From: Salvelinus alpinus
Lineage: Eukaryota > Chordata > Actinopteri > Salmoniformes > Salmonidae
Assembly (NCBI RefSeq): GCF_045679555.1
Contig: NC_092087.1
Span: 24,057,367 to 24,121,366, forward strand
Direction: 5' to 3'
Length of the DNA: 64,000 bases
Part shown: positions 1-64,000 of the stretch, piece by piece
How the letters are laid out: the number at the start of each line of letters is the position of its first letter
Position numbering within the stretch: position 1 is the first letter of the stretch
The notes under the pieces: model-generated
Databases searched by the model: none
Seen by the model: only the letters and a program-made list of their open reading frames with translations
What the model was told of the DNA's origin: nothing
Position numbers and translations under genes: made by a program

Positions 1-88
1 ATATGCAAATTGCCATCATACAAACTGAGGCAGTAGACTTTGTGAAAATTAATATTTGTGTCATTCTCAAAACTTTTGGCCACGACTG
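1..88 (-). mobile_element. Tc1-like element, terminal piece cut by window edge
   Basis: The bases are close to the reverse complement of the left end of the Tc1 element that starts at 15810, including the terminal GGCCACGACTG and a following TA target dinucleotide at 89-90. It is therefore the transposase-upstream end of a copy lying on the minus strand, whose body runs out of the window to the left. No coding sequence of it is visible here. Confidence 0.85.
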
Positions 89-89
89 T

Positions 90-590
90 AGACAGGAGAT
101 TTAGTGACAGAACTGTCATCTCTGTTTTCTGTCAATTATAGCTGTGAATGTATGAATGTTAAGTGGATTTCATTAGCACCATTTTTTTGTGTGTATATAG
201 TGAATAATTACCATACATTATTTTTGTAAAAATGTATTCCTTTTAGACAGATAGTCACGAGACTATTATCATGAAGTGTTGTCTGTGGTCGGCTACATTA
301 GGACAATGACATTTCAAGTGTGTATTGTATGTGACAAGACGTATTCTGTCTGTTAGTGGGCTGTCAAGGGTTACCTTTTCTATCCAGAAATATTGCTGTT
401 TGGAGCTGTAATTATGGCTTGCTTGTCTTTGTCAGTCATGTTTCTCTCATACAAATGTTTTAAATATTTGTAAAAAGATCCCCAGTACTGTGTTCAGTCA
501 GTGTGGTGGTCGTCTTCCCTGCTGGTGATGTTGTTGTAACTGCAGTGTAAAGACTACATTGGTGAATTGTTCTCTGTTCATCCCCAGGTG
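90..590. other. No gene seen; upstream of cidec
   Basis: AT-rich DNA without a supported coding region or recognised repeat. It ends in a pyrimidine-rich tract and CAG that could be a splice acceptor just before the first cidec coding exon, so part of it may be a 5' intron. Confidence 0.4.
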
Positions 591-628
591 CTGTTAGCGG
601 TGGATTCTGGTAGCAGTGGATCCAAAGG

Positions 629-681
629 ATGGATTATGCCATGAAGTCCCTTAGTCGTCTGTCTTCTGCTTTTCTCTCCAA
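629..681 (+). pseudogene. cidec: cidec exon 1 (coding part)
   Basis: The ATG at 629-631 opens MDYAMKSLSRLSSAFLS, closely resembling the start of mammalian CIDEC, and ends in phase 2 at a consensus donor GTAAGT (682-687). This exon itself is undamaged. A possible acceptor CAG lies shortly upstream near 588, so the 5' UTR may continue in an earlier exon. Confidence 0.75.
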
Positions 682-846
682 GTAAGTGCCTGATGCCGCA
701 GCACTGAGGGGGATGTGCTCCACCGGCAGCTCTGTTAGTTTATTTTAATATAAAATATATGCCATTAAGCAGACACTTTTATCCAAAGGGACTTAGTCAT
801 GCGTGCATACATTTTAAGTATGGGAAGTCCTGGGAATCAAACCCAC

Positions 847-3800
847 GCTCTAAGAAAAAAAAGGTGCTATCTAGAACCTAAAGGGTTCTTCAGCTGTTGC
901 TGTTAGAGAACCCTTTGAAGAACCCTTTTTAGTTCCAGGTAGAAAAAAACCTTTTAGGTTCCATGTAGAACCCTTTCCACAGAGGGTTCTACCTGGAACC
1001 AAAAGGGGTTCTACCTCAAATCAAATTGTATTGGTCACATACACATGGTTAGCAGATATTAATGTGAGTGTAGCGAAATGCTTGTGTTTCTAGTTCCAAC
1101 AGTGCAGTAATATCTAACAAATAATCTAACAATTCCCAACAACAACCAACAAAATATATGGATGAGCGATGGCCGAGCGGCATAGGCAAGGTGCAGTAGA
1201 TTATATAAAATACAGTATATACATGTGATATGAGTAATGTAAGATATGTAAAAATTATTAAAGTGGAATTATTTTAAGTGGCATTGTTTAAAGTGACTAG
1301 TGATCCATTTATTAAAGTGTCCAGTGATTGGGTCTTAATACAGTATATACATGTGATATGAGTAATGTAAGATATGTAGACGTTATTAAAGTGGCATTAT
1401 TTCGAGTGGCATTGTTTAAAGTGATTAGTGATCCATTTATTAAAGTGTCCAGTGATCGGGTCTCAATGTGGGCAGCAGCCTCTCTGAGTTAGTGATTGCT
1501 GTTTAGCAGTCTAATGGCCTTGAGATAGAAGCTGTTTCTCAATCTCTCTGTCCCAGCTTTGATGCTCCTCTACTGACCTCGCCTTCTGGATGATAGAGGT
1601 GTGACAGGCAGTGGCTCGGGTGTTTGTTGTCCTTGATGATCTTTTTGGCCTTCCTGTGACATCGGGTGCTGTATGTGTTATGGATGGCAGGTAGTTTGCC
1701 CCCGGTGGTGCGTTTAGCAGGCCGCACCACCCTCTTGAGAGCCTTGTGGTTGTGGGCGGTGCAGTTGCAATACCAGGCTGTGATACAGCCTGACAGGATG
1801 CTCTTGATTGTGCATCTGTAAAAGTTTGTCAGGGTTCTGTGTGACAAGCCAAATTTCTTCAGCCTCCTGAGGTTGAAGAGGCGCTGTTGCGCCTTCTTCA
1901 CCACACTGTATATGTGGGTGGACCATTTCAGTTTGTCTGTGATGTGTACGCCCAGGAACTTAAAACTTTCCATCTTCTCCACGGCTGAGGGTACTGGAGG
2001 GTACTATGGTGTTGAATGCTGAGCTGTAGTCAATGAACAGTATTCTTACATGGGTATTATTTTTGTCCAGATGGGATAGTGCAGTGTGATGGCGATTGCA
2101 TCATCTGTGGACCTGTTGGGGTGGTATGCAAACTGAAGTGGGTCTAGGGTGGCCGGTAAGGTGGCGGTGATATGATCTTTGACTAGCCTCTCAAAGCACC
2201 ATGATGACGGAAGTGAGGGCTACAGGGCGGTAGTCATTTAGTTCAGTTATCTTTGCCTTCTTGGGTACAGGAACAATGGTAGCCATCTTGAAGCATCTGA
2301 GGACAACAGACTGCGATAGGGAGCGATTTAAATATGTCCGTAAACACACCAGCCAGCTGGTCTGCACATGCTCTGATGAGGCGGCTAAGGATGCCGTCTG
2401 GGCCAGCAGCCTTGCGAGGGTTAACATGTTTAAATGTTTTACTCACGTCAGCCACTGAGAAGGAGAGGGGGGGGGTGCAGACTTTGTTAGCGAGTCGCGA
2501 CAGTGGCACTGTATTATCCTCAAAGTGTGCAAAGAAGGTGTTTAGTTTGTCTGGAAGCGTGACGTCGGCATCCGTGATGTGGCTGTTTTTGTAGTCCGGG
2601 ATTTCCTTTAGACCCTGCCACATACTTCTCGTGTCTGAGCCGTTGAATTGCGACTCCACCTTGTCCCTGTACCGGCATTTCGCTTGTTTGATTGCCTTGC
2701 GGAGGGTATAAGTACACTGTTTATATTCAGCCATATAGCCAGACCTCTTCCCATGGTTAAATGCGGAGGATCCCGCTTTTTTTTGCGAATGGCGACATCC
2801 ATCCACGGTTTCTGGTTAGGGTAGATTTTAATAGTCACAGTGGTTACAACATCTCCAATGCACTTATTTATAAACGCACTCACCGAGTCAGCGTATAGAT
2901 CAATATCATTCTCTGAAGCTGACTGGAACATATTCCAGTCCGCGTGATCAGAACAATCTTGGAGCGTGGCTTCCGATTGGTCAGTCCAGCGTTGAATGGT
3001 TCTCGTCACTGGTACATCCTGTTTGAGTTTCTGCCTATAAGCTGGCATGAGCGTTGTGGTCGGATTTGCCGAAGGGAGAGCGGGGGAGGGCTTTGTATGC
3101 ATCGCGGAAGTTAGAGTAGCAGTGGTCGAGAGTATTTTCCCTACGTGTCGCACAATCAATATGCTGATAACATTGAGGTAACATTGATCTCAAATTTGCT
3201 TTGTTAAAATCCCCAGCTACAATAAATGCAGCCTCGGGGTATATAGTTTCCAGTTTACATAAAGTCGAGTGAAGTTCTTGGTGTTTGCTTGAGGGGGGAT
3301 GTACACAGCTGACGAGAATTCTCTTTGTAGGTAGAATGGCCGGCGTTTGATTGTGAGGAATTCTAGGTCGGGTGAGCAGAAGGACTTGAGTTCCTGTGTG
3401 TTGTTATGATCGCACCATGAGTTGTTAATCATAAAGCATACACACCCGCCCTTCCTCTTCGCAGAGAGGTGTTTATCTCTGTCGTCACGATGCATGGAGA
3501 AGCCCGGTAGCTGGACCGATTCCGACAACATATCCCGAGAGAGCCATGTTTCTGTGAAACAGAGAGAGAGAGAGAGAGCCATGTTACAGCCTCTGATGTT
3601 TCTCTGGAAGGCAACCCTTGCTCGAATTTCGTCTACCTTGTTGTCAAGAGACTGGACATTGGCGAGTAGTATACTCGTGAGCGATGTGCCCGTCTACGGA
3701 GACTGACCAGAAGACCGCTCCGTCTGCCCCTTCTGCGGCGCAGTTGTTTTGGGTCGCCTACTGGGATCCGATCCATTGTCCTGGGTGGTGGTCCAAACAG

Positions 3801-4077
3801 AGGATCCGCTTCGGGAAAGTCGTATTCCTGGTCATAATGTTGGTAAGTTGACGTTGCTCTTATATCCAACTGTTCTTCCCGGCTGTATGTAATAAGACTT
3901 AAGATTTCCTGGGGTAACAATGTAAGAAATAATACATAAACTAAATAGGGCATAGTTTCCTAAGAACGCGAAGCGAGGCGACCATCTCTGTCGGCGCCAT
4001 CTGGAACCAAAAGGGTTCTCCTTCTCCTAAGGAGACAGCAGAAGAACCCTTTTGGAACAGTTTTTTTGTAAGAGTGC
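847..4077. mobile_element. Fold-back MITE (GGGTTCT repeats), split by a LINE
   Basis: The left arm (847-1016) and right arm (4001-4077) carry inverted copies of the same motifs (AGAACCCTTTT / AAAAGGGTTCT) and end in related termini around CTCTAAGAAAAAA and TTTTTTTGTAAGAG. The left arm is itself palindromic. It is a non-autonomous element without coding capacity, inserted between the A-box and B-box halves of the SINE above. Confidence 0.7.
1017..4000 (-). mobile_element. LINE family B, internally deleted copy
   Basis: Minus-strand remains of an APE-type non-LTR retrotransposon. Fragments in several frames encode endonuclease-like sequence (LCFTETWLSRD near 3550; RKGGCVCFMIN near 3440) and the N-terminal part of reverse transcriptase ([25 protein letters not shown]). 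At about 1998 the RT palm, including the catalytic aspartates, is lost: the text jumps to C-terminal sequence (KFLGVHITDKLKWS, 1539-1980). The 3' UTR lies at 1017-1500 and ends in ATTTG-type repeats. The clade is probably CR1-like (Rex1/Babar), which is tentative. Several frameshifts make it inactive. Its ends show a short near-duplication, ACCT / ATCT. Confidence 0.8.
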
Positions 4078-4210
4078 ACTATCCTGGTGTAGCAAGCGCT
4101 ATGCTTTACCAACTGAGCTACAGAGGACCACATTTAGAGTCAAGATCAGCATAATTGTCCAATACATTTGATAGTTTTTGACTCTGTGTGCTTGCATGTG
4201 TCTCCACCAG

Positions 4211-4360
4211 GTGTGTGACAGCCAGTGTGTCAGCCAGTGCCTCCATGACCCAGCAGCTCCTTGTCAGGTCTCGTCGGCCTAAGCCCTTCCAGGTCACCAG
4301 CGCTGACCGCAACGTTAAAAGGGAATCATGGCTAACGGGCTACGAGACCTACTCAACAAG
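4211..4360 (+). pseudogene. cidec: cidec exon 2, first half of CIDE-N, frameshifted
   Basis: The exon starts after a CAG acceptor at 4208-4210 and joins exon 1 in phase. It reads through TQQLLVRSRRPKPFQVTSAD, the basic start of CIDE-N. At 4317-4323 (AAAAGGG) one base is missing relative to the family frame: upstream reads RNVK in one frame, downstream MANGLRDLLNK in the next. The break lies in a homopolymer junction, where a sequencing error is also possible. The donor GTAAGG follows at 4361. Confidence 0.8.
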
Positions 4361-5193
4361 GTAAGGAGAACAAAGGAGGAAATGTGGAAGGGATGAAAGA
4401 GAAGGAAGAGGGTGCTTGAGAACGAGTACACGTTTAATAAGAGAGAAGAGTGGTTTATGAGTGATGGACAGTAAGGGAGGAGAAGGAAAGAGTCAGTCAC
4501 CTCTTCATCATAAATTTAAGCCACGGAACAATGTGACTCAGATGGTTAAAAGAATGGAGGACTGAAAGGATGGGTGAGTCAGAGACTTCCAAAGGGAAGC
4601 AGAGAACTGGCAGTTTCCCTCATAGGCTTGTATGCTGCAGTACGTGCCAGTGGTGTAGGCAGAAATCCGCTGATGGCAGGGCCAGCAAAAATGTAGGTGT
4701 GGCAAAAATTTGGGCACTCAAATCATCATTCAATTATCATAAAAACCTACCCTATACACTAATGTAATCGATCGAACACAACAAACCATCTAACGTGATT
4801 TCACATTACAGACCAAATAGTCTTGTAAATCAATGACTCTTGCAGTTAACATCCGACTTATATAGACCTACACATAATAAACCATAGGCCTATAGTTAAT
4901 AGACTATGGGACTAGAACATAATGCCCTGCTATAACAGTAATAATCACAATAGGCAGCCATAGCCTATATAGATTAGAACAGTGGTCACCAACCTTTACT
5001 TAGTCGAGATCACTTTGAGTCAAAATGAAAGTGAGGTGCAATTCCCAGTCTGTCGCGGGAGATCAAGTGTGATAGGCAATTTACATTGACTGGAAATATT
5101 GTTTCATGCAGAGAGGTCTGATTTTCTCCTTGTAGGCCTACCTCTTATTATAAATGTCATGGAATCAAATCTTGAGTCTCAAGCTAGGCTATC
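4361..5193. other. cidec intron; possible hAT terminal fragment
   Basis: No coding region is seen. At 4980 the sequence CAGTGGTCACCAACC resembles the terminal inverted repeat of many hAT elements and is followed by about 110 bp of similar character, but no opposite end was found, so this is only a possible remnant. Confidence 0.35.
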
Positions 5194-5624
5194 TGATGAC
5201 ACTGGTAATAGGTCAGTTGTTATATGATGACACTGGTAATAGGTCAGTTGCTATATGATGACACTGGTAATAGGTCAGTTGCTATATGATGACACTGGTA
5301 ATAGGTCAGTTGTTATATGATGACACTGGTAATAGGTCAGTTGTTATATGATGACACTGGTAATAGGTCAGTTGCTATATGATGACACTGGTAATAGGTC
5401 AGTTGTTATATGATGACACTGGTAATAGGTAAGTTGTTATATGATGACACTGGTAATAGGTCAGTTGCTATATGATGACACTGGTAATAGGTCAGTTGTT
5501 ATATGATGACACTGGTAATAGGTCAGTTGTTATATGATGACACTGGTAATAGGTCAGTTGCTATATGATGACACTGGTAATAGGTCAGTTGCTATATGAT
5601 GACACTGGTAATAGGTCAGTTGTT
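5194..5624. repeat. 31-bp minisatellite, 14 copies
   Basis: Fourteen head-to-tail copies of a 31-bp unit containing ATGACACTGGTAATAGG; unit starts are exactly 31 bp apart from 5194 to 5597. Copies are almost identical. They differ mainly at one T/C site (GTTGTTATAT versus GTTGCTATAT) and one C/A change in the eighth copy. It has no spacers and no open frame of note. Confidence 0.95.
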
Positions 5625-6099
5625 GCAATTTCACCTGACTGATGGTTATGTCTCAGCGGAGTGAGGAAGAGAGTGCGAGTTGAAGTGGAGAAGCATGTTT
5701 CATGATTTCAAAAAGTGTTAAAATAATGATCAGCGCTACAACGCTGTATTTGTCTCTGCATGTATTGAAACTGTCTTTAAGGCCTTCCATTAGATCAATG
5801 CAATCAGTGAAAATCACTGATATCATTTAACTTGGCAAATACGCTAACATCCTCTTTTATGCACAGTCTCTTGAAAATGGCAATTGGACTTATTTTTGGC
5901 TATTGAGTCTTGGCTAGCTAATGGTGAGTAGCCTACACAGTGTAGCCTAGCCTACACATTAGTATTTCGAAATTGATTGAAGTTCAATGTTTTGTTTTTT
6001 TAACACTTTTTTGGGGGGTGGGGGGGTAAATAATAGGCCTAAATGAAATAGTTTTTATGTACAGTACTAGATTTTATGTAAGATGGCCTTGAATGTCCT
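5625..6099. other. No gene seen
   Basis: AT-rich intronic DNA between the minisatellite and a Tc1 remnant. It contains a short G-run near 6013 and nothing else I can support. Confidence 0.4.
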
Positions 6100-6675
6100 G
6101 AGGCATCTGACACAATACCCCATAATAACAAAGCAAAAACAAGTTTGTAGAAATGTTTGCAAATGTAAAAAATTCAGACCCTTTACTCAGTACTTTGTTG
6201 AAGCACATTTAGCAGCGATTACAGCCTTGATTCCTCTTGGGTATGACGCTACAAGCTTGGCAGACCTGTATTTGGGGAATTTCTCCCATTCTCTGCAGAT
6301 CCTCAAGCTCTGTCAGGTTGGATGGGGAGCGTCGCTGCGCAGCTTTTCAGGTCTCTCCAGAGATGTTCAAGTCCGGGCTCCGGCTGGGACACTCAAGGAC
6401 ATTCAGAGACTTGTCCTGAAGCCACTCCTGCATTGCCTTGAGTGTGTGCTTAGGGTTGTTGTCCTGTTGGAAGGTGAACCTTCGCACCAGTCTGAGGTCC
6501 TGAGTGCTCTGGAGCAGGTTTTCATCAAGGATCTCTCTGTGCTTTATTTTTACTATTTTCTACATTGTGTGTAGATTATTGAGGGAAGATAACAATGTAA
6601 TCAATTATTAGAATATGGCTGTAACCTAAGAAAATGTGAAAAAAGTGAAGGTCTGAATACTTTCCAAAGACACTG
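6100..6675 (-). mobile_element. Tc1-like remnant, truncated
   Basis: The block contains the phrases typical of a reversed Tc1 transposase (CTCAAGCTCTGTCAGG, GGGCTCCGGCTGGGACA, GTTGTTGTCCTGTTGGAA) and ends in a Tc1 terminal sequence CTTTCCAAAGACACTG plus TA at 6676-6677. The left end and the C-terminal half of the transposase are missing. The open + strand frame across it is an antisense shadow. Confidence 0.75.
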
Positions 6676-6782
6676 TACAGTATATATAACCTCTGAGCCT
6701 TCTTCCCACAGAGTCCACTAGGTGGTGCCATTACACCGGGTCACCCAGGTAGAAGGGTGAAGAGGCCTCACTTCTGTGTATT

Positions 6783-7150
6783 ATCATCACATTTTATTTG
6801 TCACATTCACCGAATACAACTGGTGTAGACATTACCGTGAAATGCTTGCTTACGAGCCCTTCCCAACGATGCAAAGTTTTTAAATAAAGTGACACAAGGA
6901 ATAAAATAAAATACCCAAGAATGGAGATCTATACAGGGAGTACTAATACCAGGTCAATGTGTAGAGGTACAAGGTATCTGAGGTAGATGTGTATATGAAG
7001 GCAGGGTAAAGTGACTAGGCATCAGGATGAATAATAGTAGTCAAATAAAGAACAGAGTAGCGGCAGCAAATAAAAGTGTGTGTGTGTGTGTGTAATGTTT
7101 TGTCAGTATGCTCGTGCGTCTGTAGTGAATGTGTGTGGGAGTGTCAATGT
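6783..7150 (-). mobile_element. LINE 3' tail (third type)
   Basis: Reading on the minus strand this is a LINE 3' UTR with the phrase CATTTCACGGTAATGTCTAC and a short (GT)n tract at about 7076-7092. It shares layout with the family B tail but differs in sequence, so I treat it as a related family. It has no coding sequence. Confidence 0.55.
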
Positions 7151-7164
7151 TTATTTTTTGTTTA

Positions 7165-8705
7165 AAAAAAATCACCTTTATTTAACCAGGTAGGCCAGTT
7201 GAGAACAAGTTAGGCCAGTTGAGAACAAGTTATCATTTACAACTGCGACCTGGCCAAGATAAAGCAAAGTTGTGCGACACAAACAACACAGAGTTCAACA
7301 TGGGATAAACAAACGTACAGTCAATAACACAATAGAAAAATCTATATACAGTGTGTGCAAATGTAGTAAGATATGGGAGGTAAGGCAATAAATAATTACA
7401 ATTTAGCATTGACACTGGAGTGATAGATGTGCAGATGATGATGTGCAAGTAGAGATACTGGGGTGCAAAAGAGCAAAAATAAATAACAATATGGGGATGA
7501 GGTAGTTGGGTGGGCTATTTACAGATGGGCTATGTACAGGTGCAATGATCGGTAAGCTGCTCTGACAGCTGATGGTTAAAGTTAGTGAGTGAGATATAAG
7601 ACTCCAGCTTCAGTGATTTTTGCAATTTGTTCCAGTCATTGGCAGCAGAGAACTTGGCCAAAGGGGGAGTTGGCTTTGAGGGTGACCAGTGAGATATACC
7701 TGCTGGAGCGTGTGCTTCTGGTGGGTGTTGCTATGGTGACCAGTGAGCTGAGATAAGGCGGGGCTTTACCTAGCAAAGACTTATAGATGACCTGGAGCCA
7801 GTGGGTTTGGCGACGAATATGAAGCGAGGGCCAGCCAACGAGAGGATACAGGTCGCAGTGGTGGGTAGTATATGGGGCTTTGGTGACAAAACGGATGGCA
7901 CTGTGATAGACTACATCCAATTTGCTGAGTAGGGTGTTGGAGGCTATTTTGTAAATGACATCGCTGAAGTCGAGGATCGGTAGGATCAGTTTTAGGAGGG
8001 TGTTTAGCAGCGTGAGTGAAGGATGCTTTGTTGCGAAATAGGAAGCCGATTCTAGATTGAATTTTGGATTGGAGATGCTTAATGTGAGTCTGGAAGGAGA
8101 GTTTACAGTCTAACCAGACGCCTAGGTATTTGTTTTTGTTCACATATTTTAAGTCAGAACCGTCGAGAGTAGTGATGCTAGTCGGGCGGGCGGGTGCGGG
8201 CAGCGATTGGTTGAAAAGCATGCATTTAGTTTTACTAGCATTTAAGACCAATTGGAGGCCATGGAAGGAGTGTTGTATGGCATTGAAGCTCGTCTAGAGG
8301 TTTGTTAACACAGTGTCCAAAGAAGGGCCAGAAGTATACAGAATGGTATCATCTGCGTAGAGGGGGATCAGAGAATCACCAGCAGCAAGAGCGACATCAT
8401 TGATATATACAGAGAAAAGAGTCGGCCCATGAATTGAACCCTGCGGCACCCCCATAGAGACTGCCAGAGGTCCGGACAACTGGCCCTCCGATTTGACACA
8501 CTGAACTCTGAGAAGTAGTTGGTGAACCAGGCGAGGCGGTCATTTGAGAAACCAAGGCTGTTGAGTCTGGCGATAAGAATGTGATGATTGACAGAGTCGA
8601 AAGCCTTGGCCAGGTCGATGAAGATGGCTGCAGAGTACTGTCTTTTATTGATGCCGGTTTGTAGTGTGTGTATATCTGTGGCGGTCGGTGCCATTTTAAG
8701 ATTAG
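7165..8705 (-). mobile_element. LINE family A, 5'-truncated copy
   Basis: The minus strand matches the 3' half of the intact LINE at 32014-37010, from RT motif A (FIDLAKAFDSVNHHILI near 8600) through YADD near 8350 to the C-terminal region and the same 3' end (AATAAAGGTG preceded by a duplicated GTTGAGAACAAGTTA). The frame is broken in several places, for example near 8480 and 8000. It lies directly left of the perfect palindrome. Confidence 0.85.
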
Positions 8706-8714
8706 GGAGGACAT

Positions 8715-8946
8715 GTTTTATTATATGGCCTTATTTATATTACAGCATATTGGATGACTGTCATTTATATTCCATTCACCCAGCTCAATGTAACATTGAT
8801 AGGTTTTGCCTATTACATAATACTCTGTGTGTAGTGAGTATTATGTAATAGGCAAAACCTATCAATGTTACATTGAGCTGGGTGAATGGAATATAAATGA
8901 CAGTCATCCAATATGCTGTAATATAAATAAGGCCATATAATAAAAC
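8715..8946. repeat. Perfect 110-bp-arm palindrome
   Basis: The left arm 8715-8824 and right arm 8837-8946 are exact reverse complements over all 110 positions, with a 12-bp spacer (CTGTGTGTAGTG). No coding sequence. Perfect arms of this length imply a very recent origin, gene conversion between arms, or an assembly or sequencing fold-back artefact. Confidence 0.95.
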
Positions 8947-10350
8947 AAACTTTCGACTCTGTTCCCTATACCCATCATGCGGTTGCTACAACATAGCCTA
9001 CAAATTAAAGTTCATAACATAGAGAATCTGTCCAGAATGAGCCCTATGTGTTTCGATGGGCATAATATGCAGAGCTAAACTTGTCACCTGCTTCCCCACC
9101 CTTGGTACCAAAACTCTCATTGTTAGGATGGAGACATGCGCATCTCGTCATTTACAGTAGGTGCACAGGTTGAGAGACAAATTGGAGTAATCATGGTGAC
9201 AAACAGTGACACTTTCAATACAATCTTGCCTGTGTCTAGCTGATCTAGGGTGTAGACATTAGTCCAAACAGTTGCAGACCAGAGTTTCTATTGGACACAT
9301 TTAAGTAGGTTTATCCCTGTTTTTGTTCCATTTGCTTCCGTTTAAGAAACTATTTTCAACTGAAAAATAATGAATCAATCACACATACAGTTCACTTTCA
9401 TAGCAGCCACATATAAACAGCATCATCACTTTGCTCGTTATATAATTCCTTCTCACATCTACGCGCTCTCCTCCACTTACCTTTTCCCTTCGTTTGTGGA
9501 CTTCAGTGCACAACACAACAGCTGTCTGTGACCAGACGAGAAAAAAACCTTTCCAAGCCAAACCTTCATACCATAACCACTAACCACTACACACAGCCTA
9601 CATCGTTGTCAATGTCACCATATGGGCTAATGTCATAGTCAACATTGCTACTTGAACTAAGGCGTTACGAAACCGCTACAATTACGCAGTGCAGTTTAGT
9701 AGTTACACTGGCGGGCCCCGGTGGCAATAAATGTATAAAAACAAAAGCTTACCTTGACTTCGAAGAGTTCCTGTGATAGCCTTAGCCAGCTAGCTAACAT
9801 AAATGGCATTCCTCTCTGTTTGAGCTGGGTGTTTTGAATAGGCTAAATTAGCAAGCTGCATTAGCTAGTTAGCTGTGAACATGAGAAAAATATAACTAGC
9901 TCACTCTCTCTGTGCTGCTTCTCCTTAATTTTTGAATTAATTTGCTCAAAACTGTCCCAATTGTTTTTCACTCTCTTAGACTCAACTACTCCCCAAATGT
10001 TATGACTGCAGTGCCAACTAGCTGTAGCTTATGCTTTCAGTACTAGATTCATTATCTGATCCTTTGATTGAGTGGACAACATGTCAGTTCATGCTGCAAG
10101 AGCTCTGATAGGATGGAGGATGTCCTCCGGAAGTCATCATAATTACTGTGCAAGTCTATGGAAGAAGGTGAGAACCATGATTCTCTGAGGTTTTCTATTG
10201 AAGTCAATGTACCCAGAAGAGGACGGAAAATAGCTGTCCTCTGGCTACACCAGAGAATGCTGTTAAAGCTACTGTATATATATATATATATATACCATTC
10301 ATATGACTTGAGGGTAGAAGCTGTCTCTGAGCCTGTTGGTCCGAGAGGTC
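8947..10350. other. No gene seen; includes a dispersed repeat
   Basis: No supported coding region. The part 9020-9127 is a diverged match to 43335-43440 (shared phrase AATCTGTCCAGAAT and a block ending near TTGGTAGG), so it belongs to a dispersed repeat. A short (TA)n run lies at 10273-10293. Confidence 0.45.
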
Positions 10351-10527
10351 TGAATACTTATGTAAATAAGGTATTTCTGTTTATTTTTCACCTGTTCTTG
10401 CTTTGGCATTATGGGGTATTATGTGTAGATTGCTGAGGATATATAAAAAAAAATATCTCAGAATAAGGCTGTAACGTAACAAAATGTGGAAAAAGTAAAT
10501 GGGTCTGAATACCTTCCGAATGCACTG
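10351..10527. mobile_element. Tc1-like terminal fragment
   Basis: Ends in TCTGAATACCTTCCGAATGC followed by ACTG and TA, the terminal pattern of a Tc1-like element, preceded by the usual CATTATGGGGTATTATGTG subterminal phrase. Only this one end is present. Confidence 0.7.
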
Positions 10528-10532
10528 TAGGA

Positions 10533-11095
10533 CAATTTTAAGTCTCCCCGCGTTAGTCTCCACCCACCAGAAATGCTGCATCGGGGTGAGCAGTTTGTTG
10601 TTTGTTCATGGCCCCATACAGTTCGTTGAGCTACAGAGTGGTCTTGGCTTGTGGAGGGATGTAGGCAGACGTGATGATAATGGATGAGAACTGTCTTGGT
10701 AGATAAACGGGTCTACAGCTTACCATGAGGTATTCTAGATCAGATGAGCAAAAGCTCAAGATTTCCTTCACACTTGAAGCAGCACACCAGTTGTTATTTA
10801 TGAAAAAACACACTCCACCTTTCGAATTTCCCGATGCCGCCGTCTGATCCTGCCACGGCATGGAAAATCTGCCAGTACTATGTGCATAGCAGCAGCAGCA
10901 TCATCATCATCATCCAAACACATTTCAGTAAGACCTATCAATGCTGATGTGTTCTCAGATGAAGATGCAGTTGTAATAACCAGTCGTTTAGATAAGATGG
11001 AACAAAAGAGAAAATCTACTCCCATATTGCATATCAGAAATTATTCCGTTCAGATAAATGCAAAAGCATTCTTATTCTGGGCGAAGAGTTGAGGG
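10533..11095 (-). mobile_element. LINE endonuclease-domain fragment(s)
   Basis: On the minus strand 10861-10631 encodes an APE-endonuclease piece (WQDQTAASGNSKGGVCFFIN; YIPPQAKT), like that of LINE family B. The adjoining 11025-10870 includes SALIGLTEMCL, which resembles the LTETWL motif just upstream, followed by a run of aspartate and alanine codons from short GAT/GCT expansions. Frames are broken. Confidence 0.6.
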
Positions 11096-11108
11096 AAATT
11101 GTCTGACA

Positions 11109-12984
11109 CACTCACCTGTCAGTTTATTAGGTACACCACCCCGTTCACGAAAATGGATCGCTCCACAGTCTCGTGGCCGTGACTTGCTATATAAAGCATG
11201 CAGACAGGCACCAAGGCATTGTTACTGTTAGATTGAACGTTAGAATGCGCAAAACTAGTGACCTATGCAACTTGAGCGTGGTATGTTTGTCGGTGCCAGG
11301 CGCGCCGGATCCAGTGTCTCAGAAACGGTCGCCCTCCTGGGCTTTTCACACACAACAGTGTCTAGGGTTTACCAAGAACGGCGAGACAAACTAAAAACAT
11401 CCAGTCAGCGCAGTCCTGTGGGCAAAACCGCTCTTTGATGAGAGGTCGAAGGAAAATGTCACGAATTGTGCAAGCTAACAGGCGGGCCACAAACAGACAA
11501 TCAACGGTGAAGAACCTTGTCATGGATGGGCTATTGCAGTAGATAAACACCGGGTTCCATTCCCCTCAGCTAAAAACAATAAGTGGCTCAAGTAGGCATG
11601 CAATCATCAACACTGGACAATTGAGGAGTGGAAAAACATTGCCTGGTCTGACGAATCCCGGGGGGGTCAAAATAAAAGAAACAGTCAGTATCTGGTGTGG
11701 CCACAAGCTGCATTAAGTACTGCAGTGCATCTCCTCCTCATGGACTGCACCAGATTTGCCAGTTCTTGCTGTGAGATGTTACCCCACTCTTCTACCAAGG
11801 CACCTGGAAGTTCCCAGGCATTCCTGAGGAAATGGCCCTAGCCCTCACCCACCGATCCAACAGGTCCCAGACGTGCTCAATGGGATTGAGATCCGGGCTC
11901 TTCGCTGGCCATGGCAAAACACTGACATTCCTGTCTTGCAGGAAATCACGCACAGAACGAGCAGTATGGCTGGTGGCATTGTCATGCTGGAGGGTAATGT
12001 CAGGATGAGGCTGCAGGAAGGGCACCACATGAGGGAGGAGGATGTCTTCCCTGTAACGCATAGCGTTGAGATTGCCTGCAATGACAACAAGCTCAGTCCG
12101 ATGATGCTGTGACACACCGCCCCAGACCATGACAGACCCTCCACCTCCAAATCGATCCCGCTCCAAAGTACAGGCCTTGGTGTAATGCTCATTCCTTGGA
12201 CGATAAACGCGAATCCGACCATCATCCCTGGTGAGACAAAACCGCAATTCGTCAGTGAAGAGTACTTTTTGCCAGTCCTGTCTGGTCCAGCGACGTTGGG
12301 TTCGTGCCCATAGGCGACGTTGTTGCCAGTGATGTCTGGCTTATAACAGGCCTACAAGCCCTCAGTCCAGCCTCTCTCAGCCTATTGCGGACAGTCTGAG
12401 CCCTGATGGAGGGATTGTGCGTTCCTGGTGTAACAGTTGTCATCCTGTACCTGTCCCGCAGGTGTGATGTTCGGATGTACCGATTCTGTGCAGGTGTTGT
12501 TACATGTGGTCTGCCACTGCGAGGACGATCAGCTGTCCATCCTGTAGTGCTGTCTTAGGCTTCTCACAGTACGTACATTGCAATTTATTGCCCTGGCCAC
12601 ATCTGCAGTCCTCATGCCTCCGTGCAGCATGCCTAAGGTATGTTCACGCAGATGAGCAGGGACACTGGGCATCTTTCTTTTGGTGTTTTTCAGAGTCAGT
12701 AGAAAGGTCTCTTTAGTGTCCTAAGTTTTCATAACTGTGACCTTAATTGCCTACCGTCTGTAAGCTGTTAGTGTCTTAACGACCGTTCCACAGGTGCATG
12801 TTCATGAATTGTTTATGGTTCGTTGAACAAGCATGGGAAACCGTGTTTAAACCCTTTACAATGAAGATCTGTGAAGTTATTTGGATTTTTATGAATTATT
12901 TTTTAAAGACAGGTTCCTGAAAAAGGGACGTTTCTTTTTTTGCTGAGTTTAGATGGGTGTAACTAATAAACTGGCTAGTCAGTG
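11109..12984 (+). mobile_element. Tc1-like element, interrupted by another Tc1
   Basis: Left terminal CTGTCAGTTTATTAGGTACA at about 11116 and right terminal CTAATAAACTGGC at about 12963 with TA at 12985-12986 mark one element. The left part encodes transposase up to a WSDES-like block near 11650 in broken frames; the C-terminal half is gone. A second Tc1-like element of the opposite orientation occupies the middle. Confidence 0.75.
11668..12949 (-). mobile_element. Inner Tc1-like element with broken transposase
   Basis: Minus-strand transposase fragments include HDNATSHTARSV (second catalytic Asp) and [12 protein letters not shown] (catalytic Glu) within 12247-11792; 12443-12252 carries the N-terminal part. 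The right terminus is CGTTTCTTTTTTTGCTGAG just before TA. The left terminus is not clear, so the copy is probably truncated there. Frameshifts separate the N-terminal part from the catalytic part. Confidence 0.8.
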
Positions 12985-13509
12985 TATATGATAAATCATA
13001 AACCCTTCATTTAGTTACCTCTTTACAATTTTGAGCATAATAAAAGCACCATTTGAGCAAGAGTTGAGTGTTGTTTATTTGTCCAAAGCAGGTCATTTTC
13101 ATATTCATTAAATGATGAGCTGCCACCTAAATGGCACCACCCTGTGTGTTTACTTGGCTACTGTCATGCTGAGCGTCTCTCATTAACATAATGCCATTTA
13201 ATCTCCTGTTGTCCATCCACTGTTCAGAATGAATTAATCTGTATTCTAATGCTCGTTATGTTTTTTTGCAGATGACTGAAGCCCTTGGGTGGAGGGGGGA
13301 GGGGTGTGTGCATGGGGGATCTAACTAGTCTTGCATTCATTTATCTTAGTTTGACAGCCAGTGTAAGAGGTTATCTATGCAGTTTTCCTTCACACTCAAT
13401 TTGAGTTTCCCACCGAAAATAAGCTGTTGGAGACCAGACTTAATTCCTGGGGGAAATTGATTTGCTTTTGTTTCTCTTTCTCTCCCCCTCTCAATATGTC
13501 TGCTCCCAG
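12985..13509. other. cidec intron, no gene seen
   Basis: Unique-looking intronic DNA leading into the CIDE-C exon. I looked here for the missing CIDE-N exon and did not find it. A G-rich run lies near 13293. Confidence 0.5.
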
Positions 13510-13698
13510 AACACTCCTCGCAGAATGCGAAATGAGCTCAAACCCCAGCCAAGGAAAGATGTGGCTAAAATAACCTTTGACCTGTACAAGAACAACCCTC
13601 AGGATTTCTTTGGCTGTCTGAATGTGAAGGCCACCCTTCATAGCATCTATTCTGTCTCCTACGACGTGCGCTGCTACGCTGCCAAGAAGATGCTGAAA
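13510..13698 (+). pseudogene. cidec: cidec exon with most of CIDE-C domain
   Basis: 63 codons without a stop, bounded by acceptor CCCAG and donor GTGAGT. The residues include DVAKITFDLYKNNPQDFFG and CLNVKAT, the strongly conserved core of CIDE-C, followed by the lysine-rich AAKKMLK. This is the best-preserved exon and the surest basis for the family call. In CIDE proteins the domain drives homodimerisation and lipid-droplet contact-site localisation. Confidence 0.9.
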
Positions 13699-14196
13699 GT
13701 GAGTGACCTGTGAGTGTGTGTCACTGTCTGTTTATGTGGGTACACAAAGGTGTGGCGGTTAGACCTAGGAGGAGGTTATTGATATGTTCAGTTTAATTTT
13801 GGAAGGTTATGTCATCCATACTGAGCGCTGCCGATTTTCGGTTTTAGCTGAGCGGTTGTGACAGCGAGGATTTAAATTGTGCAAGATCAACAAATAATGT
13901 TTTCTAGGCTCCTTTATTTTCTGCTTGTATTGTTCTCTATAAAAAGTCAGTGGAAAGAGAATGGAAGTTGTATCTAAACTAGGAGAGATCAAGGAGATGC
14001 ACGTTCCATCCCTGCACTGTTAATCACACTGATTCCCATCTGTTTGACTCTGGAGGCCACTAATTTGTTGGTGTTTCTCCATTTGCCTTACTATATGCTT
14101 ATATCTATGGGTTTGCCCCTCACCTGTCTGATCACTGATCTACAGTCCAGGTATTAGTGTCTGTATGTCTTGCATCTGTTTCCCTGTTCCTGTAGG

Positions 14197-14354
14197 GAGG
14201 CTCTAAGATGTCCTCCTGGGCTGCTCCTGCTACATCGAGCAGCTCCTGGACGAGGATGACCGGGCAGACACCACTGCCACAGGAAGGCAAGATCAAACAA
14301 CTACAGAGCATCCTGATGGGCAGGACTGCTGTGGTGGGCAAGACTGTTGTTTGA
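14197..14354 (+). pseudogene. cidec: cidec last exon, deleted and frame-shifted
   Basis: The acceptor AG is at 14194-14195. The family frame (GAG GCT CTA AGA) starts one base later than the splice site predicts, and then jumps at about 14210 to a second frame reading VLLGCSCYIEQLLDEDD. About ten residues that normally precede VLLG are absent, so the jump is a short out-of-frame deletion. A third frame reading LPQEGKIKQLQSIL and ending in TGA at 14352-14354 looks like the original C-terminus, which implies one more small indel near 14265. Confidence 0.65.
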
Positions 14355-14778
14355 CCTATTCCAATACTATTAACATGCATCCTTCCCTTCTCCCTAATAA
14401 TCACCCATCTAAGTTGATTGTGCAGGTGAAAGAGAAAGTTCCACCACATAGCTTGCATCTGTCCAGTAAACAGGGAATTCAAACAGGGAATTGACTGTGC
14501 TAAAAAAAAAATGGGTACATAGTGTTGCATCACTCTGATGTCATGGTTACTGCGGCAGGTACACGCCTTTTGGTTAGGTCACTCCTCTAAATTGACTTTT
14601 GGGACAGGAAATGCCATGTTGTCCCACACTATGTAAATACCTGGCTGCAGTCACTTGTGCTTTGTTACATATGTTTGTGTATATGGCTTGCAACACCCCA
14701 CAAGCAAATGTCTACTTTTCTATTGCAGTGACTGCTTCTGGACTGTACTTTCAACTGATATTCATATTAATAAGCAAA

Positions 14779-14784
14779 AATAAA
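14779..14784 (+). promoter_or_regulatory. Candidate cidec polyadenylation signal AATAAA
   Basis: An AATAAA hexamer lies about 425 bp after the last cidec stop in otherwise unique DNA. The position suits a 3' UTR end. No downstream GU-rich element was tested. Confidence 0.4.
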
Positions 14785-14799
14785 TCATATGATTATCAA

Positions 14800-15809
14800 C
14801 CTTTTTGAGTGACTTTATTCCCCTTCAACATAGACATGTGTGCATGCACACACAATCCCACCTGGCTCCACAGTGTTGGAGGTCATTATGGATGACACGT
14901 CTGACTGGCTCAAGGCACACTAATTGGCATAAGGTATGGTTGTCTCGCCCACACTCCTCTAATTGTCCCCCAGCCTGTCCTGTCCTGCCAGCTGGAGCTC
15001 ATCTTTCTTTGGCCTGCCAGGGGGTGGGAGAGGGCCAGGCAATGGCACCCAGCTGTAGGGGGCTGAAGTGCAGAGCCAAGGAAATGAGCCATTACATAGA
15101 CAGACAGAGAAGATGATGCTTTTGGCAGCAGCAGCACCAACAATAGGCCCACTCTCCCTCTACCATCTCAAGGAAAATGGTGTAATTTACTTCAAACAAA
15201 TTTTGGAACGTTCTAGCCAACCTGCCCGACTTCATGTGTCTCATTATTTCTCTCCATTGACTTCAGACACTCCGATGTAAAACTAGTGGCTACTGCTCTG
15301 ATCATCGTAGCACTTGATGTTACTCAAAAAGACTATTCCAATATTGAAGTGGTCAATAATTGTTTCCTTTCAGGGTTATTTGATGCGAGTCATGAAAGCA
15401 ATAGAAAGGAACGGATGTAACTACAAACCCAGACACTTCAGACTCTCTTCCTCACGTTTTCATAATCCTATTGCTATTTGTTCTGTTGTTGAAGCCTCCT
15501 CTCTCCCCTATAGACACACACATACACACGATCAGTTGGTACAGTAAGTTGCCACTTCACAAGCATTTACCTAATGCTCCATGAGGCTGGTTTGTTTGCA
15601 TTGTTCTGTGGAGCGAGAGAGATGGCCACAGTAACATGTAGAGGGCCTCTCTAACCCAATTCCATCCAACTGACATATCTTAATGCGATTTTGGTATATA
15701 TATTTATATATTATTATATATTATATATTTATATATTATTTTTTGAATATAAACCATGCAATAATGTGTTCACATGGATGGTTTCTGTTTACTGTTGCAG
15801 CCAAATGTA
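14800..15809. other. No gene seen
   Basis: Intergenic DNA after the cidec 3' end. An AT-rich stretch lies at 15694-15740. The short open frames lack homology I recognise and have no splice or promoter context. Confidence 0.4.
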
Positions 15810-16183
15810 CAGTCGTGGCCAAAAGTTTTGAGAATGACACAAGTATTAATTTTCACAAAGTCTGCCGCCTCAGTTTGTATGATGGCAATTTGCATATACT
15901 CCAGAATGATATGAAGAGTGATCAGATGAATTGCAATTAATTGCAAAGTCCCTCTTTGCCATGCAAATGAACTGAATCCCCAAAAAACATTTCCACTGCA
16001 TTTTAGCCCTGCCACAAAAGGACCAGCTGACATCATGTCAGCGATTCTCTCGTTAACACAGGTGTGAGTGTTGACGAGGACAAGGCTGGAGATCACTCTG
16101 TCATGCTGATTGAGTTCGAATAACAGACTGGAAGCTTCAAAAGGAGGGTGGTGCTTGGAATCATTGTTCTTCCTCTGTCAACC

Positions 16184-17160
16184 ATGGTTACCTGCAAGGA
16201 AACACGTGCCGTCATCATTGCTTTGCACATAAGGGCTTCACAGGCAAGAATATTGCTGCCAGTAAGATTGCACCTAAATCAACCAGTTATCGGATCGTCA
16301 AGAACTTCAAGGAGAGCGGTTCAATTGTTGTGAAGAAAGCTTCAGGGCGCCCCGGAAAGTCCAGCAAGCGCCAGGACCGTCTCCTAAAGTTGATTCTGCT
16401 GCAGGATCGGGGCACCACCAGTACAGAGCTTGCTCAGGAATGGCAGCAGGCAGGTGTGAGTGCATCTGCACGCACAGTGAGGCGAAGACTTTTGGAGGAT
16501 GGCCTGGTGTCAAGAAGGCCACTTCTCTCCAGGAAAAACATCAGGGACAGACTGATATTCTGCAAAAGGTACAGGAATTGGACTGCTGAGGACTGGGGTA
16601 AAGTCATTTTCTCTGATGAATCCCCGTTCCGATTGTTTGGGGCATCCGGAAAAAAACTTGTCCGGAGAAGACAAGGTGAGCGCTACCGTCAGTCCTGTGT
16701 CATGCCAACAGTAAAGCATCCTTATACCCTTCATGTGTGGGGTTGCTTCTCAGCCAAGGGAGTGGGCTCACTCACAATTTTGCCTAAGAACACAGCCATG
16801 AATAAAGAATGGTACCAACACTTCCTCCAAGAGCAACTTCTCCCAACCTTACAGAAACAGTTTGGTGACAAACAATGCATTTTCCAGCATGATGGAGCAC
16901 CTTGCCATAAGGCAAAAGTGATAACTAAGTGGCTCGGGGAACAAAACATCGATATTTTGGGTCCATGGCCAAGAAACTCCCCAGACCTTAATCCCATTGA
17001 GAACTTGTGGTCAATCCTCAAGAGGCGGGTGGACAAAGAAAACCCCACAAATTCTTACAAACTCCAAGCATTGATTATGCAAGAATGGACTTGTGGCCCA
17101 GAAGTTAATTGACAGCATGCCAGGGAGGATTGCAGAGGTCTTGAAAAAGACCTTCATGTA
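16184..17160 (+). pseudogene. Tc1 transposase, frameshifted
   Basis: DD34E-type transposase remains. The ATG at 16184 starts MVTCKETRAVIIALH, then one or two bases are missing near 16228, after which the frame from 16330 runs through the helix-turn-helix region and the catalytic domain: FSDESPFRLFG (first Asp), IFQHDGAPCHKAK (second Asp) and [12 protein letters not shown] (Glu). A second small deletion near 17093 ends that frame early at 17110-17112, while the true C-terminus (LIDSMPGRIAEVLKKTF) continues in the next frame to 17160. The same family occurs at 1-88. Confidence 0.85.
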
Positions 17161-17205
17161 ATTGTCAATAAAAGCCTTTGACACTTATGAAATGCTTGTA
17201 ATTAT

Positions 17206-18198
17206 CCTCACTAGGGTACGTTGGACTAGCGTGAAACTGCAGAGTGCCAAATTCAAAAACAGAAATAATCATTATAGAAATTCATAAAACATATAAGTGT
17301 TACTGTTTAAAGGTTAACTTCTTGTTAATCCAACCACGGTGTCAGATTTCAAAAAGGCTTTACGGCGAAAGCATACCATGCGATTATCTGAGAACAGCGC
17401 CCAGTAGACAAATCATTACAAACAGTTACCAGCCAAGTAGAGGAGTTACAGAAGTCAGAAATAGCGATAAAAATAACCACTTACCTTTGATGATCTTCAT
17501 ATGGTTGCACTCACAAGACTCCCAATTACTCAATAAATGTTTGTTTTGTTCGATAAAGTCCCTCTTTATATCCAAAAACCTGTTTGCGCGTTTTGTTCAG
17601 TAATCCACAGGCTCAAACGCAATCACAGGCAGACGAAAAATCCAAATAGTATCAGTAAAGTTCGTAGAAACATGTCAAACGATGTTTATTATCAATCCTC
17701 AGCTTGTTTTTAGCCTAAATAATCGATCATAATTCAACCGGACAATAACGTCGTCAATATAAAAGGTAAACAAGAAAGGCACGCTCTCGGTCGTGCGCAT
17801 GAAGAACCTCCGGGACACTGTAGTTTCCACTCATTCAGAGTGGTCTTACTCTCTAATTTTTCAGAATACAAGCCTGAAACAATTTCTAAAGACTGTTGAC
17901 ATCTAGTGGAAGCCATAGGAAGTGCAATTTGAGTCCTAAGTCAATGGATACTGTAATGGCATTCAATAGAAAACTACAAACATAAAAAAATCCCACTTCC
18001 TGAATGGATTTTTCTCAGGTTTTTGCTTGCCAAATCAGTTCTGTTATACTCACAAACATTATCTTAACAGTTTTGGAAACTCTCAAGTGTTTTCTATCCA
18101 AATCTACCAATTATATGCATATCCTAGCTTCTGGGCCTGAGTACCAGGGAGTTTACTTTCATCTGGAGGTGAAAATAGTGCCCCCTACCCTAGTGAAG
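17206..18198. mobile_element. 993-bp non-autonomous element with TTAT duplication
   Basis: It starts CCTCACTAGGGTA and ends TACCCTAGTGAAG, 13-bp inverted termini with one mismatch, and is flanked by TTAT at 17202-17205 and 18199-18202. Removing it joins the Tc1 subterminal sequence seamlessly. It has no transposase ORF. Internal phrases (GTCAGATTTCAAAAAGGCTT, GGCGAAAGC) suggest kinship with the larger modular element at 39697-43105. The 4-bp TTAN-type duplication would suit a piggyBac-like mobiliser; that is inference. Confidence 0.8.
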
Positions 18199-18313
18199 TT
18201 ATACTTCAGTATTCCATACTAACATCTGACAAAAATATCTAAAGACACTGAAGCAGCAAACTTTGTGGAAATTAATATTTGTGTCATTCTCAAAACTTTT
18301 GGCCACGACTGTA

Positions 18314-18835
18314 TATGCACCCTTGCACTGAAATAATTCTCTATTTCTTCTAAAATAAGTTGAAATAGAAAAAAACTGTTTGTTCTCCTTCACACCTTGT
18401 TATTGGACTTTAAACATTGCAGATGCACTTTTATTTCTGTCAACTTAAGTTTACAATTTTAATTTAGGGAAAAGGAAGATGTACTAAATTATTGGCATCC
18501 CAGAGCTAGTATTTGGTTGCACAGCATTTGGCCAAGAACTGCAGACCCACGGTTCTTGTAGCCATCAGTGAGCTTGCTGCACCTTTCTACTGTCAATTTG
18601 GTTCCCTCTTTAGCAGCCAACTGCTCTAATTCGTCAATGTTTGAGGAGTGCCCACCACCAACTGCTATTTTCAGCTCTCGTCATAGGTTTTGGATGTGAT
18701 TCAGATCTGGCCTCTTTGTTGGCCACTCTAGAACAGTCCAGTGTTTCTTCTTGAACCGTTCCTGGGTGCTTTTTGACGTGTGTTTGGGGTTGTTGTCCTG
18801 TTGGAAGACCCACAACATTCAATAGAGACTGAGTT
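18314..18835 (-). mobile_element. Tc1-like fragment
   Basis: Carries antisense transposase phrases (GTTGTTGTCCTGTTGGAAGA near 18789; CCACTCTAGAACAGTCCAGT near 18723) without intact termini. It is an old truncated copy. Confidence 0.65.
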
Positions 18836-18947
18836 TTAGGGTGCCTTGTGAGGGTCAGGCGACGAGTGGCTAATCTGCCTTTGCCTTCCGTCCTGCTAGA
18901 ATATGTTCAATCGCTTGAAAATAAATGGGACGAATTGAAAGCACGTA

Positions 18948-19315
18948 CAGTGGGGCAAAAAAGTATTTAGTCAGCCACCAATTGTGCAAGTTCTCCCACT
19001 TAAAAAGATGAGAGAGGCCTGTAATTTTCATCACAGGTAACGAGTGGAGGACAGAGGAGCCTCTTAATGAAGAAGTTACAGGTCTGTGAGAGCCAGAAAT
19101 CTTGCTTGTTTGTAGGTGACCAAATACTTATTTTCCACCATAATTTGCAAATAAATTCATTAAAAATCCTACAATGTGATTTTCTGGATTTTTTTTCTCA
19201 TTTTGTCTGTCATAGTTGAAGTGTACCTATGATGAAAATTACAGGCCTCTCTCATCTTTTTAAGTGGGAGAACTTGCACAATTGGTGGCTGACTAAATAC
19301 TTTTTTGCCCCACTG
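18948..19315. mobile_element. 368-bp Tc1-type MITE
   Basis: Long inverted termini begin CAGTGGGGCAAAAAAGTATT and end in the reverse complement, with TA on both sides (18946-18947, 19316-19317). The arms continue as inverted repeats for about 80 bp. No coding region: an internally deleted Tc1 element that could only be moved by a transposase supplied in trans. Confidence 0.9.
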
Positions 19316-19716
19316 TATATCCTACCAACGGGACATTAAAAACTCTTATAATTAACCAAATCGTTGCTGAACGACGACATTAAGAACATACAGCTGGCGG
19401 GTTATACACTCTATCGGCAGGATAGAACAGCAGCCTCTGGTAAGACACAGGGCGGGGGCTTATGCATATATGTAAACAGCTGGTGCAAGATGTCTAAGGA
19501 ATTCTCAAGGTTTTGCTTGCCTGGGATAGTGTGGTCTATAGCTTATCATGAGATACACTATCTACCTAGAGAGTATTCATCTGTATTTTTGTAGCTCTCT
19601 ACATACCACCACAGACCGATGCTGGCACTAAAATTGCACTCAATGAGCTGTATACCGCCATAAGCAAAAAGGAAAATGCTCATCCAGAGGCAGCGCTCCT
19701 AGTGGCCGGGGACTTT

Positions 19717-20170
19717 TTTTTACCCCTTTTTCTCCCCAATTTCGTGGTATCCAATTGGTAGTTACAGTCTTGTCTCATCGCTGAAACTCCTGTACGGACT
19801 CGGGAGAGATGAAGGTCGAGAACCATGCGTCCTCTAAAACACAACCCAACCAAGCCGCACTGCTTCTTGACACAATGCCCACTTAACTCGGAAGCCAGCC
19901 GCACCAATGTGTCGGAGGAACTGGCGACCGTGTCAGCTTGCACTGCGCCCGGTCCGCCACAGGAGTCGCTAGTGCGTGATGGGACAAGGACATCCCTGCC
20001 GGCCAAACCCTACCCTAACCCGGACGACGCTGGGCCAATTGTGCGCCACCCCATGGGTCTCGCGGTCGCGGCCGGCTGCGACAGAGCCTGCACTCCAACT
20101 CAGAATCTTTAGTGGCACAGCTAACACTGCGATGCAGTGCCTAGATCACTGCGCCACTCGGAAGGCCCCT
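19717..20170 (-). repeat. tRNA-derived SINE with perfect target duplication
   Basis: The minus strand starts with a tRNA-like head (GAGTGGCGCAGTGATCTAGG) and ends in a GGGGAGAAAAAGGGG plus A-run tail. The 9-bp direct repeat GGGGACTTT flanks it at 19708-19716 and 20171-20179. It splits the LINE endonuclease codons AGDF / NAG exactly at the duplication. The + strand open frames over it have no meaning. Confidence 0.9.
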
Positions 20171-22248
20171 GGGGACTTTAATGCAGGGAAACTTAAATAA
20201 GTTTACCTCATTTCTATCAGCATGTTAAATGTGCAACCAAAGGGGAAAAAATTCTAGACCACCTTTACTCCACACACAGAGACATGTACTAAGCTCTCCC
20301 TCGCCCTTCCTCCATTTGGCAAATCTGACGATAATTCTATCCTCCTGATTCCTGCTTACAAGCTAAAATTAAAGCAGGAAGCAACCAGTGACTCGGTCTA
20401 TGAAAAAGTGGTCAGATGAAGCAGATGCTAAACTACAGGACTGTTTTGCTAGCACAGACTGGAATATGTCCTGGGATTCTTCCGATGGCATTGAGGAGTA
20501 CACCACATCAGTCACTGGCTTTATCAATAAGTGCATCGAGTACTTCATCCCCACAGTGACTGTATGTACATACCCCAACCAGAAGCCATGGATTACAGGC
20601 AACATTCGCACTGAGCTAAAGGGTAGAGCTGCCGCTTTCAAGGAGCGGGACTCTAACCTGGAAGCTTACAAGAAATCCCGCTATGCCCTCTGACGAACCA
20701 TCAAATAGGCAAAGCGTCAATACAGGGCTAAGATAGAATCGTACTACACCGGCTCAGACACTCGTCGGATGGGGCAGGGCTTGCAAACTATTACAGACTA
20801 CAAAGGGAAGCACAGCCGAGAGCTGCACAGTGACACGAGCCTACCGGACGAGCTAAATAACTTCTATGCTCTCTTCGAGGCAAGTAACACTGAAACATGC
20901 ATGAGAGCATCAGCTGTTCCGGACGATTTTGTGATCACGCTCTCCGCAGCCGATGTGAGTAAGACCTTAAAACAGGTCAACATTCACAAGGTTGCAGGGC
21001 CAGACAGATTACCAAGACGTGTACTCTGAGCATGCGCTGACCAACTGGCAAGTGTCTTCACTGACATTTTCAACCTCTCCCTGTCTGAGTCTGTAATACC
21101 AACATGTTTCAAGCAGACCACCATAGTCCCTGTGCCCAAGAACGCTAAGGTAACCTGCCTAAATGACTACCAACCCGTAGCACTCACGTCTGTAGCCATG
21201 AAATGCTTTGAAAGGCTGGTCATGGCTCACATCAACACCATCATCCCAGAAACCCTAGACCCACTCCAATTTGCATACCGCACCAACAGATCCACAGATT
21301 ATGCAATCTCTATTGCACTCCACACTGCCCTTTCACACCTGAAAAAAAGGAACACCTATGTCAGAATGCTATTCATTGACTACAGCGCAGCGTTCAACAC
21401 CATAGTGCCCTCAAAGCTCATCACTAAGCTAAGGACCCTGGGACACCTCCCTCTGCAACTGGATCCTGAACTTCTTGACAGGCCGCCCCCAGGTGGTAAG
21501 GGTAGGTAACAACACATTCACCAAGCTGATCCTCAACATGGGGCCCCTCAGGGGTGCGTGCTCAGTCCCCTCCTGTACTCCCTGTTCACTCATGACTGCA
21601 CGGCCAGGCACGACATCAACACCATCATTAAGTTTGCTGATGACACAACAGTGGTAGGCCTGATCACCGACAATGATGAGACAGCCTATAGGGAGGAGGT
21701 CAGAGGCCTGACCATGTGGTGCAAGGACCGCAACCTCTTCCTCAACGTGATCAAGACAAAGGAGATGATTGTGGACTACAGAAAAAGGAGGACCGAGCAT
21801 GCCCCCATTCTCATCAATGGGGCTGTAGTGGAGCAGGTTGAGAGCTTCAAGTTCCGTGGCGTCCACATCACCAACAAACTAACATGGTCCAAGCACACCA
21901 AGACAGTCATGAAAAGTGCACGACGAAACCTATTCCCCCTCAGGAGACCAGATTTGGCATGGGTCCTCAGATCCTCAAAAGGTTTTACAGCTGCACCATA
22001 GAGAGCATCCTAACGGGTTGCATCACTGCCTGGTATGGCAACTGCTCGGCCTCAGACCGCAAGGCACTACAGACGGTAGTGTGTACGGCCCAGTACATCA
22101 CTGGGCTAAGCTTCCTGCCATCCAGGACCTCTATACCAGGCGATGTCAGAGGAAGGCCCTAAAAATGGTCAAAGACTCCAGCCACCCTAGTCATAGACTG
22201 TTCTCTCTGCTACCTCACGGCAACCAGTACCGGAGCGCCAAGTTTAGG

Positions 22249-24230
22249 TCCAAGCATATGTTATGCACAGCAAGCATATGTTTGGGAGGACATTCAACCT
22301 CTCTTTTCCGGGCAAGTAAGTTTCTGGCCACCAACATCTCTTCTGTTTTAACATCAATACCGTAGTGCTTGGCAAACTCAGTTAAGCATGATGTATCTAG
22401 GAAGTTTTTTGAGTTGGGGCTGCATGCCTGTATGCCTTTGAGCAGACCTGCGTCTACAGTCGAGAATATCTGGTCAAGCTCAAAAACCATCATGTCCAAG
22501 CAGGGGAGCAACAACTCTGTTTTCGTTGTTTGGGAACATGACAATTCTGTGCCTAAACCCAAGTAGGTCTCCACCACAAAATCTCCCATTTTCCTTTGTT
22601 TGCTCTTTCATGCTGCATCTGCCTCTGGAATATTGTGAATTTCACAGAGTGCTTTGGTTCTGTCATAAAATCCTGTGGCAAATGCATCTGTGCGTTTGCC
22701 TATCAGTGTGTCACATACAGCTTATTTGTCGAAACAAGCTTCTGCCAGGTCTAAAGTCTCTTTCTGGAAGAACTTGTGTAATCCCTCAGTTATAGAAAGA
22801 AGAGACTGAAACATCAGTAGCAAATACACGGTGGAGAACATATGAAGCTTTGCTCTCAGACCAACAGCCATGGGGGATCCAATGGCAGATAGACAATCAA
22901 AAATAGCAGTTAGTGTCCAGGACTGCATTTAAGGACCGCAGCTGGCATGCCCAGTGAGTGTTTGAGAGCTGTACAAGTTCAGCTGATGCTATTACAAGTT
23001 TGGACTGAGCTTCTTTGAACTTGTGGTGGTTAACTAGGGATGTACTGAAAAATGAATACACATTCTCCAAGAAACTGGAAAACTCAGCAGCCTCCAGAAT
23101 AGCCCTGCAACTATGACTCAACACCAAATTAAGCACACAAGCATAGCAATGTACATAAATAGCCTCCAGATGCAGCACTGAAATGTGCTGCACACCTCCT
23201 TTGAACCCACTCATGACAGCTGCACCATCATAGGTCTGTGCAATGCACTTTAGGCCTGCTACCCCTCTCATTTGGAGCTGCTGTTGCAACTCATTTGCTA
23301 TCGATTGGGCATCAAATGACTTGATTTCTGCTAGTGCTAGTTAACTCTCCCCTCTGTCACATACCTAACACACAGAGCCAACTGTTCAGACAGTCCATCC
23401 CTGGCCTCATCCTCCATAATGGCATACATTCCAGACTTTGACATCTCAGAGACTATGGTGTCCGTAATCTCTTGAGCACAGCATTCGATCATGTCATTCT
23501 GAGATTCTGGAGAGAGAGACATCACATTTGATGGAGTATTGTACCTTTCCTGCAAAGGGTCAAACTCCTTCAAAAGCTCAATACATTCAAGAAAGTTCCC
23601 TCTATTTGTGCTTTCACTAGATTCAACATTGGCACGGAAAGAGAGTCCCTGTCTTCCTAACATTGAGGTGACCGCAACAATTCTCCTCAGATACTCCCTT
23701 CTCTCTGCAGTATCAGTAGCATGGGCATATGTTAAAATCTGAGCAATGTTTCCATGATTGCTAGTTGCCTGGTAGCTTTGCCATGCCACAACACTGTCTC
23801 TGTGTGTTTGTGCCATCTCATGTTTACCGAAGATAAACAAAGCTTTTTTCCAATTTTTACAGCCATTACTGACAAAATAATTGAATTTAATGTTTTTGCC
23901 AAAAACTCTACATGAAAGCAGAAAGCTGCGTTTTTGTGGACAGAGTACACTACCCAATTGTATTTCACAAACCAGCAGTGTTGAAATGGCCTTTTCTGAG
24001 TCCCAAAACTTTTGTGTGGGTAGCTATTCAGCTTCACTTGTCTGGGCCCAGTGTCTTTGTCACCTAAATCACTCTCATTTCTGGAAGGAGTTGCTGCAGC
24101 GGCTTGATTACTTTCTTTCTCTGGATCTGTTTGTTGTCCCTCCCTCTCTCCGATCTGTTTGCTGTTCCTCTCTCTCTGGCTCTTTTTCTTGTCTCTCTTT
24201 CTCTGGGCACGCTTGCTCTCTCTCACTTAT
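22249..24230 (-). pseudogene. hAT-type transposase remnant (ZMYM1-like)
   Basis: The minus strand encodes, in several frames, a protein like the hAT-derived ZMYM1 group. A charged N-terminus (24226-24090) is followed by a TTF-type zinc-finger region (FQHCWFVKYNWVVYSVHKNA; AAFCFHVEF near 23900), then a DUF4371-like middle part (RREYLRRIVAVTSMLGRQGL; CIELLKEFDP, near 23600) and RNaseH-fold parts (QTYDGAAVMSGFKGGVQHI near 23200; VHCYACVLNLVLSHSC). At least four frame changes break it. Family assignment rests on this order of motifs; I did not find terminal repeats with an 8-bp duplication. Confidence 0.65.
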
Positions 24231-24379
24231 ATAGTTCACATGTTGATCTCTGCCTTGCACAGAAGCCACTCTTTCTGCATGACCCTTTAAGATATCATGA
24301 ACATAATTTATTTATGCCTAACAAAAGTAAGACATATTCTGTACAAATTTAACTGAAAGCTTTAACATCTACTCGCGTT

Positions 24380-25278
24380 TTTAATCACTAAACACCTGTC
24401 TCAACGTCAACAGTGAAGAGGCGACTCCGGGATGCTGGCCTTCTAGGCAGAGTTGCAAAGAAAAAGCCATATCTCAGACTGGCCAATAAAAAGATTAAGA
24501 TGGGCAAAAGAACACAGACACTGGATAGAGGAACTCTGCCTAGAAGGCCAGCATCCCGGAGTCGCCTCTTCACTGTTGATGTTGAGACTGGTGTTTTGCG
24601 GGTACTATTTAATGAAGCTGCCAGTTGAGGACTTTTGAGGCATCTGTTTCTCAAACTAGACACTCTAATGTACTTGCTCAGTTGTACACCGGGGCCTCCC
24701 ACTCCTCTTTCTATTCTGGTTAGAGCCAGTTTGCGCTGTCTGTGAAGGGAGTAGTACACAGCGTTGTACGAGATCTTCAGCTTGGCAATTTTTCGCATGG
24801 AATAGCCTTCATTTCTCAGAACAAGAATAGACTGACGAGTTTCAGAAGGAAGCTATTTGTTTCTGGCCATTTTGAGCCTGTAATCGAACCCACAAATACT
24901 GATGCTCCAGATTCTCAACTAGTCTAAAGAAGGCCAGTTTTATTGCTTATTTAACCAGAACAACAGTTTTCAGCTGTGCTAACATAATTGCAAAAGGGTT
25001 TTCTAATGATCAATTAGCCTTTTAAAATTATTAATTTGGATTAGCTAACACAACGTGCCATCGGAACACAAGAGTGATGGTTGCTGATAATGGGCCTCTG
25101 TACGCCTATGTAGATATTCCATTTAAAAAAATCTGCCGTTTCCAGCTACAATAGTAATTTACAACATTAGCAATGCCTACACTGTATTTCTGATCAATTT
25201 GATGTTCATGGTAAGAAAAAAGCTTTTCTTTAAAAATCAAGAACATTTCTAAGTGACCTCAAACTTTGAACGGTAGTG
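24380..25278 (-). mobile_element. Tc1-like remnant with internal fold-back
   Basis: The right end is a Tc1 terminus (AAACTTTGAACGGTAGTG, then TA at 25279-25280). The minus strand encodes an N-terminal transposase piece (KISYNAVYYSLHRQRK; RKTPVSTSTVKRRL near 24400). Its left end is a fold-back: 24398-24453 is nearly the reverse complement of 24532-24587, with a ~78-bp loop that itself carries transposase sequence (KKKPYLRLANK). Confidence 0.75.
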
Positions 25279-25280
25279 TA

Positions 25281-26508
25281 AGTATTCACACCCCTGAGTC
25301 AATACTTTGTAGAAGCACATTTGGTGGCGATTAAAGCTTTGAGTCATCTTGGGTATGTCTATTAGCTTTCCACATCTGTATTTTAGGATTTTCTCCCATT
25401 CTTCCTTGCAGATTCTCAAGCTCTGTTAAATTAGATGGGTAGCAGCTGTCTTCAGCAATCTTCAGGTCTTTCCACAGATTTGAATGGGATTCAAATCTGG
25501 GCTTTGGCTGGGATACTCAAGGACTTTCATATTCTTGTTCACATAGAATGATGCTGCCAACACCATGTTTCCCAGTAGGGATGGTGTTAGACGGGTTATG
25601 AGCTGTGCCTGGTTTCTCCAGACATAGCGCTTTGCATTCAGGCCAAATAGTTCCATTTGTGTCTCATCAGACCACAGAATATTTTGCCTAATGCTCTGAG
25701 TCTTTCACGTGCCTTTTTTGCAAACTCCAGGCGTGCTGTCATGTGCCTTTTTCTCAGGAATGGCTTCCGTCTGGCCACTCTCCAATAAAGCCCAGATTAG
25801 TGAAGTGCTATAGAGAATGTTCTCCCATCTTAGCCAAGGGAGCTCTGTAGTTCTGTCAGTGGTCATTGGGTTCTTGGTCATCTCTCTGACCAAGGTCACT
25901 CTTGCCCGGTTGCTCAGCTTGGTTGAACGGCCAGCTCTAGGCAGAGTCTGGGTAGTTCCATATTTTTTTGAATTTCTGAATGATGGAAACCACTGTACTC
26001 TTGTAAACTTTCAACACTCTAGAAATTGTTTTATATCCCTCCCCAGATATATGCCGCATTACAATTACATCTCGGAGCTCTACGGACAGACAGTTCCTTG
26101 GACTGCATGGTATAGTTTCTGCTCTGACGTGCACTGTCAACTGTGGGACCTTATATAGACAGTTTTTTCCACCTAAATCATGTCCAAACAATTGAATTAC
26201 CCACATGTGGACTCCAATCAAGTTGTAGTGACATCTCAAGGATGATCAAAGGAAATTGGATGCACCTGAGCTCAATTTGGAGTGTCATAGTAAAGGGGTG
26301 TCAATACTTATGTAAATTACATTTCTGTATTTCATTTTCAATAAATGTGCAACAATTTCAAAAAATATGTTTTCGCTTTGTCATTATGGGGTATTGTGTG
26401 TAGATGGGTGGGGGGTGGGGTGGGGGGGGGCAATTTCATCAATTTTGAATTCAGACTGTGACAACAAAATGTGGAAGAAGTGAAGGGGTATGAATTTTGA
26501 AGGCACTG
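25281..26508 (-). mobile_element. Tc1-like remnant abutting the previous one
   Basis: Starts with the subterminal phrase AGTATTCACACCCCTGAGTC immediately after the TA of the neighbouring copy and ends GAAGGCACTG at 26508. Minus-strand pieces include the transposase N-terminus (26239-25937, VELRDVIVMRHISGEGYKTI) and a middle block (ELFGLNAKRYVWRNQAQ, 25650-25600). Many frame breaks; a G-rich run lies at 26403-26430. Confidence 0.75.
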
Positions 26509-27949
26509 TCCTTTTAGTTTAATCTAAAATAAACCAGACACTGTAGCCTTCTTTTATTTCAACTTGACTGCATTCGTTACAGGGTGTGTATTTTTTGTTC
26601 CTCTTGGCTACTCAATGAAATCCTGCCTTTACAGGATTTAACATATGCTTTTCCACGCGCTAGAGTTGACCTTCCTTGTCAAATGAAGCACCTCCCTCCT
26701 GTCACTCAGGGCGCGAAATAAAGTAATTACTGAATCCTACACCGCACTGTGCAGTATGTGCAAGCCCGTTATCGGATGGAGGGAAAGCAGCTCTACGTCT
26801 GATGTGACTAGTGGTAGCGTACTCTCTGCTGAGCAGCATGTGGTCTCCGAAGACACACAACATGTTGACGGGATTCTTCACGGTACATAATACTGTTGCA
26901 GGACAATCATCTCCAACACAGAGGCAACAGCGCAGGTTTTACATGAGAGTGACAGGGATGTAGACTACAACAGCATCAATATAATCACATTACATAGCCA
27001 TTAAACATGATCTGAAATACAACAAATAGAAGACCGAGAGCTACAAACAGGTAAGTCCTGTTCCACTATTTTACCTGAGCAACTTCAAATAACATCTTAA
27101 ATGTAAACACACTGCATGAATTAATAAATGTTAAAATGAATGTGGCCCACTATAGTATGTATCTACATTATTTGGCTACTTTCTTGTAGTCCAATAGTAC
27201 CTTGTACCTTATCTTCCATATAATATTGTAATAACATCAATAGTAATACAATGTTGAACATGTAATCAAAAAAGCCTACATCTTTGTGTTTATTATTATG
27301 TCATAGCTCTATTTCCTTGTGGTAGAGTCCTAGTGTGTTATTTTATTTACCAAATAGGTTAATGTTTCTTTTGCATCAAATTACTTTTGAATATTGATTC
27401 GTTATTTCTAGATAATAATGTAAACTGTAGTAAGAGAAATGGGACTCATTTTGCTTTCTTGGGTTTTTGGTGGTAAGTCTGTAAGTAGGCTAAATAGTAT
27501 TGATTGACTTTATGAGTATGAGCTATTTTCAACCCACCAGGCGGCTTTATTGTGGGAACATATACAGGCGCAGAGGCTGTGTGTTTCTCCCACACTCCTC
27601 TGGGAATACCTCCAATGCAGTCTTCAGAGGTCTGACTAGGAAACCATCTCTCTCTCTGCATTCAATAGGCCAATATCCAGGAGTGAATGTGTGATGTGCA
27701 GATACATCAATGATACTGGGAGAGAAGATAGAAAGAGAGGTGGAAGTGAACCTATTGACAGGGAATGGAAAGTGCAGCCAGGTCATTCAAGATTGACTTT
27801 GAAATTGGACGTCTAGAGGACGTTGGGGAATGCCTTCAAAACCGGTACTCATTGGGGTTAAGGTTTGGGGTTAAGTTTAGGCACACATTCCAAATGGGTA
27901 AGATAAGGGTTAAGGTTTGGGATAGGGTTAAAAACAAAAATAAGAAACC
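26509..27949. other. No gene seen
   Basis: AT-rich DNA with short open frames only. I see no splice-bounded exon, RNA gene or clear repeat boundary in it. Confidence 0.4.
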
Positions 27950-28012
27950 AATGTCCACAACTGGGATTGATCCAGAGTCAGAAGGTTGCGTGTTCGATCC
28001 CAGTTGTGGACA
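27950..28012. repeat. Short inverted repeat
   Basis: GTCCACAACTGGGATTGATC and its near reverse complement (GATCCCAGTTGTGGAC) face each other across about 20 bp. The surrounding 27780-28080 region with GGGTTAAGG-type repeats looks like a small fold-back repeat; full ends were not defined. Confidence 0.6.
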
Positions 28013-28735
<723 letters not shown>

Positions 28736-28784
28736 GTACAGCTAACCTTGTGGGGACACACAATTCAGTCCAATTCAAAATCCT

Positions 28785-28885
28785 ATTTACCCTAACCCGT
28801 ACTCTTACCCTAACCTTAACCCTAAACCTAACTTTAACACTAACCCTAGCTCCTAACCCTAACACTTAATGTAATTCTAACCCTA
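28785..28885. repeat. Degenerate telomere-like (CCCTAA)n tract
   Basis: About 100 bp of imperfect CCCTAA / ACCTTAA / ACACTAA units directly after the CA run. Such tracts are common internally in fish genomes, so by itself it is not evidence of a chromosome fusion. Confidence 0.75.
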
Positions 28886-28953
28886 ACACTAATAGCATTT
28901 GACCTAGTGGGGACTAACAAAATGTCCCAAGTTGGTCAAATTTTTGTTTGTTT

Positions 28954-28992
28954 ACTATTCTTGTGGGGATTTCTGGTCCCCACAAGAATAGT
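28954..28992. repeat. Perfect 16-bp-stem hairpin
   Basis: ACTATTCTTGTGGGGA (28954-28969) and its exact reverse complement (28977-28992) are separated by 7 bp. The phrase CTTGTGGGGACACA also occurs at 28746, on the other side of the telomere-like tract, so 28740-28992 may be one small repeat unit. Confidence 0.85.
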
Positions 28993-29032
28993 TAAACACA
29001 TCCACACACACAAAGTCCCATGCACACATGTA

Positions 29033-30648
29033 CAGTTGAAGTCGGAAGTTTACATACACTTAGGTTGGAGTCATTAAAACATTTTTCAACCACTCCACAA
29101 ATTTCTTGTTAACAAACTATAGTTTTGGCAAGTCAGTGAGGACATCTACTTTGTGCATGACACAAGTCATTTTTCCAACAAATGTTTACAGACAGATTAT
29201 TTCACTTATAACTCACTGTATCACAATTCCAGTAGGTCAGAAGTTTACATACACTATGTTGACTGTGCCTTTAAACAGCTTGGAAAATTCCAGAAAATTA
29301 TGTCATGGCTTTACAAGCTTCTGATAGGCTAATTGACCTCATTTGAGTCAATTGGAGGTGTACCTGTGGATGTATGTCAATGCCTACCTTCAAACTCAGT
29401 GCCTCTTTGCTTGACATCATGGGAAAATCAAAAGAAATCAGCCAAGACCTCCACAACTCTGGTTCATCCTTGGGAGCAATTTCCAAACGCCTGAAGGTAC
29501 CACGTTCATCTGTACAAACAATAGTACGCAAGTATAAACACCATGGGACCACGCAGCCGTCATACCGCTCAGGAAAGAGACGCGTTCTGTCTCCTAGAGA
29601 TGAACGTACTTTGGTGCGAAAAGTGCAAATCAATCTCAGAACAACAGCAAAGGACCTTGTGAAGATGCTGGAGGAGACGGATATAAAAGTATCTATATCC
29701 ACAGTAAAATTAGTCCTATATCGACAACCTGAAAGGCCACTCAGAAAGGCCACTCAGAAAAGCCACTGCTCCAAAACTGCCATAAAAAAATCCAGACTAC
29801 GGTTTGCAACTGCACATGGGGACAAAGATCGTACTTTTTGGAGAAATGTCCTCTGGTCTGATGAAACAAAAATAGAACGGTTTGGCCACAATGACCATTG
29901 TTATATTTGGAGGAAAAAGGGGGAGGCTTGCAAGCCGAAGAACACCATCCCAACCGTGAAGCACGAGGGTGGCAGCATCATGTTGTGGGGGTGCTTTACT
30001 GCAGGGGGGACTGGTGCACTTCACAAAATAGATGGCATCATGAGGAGAATTATGTCGATATATTGAAGCAACATCTCAAGACATCAGTCAGGAAGTTAAA
30101 GCTTGGTCGCAAATGGGTCTTCCAAATGGACAATGACCCCAAGTATACTTCCAAAGTTGTGGCAAAATGGCTTAAGGCCAACAAAGTCAAGGTATTGGAG
30201 TGGCCATCACAAAGCCTTGACCTCAATCCCATAGAAAATGTTTGGGCAGAACTGAAAAAGCATGTGCGAGCAAGGTGGCCTACAAACCTGACTCAGTTAC
30301 ACCAGCTCTGTCAGGAGGAATGGACCAAAATTCACCCAACTTATTGAGGGAAGCTTGTGGATGGCTACCCAAAACGTTTGATGCAAGTTTAACAATTTAA
30401 AGGCAATGCTACCAAATACTAATTGAGTGTATGTAAACTTCTGACCCACTGGGAATGTGATGAAAGAAATAAAAGCTGAAATAAATCCCTCTCTACTATT
30501 ATTCTGACATGTCACATTCTTAAAATAAAGTGGTGATCCTAACTGACCTAAGACAGTGAATCTTAACTAGGATTAAACGTCAGGAATTGTGAAAAACTGA
30601 GTTTAAATGTATTTGGCTCAGGTGTATGTAAACTTCCGACTTCATCTG
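29033..30648 (+). mobile_element. Sleeping Beauty-type Tc1 element (salmonid subfamily)
   Basis: Begins CAGTTGAAGTCGGAAGTTTA with TA at 29031-29032 and repeats AGAAGTTTACATACACT near 29240, the two direct-repeat sites of the left inverted repeat (IR/DR layout). The right end carries CTTCTGACCCACTGGGAATG near 30438 and ends CTTCCGACTTCATCTG, followed by TT instead of TA, so the outermost right bases have changed. Length about 1.6 kb, normal for the group. Confidence 0.92.
29419..30347 (+). pseudogene. Sleeping Beauty-like transposase, inactivated
   Basis: The ATG at 29419 starts [11 protein letters not shown]. Recognisable parts are the paired DNA-binding helices ([20 protein letters not shown]), the bipartite nuclear-localisation-like region, the glycine-rich block (GGSIMLWGCF), the catalytic blocks [20 protein letters not shown] and LDLNPIENVWAE, and the C-terminus. 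Damage: a short deletion just after residue 11, local scrambling around residues 112-128, and a frameshift at about 30040 that splits the gene into two frames (the second ends at 30347). Inactive as read. Confidence 0.9.
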
Positions 30649-30778
30649 TTCATGCACTAACGCACACGTGCGTATACACACACGCACGCACACACTCACA
30701 CACACATACAAACACACTATCAAAAGGCTCTTCTTCCTCTGCATTTCCTCTCGCTCTCGTTCTTTCTCGCTCGCTCGC

Positions 30779-30781
<3 letters not shown>

Positions 30782-30874
<93 letters not shown>

Positions 30875-30916
30875 GTCTCTGTCTCTGTCTCTGTCTCTGT
30901 CTCTGTCTCTCTATCT
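30782..30916. repeat. (CT)n with (CTCTGT)n microsatellite
   Basis: A CT run of about 85 bp followed by seven or so CTCTGT units. Translated frames over it (Arg-Glu or Ser-Leu repeats) are artefacts. Confidence 0.95.
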
Positions 30917-31599
30917 ATGTCTAACCTGCTCAAGTTTTCACAATCGTTCTATTTCAGGTCCATATTTCTGTAAAAGCCCAACAATAAATCATTCAGGTGA
31001 TAGGGCAACACAGTGAACACGTGTCTCTGCCTTTCAAGGTCCAACCTTCCATCTGACCAACCAGTTTTCCCACAAAATAAAAATGCTTCACAATGTTTAC
31101 CTAAACTAGAGGAATCTTATAAAGATAAAGCACATTTAAAAAATATACTATGTAAATTACATTTTACTCCCTAAATAGGCCTTACATAAGGCCCCATCTA
31201 AATACAACGACTTTTAATAGATTGTTTGGACCTAGCTATATTAAATGTTACTTTTACAGAAGGCCTTATCTTCTACATCTCTGTCACACCACCAGAACAC
31301 CATCTTCATCTTTTCCTGCTTTCATCCGCTTGCCTCTCCTTGTGCTCCTTGTATTTTCTCCCTATTTCATGCAACCACACTTTCAACCAGAATAGTTGTG
31401 GCTCTAACTGCTCCTTAGCGCCATTTTGAAATTAACAAAAATATTTATGACCTGGAAAGAAATGGTAATTGGATTTCTGCATAAAAAGAAAGGATCGGTC
31501 CGTAACACAGAATGAGTGGCTGTTAAAATTCCAAACAGATGGTCAATAAGACAATCACAGTTGAACAGGCCCGTAGCCCTCGATTGGCTCTGTTTTGTT
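30917..31599. other. No gene seen
   Basis: AT-rich intergenic DNA between the microsatellite and the first LINE sequence. Nothing supported. Confidence 0.4.
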
Positions 31600-32013
<414 letters not shown>

Positions 32014-33329
32014 TCCAATCCAAGATGGCGTAGCAGTCGGATGTGTCTTTCTCCTGTCTGTCCCGTGTAAATAGTATTCGTATTTTTCGTATACATTTCG
32101 TATATATTTTAATTTCACTTTCCATCTAGGAACTGAATATACATTCCTACATTCCGCCTCACCCAATGTGGTACGGACCTGCTATTTTTTTATACTTTAG
32201 AACCGTAACCCCAATCAGAAGCTAGCCAGATAACTAGCTACTAGCTAGTAGTCAGTTAGCCACTGCTGCGGTCTTCGCCCTTAACTCGGACACAGCCAGC
32301 TTCAATACCGGGCCAATACCTGCCAGTCTGCAAGCGCGATATCAACCCAGAGCATATAGGACTGCTTTTTCTCTACCACATCACCGGATTCCTGACGCAA
32401 GCTCTGGACAATTACACCGTATTATCACAGCTAGCTAGCTGCAACCGAGTGGCTACTACTGGCTAACACCTCTGTCCCGAAGCAAGCACCAGTTAGCCTT
32501 GAGCTAGCCTCGAGCTAGGCCCATCTGCCGGCTAGCCGAAGAGGTCTACCAGCGAATTCTTGGGCTACAATACCTCTTTTGCCAATTGGACTGGACCTTT
32601 TTTTTGCCGACACAGAGCCCTGCCAATCCATCACAACTGGTCTAAATCAGCTACAAGCTAATTTAGCCATTTTTTTGCCGCTGCTAGTAGCTTTTACCTT
32701 CTGCACAGACACCAGCCCTGTTATTAGCCTGGATATTACTCACCAATTTACCAGCATCGGACTGTCTCTCGACAACAACGCCGGATTCCTGCCGTAATCC
32801 CTGAGCCACTACTTCTGATCCTCACAGCTAGCTTGCAGCTAGCGCAGTTAGCGCCACTGCCACGAAGCTAGCACCAGTTAGCAAACACAATTCTACAATT
32901 CACAACCTCTCTTTCGCCATTCGGCTTGGATTCTCTGGATTCTCTGTCGACACGACCACGTCTGAGCAGACCCCCTCCGTCTGAGCAGACCACCCCCCGG
33001 GCTACTAACTTTAAACGCCGCGTGCTAGCTTAGTGGAGGCCTCCCTGCTCCATCTACGGCTGCCCCCTGGACACTATGATCACTTGGCTACATAGCTGAT
33101 GCATGCTTGACTGTCCATTAATTCACGGTACTCCATTCTGTTTATTTGTGTTTTATCTGTCGGCTCTGTGCTTTAACTCAGGATCTGTGTGTAGTTAATC
33201 CGACCCTCTCTGCCTAGTCGTCGCCATTTTTACCTGTTGTTGCTGTGTTAGACTAGCACCCTGTTATTGCTGCTGTTATCTTACCTGTTGTTTTAGCTAG
33301 CTCTCCCAATCAAGACCTGCAATCACTTT

Positions 33330-36300
33330 ATGCCTTATTGTATGTCTCTCTCAAATATCAATATGCCTTGCATACTGTTGTTCAGGCTAGTTTTCATTAT
33401 CATTGTTTTGGTTTGCAATGGACCCTGTAGTTCCACTCTCCGTACCTCTGATACCCCCTTTGTCCCACCCCCCACACATGCGGTGACCTCACCCATTGAG
33501 ACCAGCATGTCCAGAGATACAACCTCTCTTATCATCACCCAGTGCCTGGGCTTGCCTCCGCTGTACCCGCGCCCCTCCATACCCCTGTCTGCACATTATG
33601 CCCAGAATCTATTCTACCACGCCCATAAATCTGCTCCTTTTATTCTTTGTCCCCAACGCTCTAGGCGACCAGTTTTGATAGCCTTTAGCCGCACCCTCAT
33701 CCTACTACTCCTCTGTTCCTCGGGTGATGTGGAGGTAAACCCAGGCCCTGCATGTCCCCAGTCACCCTCATTTGTTGACTTCTGTGATCGAAAAAGCCTT
33801 GGCCTCATGCATGTCAACATCAGAAGCCTCCTCCCTAAGTTTGCCTTACTCACCGCTTTAGCACACTCTGCCAATCCTAATGTCCTTGCCGTGTCCGAAT
33901 CCTGGCTTAGGAAGGCCACCAATAATTCTGAGATTTCCATACCCAACTATAACACTTTCCGTCAAGATAGAACTGCCAAAGGGGGAGGAGTTGCAATCTA
34001 CTGCAGAGATAGCCTGCAAAGTTCTGTCATACTTTCCAGGTCTATGCCCAAACAGTTCGAACTTCTAATTTTAAAAATTAATCTCTCCAGAAATAAGTCT
34101 CTCACTGTTGCCGCCTGCTACCGACCCCCCTCAGCTCCCAGCTGTGCCCTGGACACCATCTGTGAATTGATCGCTCCCCATCTAGCTTCAGAGTTTGTTC
34201 TGTTAGGTGACCTAAACTGGGATATGCTTAACACCCCGGCAGTCCTACAATCCAAGCTTGATGCCCTCAATCTCACACAAATCATCAAGGAACCCACCAG
34301 GTACAACCCTAAATCCGTAAACATGGGCACCCTAATAGACATTATCCTGACCAACCTGCCCTCCAAATACACCTCTGCTGTCTTCAATCAAGATCTCAGC
34401 GATCACTGCCTCATTGCCTGTATCCGCCACGGGTCCGCGGTCAAACGACCACCCCTCATCACTGTCAAACGCTCCCTAAAACACTTCTGCGAGCAGGCCT
34501 TTCTAATCGACCTGGCCCGGGTACCCTGGAAGGATATTGACCTCATCCCGTCAGTTGAGGATGCCTGGTCATTCTTTAAATGTTACTTCCTCACCATATT
34601 AGACAAGCATGCTCCGTTCAAAAAATGCAGAACCAAGAACAGATATAGCCCTTGGTTCACTCCAGACCTGACTGCCCTCGACCAGCACAAAAACATCCTG
34701 TGGCGAACTGCAATAGCATCGAAGAGCCCCCGCGATATGCAACTGTTCAGGGAAGTCAGGAACCAATACACGCAGTCAGTCAGGAAAGCAAAGGCCAGCT
34801 TTTTCAAGCAGAAATTCGCATCCTGTAGCTCTAACTCCAAAAAGTTCTGGGATACTGTAAAGTCCATGGAGAACAAGAGCACCTCCTCCCAGCTGCCCAC
34901 TGCACTGAGGCTAGGTAACACGGTCACCACCGATAAATCCGTGATAATCGAAGACTTCAACAAGCATTTCTCAATGGCTGGCCATGCCTTCCTCCTGGCG
35001 ACTCCAACCTTGGCCAACAGCCCCGCCCCCCCCCCCGCTGCTACTCGCCCAAGCCTCCCCAGCTTCTCCTTTACCCAAATCCAGATAGCAGATGTTCTGA
35101 AAGAGCTGGAAAACCTGGACCCTTACAAATCAGCTGGGCTTGACAATCTGGACCCCCTATTTCTGAAACTGTCCGCCGCCATTGTCGCACCCCCTATTAC
35201 CAGCCTGTTCAACCTCTCCTTCGTATCATCTGAGATCCCCAAGGATTGGAAAGCTGCCGCGGTCATCCCCCTCTTCAAAGGGGGAGACACCCTGGACCCA
35301 AACTGTTACAGACCTATATCCATCCTGCCCTGCCTATCTAAGGTCTTCGAAAGCCAAGTCAACAAACAGATCACTGACCATCTCGAATCCCACCGTACCT
35401 TCTCCGCTGTGCAATCCGGTTTCCGAGCCGGTCACGGGTGCACCTCAGCCACGCTCAAGGTACTAAACGATATCATAACCGCCATCGATAAAAGACATTA
35501 CTGTGCAGCCGTCTTCATCGACCTGGCCAAGGCTTTCGACTCTGTCAATCACCATATTCTTATCGGCAGACTCAGTAGCCTCGGTTTTTCTAATGACTGC
35601 CTTGCCTGGTTCACCAACTACTTTGCAGACAGAGTTCAGTGTGTCAAATCGGAGGGCATGTTGTCCGGTCCTCTGGCAGTCTCTATGGGGGTACCACAGG
35701 GTTCAATTCTCGGGCCGACTCTTTTCTCTGTATACATCAATGATGTTGCTCTTGCTGCGGGCGATTCCCTGATCCACCTCTACGCAGACGACACCATTCT
35801 ATATACTTCCGGCCCTTCCTTGGACACTGTGCTATCTAACCTCCAAACGAGCTTCAATGCCATACAACACTCCTTCCGTGGCCTCCAACTGCTCTTAAAC
35901 GCTAGTAAAACCAAATGCATGCTTTTCAACCGTTCGCTGCCTGCACCCGCACGCCCGACTAGCATCACCACCCTGGACGGTTCCGACCTAGAATATGTGA
36001 ACATCTATAAGTACCTAGGTGTCTGGCTAGACTGCAAACTCTCCTTCCAGACTCATATCAAACATCTCCAATCCAAAATCAAATCAAGAATCGGCTTTCT
36101 ATTCCGCAACAAAGCCTCCTTCACTCACGCCGCCAAACTTACCCTAGTAAAACTGACTATCCTACCGATCCTCGACTTCGGCGATGTCATCTACAAAATA
36201 GCTTCCAACACTCTACTCAGCAAACTGGATGCAGTTTATCACAGTGCCATTCGTTTTGTTACTAAAGCACCTTATACGACCCACCACTGCGACCTGTATG

Positions 36301-36626
36301 CCCTAGTCGGCTGGCCCTCGCTACATGTTCGTCGTCAGACCCACTGGCTCCAGGTCATCTACAAGGCTATGCTAGGTAAAGTGCCGCCTTATCTCAGTTC
36401 ACTGGTCACGATGGCTACACCCACCCGCAGCACGTGCTCCAGCAGGTGTATCTCACTGATCATCCCTAAAGCTAAAACCTCATTTGGACGCCTTTCCTTC
36501 CAGTTCTCTGCTGCCTGCGACTGGAACGAATTGCAAAAATCTCTGAAGTTGGAGACTTTTATCTCCCTCAACAACTTTAAAAATCTGCTATCCGAGCAGC
36601 TAACCGATCGCTGCAGCTGTACATAG
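33330..36626 (+). CDS. LINE ORF: 2A-like leader, APE endonuclease and reverse transcriptase
   Basis: 1,098 codons with no break. Residues 1-130 are a leader with two hydrophobic stretches (about 11-29 and 114-129). Residues 132-140 form a 2A-like motif. About 155-365 is an APE-type endonuclease with HVNIRSL (Asn163), SESWL (Glu190), GDLNWD (Asp294) and SDH (357-359). Reverse transcriptase spans about 580-870 with FIDLAKAFD (729-737), GVPQGSILGP (787-796) and YADD (818-821), followed by a C-terminal region. All expected catalytic residues are present. This enzyme nicks DNA and copies its own RNA at the nick (target-primed reverse transcription). The ATG at 33330 is the first long-frame start. 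The intact frame suggests a young, possibly active copy; expression is unknown. Confidence 0.93.
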   Translation: MPYCMSLSNINMPCILLFRLVFIIIVLVCNGPCSSTLRTSDTPFVPPPTHAVTSPIETSMSRDTTSLIITQCLGLPPLYPRPSIPLSAHYAQNLFYHAHKSAPFILCPQRSRRPVLIAFSRTLILLLLCSSGDVEVNPGPACPQSPSFVDFCDRKSLGLMHVNIRSLLPKFALLTALAHSANPNVLAVSESWLRKATNNSEISIPNYNTFRQDRTAKGGGVAIYCRDSLQSSVILSRSMPKQFELLILKINLSRNKSLTVAACYRPPSAPSCALDTICELIAPHLASEFVLLGDLNWDMLNTPAVLQSKLDALNLTQIIKEPTRYNPKSVNMGTLIDIILTNLPSKYTSAVFNQDLSDHCLIACIRHGSAVKRPPLITVKRSLKHFCEQAFLIDLARVPWKDIDLIPSVEDAWSFFKCYFLTILDKHAPFKKCRTKNRYSPWFTPDLTALDQHKNILWRTAIASKSPRDMQLFREVRNQYTQSVRKAKASFFKQKFASCSSNSKKFWDTVKSMENKSTSSQLPTALRLGNTVTTDKSVIIEDFNKHFSMAGHAFLLATPTLANSPAPPPAATRPSLPSFSFTQIQIADVLKELENLDPYKSAGLDNLDPLFLKLSAAIVAPPITSLFNLSFVSSEIPKDWKAAAVIPLFKGGDTLDPNCYRPISILPCLSKVFESQVNKQITDHLESHRTFSAVQSGFRAGHGCTSATLKVLNDIITAIDKRHYCAAVFIDLAKAFDSVNHHILIGRLSSLGFSNDCLAWFTNYFADRVQCVKSEGMLSGPLAVSMGVPQGSILGPTLFSVYINDVALAAGDSLIHLYADDTILYTSGPSLDTVLSNLQTSFNAIQHSFRGLQLLLNASKTKCMLFNRSLPAPARPTSITTLDGSDLEYVNIYKYLGVWLDCKLSFQTHIKHLQSKIKSRIGFLFRNKASFTHAAKLTLVKLTILPILDFGDVIYKIASNTLLSKLDAVYHSAIRFVTKAPYTTHHCDLYALVGWPSLHVRRQTHWLQVIYKAMLGKVPPYLSSLVTMATPTRSTCSSRCISLIIPKAKTSFGRLSFQFSAACDWNELQKSLKLETFISLNNFKNLLSEQLTDRCSCT
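33723..33749 (+). other. 2A-like ribosome-skipping motif
   Basis: Codons read GDVEVNPGP, fitting the D(V/I)ExNPGP consensus at which ribosomes fail to form the final Gly-Pro bond and continue. In the LINE ORF it would separate a ~139-residue leader from the endonuclease/RT protein starting at Pro140. 2A-like sequences are known in APE-type LINEs of several animals. Skipping activity here is inferred from the motif. Confidence 0.85.
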
Positions 36627-37010
36627 TCCATCTGTAAACTACCCACCCAATTTACCTACCTCACCCCCCATACTGCTTTTATTTATTTACTTTTCTGCTC
36701 TTTTGCACACCAGTATCTCTTCTTGCACATGATCATCTGATGATTTATCACTCCAGTGTTAATCTGCTAAATTGTAATTATTCGATTTATTGCCTACCTC
36801 ATGCCTTTTGCACACATTGTATATAGATTCTCTTTTTTCTACCATGTTATTGACTTGTTTATTGTTTACTCCATGTGTAACTCTGTGTTGTCTGTTCACA
36901 CTGCTATGCTTTATCTTGGCCAGGTCGCAGTTGCAAATGAGAACTTGTTCTCAACTAGCCTACCTGGTTAAATAAAGGTGAAATAAAAAAAATAAAAAAA
37001 ATAAAAAAAA

Positions 37011-37463
37011 TGTTTTTATTATATTCAACATAGGAGGGCCAAGCACAGGAAGCAGCTTTTTCAGTAGTTTAGTTGGAATAGGGTCCAGGATGCAGCTTGA
37101 AGGTTGAGGCCATGACTATTTTCATCAATGTGTCAAGAGATATAGTATTAAAAAACATGAGTGTCTCCCTTGATCCTAGGTCCTGGCAGTGTTGTGCAGA
37201 CTCAGGACAATTGAGCTTTGGGGAAATACACAGATTTAAAGAGGAGTTCGTAATTTGCTTTCTAATGATCATGATCTTTTCGTCAAAGAAGTTCATGAAT
37301 TTATCACTGCTGAAGTGAAAGCCATCCTCTCTTGGGGAATTCTGCTTTTTAGTTAGCTTTGCGACAGCATCAAAAATACATTTTGGATTGTTCTTTTTCT
37401 CCTCAATTAGGTTGGAAAAATAGGATGATCGAGCAGCACTGAGGGCTCTTCGATACTGCACGG
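37011..37463 (-). mobile_element. Older LINE (family C), part right of insertion
   Basis: The minus strand from 37461 encodes the linker upstream of RT (MQYRRALSAARSSYFSNLIE; FDAVAKLTKKQNS), then, after a frame change, CILDPIPTKLLKKLLPVLG, ending at the LINE A insertion point. Together with 31600-32013 it gives a continuous LINE reading. Confidence 0.8.
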
Positions 37464-37469
37464 AAGTAC

Positions 37470-37795
37470 CAATCAGTTATGTTGTGACAAGGTAGGGGTG
37501 GTATACAGAAGATACCCATATTTGGTAAAAGACCAAGTCCATATTATGGCAAGAACAGCTCAAATAAGCAAAGAGAAACAACAGTCCATCATTACTTGAA
37601 GACATGAAGGTCAGTCAATGGGGAACATTTCAAGAACTTTGAAAGTTTCTTCAAGTGCAGTCGCAAAAACCATAAAGCACTATGATGAAACTGGCTCTCA
37701 TGAGGACCGCCACAGGAAAGGAAGACCCAGAGTTACCTCTGATGGAGAGGAGACGTTCATTAGAGTTACCAGCCTCAGATTTCAGCCGAAATAAA
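37470..37795 (+). mobile_element. Tc1-like 5' fragment
   Basis: Matches the 5' UTR and N-terminal coding part of a Tc1 family, also seen at 58490-58560 (shared GTTGTGACAAGGTAGGGGT). It carries start-region text ATGGCAAGAACAGCTCAAAT and GAGGACCGCCACAGGAAAGG. It stops before the catalytic domain. Confidence 0.75.
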
Positions 37796-38975
37796 TACTT
37801 ATTTATTTCTATTCCACCAATTATCAATGGAGCAGAACCTGCTTTCTTCTCCAAACTGACCCCACTTTCATGAATACCACAGACCTTATGATTCAAACAC
37901 TGTCTCCCTCTTTCCCTTAAGTCAGGATTTTTCATCCCTGGCAATATTATACACTTTCTTTTTCCCTCCCTCTTCTCTCCCTTAAACTCTCAGTAGGTAA
38001 GTAAGTCAGTCTTCATTATAAACTCAGCAGAGTGCAAGGAGTAGTTATTGTATTCAGGCTGCTGACTCAACAGGTGCCCTGTTGGGCATTCATTAGATCC
38101 TGCTATACCTGGCTCTTATGAATTCCGTTGTTCTTGGTGGAGCAGAGCTTCCCTGTGGGCCTCCTCCTCTAGCAGTAACAGAGGTCTTAATTAGGAAGTT
38201 AGCTCCATAGCTGCTTCACCTGGGTTCACACTATCCAGAGCTTGGGACTGACTCTGAGGGTGCAGACCTGCGGAGCATGCTGATTATTCACTGCTGAGTG
38301 ATCAGGATGGACAGCTCGTAGCTGGACTGGTGCTAAGTTGAAATCTGGTAGAGCCCTTGCTGCGCTCTCTGTAGTGCTTTCATCACTGACTGTCTAGACA
38401 CTGATCTAACAAGGGGAACTATTAACACTTTTCTGGTCTGCCAGATGGGAGCTCTCTCCCTTGAGATGGGAAAAACACTTTGACACTATGGTAACCAAGG
38501 TCTTCCACATGCAGGAGGTGAGGCTCCACTGTGTTCAGTGATCAGACATGCGGCTGTAAGGCCATGTGGCCCTGTGTCGGGGTCAAGCCAAGGTCATATT
38601 GGATGGTCTTTAAAATATCATAACACCTTCTTGAGTGTCTCAAACCTCATTGAAAAAATGATGTCTGCTTTTGCGCCTGAACCTATAATTTGCAAGATCA
38701 ACGCAGGCGGACATAACCTAGTTTCATTGTTCAACGTGGTGGTGGTGGGGGGTGGGGTCCGTGAAGCACAGCCATGCAGGAGAACAACAAGGTATTGGAG
38801 ACTCGGGATTCATACAGAGTACAACAGGATTCCACTCTACATCGATCCACTATCATCATCACAGAGACTGCAGTTCCCTACACTTTAGGTAGGAATGAAG
38901 TTGTCTCCCCCTATCAAGAGAGACAATAAGTGTCCCACCTGTTATCATGCAGCTCTCAACACAGGGTGGATGATC
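37796..38975. other. No gene seen
   Basis: Moderate-complexity DNA with short open frames only. No splice-bounded exon, RNA gene or recognised repeat. It may be single-copy intergenic sequence. Confidence 0.4.
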
Positions 38976-39500
38976 TGTGTGTGTAAGGTAGATGATGTGT
39001 GGAAAGGAAAGGGAAAGGGGGATACCTAGTCAGTTGTACAACTGAACGCTTTCAACTGAAATGTGTCTTCTGCATTTAACCTAACCCCTCTGAATCAGAG
39101 AGGTGCGGGGGACTGCCTTAATTGACATCCACGTCTTCAGTACCCTGGGTACAGTGGGTTTACTGCCTTGCTCAGGTGCAGAATGACAGATTTTTACCTT
39201 GTCAGCTCGGGGATTCAGTTATTGGCCCAACGCTCTAACCACTAGGCTACCTGCGTGTAAGGTAGATGATGTGTGTGTAAGATGGATGATGTGCGTGTGT
39301 AAAGTGGATGATGTGTGTGTGTAAAGTGGATGAGGTGTGTGTAAGGTAGATGATGTGTGTGTAAGGTGGATGATGTGCGTGTGTAAAGTGGATGATGTGT
39401 GTGTGTAAAATGTACGTAAGGTGGATGATGTGTGTGTGTAAGGTGGATGATGTGTGTGTGTGTAAGGTGGATGAGGTGTGTGTAAGGTAGATGATATGGG
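38976..39500. repeat. GTGTAAGGTGGATGAT minisatellite interrupted by a SINE
   Basis: About 12 imperfect 18-24-bp units of GTGTGTAAGGTGGATGATGT (with GTAGATGAT variants) cover 39255-39497; one more unit lies at 38981-39001 on the other side of the SINE. The His/Thr-rich open frames on the minus strand are products of the repeat. Confidence 0.9.
39002..39254 (-). repeat. tRNA-derived SINE
   Basis: The minus strand begins GCAGGTAGCCTAGTGGTTAG, a tRNA-like head with an A box, and runs to a C/T-rich tail. The 21-bp sequence at 38981-39001 is repeated at 39255-39275, either the target duplication or two neighbouring minisatellite units. Confidence 0.8.
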
Positions 39501-40169
39501 TGTAAGCCCTTTGAGGAAAACACAGAGTAGAGGGAGCATTAGAGCAGGCAGGAACAGCGTTAGGCTGATGGGAGAGATTGGAGTGGAAAAAACCCAACTC
39601 CATCTTCTCTCCCTGGGGCATCTTGTTTACCTGCGCAGCATGATTGCCATTCTTGCCTCCCTTCCTCCCTCAATCCTTCTCTTAAAACCTTTTCTCAATA
39701 GGGGGGCGCCATTTCGACTTTGTAAAAAAACGTTCCCAATTAAACTGCCTCGTACTCAATTCTTGCTCGTACAATATGCATATTATTATTACTATTGGAT
39801 AGAAAACACTCTCTAGTTTCTAAAACCGTTTGAATTATATCTGTGAGTAAAACAGAACTCATTTTGCAGCAAACTTCCTGTCAGGAAGTGAGAAATCTGA
39901 AATCGGGCACTCTGTTCCAGGGTCAGTTTATTAATTTGCATGTAATCTATGGGTCGACATGCACTGCATACGCCTTCCCCTAGATGTCAGTAAGCAGTGA
40001 GAATTGGAATGGGCTGTCTAGGTAGATTTGAGGCCGTACAAAAGCTCTTGGAACCGGGTGTGCAGTCTTTTCAACGTTCGTCATGACGCAAGACAGAACT
40101 CAGGATTGCATTCTGAAAAGCTCTCGTTATAGGCGTTAGATATATCCGGCTCTGATTTTATTCGATATA

Positions 40170-41776
40170 CAGTGGGGAGAACAAGTATTTGATACACTGC
40201 CGATTTTGAAGGTTTTCCTACTTACAAAGCATGTAGAGGTCTGTAATTTTTATCATAGGTACACTTCAACTGTGAGAGACGGAATCTAAAACAAAAATCC
40301 AAAAAATCACATTGTATGATTTTTAAGTAATTAATTTGCATTTTATTGCATGACATAAGTATTTGATCACCTACCAACCAGTAAGAATTCCGGCTCTCAC
40401 AGACCTGTTAGTTTTTCTTTAAGAAGCCCTCCTGTTCTCCACTCATTACCTGTATTAACTGCACCTGTTTGAACTTGTTACCTGTATAAAAGACACCTGT
40501 ACACACACTCAATCAAACAGACTCCAATCTCTCCACAATGGCCAAGACCAGAGAGCTGTGTAAGGACATCAGGGATAAAATTGTAGACCTGCACAAGGCT
40601 GGGATGGGCTACAGGACAATAGGCAAGCAGCTTGGTGAGAAGGCAACAACTGTTGGCGCAATTATTAGAAAATGGAAGAAGTTGAAGATGACGGTCAACC
40701 ACCCTCGGTCTGGGGCTCCATGCAAGATCTCACCTCGTGGGGCATCAATGATCATGAGAAAGGTGAGGGATCAGCCCATAACTACACGGCAGGACCTGGT
40801 CAATGACCTGAAGAGAGCTGGGACCACAGTCTCAAAGAAAACCATTAGTAACACACTACACCGTCATGGATTGAAATCCTGCAGCGCATGCAAGGTCCCC
40901 CTGCTCAAGCCAGCGCATTTCCAGGCCCGTCTGAAGTTTGCCAATGACCATCTGGATGATCCAGAGGAGGAATGGGAGAAGGTCATGTGGTCTGATGAGA
41001 CAAAAATAGAGCTTTTTGGTCTAAACTCCACTCGCCGTGTTTGGAGGAAGAAGAAGGTTGAGTACAACCCCAAGAACACCCTCCCAACCGTGAAGCATGG
41101 AGGTGGAAACATCATTCTTTGGGGATGCTTTTCTGCAAAGGGGACAGGACGACTGCACCATATTGAGGGGAGGATGGATGGGGCCATGTATCGCGAGATC
41201 TTGGCCAAAAACCTCCTTCCCTCAGTAAGAGCATTGAAGATGGGTCGTGGCTGGATCTTCCAGCATGACAACGACCCGAAACACACAGCCAGGGCAACTA
41301 AGGAGTGGCTCCGTAAGAAGCATCTCAAGGTCCTGGAGTGGCCTAGCCAGTCTCCAGACCTGAACCCAATAGAAAATCTTTGGAGGGAGCTGAAAGTCCG
41401 TATTGCCCAGCGACAGCCCCGAAACCTGAAGGATCTGGAGAAGGTCTGTATGGAGGAGTGGGCCAAAATCCCTGCTGCAGTGTGTGCAAACCTGGTCAAT
41501 AACTACAGGAAACGTATGATCTTTGTAATTGCAAACAAAGGTTTCTGTACCAAATATTAAGTTCTGCTTTTCTGATGTATCAAATACTTATGTCATGCAA
41601 TAAAATGCAAATTAATTACTTAAAAATCATACAATGTGATTTTCTGGATTTTTGTTTTAGATTCCGTCTCTCACAGTTGAAGTGTACCTATGATAAAAAT
41701 TACAGACCTCTACATGCTTTGTAAGTTGGAAAACCTGCAAAATCGGCAGTGTATCAAATACTTGTTCTCCCCACTG
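40170..41776 (+). mobile_element. Complete Tc1-like transposon, 1,607 bp
   Basis: Inverted termini start CAGTGGGGAGAACAAGTATT and end in the reverse complement; they extend over roughly 200 bp with few mismatches. TA target duplications are intact at 40168-40169 and 41777-41778. It encloses one uninterrupted transposase gene. It is the only Tc1 copy in the window with both intact ends and an intact ORF. Confidence 0.95.
40538..41560 (+). CDS. Tc1/mariner transposase, DD34E, apparently intact
   Basis: 340 codons, the usual Tc1 transposase length. The N-terminus has two helix-turn-helix regions (about 5-50 and 65-110) that bind the terminal repeats. A GGG-containing box ([13 protein letters not shown], 187-198) and a catalytic DDE core follow: Asp153 in WSDETKIE, Asp244 in [11 protein letters not shown] and Glu279 in LNPIENLW, with 34 residues between the last two, i.e. 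DD34E. It cuts and pastes the element into TA sites. No stop or frameshift is present. The ATG at 40538 is the first after the left terminal repeat and begins [20 protein letters not shown], typical of the family. Activity has to be inferred from intactness alone. Confidence 0.95.
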
Positions 41777-41989
41777 TAGGTGTTAAAAACATCATAATGT
41801 AGTTATTTTAAACCGAGTTATATCAGTTTATATCAGTATATTGCGATTTTCGGTATTTTATTTGTGCTGCGTTATGGTGAGTTGGACACGTCTTCGCCAC
41901 ATGGCTAATGTTTGCTGCTAATTCCAAAGTTGAAGACGACAATCTACAACCGAGCAACGATTATTCTGGACAAAGGACAACTTGCACAA

Positions 41990-43060
41990 GATTCTGATGG
42001 AAGCTCATCAAATAGTAAGAACTATTTATGATGTTAATTCGTTGTTCTGTTGAAAAATGTTAAACTATTATTCCGCCATTAATTTCGGTACGGTCTCGCT
42101 TTAACGCACGCTGTATGTCGTAGTAACGTTAATTTAAAAAATGCATTAAGAACTAATGTATCTTTCATTTGCTGTCCAACCTGTATTTTTTAGTCAAGTT
42201 TATGATTAGTTATTGATTAGATTAGGTGCCTCTCCCAAGATTTCTCCCGACATTTTGTTTGCATTTTGGCTACTATTCATATTGTATAACCACGATTTGT
42301 GCCGCTAAATATGCACATTTTCGAACAAACCATATATGTATTGTGTAATTTGATGTTATAGGACTGTCATCTGAAGAAGTTTGAGAAGGTTAGTGAATAA
42401 TTTTATATCTTTTGCTGGTTTATTCGTTATCGCTACTGTTGGCTTGAATCAATGCTGTTGTGTGGTTGGCTATTGTAGTAAGCTAATATAATGCTATATT
42501 GTGTTTTCGCTGTAAAACACTTAAAAGATCTGAAATATTGGCTGGATTCACAAGATCTTTGTCTTTCATTTGCTGTACACTGTGTATTTTTCGTAAAAGT
42601 TTTATGATGAGTATTTAGGTAATTCACGTTGCTCTCTGTAGTTATTCTAGTTGCTTTGGTGAGAGTTGTGATGGTGGCTGCAATGTAAAACTATGATTTA
42701 TAACTGAAATATGCACATTTTTCGAACAAAACATATGCTATACAATAAATATGTTATCAGACTGTCATCTGATGAAGTTGTTTCTTGGTTAGTGACTATT
42801 TATATCTTTATTTGGTCGAATTTGTGATAGCTACCTATGCAGTAAAAAAAATGGTGGAGAAAAAAAAGTTGTGTCTTTTGCTATCGTGGTTAGCTAATAG
42901 AAATACATATTGTGTCTTCCCCGTAAAACATTTTAAAAATCAGAAATGATGGCTGGATTCACAAGATGTGTATCTTTCATCTGGTATCTTGGACTTGTGA
43001 TTTCATGATATTTAGATGCTAGTATTTACTTGTGGCGCTATGCTAGGCTATGCTAGTCAG
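41990..43060. repeat. Three ~400-bp diverged tandem modules
   Basis: Marker phrases recur at fixed distance: TCTTTCATTTGCTGT at 42161 and 42562 and a shorter form at 42973 (401, 411 bp); AAATATGCACATTTT at 42307 and 42707 (400 bp); GACTGTCATCTG at 42362 and 42760 (398 bp); GGCTGGATTCACAAGAT at 42540 and 42951 (411 bp). The modules are otherwise well diverged, so the repeats are old. Confidence 0.85.
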
Positions 43061-43124
43061 CTTTTTTACTGATGAGGGTGCTCCCGGATCCGGGATGAGT
43101 ACCAAGTAAATTAAAGCATCAAAG

Positions 43125-43283
43125 TGAGCGAAACAGCACCCCTCTGTCTCAGAATGTGTAGCGCATGTATCTGATGCTGTCTGGAAAAAAAGAGTATGGC
43201 ATGTCATACTATTTTTGGACAGACAGGATCATATACATGGGCTACATATATTAAGACAGAGGGGTGCTGTTTGGCTCGCTCAG
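43125..43283. repeat. Inverted repeat, ~25-bp arms
   Basis: GAAACAGCACCCCTCTGTCT (about 43130) faces AGACAGAGGGGTGCTGTTTG (43256) with about 105 bp between, so 43125-43283 could fold back. It lies just right of the modular element and left of a dispersed repeat (43335-43440) that also occurs at 9020-9127. Confidence 0.8.
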
Positions 43284-43440
43284 ATGATTTCTCCAGCAGA
43301 GAGGAAGAGGCGAAGCGAGAGGGCTCACTCTTACCAAAATCTGTCCAGAATAAGCCCAATGTGTTTTTATGGGCATATCATCCAGACCTAAGCTTGTAGC
43401 CTGCCTTCCCACCTTTGGGACAACGACTCCCATTGGTAGG

Positions 43441-46400
43441 CCAGCCGCTTGCGAACTGGAAAGAAAATTTGGCGATTGCATGGTGCACTGTTCGGATGCT
43501 GGCTTCCCCTAAAGTAAATTGATGTTTTGCCCAAATTATATAGTAACTCCTGTCTAAATAAAATCATTCAAAATGCTTCACCAGAGAGCTTGACTTAGCC
43601 ACAGAGGATCATTAGCTTTTTTTTTTTTTAAATGCTGTGGATTGTTTCAACTCACAAGTGTGTAGGCCTACAGTATGCCTATTTGGGAAGCCCTCGATTT
43701 GGGCAGCGCGTGTGGAAATAGGCCGAGCTGATTGAGTTGAGGCTGTCAGTGAAAAGCATCTAAAATATGTGTGAAGATAATGTGTCTTGAGTATAATTTC
43801 AAATGTTGCAACAAGAAGAAGGGGAGGGGTGTGTGGCGAAGATATGGCCTGTTTCTCTCCAGAATACATGAACTCAGCTCTCCAGAATGCACTCAGCTGT
43901 CTCCCGTCAATTCTTGCACATTCATTGTGTGAATTGTTTGCCCATTGCTTGTATTTATTTTTCATAAATTCCCCATTACGTATGTCACCAGTAGGCCTAG
44001 TAAATGTAAAAACGTTGTTTGCAGAGTTCAGAACCTGCTACACTTGTGAGAAGCAAGTTTTGGTTTATTTCATAACCATAATTGACGAGTTTTGTAAATG
44101 TTTTCATTGTCTTTTGTTTGGAGTGCTCCATGTGAGTAATGAGTGTCTGGTTTTTCTCTAGGAACATACAGAGGGAGTGCATGCCAGAGCAGGCATAGAA
44201 GTAGGCCTACCTGGCCTGCTGCATGCATATGTAGGAAAGTGCCCATTTGGGATGTCTGATTTTTGATTGTCTTAACTCACCACATCCATAAGCTGAGCTT
44301 CTCATTAATTTTTTCTTCACCTCACATTGTAAGTCAACAAAGTATTTTTTTAAATTTACATCCTTTTCAAATAATAATAGTTCTTCACAGTATTTGAAAA
44401 AAAAATCCAACACTCTCCCAGCCTCGATATTCACCAAGCCTCGGTGTGAAAGAGAAACATATCATGATCTTATGATCCCAAATATCCAGTGAAAATGCCA
44501 TGAAAAAAATCTGTCTGTCCCAAGATCACTGGTGCCGGAAACTCAGGCGGAGTTTTCATCAGGATATTTTCTTCTGTTTTTATTTGTCGGCTTTAGGCCT
44601 ATGTATTTTACTTAGTTGAAGATGGAAGTTATAGATTACTGCTGAAGATTACTGCTGAATTTGGCTTATAGGCTATCTCTGAATTCCATACGGTCATTTC
44701 TTTAGCCACTAATGGATCACAGTGTAGGCGATCAATGTGTCCAGATGGCAGAGGCTGGTGCTCTCATCTTAGTTGAATTTAGTTTTTTAGATTTATATAT
44801 ATTTTAATTAACCACGTTACACTGATTATGAGAAATTAAAACTTTATTATAGAAATGAAACTGTACCACAAAAATGTGCATATAAAAGTAATCATAACTC
44901 ATTCAGATAGGTAGAAATGGTAGGATAAATAGTAAGTTCCCCCTGCCCCCCCACAAAAAAAGGTGCCCGCCTATGGAAATCAAAGGCCCGTCCAACTGAT
45001 TCGTTCAGCCGCAGTCCCTGTCTCACTGTATGTATCTCTTTATCGTGTCATAGCCTAGTCGTGATTAGCCAGTCTGCCCACGAACCCAGACAGCTGGAAA
45101 TCTCTATAATAAGTGAGCGTAGGACTACAGTGCTCCATCACATCCCTCCCTCCCTAGTCCTACCCATCTAATTCTCACCTCATTTTCCCCTCTTTCCACT
45201 CATCCCTTTCTACCTGACCTCTCCTTATCTCTTTTCACTATAGGTTCATTGTTTTCTCTTTTATAGTATACTGGCAAATGTATCTGCCTTGGCATTTATC
45301 TCATCATGTCTTAATTGATGTTCTCACGCGCCTTCCAGTGCTGGAATAAACTCTACAAGTATTGCCTGTTTCTAGAACCCCAACAAGGAGGCTGTAACTG
45401 TAGCCTATCGTGGGTCGTTTAACACTGTCACCAACATGGTGTCACACAGTAGCTCCGTAGTACTACAGCATCTGTGTTCCCTGATTAATTTAGACCCTCG
45501 CAGCTCAGTTGCTATGGCAACGACAACATGAGAGATTGGGTCCATCGTTCAACCAAATGTGTTATTTCTAGAGTAGTGCAGAGGGGGTTGGGGTCTGGCG
45601 CAATTTCCTGATTGGTCTGATTTCCTGATTTAGAGCAAAGATTGGGATTTCGATTAATCAATTGATTGCCCTCAGCAGCTGGCCCCTAATCAATGTTTGG
45701 GAATTGTGTCATTGACATCACCACTGGTATGCTGTCAATACAGCATGGGGTTATAGTCTGGCATGTAGACACTAATCTGATTACCCACGAGCACCTCAGT
45801 ATAGAAAACAAATTATACATTTTATCTCTGAACGCTTCATTCCACTGACACACATGGCTTAGCACACTACTTTGTTTGGCTGATTGTGTTTCTGCGGGTG
45901 CATTGTACACAGCATATGTGAGAGACTGTGCAGTGGATTGGTGCGTTGGTTACATCTTTATTGTACAGCGATGTAAAAAGAGCTTGCAATTACTTACTGC
46001 AGTTGCATTAGTATATTTAATACTTCCTCCCATCTCTTACACACAAACATGCGTTCATCAGTTTCAAGTGGCAATGTCAGGAAATTATTGTACACCATAA
46101 ATACCAAATGATATGTTATTATAAAATATGTGTAGTTCATGCATGTTTGTCTGTTTTGCTGCGTGTCCTGACGTAACACTGTAAATACTCTCTTACAGTA
46201 GCTCTGTGAATTGTATACCAAAGCCACCTTGACTAATGCTGACATTTAGTCAATCTCTTTGAGGAGATGAAAGAGGCCGTGTCTGTCAGAGAGCCCTGAT
46301 GTAGATTTCACCTCCAGGGGATTATACAGACGCTTCTAGATGACCTACTGCCGTTTCTCTGAATTTATTATGATGCCCTAAAATGTATTTAAAGAGCTGT

Positions 46401-47475
46401 CAATTCTGACAAACTGCTCAATAAAGTCTAAGCACTTTACGCAAAAAATATATGCAAAAACTATAATTTTTAAAGCCTCTTATATTCAATGAAGGGCCAT
46501 TTAATATAGACCACATAGAAAATTCAATCAATCAGATTTTTTTAATAAATTTTTTAAATAAATAAAGACTTTGACATGTTCCTTTGTGACTTCTAGGGAA
46601 GAATTTAACCCACGTAACCCCAACATTTCTCCAGGTTTTTACCATCATTGTAAAGCCCTAGTTATTTTGTTGCTTTGACAAAGTAATTTCTGAGCATGAT
46701 TATTTAGTTCATGTGATTAGTGATTCATTTACGTCTGTTCCTCATTTTAAAGTCAACCCTGTTATGTGAACTGAACTCGTTTTAATATGGTGAAACTATT
46801 CCTTAATAAAAACATTTTTAAAATAAACATTGAACATCTAATAGTCAAATCATAATGTAAAAGCAGGTGAGCTGGTTCTACTATTTTTGGCCCTTTTCTG
46901 GTGTTTTGCGGTGGAAAACTGAGCAAGTCGAGCATAACACGTCAAACCTGTTAACCATAGACAACAGGCTAGAATGTGAAGGGAAAAAATGGTGGAGCTT
47001 GCATTCAATTGCCAATCCCTGTTGCACACAACAAGCATCCATTACCCCTGTCACAATGGGATTCATGGCTGATTTAAGATGAAATCATCAACCCTGTTAC
47101 GGAAACCCTGTTACTTTATTTGGCACTTAATAGGCACTTACCAGTATATTTTTATATTTAACCTATTGAGATGGGAAAACATGTTTTTTATGAAGTTGAA
47201 CATGTGCTCTTTATGACAAAATGTTCAAATTAGGTTAAATTACATATCTCAAAGGTCATCGAATTGTCAGAACGATCCAGCAGGTGATCCAAGTTATAGC
47301 TTACTGGCCAAAGATCAGAACCCATTTCTAAGTTGTTGAATGTGTTATTTCTGATAATCCATTAAGAGCAATTGATTGCCTGTGTGTTTGATTACTTATC
47401 TTTGGCTTATAGCTTTAACCATTTCAAGACCCCCATCAGACACACAATTCATCCCCCGTCTCCCTTTCTCTACAG
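43441..47475. other. Upstream region of gpr22, no gene seen
   Basis: About 4 kb with the lowest repeat content in the window and no supported coding sequence. It ends in a pyrimidine tract and CAG (47473-47475) that looks like a splice acceptor, so it probably contains a gpr22 5' UTR intron and perhaps its promoter, which I cannot place. Confidence 0.45.
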
Positions 47476-47579
47476 GACTGTTACTGCGCTGTTCTCCATC
47501 ACCATCATCATGGAGCCAGTTTGCACAATGGGAACACATCACGGTTAATACTACCCCTGACGCTTGAGAAGTCACCACC
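47476..47579 (+). promoter_or_regulatory. gpr22 5' UTR part with a 12-codon upstream ORF
   Basis: After the acceptor, an upstream ATG at 47510 opens 12 codons that end at TAA 47546-47548, 31 bases before the gpr22 start and in another frame. It could lower translation of the main ORF. Whether this stretch is transcribed as drawn depends on the acceptor call. Confidence 0.5.
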
Positions 47580-49091
47580 ATGGAGACAGACAGCTACACC
47601 CCGACCCCAGCCTCGAGCGACTGGGCTGGGACGGTGTTAAGTGTGGGGGCCCTGGAGGAGGTCTCGGGGGGAAGTGTCTCCTCCAGCACAGCCTGGTACA
47701 TGCCGTACCCCCTGGGCTTCCAGGTGTCACTGACCGCCTTCCTCATGCTAGAGCTGGTGCTAGGCTTCAGCAGCAACTTGACCGTGCTGGTGCTCTACTG
47801 CTCTCAGTCCAACCTGGTCGACTCGGTCAGCAACATGGTCACGGTCAACCTGCATGTGCTGGACGTGATGTTGTGCGTGCTGTGTCTGCCTCTGACCCTG
47901 GTGGTGGTGCTGCTACCCCCAGGGCCCAACCTGGCCCTGCTCTGCTGCTTCCACGAAGCCTGTGTCACCTTCGCCTCCATCGCCACCGCCATCAATGTGC
48001 TGGTCATCAGCGTGGACCGCTACGACATCTCTGTCCGACCCGCCAACCGGTTGCTCACCCCGCAGAGGGCGGGGCTGCTGCTAGCTGCCGTCTGGGCCAC
48101 GTCTCTGGCCGTCTTCTTCATCCCCTTTCTGGAGGTGGAGTTTCTTACCGGAGGGGCGGAGTGTGGACAGCACAGCTCCTCCTCCTCCCCCGACATCACC
48201 CTGGCACTAGTGTGGCGTAACCGGACGCTGCTTTGTGTGGGTGGACAGGGCTACCACACAGGCCTGGCCATGTACTACCACCTGCTGCTGCAGGTGCCCA
48301 TCTTCTTTATCACAGTGGCAGTCATGCTGTTCACATACTCACGGATCCTGCGGGCCTTGAACATTCGCATCGGCTCCCATATTAAAAAGAGCCAGTGTTT
48401 CAGGGCAACCTCCTGCAGGGGGCGCCGTAAGAGACAGAAGCAGAAGGCAGTGCTGGGAGTGATAGAGGGAGGAGAGCAGTGTACAGACACAACCAAGCAC
48501 CTCTCTCACCCTCCACTCATCCCATCTCCCACAGCCACCTCCCCCCCAGCCCTGTCCTCAGCCCCTCTGGTTAGCTCAGAAGGCGCTGCTGCTGCTACCC
48601 CTGCACCTGCTGCCCCTGTCACCGGTCCCACTGTTCAGGCATCTGTGTCGGCCATCATTGCCTTGCGGCGGGCCGTGAGGCGTCACCGGGACCGGCGGGA
48701 GCGCCAGCAGCGCGTCTTCAGGATGTCCCTCCTCATCATCTCCACTTTCCTAGGTTGCTGGGCTCCTCTGTCCGTTGCCAATGTGCTGATCCTGGGCCTG
48801 GGCCCCAGTGACACCCTGGTCAGCCTGCGCCTCTGGTTCCTGGCCCTGGCCTATGGCACCACCATCTCCCACCCACTGCTCTATGCCTTCACCAGGCAGA
48901 AGCTACGGCTTGCCCTCAGAGCCAAGGTGAAGAAGAGGGTGGTGTCACTACTGCAGGTGGACCCCTCGCCAGGAGAGACCGTCACACACAACTCCTGGGT
49001 GGAGCCAAGGAAGGGACGCCAGTTACAGCTGGAGGGCAGCGAAACCATTGACCGTTGCCTGGTAGAGCCCCTGAAGAATAGCACACACTAG
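47580..49091 (+). CDS. gpr22: GPR22, orphan class-A G-protein-coupled receptor
   Basis: 503 codons in a single exon. The start at 47580 has a strong context (CACCATGG). Seven membrane segments fall at about 47-73, 84-112, 122-145, 164-183, 232-256, 381-405 and 416-437. Signature residues: Asn66 and Asp95 in TM1/TM2, DRY at 146-148 followed by DISV, cysteine pair Cys122/Cys219, CWAP at 393-396, and HPLLY (431-435) where most receptors have NPxxY, a GPR22 trait. Sequence blocks such as NLHVLDV, ALNIRIG and SVSAIIALRRAV support GPR22 rather than a relative. It is longer than the mammalian protein (about 433) through a Ser-rich insert in extracellular loop 2 (191-210) and an Ala/Pro-rich stretch in loop 3 (about 300-350). 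The ligand is unknown; in mammals it is expressed in heart and brain and couples to Gi. Codon use is GC-rich, unlike the neighbourhood. Confidence 0.93.
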   Translation: METDSYTPTPASSDWAGTVLSVGALEEVSGGSVSSSTAWYMPYPLGFQVSLTAFLMLELVLGFSSNLTVLVLYCSQSNLVDSVSNMVTVNLHVLDVMLCVLCLPLTLVVVLLPPGPNLALLCCFHEACVTFASIATAINVLVISVDRYDISVRPANRLLTPQRAGLLLAAVWATSLAVFFIPFLEVEFLTGGAECGQHSSSSSPDITLALVWRNRTLLCVGGQGYHTGLAMYYHLLLQVPIFFITVAVMLFTYSRILRALNIRIGSHIKKSQCFRATSCRGRRKRQKQKAVLGVIEGGEQCTDTTKHLSHPPLIPSPTATSPPALSSAPLVSSEGAAAATPAPAAPVTGPTVQASVSAIIALRRAVRRHRDRRERQQRVFRMSLLIISTFLGCWAPLSVANVLILGLGPSDTLVSLRLWFLALAYGTTISHPLLYAFTRQKLRLALRAKVKKRVVSLLQVDPSPGETVTHNSWVEPRKGRQLQLEGSETIDRCLVEPLKNSTH

Positions 49092-49322
49092 TTGCACCCC
49101 CCCAGGTGCAGGACCGAGTTTAGGAAACCCTGCTGTATATCACTGAGTGCAAACACTAAGATGCTTATGTAACTTCTTTACAGTAGCCTATATGAGTGTT
49201 TGTTTGGCAAGCAGAGGATCAGAATTCCACCCACTCAAGCATTGGAAGGCAGCTTCTAAGACAACACAAAAACATTGTCACCCATATAGATACACAAATA
49301 CATATCCTTTTGGATCTGCTAA

Positions 49323-49602
49323 ATACAGATGTAGGACCTTATTTGAAGCAAGTTTGCTACAACAGGAAAACAATCCTGCATCAACAGGAAATGTGAATTA
49401 TTATGTGGATTATAATTAATGGACATTTTTTGTAGGGTTTGATACATTTTTTTAGGGTAAAACAAGTCTGACATTTTAAAGTGGAAATTATAAAATTTAG
49501 AAGCCTTTTTAAAACTTGAATGCACAGCAAGATTGCATTTCCTGCTGAGCAGGAAAAGTCTCAGCAACAAAAGAGTGTTCAAATGAAGATCCTACATCTG
49601 TA
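49323..49602. mobile_element. 280-bp MITE downstream of gpr22
   Basis: The ends TACAGATGTAGGACCTTATT and AAGATCCTACATCTGTA are inverted repeats, and the whole unit is partly palindromic (AATCCTGC...GCAGGAAATG; ACAGGAAATGTG). No coding capacity. It lies 230 bp after the gpr22 stop, so it is probably within the 3' UTR. Confidence 0.8.
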
Positions 49603-49961
49603 TTACCCATGCCTTAACTACTTTAAGAATGGGTTTAAAGGTGTCATTGATTCTGAACAAGAATATGTATATATCCTACTGATATAATATAAGATGGAAC
49701 TATGTACATAGTGTACACTGTCATCTATTCATATATACAGTGACTTCAGAAAGTATTCAGACCCCTTGACTTATTCAATATTTTGTTGTGTTACAGACGG
49801 AATTCAAAATGGGTTGAGTAGATTTTTGGGCTCACCCATCTACACACAATACCCCATAATGACAAAGTGAAAACATGTTTTTAGAAATATTAGCAAATTT
49901 ATTAAAAAATAAGTATTCACACCCCTGAGTCAATACATGCTAGAATCACCTTTAGCCTTGA

Positions 49962-50476
49962 TGTCACGTTCCTGACCTGTTTTCTGTTAGTTTTTGTATG
50001 TGTTAGCTGGTCAGGACGTGAGTTTGGGTGGGCAGTCTATGTTTTCTGTTTCTATGTTGGTTTGGGTACCTAATATGGTTCTCAATTAGAGGCAGGTGGT
50101 TTTCATCTCCTCTGATTGAGAATCATATTAAGGTAGGTGGGGTCACATTGTTTGTTTGTGGGTGGTTGTCTCCTGTGTTAGTGTCTGTCTATGGTGCACC
50201 ATACGGGACTGTTTCGGTTTGTCTGTTCATTTTGTTCGTTCGGTTTTTATGTAGTCATTTCCCTGTTCGTGCGTTCTTCGTGTTACATGTAAATTCTTAC
50301 GTCCAGGTTTGTCTACATTCGTTTTGTTATTTTGTTAGTTAATTCAAGTATAGTTCGTTTTTTGTCTTCGTTGTTTTGTCGTGTCTAAATAAATATTATG
50401 TCAAGTTACAACGCTGCGTCTTGGTCGAATCACCACTCCTCCTTTTCGTATGAAGAGGAGGAGGAATTCCGTTACA
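49962..50476 (+). repeat. 5' LTR
   Basis: 515 bp. Differs from the 3' LTR by three substitutions (in CTATGGTGC, ATACGGGAC and GTAAATTC) and an 8-bp extra ATTTTGTT. It carries AATAAA at 50388-50393, so the R region probably ends shortly after. Confidence 0.92.
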
Positions 50477-50874
50477 GAACCACCCACCAACAAAAGATCA
50501 AGCAGCGGTGTAACGGGAGGAAGGGACAGCGCAAGAAGGAGGAATGGACATGGGAGGATATTTTGGACGGCAAGGGTTGCTACACATGGGAGGAGATTCT
50601 GGCTGGTAAGGATCGCCTCCCATGGGAACAGCTGGAGGCAGCTCGGAGAGCGGAGGAAACCGGAGAGAGGAACCAGCGTTATGAGGGGATGCGTCTAGCA
50701 CGGAAGCCCGAAAAGCCCGTGAGTACTACCCAAAAATTTCTTGGGGGGGGGCTAAGAGGTAGTGGGCCAAGGGCAGGTAGGAGACCTGCGCCCACTTCCC
50801 AGGCTAACCGTGGAGAGTGGAGAGCGGGAGTATGGGCAGACACCGTGTTAGGCAGTAGAGCGCACGGTGCATAG
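50398..50874 (+). CDS. ORF1 of the LTR element, starts inside the LTR
   Basis: 158 codons. The ATG lies 5 bases after the AATAAA of the 5' LTR, so the first 26 codons (MSSYNAASWSNHHSSFSYEE and on) are LTR sequence and are repeated without continuation in the 3' LTR. The rest is charged, with a TWEDILDGK / TWEEILAGK tandem motif (50547 and 50583) and an arginine-rich end. I know no characterised domain; a nucleic-acid-binding gag-like role is a guess. It may once have been joined to the repeat ORF at 51003, which is in another frame. Confidence 0.55.
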   Translation: MSSYNAASWSNHHSSFSYEEEEEFRYRTTHQQKIKQRCNGRKGQRKKEEWTWEDILDGKGCYTWEEILAGKDRLPWEQLEAARRAEETGERNQRYEGMRLARKPEKPVSTTQKFLGGGLRGSGPRAGRRPAPTSQANRGEWRAGVWADTVLGSRAHGA

Positions 50875-51002
50875 CCCGGTGCGGGTTATTCCACCTCCCC
50901 GCACTGGTAGGGCTAGATTGAGCATTGAGCCAAGTGCCATGAAGCCGGCTCTACATATCTGGCCACCAGTGCGTCTCCTTCAGGTAAGGTTGGGCAGGCT
51001 CA

Positions 51003-52217
51003 GTGCTCAAGGGAGCCAGTAGCCTGCACGGTCCGGTATTTCCGGCGCCACCTCCCCGCCCCAGCCCAGTACCACCAGTGCCTACACCACGCACCAGGCT
51101 TCCAGTGCGTTTTCAGAGCCCTGTTCCTCCACGCACTCTTCCTATGGTGCGTGTCTCCAGCCCAGTGCCTCCAGTTCCGGCACCACGCACTAAGCCACCT
51201 GTGCGTCTCCAGAGCCCTGTACACACTGTTCTTTCTCCCCGTACTCGTCCTGATGTGCGTGCCCGCAGCCCGGTGCCACCAGTGCCGGTACCACGCACCA
51301 GGCAAATAGTACGCTTTGAGAGTCCAGTGTGCCCTGTCCCTGCTCCCCGCACTAGCATGAAGGTGCGTGTCCTTAGCCCGGTGCCTCCAGTTCCGGCACC
51401 ACGCACCAGGTCTACAGTGCGCCTTATCCGGCCAGAGCCATCCGTCTCCCTAGCGTCATCTGAGCCATCCGTCTCCCCAGCGCCATCTGAGCCATCCGTC
51501 TCCCCAGCGCCGTCTGAGCCATCCGTCTCCCCAGCGCCGTCTGAGCCATCCGTCTCCCCAGCGCCGTCTGAGCCATCCGCCTCCCCAGCGCCGTCTGAGC
51601 CATCCGTCTGTCCCGAGCCATTAGAGCCGCCCGTCTGTCCCGAGCCGTCAGAGCCGATAGTCAGTCAGGAGCCGCTAGAGCCATTCGTCAGACAGGATCT
51701 GCCAGAGCCGCCAACCAGACAGGATCTGCCAGAGCCGCTAACCAGACAGGATCTGCCAGAGCCGCTAACCAGACAGGATCTGCCAGAGCCGCTAACCAGA
51801 CAGGATCTGCCAGAGCCGCCAACCAGACAGGATCTGCCAGAGCCGCCAACCAGACAGGATCTGCCAGAGCCGCCAACCAGACAGGATCTGCCAGAGCCGC
51901 CAACCAGACAGGATCTGCCAGAGCCGCCAGTGAGCCATGAGCGTCCAGAGCCGCCAGTGAGCCATGAGCGTCCAGAGCCGCCAGTGAGCCATGAGCGTCC
52001 AGAGCCGCCAGCCATGAGCGTCCAGAGCCGTCAGCCAGCCATGAGCGTCGAGAGCCGTCAGCCAGCCATGAGCGTCGAGAGCCGTCAGCCAGCCATGAGC
52101 GTCGAGAGCCGTCAGCCAGCCATGAGCGTCCAGAGCCGTCAGCCAGCCATGAGCGTCCAGAGCCGTCAGCCAGCCATGAGCGTCCAGAGCCGTCAGCCAG
52201 CCCGGAGCTGCCAGTAA
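51003..52217 (+). CDS. ORF2 of the LTR element, proline-rich 9-residue repeats
   Basis: 404 codons. The N-terminal 140 residues are Pro/Arg-rich with recurring SPVPPVPAPRT. After that, four blocks of 9-residue repeats follow: SEPSVSPAP (7 copies, from 51435), RQDLPEPPT (9 copies, 51690-51932), SHERPEPPV (3 copies) and AMSVQSRQP (7 copies, to about 52199). Low complexity, no membrane segment, no enzyme motif. It may be non-coding filler that happens to stay open; the unbroken 400 codons and the 27-bp period argue for past coding. Confidence 0.5.
   Translation: MLKGASSLHGPVFPAPPPRPSPVPPVPTPRTRLPVRFQSPVPPRTLPMVRVSSPVPPVPAPRTKPPVRLQSPVHTVLSPRTRPDVRARSPVPPVPVPRTRQIVRFESPVCPVPAPRTSMKVRVLSPVPPVPAPRTRSTVRLIRPEPSVSLASSEPSVSPAPSEPSVSPAPSEPSVSPAPSEPSVSPAPSEPSASPAPSEPSVCPEPLEPPVCPEPSEPIVSQEPLEPFVRQDLPEPPTRQDLPEPLTRQDLPEPLTRQDLPEPLTRQDLPEPPTRQDLPEPPTRQDLPEPPTRQDLPEPPTRQDLPEPPVSHERPEPPVSHERPEPPVSHERPEPPAMSVQSRQPAMSVESRQPAMSVESRQPAMSVESRQPAMSVQSRQPAMSVQSRQPAMSVQSRQPARSCQ
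51435..52205. repeat. 27-bp tandem repeats, four blocks
   Basis: All four blocks use the same 27-bp period though unit sequences differ: GAGCCATCCGTCTCCCCAGC type, GACAGGATCTGCCAGAGCCG type, GTGAGCCATGAGCGTCCAGA type and a GCCATGAGCGTCCAGAGCCG type. Between the third and fourth blocks GTGA is lost, which changes the frame in which the similar unit is read. Confidence 0.9.
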
Positions 52218-52560
52218 TCCGGAACTGCCCCTCAGTCCAGAGCTGTCTCTCTGTCCGGAGCTGCCTTTCAGTCCGGAGTTGCCCCTCTATCCTGAGCTAC
52301 CTCTCTATCCTGAGCTACCTCTCTATCTCGACCTACCTCGCTGTCCTGAGCTACCTTGTCCCGGAGCTGTCCCTTATCTTGGTGTTGCCCCTTATATTAG
52401 GTGGGTGGAAAAAGAGGGTGGTCATTCTAAGGGGGAGATGTAAGCTGGGATTGACTATGGTGGGGTGGGGACCTCGCCCTGAGCCTGAGCCACCACCGTG
52501 GTCAGATGCCCACCCAGACCCTCCCCTAGACTTTTGGTGGTGCGTTCGGAGTACGCACCT

Positions 52561-52570
52561 TGAGGGGGGG
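52561..52570 (+). other. Polypurine tract of the LTR element
   Basis: TGAGGGGGGG directly before the 3' LTR (with GTTA between), the expected place for the plus-strand primer of reverse transcription. Confidence 0.6.
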
Positions 52571-52574
52571 GTTA

Positions 52575-53081
52575 TGTCACGTTCCTGACCTGTTTTCTGT
52601 TAGTTTTTGTATGTGTTAGCTGGTCAGGACGTGAGTTTGGGTGGGCAGTCTATGTTTTCTGTTTCTATGTTGGTTTGGGTACCTAATATGGTTCTCAATT
52701 AGAGGCAGGTGGTTTTCATCTCCTCTGATTGAGAATCATATTAAGGTAGGTGGGGTCACATTGTTTGTTTGTGGGTGGTTGTCTCCTGTGTTAGTGTCTG
52801 TCTATGTTGCACCATACTGGACTGTTTCGGTTTGTCTGTTCATTTTGTTCGTTCGGTTTTTATGTAGTCATTTCCCTGTTCGTGCGTTCTTCGTGTTACA
52901 TGTAAGTTCTTACGTCCAGGTTTGTCTACATTCGTTTTGTTAGTTAATTCAAGTATAGTTCGTTTTTTGTCTTCGTTGTTTTGTCGTGTCTAAATAAATA
53001 TTATGTCAAGTTACAACGCTGCGTCTTGGTCGAATCACCACTCCTCCTTTTCGTATGAAGAGGAGGAGGAATTCCGTTACA
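52575..53081 (+). repeat. 3' LTR
   Basis: 507 bp, about 99 percent identical to the 5' LTR by eye. AATAAA at 52993-52998. Confidence 0.92.
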
Positions 53082-54417
53082 CTCGATTACAGATGTCATT
53101 CTTTCTGGGTAAGTCTCTAATAGCTTTGCATACCTGGATTGTACAATACTTGCACATTATTATTTTAAAAATTCTTCAAGTTCTGTCAAGTTAGTTGTTG
53201 ATCACTGCTAGACATCCATTTTCAAGTCTTGCCATAGATTTTCAAGGCAATTTAAGTCAACTGTAACTAGGCCACTCATTCAATGTCGTCTTGGTAAGCA
53301 ACTCCAGTGTATATTTGGGCTTGTGTTTTAGGTTATTGCCCTACTGAAAAGTAAAATTGTCTCCCAGTGTCTGTTGGAAAGCCTACTGAACCAGGTTTTC
53401 CTCTAGGATTTTGCCTGTGTTAAGCTCTATTCTGTTTATTTTTACCAACAACAACAAAACTCCCTAGTCCTTGCCAATGACAAGCATACCAATAACATGA
53501 TGCAGTCACCACCATGCTAGAAAATGTGATCAGTGGTACTCAATGATGTATTGTGTTGGATTTTCCCCAAACATTATGCTTTGTATTCAGGACATTAAGT
53601 TCATTTTTGGCCACATTATTTGCAGTTTTACTTTAGTGCTTTATTGCGAACAGGATGCATGTTTTGGAATATTTTTATTCCTTTTCACTCTGTCAATTAG
53701 GTTAGCATTGTGGAGTAAATACAATGTTGTTGATCCATCCTCAGTTTTCTCCTTTCAAAGCCATTAAACTCTTTAACTGTTTTAAAATCACCTTTGGCCT
53801 CATGATGAAATCCGTGAGCGGTTTCCTTCCTCTCTGGCAACTGAGTTAGGAAGGAAGCATGTATCTTTGTAGTGACTGGGTGTATTGATAGACCATCCAA
53901 AGTGTAATTAATAACTTCACCATGCTCAGAGGGATATTAAATGTAAAAACATTATTTTTTTACCCGTCTACCTATAGGTGCCCTTCTTTGCGAGGCATTG
54001 TATAACCTCCCTGGTCTTTGTGGTTGAATCTGTGAAATAAATTCACTGAGGGACCTTACAGATAATTGTATGTGTGGGGTACAGAGATGAGAGTCATTCA
54101 AAATTCATGTTAAACACTATTATTGCACACAGAGTGAGTCTACGCAACTTATGTAACTTATGCACATTTTTACTCCTGAACTTATTTAGGCTTTCCATAA
54201 CTAAGGGGTTGAATACTTATTGACTCAAGATCTTTCACCTTTTCATTTTTTATGAATTTGTAAAAAATTCTAAAATAATAATTCCACTTTGACATTATGG
54301 GATATTGTGGGTAGGCCATTGACACAACATCTCAATTTAATTCATTTTAAATTCAGACTGTAACACAACAAAATGTGGAAGAAGTCAAGGGGGTATGAAT
54401 ACTTTCTGAAGGCACTG

Positions 54418-54883
54418 TAAATAGAGAGGTTAAAGATCTCCCTATGTAATAGACTGTTGCATTGGATAGTTTGTAGTAAACAGATGACAGACAATGTTTA
54501 ATTGTTGACAGATAAACTTCCACAAAGCTCATAAATATGTCCACAAATCACTATGTGGCACTGAATTTGTAATCATGTATTGATATTTATCTGTTGCAAT
54601 GTGTTGTATATAAAATAGACATTGTAACTTATTCAATGTGATTTCCAACTTGTCGGTTGGTCCCCACATCATTTGGTCGTATTACAAAGAGTGATGTTGT
54701 TATAGTAGAGGACATCTGTCATGGCCATCTTGTCAACCCTTGTGTCAAACCAATTAAACACATTTGTACCTGCAAAAGTCCCCAGAGCCGGCGCAAATTA
54801 ACAGGTGTTTTTGTAATAATTTGCCTGTAGGAATAATTTGCCTGTAGGAAACACAGGTAGGTTTGTGTACTACCGGTATATTT
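54418..54883. other. No gene seen
   Basis: AT-rich DNA. A 17-bp sequence AATAATTTGCCTGTAGG is directly repeated at 54815 and 54832. Confidence 0.4.
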
Positions 54884-54991
54884 ACGGTTTGTAAGCAAGC
54901 ATTCTATGGTAAAGTCTACACGGTTTGTAAGCAAGCATTCTATGGTAAAGTCTACACGGTTTGTAAGCAAGCATTCTATGGTAAAGTCTAC
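54884..54991. repeat. 36-bp tandem repeat, 3 copies
   Basis: Three identical 36-bp units starting ACGGTTTGTAAGCAAGCATT at 54884, 54920 and 54956. Confidence 0.97.
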
Positions 54992-55146
54992 ATCAGTTGT
55001 ATTCAGTGCATGTGACAAATAAATATGCCGGTAGTAGATTTGATTTTAGCCTACATAGTTTTTAAAATGTATTTGTTATTTGCGCATACGGGTAAAAAAA
55101 TAAGATGTGAAAATAAAGGACTGAAAAAAGAAGTTAAACATGTGTA

Positions 55147-55313
55147 TGCCACAGGAGGTTGGTGGCGTCTTAATGGGAGAGGACATGCTCGTGGTAATGG
55201 CTGGAGTGGAATTAGTGGAATGGTATCAAATACATCAAACACATGGCCATTCCATTTTCTCCATTCCAGTCATTATTATGGGCAGGCCTCCCCTCAACAG
55301 CCTCCACTGGTGT
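55147..55313. mobile_element. Fold-back MITE
   Basis: The sequence from GCCACAGGAGGTTGGTGGC to CAGCCTCCACTGGTG has partly complementary ends (AGGAGGTTGGTGG / CAACAGCCTCCACTG) and complementary inner parts (GGAGTGGAATTAGTGGAATG / CCATTCCATTTTCTCCATTC). About 167 bp, no coding capacity. Confidence 0.7.
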
Positions 55314-56164
55314 AGGCGAGGTAAAAACAAAACAGAACACTATTGGCTAATTGTTTGATTTCAGCACCGTACTGTTCTGTGGTGCACAAACAGACCTTCT
55401 ACTCCCTGTGGGACTGTGTCTTATAGACTTATCATCATAAAACCTGAGACAAATGTGATGGATTTATGCTACTGAATGTTCATACCCGCTTTATATACGC
55501 ACATGCATCACATGTATTCATTGTATAAATTCCCATTGTGTTGTTTTCTTGTATCTAAATGTATAGAGAGAAGACAATGAAAATATCAATAAATGTGACT
55601 ATTGTATTGGGGCTTGTGTTTGCAGTCAATCACCTTTAATCTGGCTTCTAAATTTCTGCGTTCTTGTTGTCATCTATAGGTTTTTCAATAACAGGCACAT
55701 TTTTCGTGAATAAAGATGAGTACCACACAGTGCTACATGAATACAGCCACTTTAGAATACATGGTTTAAAATTGCTTGGAGTTGAAGCCTGGGGAGCTAC
55801 AGTACTTCATGAAAGTCTTTCCTTCAGTAGAGAAATGTGTTAAGGGAAGGCCTGCTGTGAAGGCTGCAGCTGGAGGCAGATGAAGAGGAAGGTAACAACT
55901 TTATCATGCATGTCCACACACACTCATATACACAGCCACACTCACACACATACACAGCCACGTGTGTGTGTGTGTGTGTGTACAAATTATGGGTTCTCCG
56001 TTGCTATGAGCACACTATCTAAAGTTTGAGTACAGGCTGTATTGAGCATGGCAAGGCAAAATAAGTTGTATGTGTGGGCTGTAGCTGCAGGACATGCAAA
56101 GCACAGGAGCAATAGTTCAACAACCATCAACAGAGCGAGCTGCAGGCACTACTATCGAGATTAG
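55314..56164. other. No gene seen
   Basis: Intergenic DNA with short CA and GT runs at 55911-55980. No supported coding region. Confidence 0.4.
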
Positions 56165-56724
56165 ATTTTTTTATTTTTTTATTTCACCTTTATTTAAATA
56201 GGCCATGGTGGTGAAGTAATTACAATATAGCAATTAAATACTGGAATGGTAGAATGTGCAGAAGATGAATGTGCAAGTAGAGATACTGGGGTGCAAAGGA
56301 GCAAGATAAATAAATAAATACAGTATGGGGATGAGGTAGATTGGATAGGCTATTCACAGATGAGCTATGTACAGGTGAAGTGATCTGTGAGCTGCTCTGA
56401 CAGTTGGTGCTTAAAGCTAGTGAGGGAGGTAAGAGTCTCTAGCTTTAGTGATTTTTGCAGTTCGTTCCAGTCACTGGCAGCAGAGAACTGGAAGGAGAGG
56501 CGGCCAAAGGAAGAATTGGCTTTGGGGGTGACCAGTGAGATATACCTGCTGGAGCGCGTGCTACGGGTGGGTGCTGCTATGGTGACCAGTGAGCTGAGAT
56601 AATGTGGGGCTTTACCTAGCAAAGACTTGTAGATCACCTGGAGCCAGTGGGTTTGGCGAGGAGTATAAAGCGAGGGCCAGCCAACGAGAGCGTACAGGTC
56701 GCAGTGGTGGGTAGTATATGGGGT
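56165..56724 (-). mobile_element. LINE family A, short 3' fragment
   Basis: The minus strand codes for the C-terminal part of the family A ORF (YTTHHCDLYALVGWPSLYTP near 56720 to LSEQLTDHFTCT at 56368) and the 3' UTR. It is 5'-truncated at about 56724. Confidence 0.85.
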
Positions 56725-56990
56725 GTATTTCATATTGTTGTTTTTTGGTCAATATAGTATTCTGTTTACAATGTAACACAATTTAATACAATAATATTCA
56801 ACATAAATTATACCAAACGTTTGCGGTATAGAAAGACAATTCTAAACCATCTTTGGTTACACGTCACATTACAATCTTTAGCCTTATGGCGACCTCTGCA
56901 GGTGTATCTGTCAAGTTGCACAGAAACTAACATGTCCCACAAGGCAATGGTGTTTTCAAAATGGCTGTTGGATTCGTTCTTATCATGTCT

Positions 56991-57063
56991 GCCGAAATAG
57001 CTCAGTTGGGAGAGCGTTAGACTGAAGATCTAAATGTCCCTGGTTCGATCCCGGGTTTCGGCA
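56991..57063 (+). tRNA. tRNA-Phe (GAA)
   Basis: 73 bases that fold as a full cloverleaf. Acceptor stem GCCGAAA pairs with TTTCGGC, discriminator A at 57063. A box TAGCTCAGTTGGGAGAG, anticodon loop CTGAAGA with GAA at 57024-57026, variable loop, and B box GGTTCGATCCC. The 3' CCA is not encoded, as usual in eukaryotic nuclear genes. No intron. A T-run at 57081-57084, with another at 57087, would end RNA polymerase III transcription. It lies between LINE fragments but is itself undamaged, so it is likely a working gene rather than a SINE. Confidence 0.97.
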
Positions 57064-57080
57064 GAGACTTGAATGTCACC

Positions 57081-57090
57081 TTTTAGTTTT
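57081..57090 (+). terminator. RNA polymerase III terminator of tRNA-Phe
   Basis: TTTT at 57081-57084 and again at 57087-57090, 18 bases after the mature tRNA end. Confidence 0.75.
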
Positions 57091-57250
57091 CAAGGAAAAT
57101 ACACGTTCGCATTTTTGAAAATATACGAAAGAAATTATACATCAGTCGGATAGTAGTCTATGACATCTAATGGATAGTAAATAAATTGCAGTAGCCTAAC
57201 TGTAAAGGTAGGCTATACGTGATGAAATTGTAGACTTCCTACGTATGTAG

Positions 57251-57475
57251 CAATCCACATTGTGAAGATACGTTTACTATTGTGTTTAAAATGTAAAACC
57301 ACTGAACTGGCATTATATATATATATATAATGTAGTTAAATGTTTATATATATATATATATATATAATGCCAGTTCAGTGGTTTTAAATTTTAAACACAA
57401 TAGTAAACGTATCTTCACATCATGTGGATTACTAATGTTATATATATATATATATATAAACATTTAACTACATTA
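57251..57475. repeat. Two interlocked inverted repeats with (AT)n runs
   Basis: Pair 1: 57252-57321 (AATCCACATTGTGAAGATAC to GGCATTATATA) and 57361-57430 (its reverse complement, one substitution and one 2-base indel). Pair 2: 57327-57364 (ATAATGTAGTTAAATG plus TA run) and 57435-57475 (TA run plus CATTTAACTACATTAT). Pair 2 starts inside the loop of pair 1 and ends outside it, so the two hairpins are mutually exclusive. Confidence 0.9.
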
Positions 57476-57758
57476 TTTGAACATTATATATTTTATTTGT
57501 GAGATATACTACCGGTCAAAAGTTTTAGAACTCCTACTCATTCAAGGGTTTTTCTTTATTTTTACTATTTTCTACATTTTAGAATAGTAGTGAAGAAGTC
57601 AAAATTATGAAATAACACATATGGCATCATGTAGTAACCAAATAAGTGTGAAACAAATCAAAATAGATTTTATATTCTTCAAATAGCCCCCCTTTGCCTT
57701 GATGACAGCTTTGCACACTCTTGGCATTCTCTCAACCAGCTTCATGAGGTAGTCACCT

Positions 57759-58409
57759 CAAATCAAATCAAATCAAATTTGTATTTGTCACATACACATG
57801 GTTAGCAGATGTTAATGCGAGTGTAGCGAAATGCTTGTGCTTCTAGTTCCGACAATGCAGTAATAACCAACAAGTAATCTAACCTAACAATTCCACAACT
57901 ACTACCTTATACACACAAGTGTAAAGGGATAAAGAATATGTACATAAAGATATATGAATGAGTGATGGTACAGAACGGCATAGGCAAGATGCAGTAGATG
58001 GTATAGAGTACAGTATATACATATGAGATGAGTAATGTAGGGTATGTAAACATAAAGTGGCATAGTTTAAAGTGGCTAGTGATACATGTATTACATAAAG
58101 ATGGCAAGATGCAGTAGATGATATAGAGTACAGTATATGCATATACATATGAGATGAGTAATGTAGGGTATGTAAACATTATATTAAGTGGCATTGTTTA
58201 AAGTGGCTAGTGGTACATTTTTACATAATTTCCATCAATTCCCATTATTAAAGTGGCTGGAGTTGAGTCAGTATGTTGGCAGCGGCCACTAAATGTTAGT
58301 GGTGGCTGTTTAACAGTGATGGCCTTGAGATAGAAGCTGTTTTTCAGTCTCTCGGTCCCTGCTTTGATGCACCTGTACTGACCTCGCCTTCTGGATGATA
58401 GCGGGGTGA
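57759..58409 (-). mobile_element. LINE family B 3' tail with ACCT target duplication
   Basis: It is the 3' UTR of the same family as 1017-4000 (shared CACATACACATGGTTAGCAG), ending in ATTTG repeats on the minus strand. ACCT at 57755-57758 and 58410-58413 flanks it. A part of the 3' UTR (GATGAGTAATGTAGGGTATG) is duplicated internally, at 58026 and 58153. Confidence 0.88.
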
Positions 58410-58559
58410 ACCTGGAATGCATTTCAATTAATAGGTGTGCCTTGTTAAAAGTTCATTTGGGGAATTTCTTTCCTTCTTAATGCGTTTGAGACAATCAGTT
58501 GTGTTGTGACAAGGTAGGGGTCGTAAACAGAAGATAGCCCTATTTGGGAAAAGACCTTC

Positions 58560-59112
58560 ATGGTCGAATTGCTGCAAAGAAACCACTACTAAAGGACACC
58601 AATAAGAAGAAGAGACTTGCTTGGGCCAAGAAACACGAGCACTGGACATTAGACCGGTGGAAATTTGTCCTGGGTCTAGAGTCCAAATTTGAGATTTTTG
58701 GTTCTAACCACTGTGTCTTTGTGAGATGCGGTGTAGGTGAACGGATGATCTCTGCATGTATATTTCCCACAATAAAGCATGGAGGAGGAGGTGTTATGGT
58801 GTGGGGTGCTTTGCTGGTGACACTGTCTGTGATTTAGAATTCAAGGCACACTTAACCAGCATGGCTACCACAGCATTCTGCAGCGATACGCCATCCCATC
58901 TGGTTTGGGCTTAGTGGGACTTTCATTTGTTTTTCAACAAGACAATGACCCAACACATGTCCAGGCTGTGTAAGGTCTATTTTACCAAGGAGAGTGATGG
59001 AGTGCTGCATCAGATGACCTGGCCTCCACAATCCCCCGACCTCAACCCAATTGAGATGGTTTGGGATGAGTCTGACCGCAGGGTGAAGGAAAAGCAGCCA
59101 ACAAGTGAATGA
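58560..59112 (+). pseudogene. Tc1 transposase remnant
   Basis: Frame pieces include [20 protein letters not shown] and [19 protein letters not shown] (first Asp position mutated: the usual WSDES reads LGLES), IKHGGGGVMVWGA, a broken QDNDPTHVQ-like block near 58942 (second Asp present in another frame), and [13 protein letters not shown] (Glu) near 59040. The N-terminal domain is missing. Stops at 58835 and 59110. Confidence 0.8.
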
Positions 59113-59143
59113 GTAGGTGTTCTAAAACGTTTAACCGGTAGAG

Positions 59144-59517
59144 TATATTTTTTTATTTCATAAAAATGATGTGCTTATTTCAGAGTGCTCCACATGTAAA
59201 AAAATAATAATAATTACAAATCATATCAATATGCATAATGGTGTTTTCTATTTAACTTGAAAAGCCAGATCTCTGTCTGCACTTATGGCAATTTACATAA
59301 TTTAATTCTATGCAGTGCTGCATTGATTTTGCATCATAATTGCCAAACACTCCAGAATGTCCAGAAAGTGCAAACATAAATTGTAATAATAAATGTGATA
59401 AGGTTGACAAAATTAGATTTGGACTGGAGTTTGACCTAATTTCTGTGAATCATGATTGATGAATAGAAAAGCTGTGTGGTAAGATTTGCTCTACTTACTT
59501 TCTGTGCAGCTATTTAT
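59144..59517. other. No gene seen
   Basis: AT-rich intergenic DNA between the Tc1 element and the LINE fragment. Confidence 0.4.
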
Positions 59518-60747
59518 TTTGATTTATTTCACCTTTATTTAACCAGGTAGGCTAGTTGAGAACAAGTTCTCATTTACAACTGCGATGTGGCCAAGATAAA
59601 GCAAAGCAGTGCGACACAAACAACAACACAGTTACACATGGAATAAACAAACATAGAGTCAATAATACAATAGAAAAAGTCTATATACAGTGTGTGCAAA
59701 TGAGGTAGGATAAGGGAGGTAAGGCAATAAATAGGCCATAGTGGTGAAATAATTACAATATAGAAATTAAACACTGGAGTGATAGATGTGCAGAAGATGA
59801 ATGTGCAAGTAGAGATACTGGGGTGCAAAGGAGCAAAATAAATAAATAACAGTATGGGGATGAGGTAGTTGGATGGGCTATTTACATATGGGCTATGTAC
59901 AGGTGCAGTGATCTGTGAGCTGCTCTAACAGCTGGTGCTTAAAGTTAGTGAGGGACATATGAGTCTCCAGCTTCAGTGATTTTTGCAGTTCGTTCCAGTC
60001 ATTGGCAGCAGAGAACTGGAAGGAAAGGAGGCCAAATGAGGAATTGGCTTTGGGGGTGACCAGTGAAATATACCTGCTGGAGCGAGTGCTACGGGTGGGT
60101 GCTGCTATGGTGACCAGTGAGCTGAGATAAGGCGGTGCTTTACCTAGCAAAGACTTATAGATGACCTGGAGCCAGTGGGTTTGGCGACAAATATGAAGCG
60201 AGGGACAGCCAACGAGAGCATACAGGTCGCAGTGGTGGGTAGTATATGGGGCTTTGGTGACAAAACGGATGGCACTGTGATAGACTGCATCCAATTTGCT
60301 GAGTAGAGTGTTGGAGGCTATTTTGTAAATGACATTGCTGAAGTCAAGGATCGGTAGGATAGTCAGTTTTACGAGGGTATGTTTGGCAGCATGAGTGAAG
60401 GATGCTTTGTTGCGAAATAGGAAGCCGATTCTAGATTTAATTTTGGATTGGAGATGCTTAATGTGAGTCTGGAAGGAGAGTTTACAGTCTAACCAGACAC
60501 CTAGGTATTTGTAATTGTCCACATATTCTAAGTCAGAACCGTCCAGAGTAGTGATGCTGAACGGGCGGGAAGGTGCGGGCAGCGATCGGTTGAAGAGCAT
60601 GAATTTAGTATTACTTGCATTTAAGAGCAGTTGGAGGCCACGGAAGGAGAGTTGTATGGCACTGAAGCTCGTCTGGAGGTTTGTTAACACAGTGTCCAAA
60701 GAAGGGCCAGAAGTATACAGAATGGTGTCATCTGCGTAGAGGTGGAA
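59518..60747 (-). mobile_element. LINE family A, 5'-truncated copy
   Basis: The minus strand is open for 268 codons (60699-59893), from just after the YADD motif to the C-terminal LLEQLTDHCTCT, with a complete 3' UTR and AATAAAGGTG end. Truncation falls at the YADD codons (60740). Less decayed than the copy at 7165-8705. Confidence 0.88.
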
Positions 60748-61070
60748 TCTATAAGCTATAACGTTTTTATTGATGACGATATTTTGTTCATAATCCCATA
60801 TTTATATTTCAGGTCATTTGTTCTACCAGTAATGAATACCTGAAGACGATTATATCTGTGCTGGGAAATATCTTATTATACGCATCAGGTAAAATAGTCA
60901 ACCTTGAAAGAGAACAAACTAAATATTGTGAGGCCTCTCATCTGTTTGCAGAAAAGAGCCCTGATGTAGTTCCTGGCTTTGGAGGCCCAGCACAAGGTTG
61001 CTCCTCATGTCACCACAGAGGACATGAAGCATTGGTTTACCTCACAAGTGAGGGAAGCCTTCATTGACAG

Positions 61071-61528
61071 GTGAGTGTTTAACTAGCATTTCATAATCCC
61101 CATTGTTAATAATTTGACTATCAGTTATTCGCTGTAAAGTTCATTGGAGGTGAAGGCAGTAAGACAACCGAGAAGCAGTTAACAGCATGATTACCTTTGT
61201 TGTAACTTCAGGTTTCAAAAATAAAACAGGGAAGGCAGGGATCTCACCATTTTTGAGCTGGCCTGGTCATAAGATAGGCAGTAGTAAAATATAATTTGAG
61301 TTTATTAGCTGTTAATAAGCTCTGAACCTATTGCATTGACACATTGTGATGATAGGGTTGTTCAGTGACAGCCCATCCGCTCAGCCACTGCATGGCATTG
61401 GATGGTCAATGTGTTCGTCCCTTTCCTCTCCTAACTTGTGAGTGTCACTTTACTTGATACAAGTGTTTCTTAGCTAGTAATATATGCACATCAGTTCCAT
61501 AGTTCCCTGTTTGTAGGCCTCTGTAGTG
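61071..61528. other. Intron of the degenerate gene
   Basis: No coding region or repeat recognised in this stretch before the hAT MITE. Confidence 0.4.
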
Positions 61529-62125
61529 CAGTGGTGGAAAAAGTACTCAATTGTCATACTTGAGTAAAAGTAGAGATGCCTTAATAGAAAATGCCTCAAG
61601 TAAAAATGAAAGTCACCCAGTAAAATACTACTTGAGTAAAAGTCTAAAAGTATTTGGTTTTAAATATACTTAAATATACCAAAGGTAAATGGAATTGCTA
61701 AGATATACTTAAGTATCAAAAGTAAAAGTATAACTAATTTTCAAATTCCTTATATTAAGCAAACCAGACGGCACCATTTTCTTCTTTTTTTATTTACGTA
61801 CAGCCAGGGGCACACTCCAACACTCAGACATCATTTACAAACCAAGCATTTGTGTTTAGTGAGTCCGCCAGATCAGAGGCAGTAGGGATGACCAGAGATG
61901 TTCTCTTGATAAGTGTGTGAATTGGACCATTTTCCTGTCAAAATGTAAGTAGTACTTTGGGTGTCAGGGAAAATGTATGGAGTAAAAAGTGCATCATTTT
62001 CTTTAGGAATGTAGTGAAGTAAAAGTAAAAGTTGGCAAAAATATAAATAGTAAAGTACAGATACCCCCGAAAATTACTTAAGTAGTACTTTAAAGTATTT
62101 TTTACTTAAGTACTTTACACTGTTG
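61529..62125. mobile_element. hAT MITE with 8-bp target duplication
   Basis: Flanked by perfect 8-bp direct repeats CTGTAGTG (61521-61528, 62126-62133). Starts CAGTGGTGGAAAAAGTACTC and ends GTACTTTACACTGTTG, imperfect inverted termini; inner regions repeat AGTAAAAGT in both orientations. 597 bp, no transposase. Lies in an intron of the degenerate gene. Confidence 0.92.
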
Positions 62126-62223
62126 CTGTAGTGTTCATAGTCTCTAAACTTGTGGCCTTTATTTGCTGTCTTGCTGTATCATAAACCCTGCAAGTGGAGA
62201 GCAGACTGTGGCTCTAAAGGGAA

Positions 62224-62655
62224 CCTACTGGGTTTGCGACCACAAGTTTGCTCCAAAAGGCCATTAAGAACCTCGTCAGTGACTTGACCTACCTTCCAGC
62301 CTCCAGTCTACAGAGTGCATCTGCGGTTGTGGTGGAAATCGTCACTAGTCTGATTCTTGGAACCTACCCTGCAGACAGAGACTCCTCTGAGGGAGAGGGC
62401 TCCACCAGCATGGCATTGGTCGACCTGATGATGTGGGTGGTGATCTCGGTGCTGCAGGAACTTGCTGGTAGTCTTAAGATCACAGATGCTTTCAATGATA
62501 CGAAGCAGCTACAGATCCTCTACTCCAGGCCTGTGGGCGTCAGGGTTATGCGCTCCATTCTTGATGACCTGCTGAGTATGGCTGGTGACCCCACTGCCCT
62601 GAGAAAAGCCCTGAGTGCTGGAGATAGTGAGGTTACCGGATCTGTTATGACAGCT
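62224..62655 (+). pseudogene. Exon of unrecognised gene, open part 1
   Basis: About 144 codons without a stop, starting around EPTGFATTSLLQKAIKNL and ending at GSVMTA before a GTAACT donor. Amphipathic helices dominate; no catalytic or zinc-binding motif seen. The exon start is uncertain; a possible acceptor is the AAG at 62217-62219. Confidence 0.55.
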
Positions 62656-62732
62656 GTAACTCTGTATGTCAGCTTATCACATGTGACTGAATAACTGGAC
62701 CCTCCTCCTGTGTAAACTTCCATTTTATCTAG

Positions 62733-63594
62733 AAGTCTGAGTCACACCTTGGCAGTAAGTCCCCTCTTCTCCATGGAGAACGTCTTGTGATTGATCCCAA
62801 TGTTGTGCGGGGTTGTAGAGCCAAACTACTGAGCCAAATATACTCTGAGGCACCAAAGAAGGAAGCCACACTCGTCCTGAGGGTCTGGAGAACCACCTGT
62901 CTGCGGACCTTGGAATGTCAGTCGCCAATGGAGAAACAGAGGCCAACTTCCACTTGAGGTGGAAGAGATTCTAGCCTCTGTGTATGATCAACTGGCCCAG
63001 TGCTCTGACTGGTCGAGCACAAAGATGATCCTTCAGTACAATGTCTCCTCTAAGAGCCAAATGGTGTCCAGAGACATTGCCTGCCTGATTGTGAGAGCCA
63101 TGATGTAGCTCTTTCCCAGTGTGTACTCTCAACGGTACCCTATGAGAACTGGTGACTGTGGAGAGTACTGCAGAGTTGAAGAACACAAAGCTGTGAACTA
63201 CTGGACCCTAATGTCCACTGGAACTATGCCTAATTCCCAATTTATGCACATCATCAACAAATTTGTGTATGACATCTTTTCAATTGACCCCGTCATGACT
63301 ATGATGGATAAAGACATGACGACGCACTTCTGCTTTGCACATCAGCTTTGGGTCATTATCCAAAACGAGTTTGCCAAAGCTCCAAAGAGCAAAGCTCTCC
63401 TGAGAGCCTTGACTATATTACCTGACTGTGAAGAGAACCTGGGAAAGGTAGACTCTGATCTGAGAGATATGCTCTACTCTGGGTACGTTTCAGCATTCCC
63501 TGCAAACCAACTTCATATTGATGCCTTCATGGAGGACAAGGAGTTGTGTTTTATAGTCTCCAGAATGGTTGTGGAAAAGTTGATAGGTCACTGA
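62733..63594 (+). pseudogene. Exon of unrecognised gene, part 2 with frame break and stop
   Basis: Opens KSESHLGSKSPLLHGERLVI after acceptor CTAG (62729-62732) and stays protein-like to about RVWRTTC (62899). From 62953 the frame has changed (LEVEEILASVYDQLAQCSDW). TAG at 63106-63108 interrupts it, after which the same frame runs on to TGA at 63592-63594 with sequence such as NSQFMHIINKFVYDIFSIDP. Confidence 0.6.
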
Positions 63595-63873
63595 ACCCCA
63601 TCAGTGTTGTTCTCGGATCCCATTGTTGTTGGATCAGAGTTAATCAGCTAAAGAGTAAGCTTTCTCTATGAATACAATTAAAGTTTTTTAGTCACTCAAA
63701 TACGCTGTTTACAGTGTGGACTAGCAGACTTTTCAGCCTCATACACTCTTCGCAGATCATTGACATATGAGGACCTTTCAAGTGTGTCAACAAATCAATG
63801 TACAGAACATGGTCTGCAAAGAGTAAAGTAGATTTGGAGGTGAATACAAATATGACTTCTTCCTATCTTTCAG

Positions 63874-63975
63874 GTGACCGTAAATTGCCCCAGAAATAAG
63901 GGAGGAGTCCTCCGCCATGTTTGGAGAGCAGTGAAGCGACTCACCTGTGGCTGCTGCCGACATGCTAGAGCTTGA
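63874..63975 (+). pseudogene. Probable last exon of unrecognised gene
   Basis: After a good acceptor (TTCCTATCTTTCAG, 63860-63873), 33 codons run to TGA at 63973-63975: GGVLRHVWRAVKRLTCGCCR, a basic, cysteine-containing C-terminus. The intron from 63595 has no clear donor. Confidence 0.45.
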
Positions 63976-64000
63976 CCAAGCCGGGACTAAAATACATAGC

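Follow-up and report, generated by a model that had tools for sequence, protein, structure and literature searches.

A signal-peptide-like leader ahead of a 2A motif in a single-ORF LINE of Salvelinus alpinus, with possible translation at the ER

Introduction

UnaL2 of eel, a relative of ZfL2-2, is a LINE with a single ORF. Odon et al., writing in 2013 in Mol Biol Evol 30:1955, are said to have found 2A sequences in the APE-type non-LTR retrotransposons Rex1, Crack, L2, L2A, CR1 and Ingi; the likeness of these retrotransposons to the element described here is the presence of a 2A in a one-ORF element of the APE type. That work on the 2As of LINEs is cited in two articles (PMC11512398; PMC12846837). 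According to the second, StopGo sites with D at position p12 often have a Leu-rich hexapeptide ending in (A/S/C)G, as in its motifs 2 and 6 (PMC12846837). A tortoise picornavirus is listed with the very nonapeptide found here, GDVEVNPGP (PMC8623073). Skipping and targeting have been joined in the NLR proteins of sea urchins, in which a 26-residue 2A doubles as a signal, acting when skipping fails (PMC4981915). Two further systems are precedents for membranes in retroelement biology: the ORF1p of ZfL2-1 is described as a lipid-binding esterase (PMC3905857), and translation of Ty1 RNA takes place at the ER and involves SRP (PMC3945221). Here we describe a LINE copy found in a 64-kb stretch of contig NC_092087.1 (hereafter the window), together with related copies across the genome and more distant 2A-bearing loci.

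Results

The LINE copy occupies 32020..37011 on the plus strand, is about 5.0 kb long and is nested in an older antisense LINE, the RT of which continues on both sides of it (...LGPPMLNIIK on one side, DDGSLSTECVPNSLK... on the other). Because the RT frame of the older element resumes across the insertion, the ends of the copy can be placed at ~32020 and ~37011, positions that are good to ~10 bases; no convincing target-site duplication was found at these ends. The 5′ UTR (32020..33329, plus strand; ~1.3 kb) contains an imperfect repeat with its units ~390 bases apart (32365-32447 and 32762-32844, 71% identical; 32464-32497 and 32849-32882, 82% identical). It is depleted of ATG, with 6 in 32021-33329 against 14.9 ± 3.1 in 1,000 dinucleotide shuffles, a count that suits scanning. 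A single ORF follows (33330..36626, plus strand), with 1,098 codons in unbroken translation. It encodes an APE-type endonuclease (EN) domain at residues 162-359 (33813..34406, plus strand; PF03372, E = 1.4e-7) and a reverse transcriptase (RT) domain at residues 658-899 (35301..36026, plus strand; PF00078, E = 3.1e-32), and in a PDB sequence search the top relatives of the protein were the RT chains of LINE-1 ORF2 and R2. With the Pfam families Exo_endo_phos and RVT_1 both in one ORF, the element is a single-ORF APE-type LINE. Its 3′ tail (36915..37011, plus strand) consists of a predicted stem-loop (36915-36985; -21.1 kcal/mol, from folding of the native sequence alone) and of a 9-base unit in 3.4 copies (AAATAAAAA repeats, 36981-37011).

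The element resembles ZfL2-2, a zebrafish LINE of the L2 clade whose retrotransposition has been assayed in HeLa cells, in having EN and RT in a single ORF, a 5′ UTR with repeats, a 3′ stem-loop and a short repeat tail (PMC4176376). The distance from D820 (in the YADD at 818) to W1065, 245 residues, equals that from D689 to W934 in ZfL2-2, where the identification of D689 with the Asp of YADD is our own equation; from residue numbers alone, the protein of the window would be ~117-131 residues longer than ZfL2-2 at its N-terminus (PMC4176376). We regard the element as young and probably of the L2/CR1 kind. The other LINE copies in the window, all on the minus strand (7204-8659, 59513-60746 and 56166-56721), lack the 5′ part and are therefore uninformative on the leader. 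Searches with the protein (viral_contigs, genome_contigs and phages) and with the DNA (plasmids and phages) gave no useful relatives. L046, a faecal 'phage' record that carries no annotation, gave one weak RT match. An AlphaFold model of the protein was discarded as structural evidence because of its low quality (mean pLDDT 36.1, with 21 residues at 50-70, within 10-25, 246-247 and 260-265).

The initial annotation of this DNA had placed GDVEVNPGP at residues 132-140 of an unbroken LINE ORF of 1,098 codons and had described the leader before it as having no recognised domain; translation confirms the former (33723..33749, plus strand; GDVEVNPG/P, with the predicted skipped bond between Gly139 and Pro140), and Pfam, in agreement with the latter, found no family in residues 1-140. 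DVEVNPGP, residues 133-140, matches the 2A core consensus (D/G/C/N)(V/I)ExNPGP. By composition, 2.6e-6 matches to this consensus are expected in the ORF, and 20,000 codon shuffles of it produced no match; in a six-frame translation of the window, NPGP occurs exactly once, as does the full core. The core is preceded by a Leu-rich tract at residues 113-131 (..IAFSRTLILLLLCSS; 33666..33722, plus strand), and the LLCSSG that directly precedes the D of p12 fits, as judged by eye, the Leu-rich hexapeptide class of StopGo sites. In common with that class the site has a Leu-rich hexapeptide ending in SG, followed by D at p12 and by NPGP; it differs in having V at p15, where the class prefers S, and in sitting in a LINE, the class being one of RNA viruses (PMC12846837). 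The hydrophobic stretch that had been noted at residues 114-129 is real (mean Kyte-Doolittle value 2.47 over the 15 residues 115-129), but it is chiefly the 2A's own Leu-rich context, and a stronger run, which the initial annotation had passed over, lies at residues 14-29. We accordingly rejected 114-129 as a signal peptide in favour of residues 12-35.

Searched as DNA across the genome (2.37 Gb), GD(V/I/M)ExNPGP was found at 5,181 places (2,556 + 2,625), against 5 for the backward pattern. Among the places listed, all on one contig, the peptide is encoded in several codon versions (for example GTG GAG GTA AAC, GTA GAG GTG AAT and GTA GAG GTT AAT), which argues for a large group of LINE subfamilies rather than a single odd copy. 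Fifty of the 5,181 were compared with the window, 30 taken first and 20 chosen for the rarer codon versions. The resulting alignment of 51 sequences was divided into families A (14, the window included), B (11), C (8), D (7), E (6) and F (2; L087 and L099); L061, L096 and L097 were placed in no family, and L067, L072, L083, L088, L089, L091 and L102, which stood apart in the clustering, were assigned by hand to A, C or D. The leader of the 13 other family A copies is 97.9-99.7% identical to that of the window, so these copies are young, and it is free of stops in all 14 sequences of the family (one has a 6-base gap). Leader identity to the window copy falls to 43-88% in the remaining 37 copies and is lowest where copies are broken or rearranged; for family B, identity to the window copy amounts to 67-71% in the leader and to 84-85% in EN. 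Broken leaders are frequent in older copies, including the six of family E, none of which was seen with an intact leader start, as expected of dead copies.

Across the whole protein, hydrophobicity over 15 residues peaks in the two stretches that begin at 14 and 15 (KD15 3.29). They lie within residues 12-35 (MPCILLFRLVFIIIVLVCNGPCSS; 33363..33434, plus strand), a signal-peptide-like segment, recognised by its hydrophobicity, that begins at Met12; no in-frame ATG before this one in the ORF has a purine at -3, as it does. At the site of Met12, 39 of 50 aligned sequences have ATG (the masked L094 being excluded), several of the others being truncated or rearranged. The run at 14-29 is reached in 15 of 20,000 residue shuffles, and in a separate comparison of N-termini 17 of 20,000 shuffles are as hydrophobic for the window copy and 219 of 20,000 for family B. 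We picked six representatives for their intact leader (families A, B, C, D twice and F; none of E), and in all six the segment after Met12 has a KD12 of 2.45-3.36, the maximum for any 40-mer of EN-RT in the window copy being 2.11. A hydrophobic core of ~10-15 residues thus lies near the start Met, as it does in signal peptides. In the window copy C33-S35 fits by eye the small residues at -3 and -1 of a cleavage site; an end of the Cys-Arg-Ala or Cys-Gly-Ala type, again by eye, is present in several other representatives and suits signal cleavage as well. With a short n-region, a hydrophobic core and an end that resembles CRA or CGA, residues 12-35 likely constitute a signal peptide.

Between this segment and the 2A, residues 36-112 (33435..33665, plus strand) form a Pro/Ser/Thr-rich leader without a Pfam domain. 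dN/dS was calculated for residues 12-112 from family consensus sequences, in which a codon was accepted if at least 60% of the members had it. Between A and B it is 0.25 (Fisher p = 4.5e-7), with changes at 40.1 of the 67.2 synonymous sites and at 50.9 of the 205.8 non-synonymous ones; the same leader DNA gives 0.85 in frame +1 and 1.39 in frame +2. Values are similarly low for A v E (0.24, p = 2.5e-7), A v D (0.28), C v E (0.31) and B v C (0.33), and are higher and non-significant for A v C (0.47, p = 0.06), B v E (0.49, p = 0.07) and B v D (0.57, p = 0.14). For B v C (0.50, p = 0.03) and C v E (0.43, p = 0.009), the value in frame +1 likewise falls under 1. These eight contrasts, which do not include C v D or D v E, share families and hence are non-independent. 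Across the same eight, the start of EN has a dN/dS of 0.06-0.13, and selection on the leader is the weaker of the two (0.25 v 0.10 for A v B). The leader is under purifying selection in its frame, and this is clear between the more distant families and less so between close ones. It is very improbable that the leader is a by-product, that is, a chance 5′ reading made hydrophobic by T-rich DNA which the 2A merely trims: its DNA is indeed 31% T and 34% C, and it diverges faster than EN in family B, as such an origin would have it, but the in-frame value for A v B weakens this account, and among dinucleotide shuffles of the leader DNA an open leader frame arises in 1.0% and a KD15 of 3.29 in 1 of 3,000.

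A further dN/dS run, the only one that family F entered, covered the signal segment, the Leu-rich tract and the core. For the signal segment alone (9-21 codons) dN/dS ranges from 0.10 to 0.87, with one value of 0 and three undefined. Within this segment the second codon position is the least changed in 7 of 10 family pairs, is tied in 2 and is not so in B v E; since EN follows the same rule, the pattern is consistent with a signal peptide without being particular to one. For the Leu-rich tract, which like the leader lies outside the search pattern through which the copies were picked, A v B dN/dS is 0.11. The 2A core shows 3 synonymous changes between the majorities of A and B and no non-synonymous change between family majorities, a result that is partly built in because the copies from this genome were all found through the 2A pattern.

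More distant 2A loci came from a motif search of bacterial and archaeal assemblies (genome_contigs), which gave 43 stretches that we sorted by reading their translations. Seven are eukaryotic retroelement-like contaminants (L006, L012, L013, L014, L029, L031 and L039). L032 and L043 were judged to be expression-vector DNA, and the remaining 34, like two matches in viral_contigs (L001 and L002), look like chance. L006 is another kind of element. L014 is a broken fragment with a 2A before the start of EN and without an upstream Met; in L031 and L039 the 2A lies, by eye, ahead of a PHD-like finger and the 5′ end is open, L039 also aligning to EN-RT. The N-terminus is complete in only three of the seven, L012, L013 and L029, which serve as the test. 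In L029, a frame of 1,085 residues that shares 27% identity with the window protein across 1,078 columns, MLVCLTLLQFLFVVHSSC begins at residue 9 and a 2A at 90, immediately ahead of EN; its N-terminus has a KD12 of 2.64, and 53 of 20,000 shuffles are as hydrophobic. In L012, MAYTARAFVVLSIIIFILCN begins at residue 4 (KD12 3.44, a hydrophobicity that 0 of 20,000 shuffles attain); the 2A, at 102, is followed by what appears by eye to be a coiled-coil ORF1. L013 has an EN-RT frame of 1,157 residues, 26% identical, with a 2A at 84 immediately upstream of EN. Hydrophobic residues are not concentrated at its N-terminus in the manner of a signal: counted from either of two Met starts, 9,265 and 7,651 of 20,000 shuffles are as hydrophobic. 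A signal-like N-terminus followed by a 2A is therefore common to two of the three loci, L029 and L012. The similarity of the leader to that of L029 outside the signal and the 2A was reached in 6 of 2,000 shuffles for the window copy and in 388 of 2,000 for a family B copy, so that homology between these leaders, beyond the two segments, is only suggestive.

These loci also bear on whether the leader acts at the ER at all. The 2A could work and yet release a leader without a role at the ER, a cytosolic or RNP factor that substitutes for ORF1, with its N-terminus serving for anchoring or folding. Conservation of the leader as a protein, the noisy dN/dS of the signal segment and the example of L013, with a 2A right before EN and an N-terminus that is not signal-like, would all suit such a factor. 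We nonetheless consider it rather unlikely, since the hydrophobic segment opens at Met12 in all six representatives with an intact leader, several of them with CRA or CGA ends, and since the same layout is found in L029 and L012.

Discussion

We estimate at roughly 0.6 the probability that the element expresses two proteins by means of its 2A, an ER-targeted leader that is released and an EN-RT that is then free in the cytosol. Translation would most likely start at Met12 (33363), and the nascent residues 12-35, acting as a signal peptide, would bring the ribosome and its mRNA to the ER membrane. Some 104 residues further on, the Leu-rich tract and GDVEVNPG are predicted to stall the ribosome and to leave the Gly139-Pro140 bond unformed. 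The leader, ~104 residues once the signal is removed, would be released into the ER or its membrane, and the same ribosome would then synthesize the 959-residue EN-RT from Pro140, which, without a signal, should be cytosolic. The leader occupies the place of the ORF1 of other LINEs, and it likely positions translation of the LINE, and hence RNP assembly, at the ER. A small membrane-leaning leader and a free EN-RT were already proposed in the initial annotation; the motif class, its place before EN and its occurrence in several subfamilies favour this proposal, although skipping itself is a prediction from the motif. The accompanying suggestion that the upstream leader can act as a signal survives in altered form: there is a signal-like segment at residues 12-35, but it lies ~100 residues from the 2A, unlike the arrangement in the NLR model.

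The spacing matters to the order of events. When Gly139 occupies the P site, 104 residues separate it from the end of the signal at about residue 35 (~71 in L029 and ~87 in L012), and because 104 exceeds the 65-70 residues reportedly held by the ribosome-translocon complex (PMC2978324), the signal could act before skipping. The chief risk to this model comes from the same source, in which a translocating nascent chain can, for some upstream sequences, inhibit 2A in cells (PMC2978324). This inhibition also offers a reason for a possible constraint on the leader just ahead of the 2A. Slippage of the downstream product through the translocon is an idea that its authors have withdrawn in favour of such inhibition (PMC2978324). 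Incomplete skipping could, in principle, provide dual targeting, with an unskipped fusion of leader and EN-RT sent to the secretory route and the skipped EN-RT left in the cytosol. Dual targeting has been reported for 2A signal sequences (PMC4981915), and translocation may reduce the efficiency of a 2A (PMC2978324). We judge it improbable for this element, as the signal stands ~100 residues before the 2A, so that skipping would be unneeded to set targeting, and as EN-RT located in the ER would presumably be useless to a LINE.

Returning to the release of an ER-targeted leader with EN-RT left in the cytosol, the most specific form of this reading is a class of LINEs translated at the ER, with a conserved cleavable signal, a leader that is freed by the 2A and replaces ORF1, and a cytosolic EN-RT made beside its own mRNA; we hold this form tentatively, at a little under even odds. 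If it is true, it would offer a testable answer to how LINEs without an ORF1 organise translation and RNP assembly. Copies coding for a LINE secretory peptide would then make up a large family in the host genome, and the combination of signal and 2A would have arisen or persisted in elements as distant as L029 and L012. Such elements would also offer natural chains in which a signal peptide and a 2A are needed together, a situation of relevance to 2A vectors for secreted proteins.

The presence of a 2A in APE-type LINEs is already known, whereas a separate signal-like leader upstream of it appears, with reserve, to be new. We know of no separate N-terminal signal peptide in 2A-bearing LINEs of the APE type. 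In a literature search, the coverage of which lies outside Odon 2013 and Rao 2025, we found no title or abstract opening on signal peptides upstream of LINE 2As, and no described role for the sequence upstream of them. If our reading is correct, LINEs would join the membrane theme represented by the esterase ORF1p of ZfL2-1 (PMC3905857) and by Ty1 (PMC3945221). The likeness to Ty1 lies in a retroelement mRNA that is at the ER during translation, which for the LINE is a proposal; Ty1 differs in being an LTR element, the Gag of which itself enters the ER, and no 2A is named in its description (PMC3945221). What the LINE shares with the NLR proteins of sea urchins is an N-terminus that carries both a 2A and a signal for targeting, which for the LINE is a proposed one. 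In the NLRs, the signal is the 2A itself, of 26 residues, whereas in the LINE the two are distinct segments ~100 residues apart (PMC4981915), and because they are separate, targeting of the LINE leader to the ER may precede skipping.

2A-like motifs in sequences from bacterial assemblies, and an RT match in a record labelled as phage

Among the 43 motif-bearing stretches from the search of bacterial and archaeal assemblies, L006, on the minus strand of the Planctomycetota MAG contig VGXS01000063.1, holds a 2,462-residue open frame with two 2A-like sites (residues 982 and 1858). Both sequences, LLLCGDVEPNPGP and LLRCGDVEPNPGP, lie in a single retroelement polyprotein in which, as judged by eye, a Gag-like region is followed by protease/RT/RNase H and then by an integrase-like region. 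Judging from the sequence, the polyprotein would give three products via its two predicted 2A-like sites, and L006 looks like a eukaryotic LTR retrotransposon within a bacterial bin. Two further stretches, L032 from Pseudoalteromonas (NZ_JABBPG010000020.1) and L043 from Proteiniclasticum (NZ_JAFNJU010000023.1), both carry, in an order read by eye, the end of an antibody heavy chain, a furin site, P2A and the start of a light chain; on this inspection, they are expression-vector contamination of public bacterial genomes. The RT segment of L046 (MT839988.1), 30% identical to the window LINE, comes from an unannotated record labelled 'Bacteriophage sp.', with human faeces as its source, and is possibly non-phage sequence filed wrongly.

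The LINE in its genomic setting

Other open frames in the window include two Tc1-like transposase frames, one of 356 codons (40490-41560) with a Sleeping Beauty-type HTH domain and one of 332 codons (16114-17112), as well as a 507-codon frame (47568-49091) matching rhodopsin-family 7TM and a 409-codon frame (50988-52217) whose sole Pfam match is at E 0.56. The inserted LINE separates the two halves of the older LINE's RT (31701-32017 and 37012-37160, minus strand), and no clear target-site duplication was found for this insertion. Near the 5' start of the inserted copy lies CCAAGATGGC (32020-32029), which may set its transcription start; human L1 carries these same letters at its own 5' end, as a YY1-type site.
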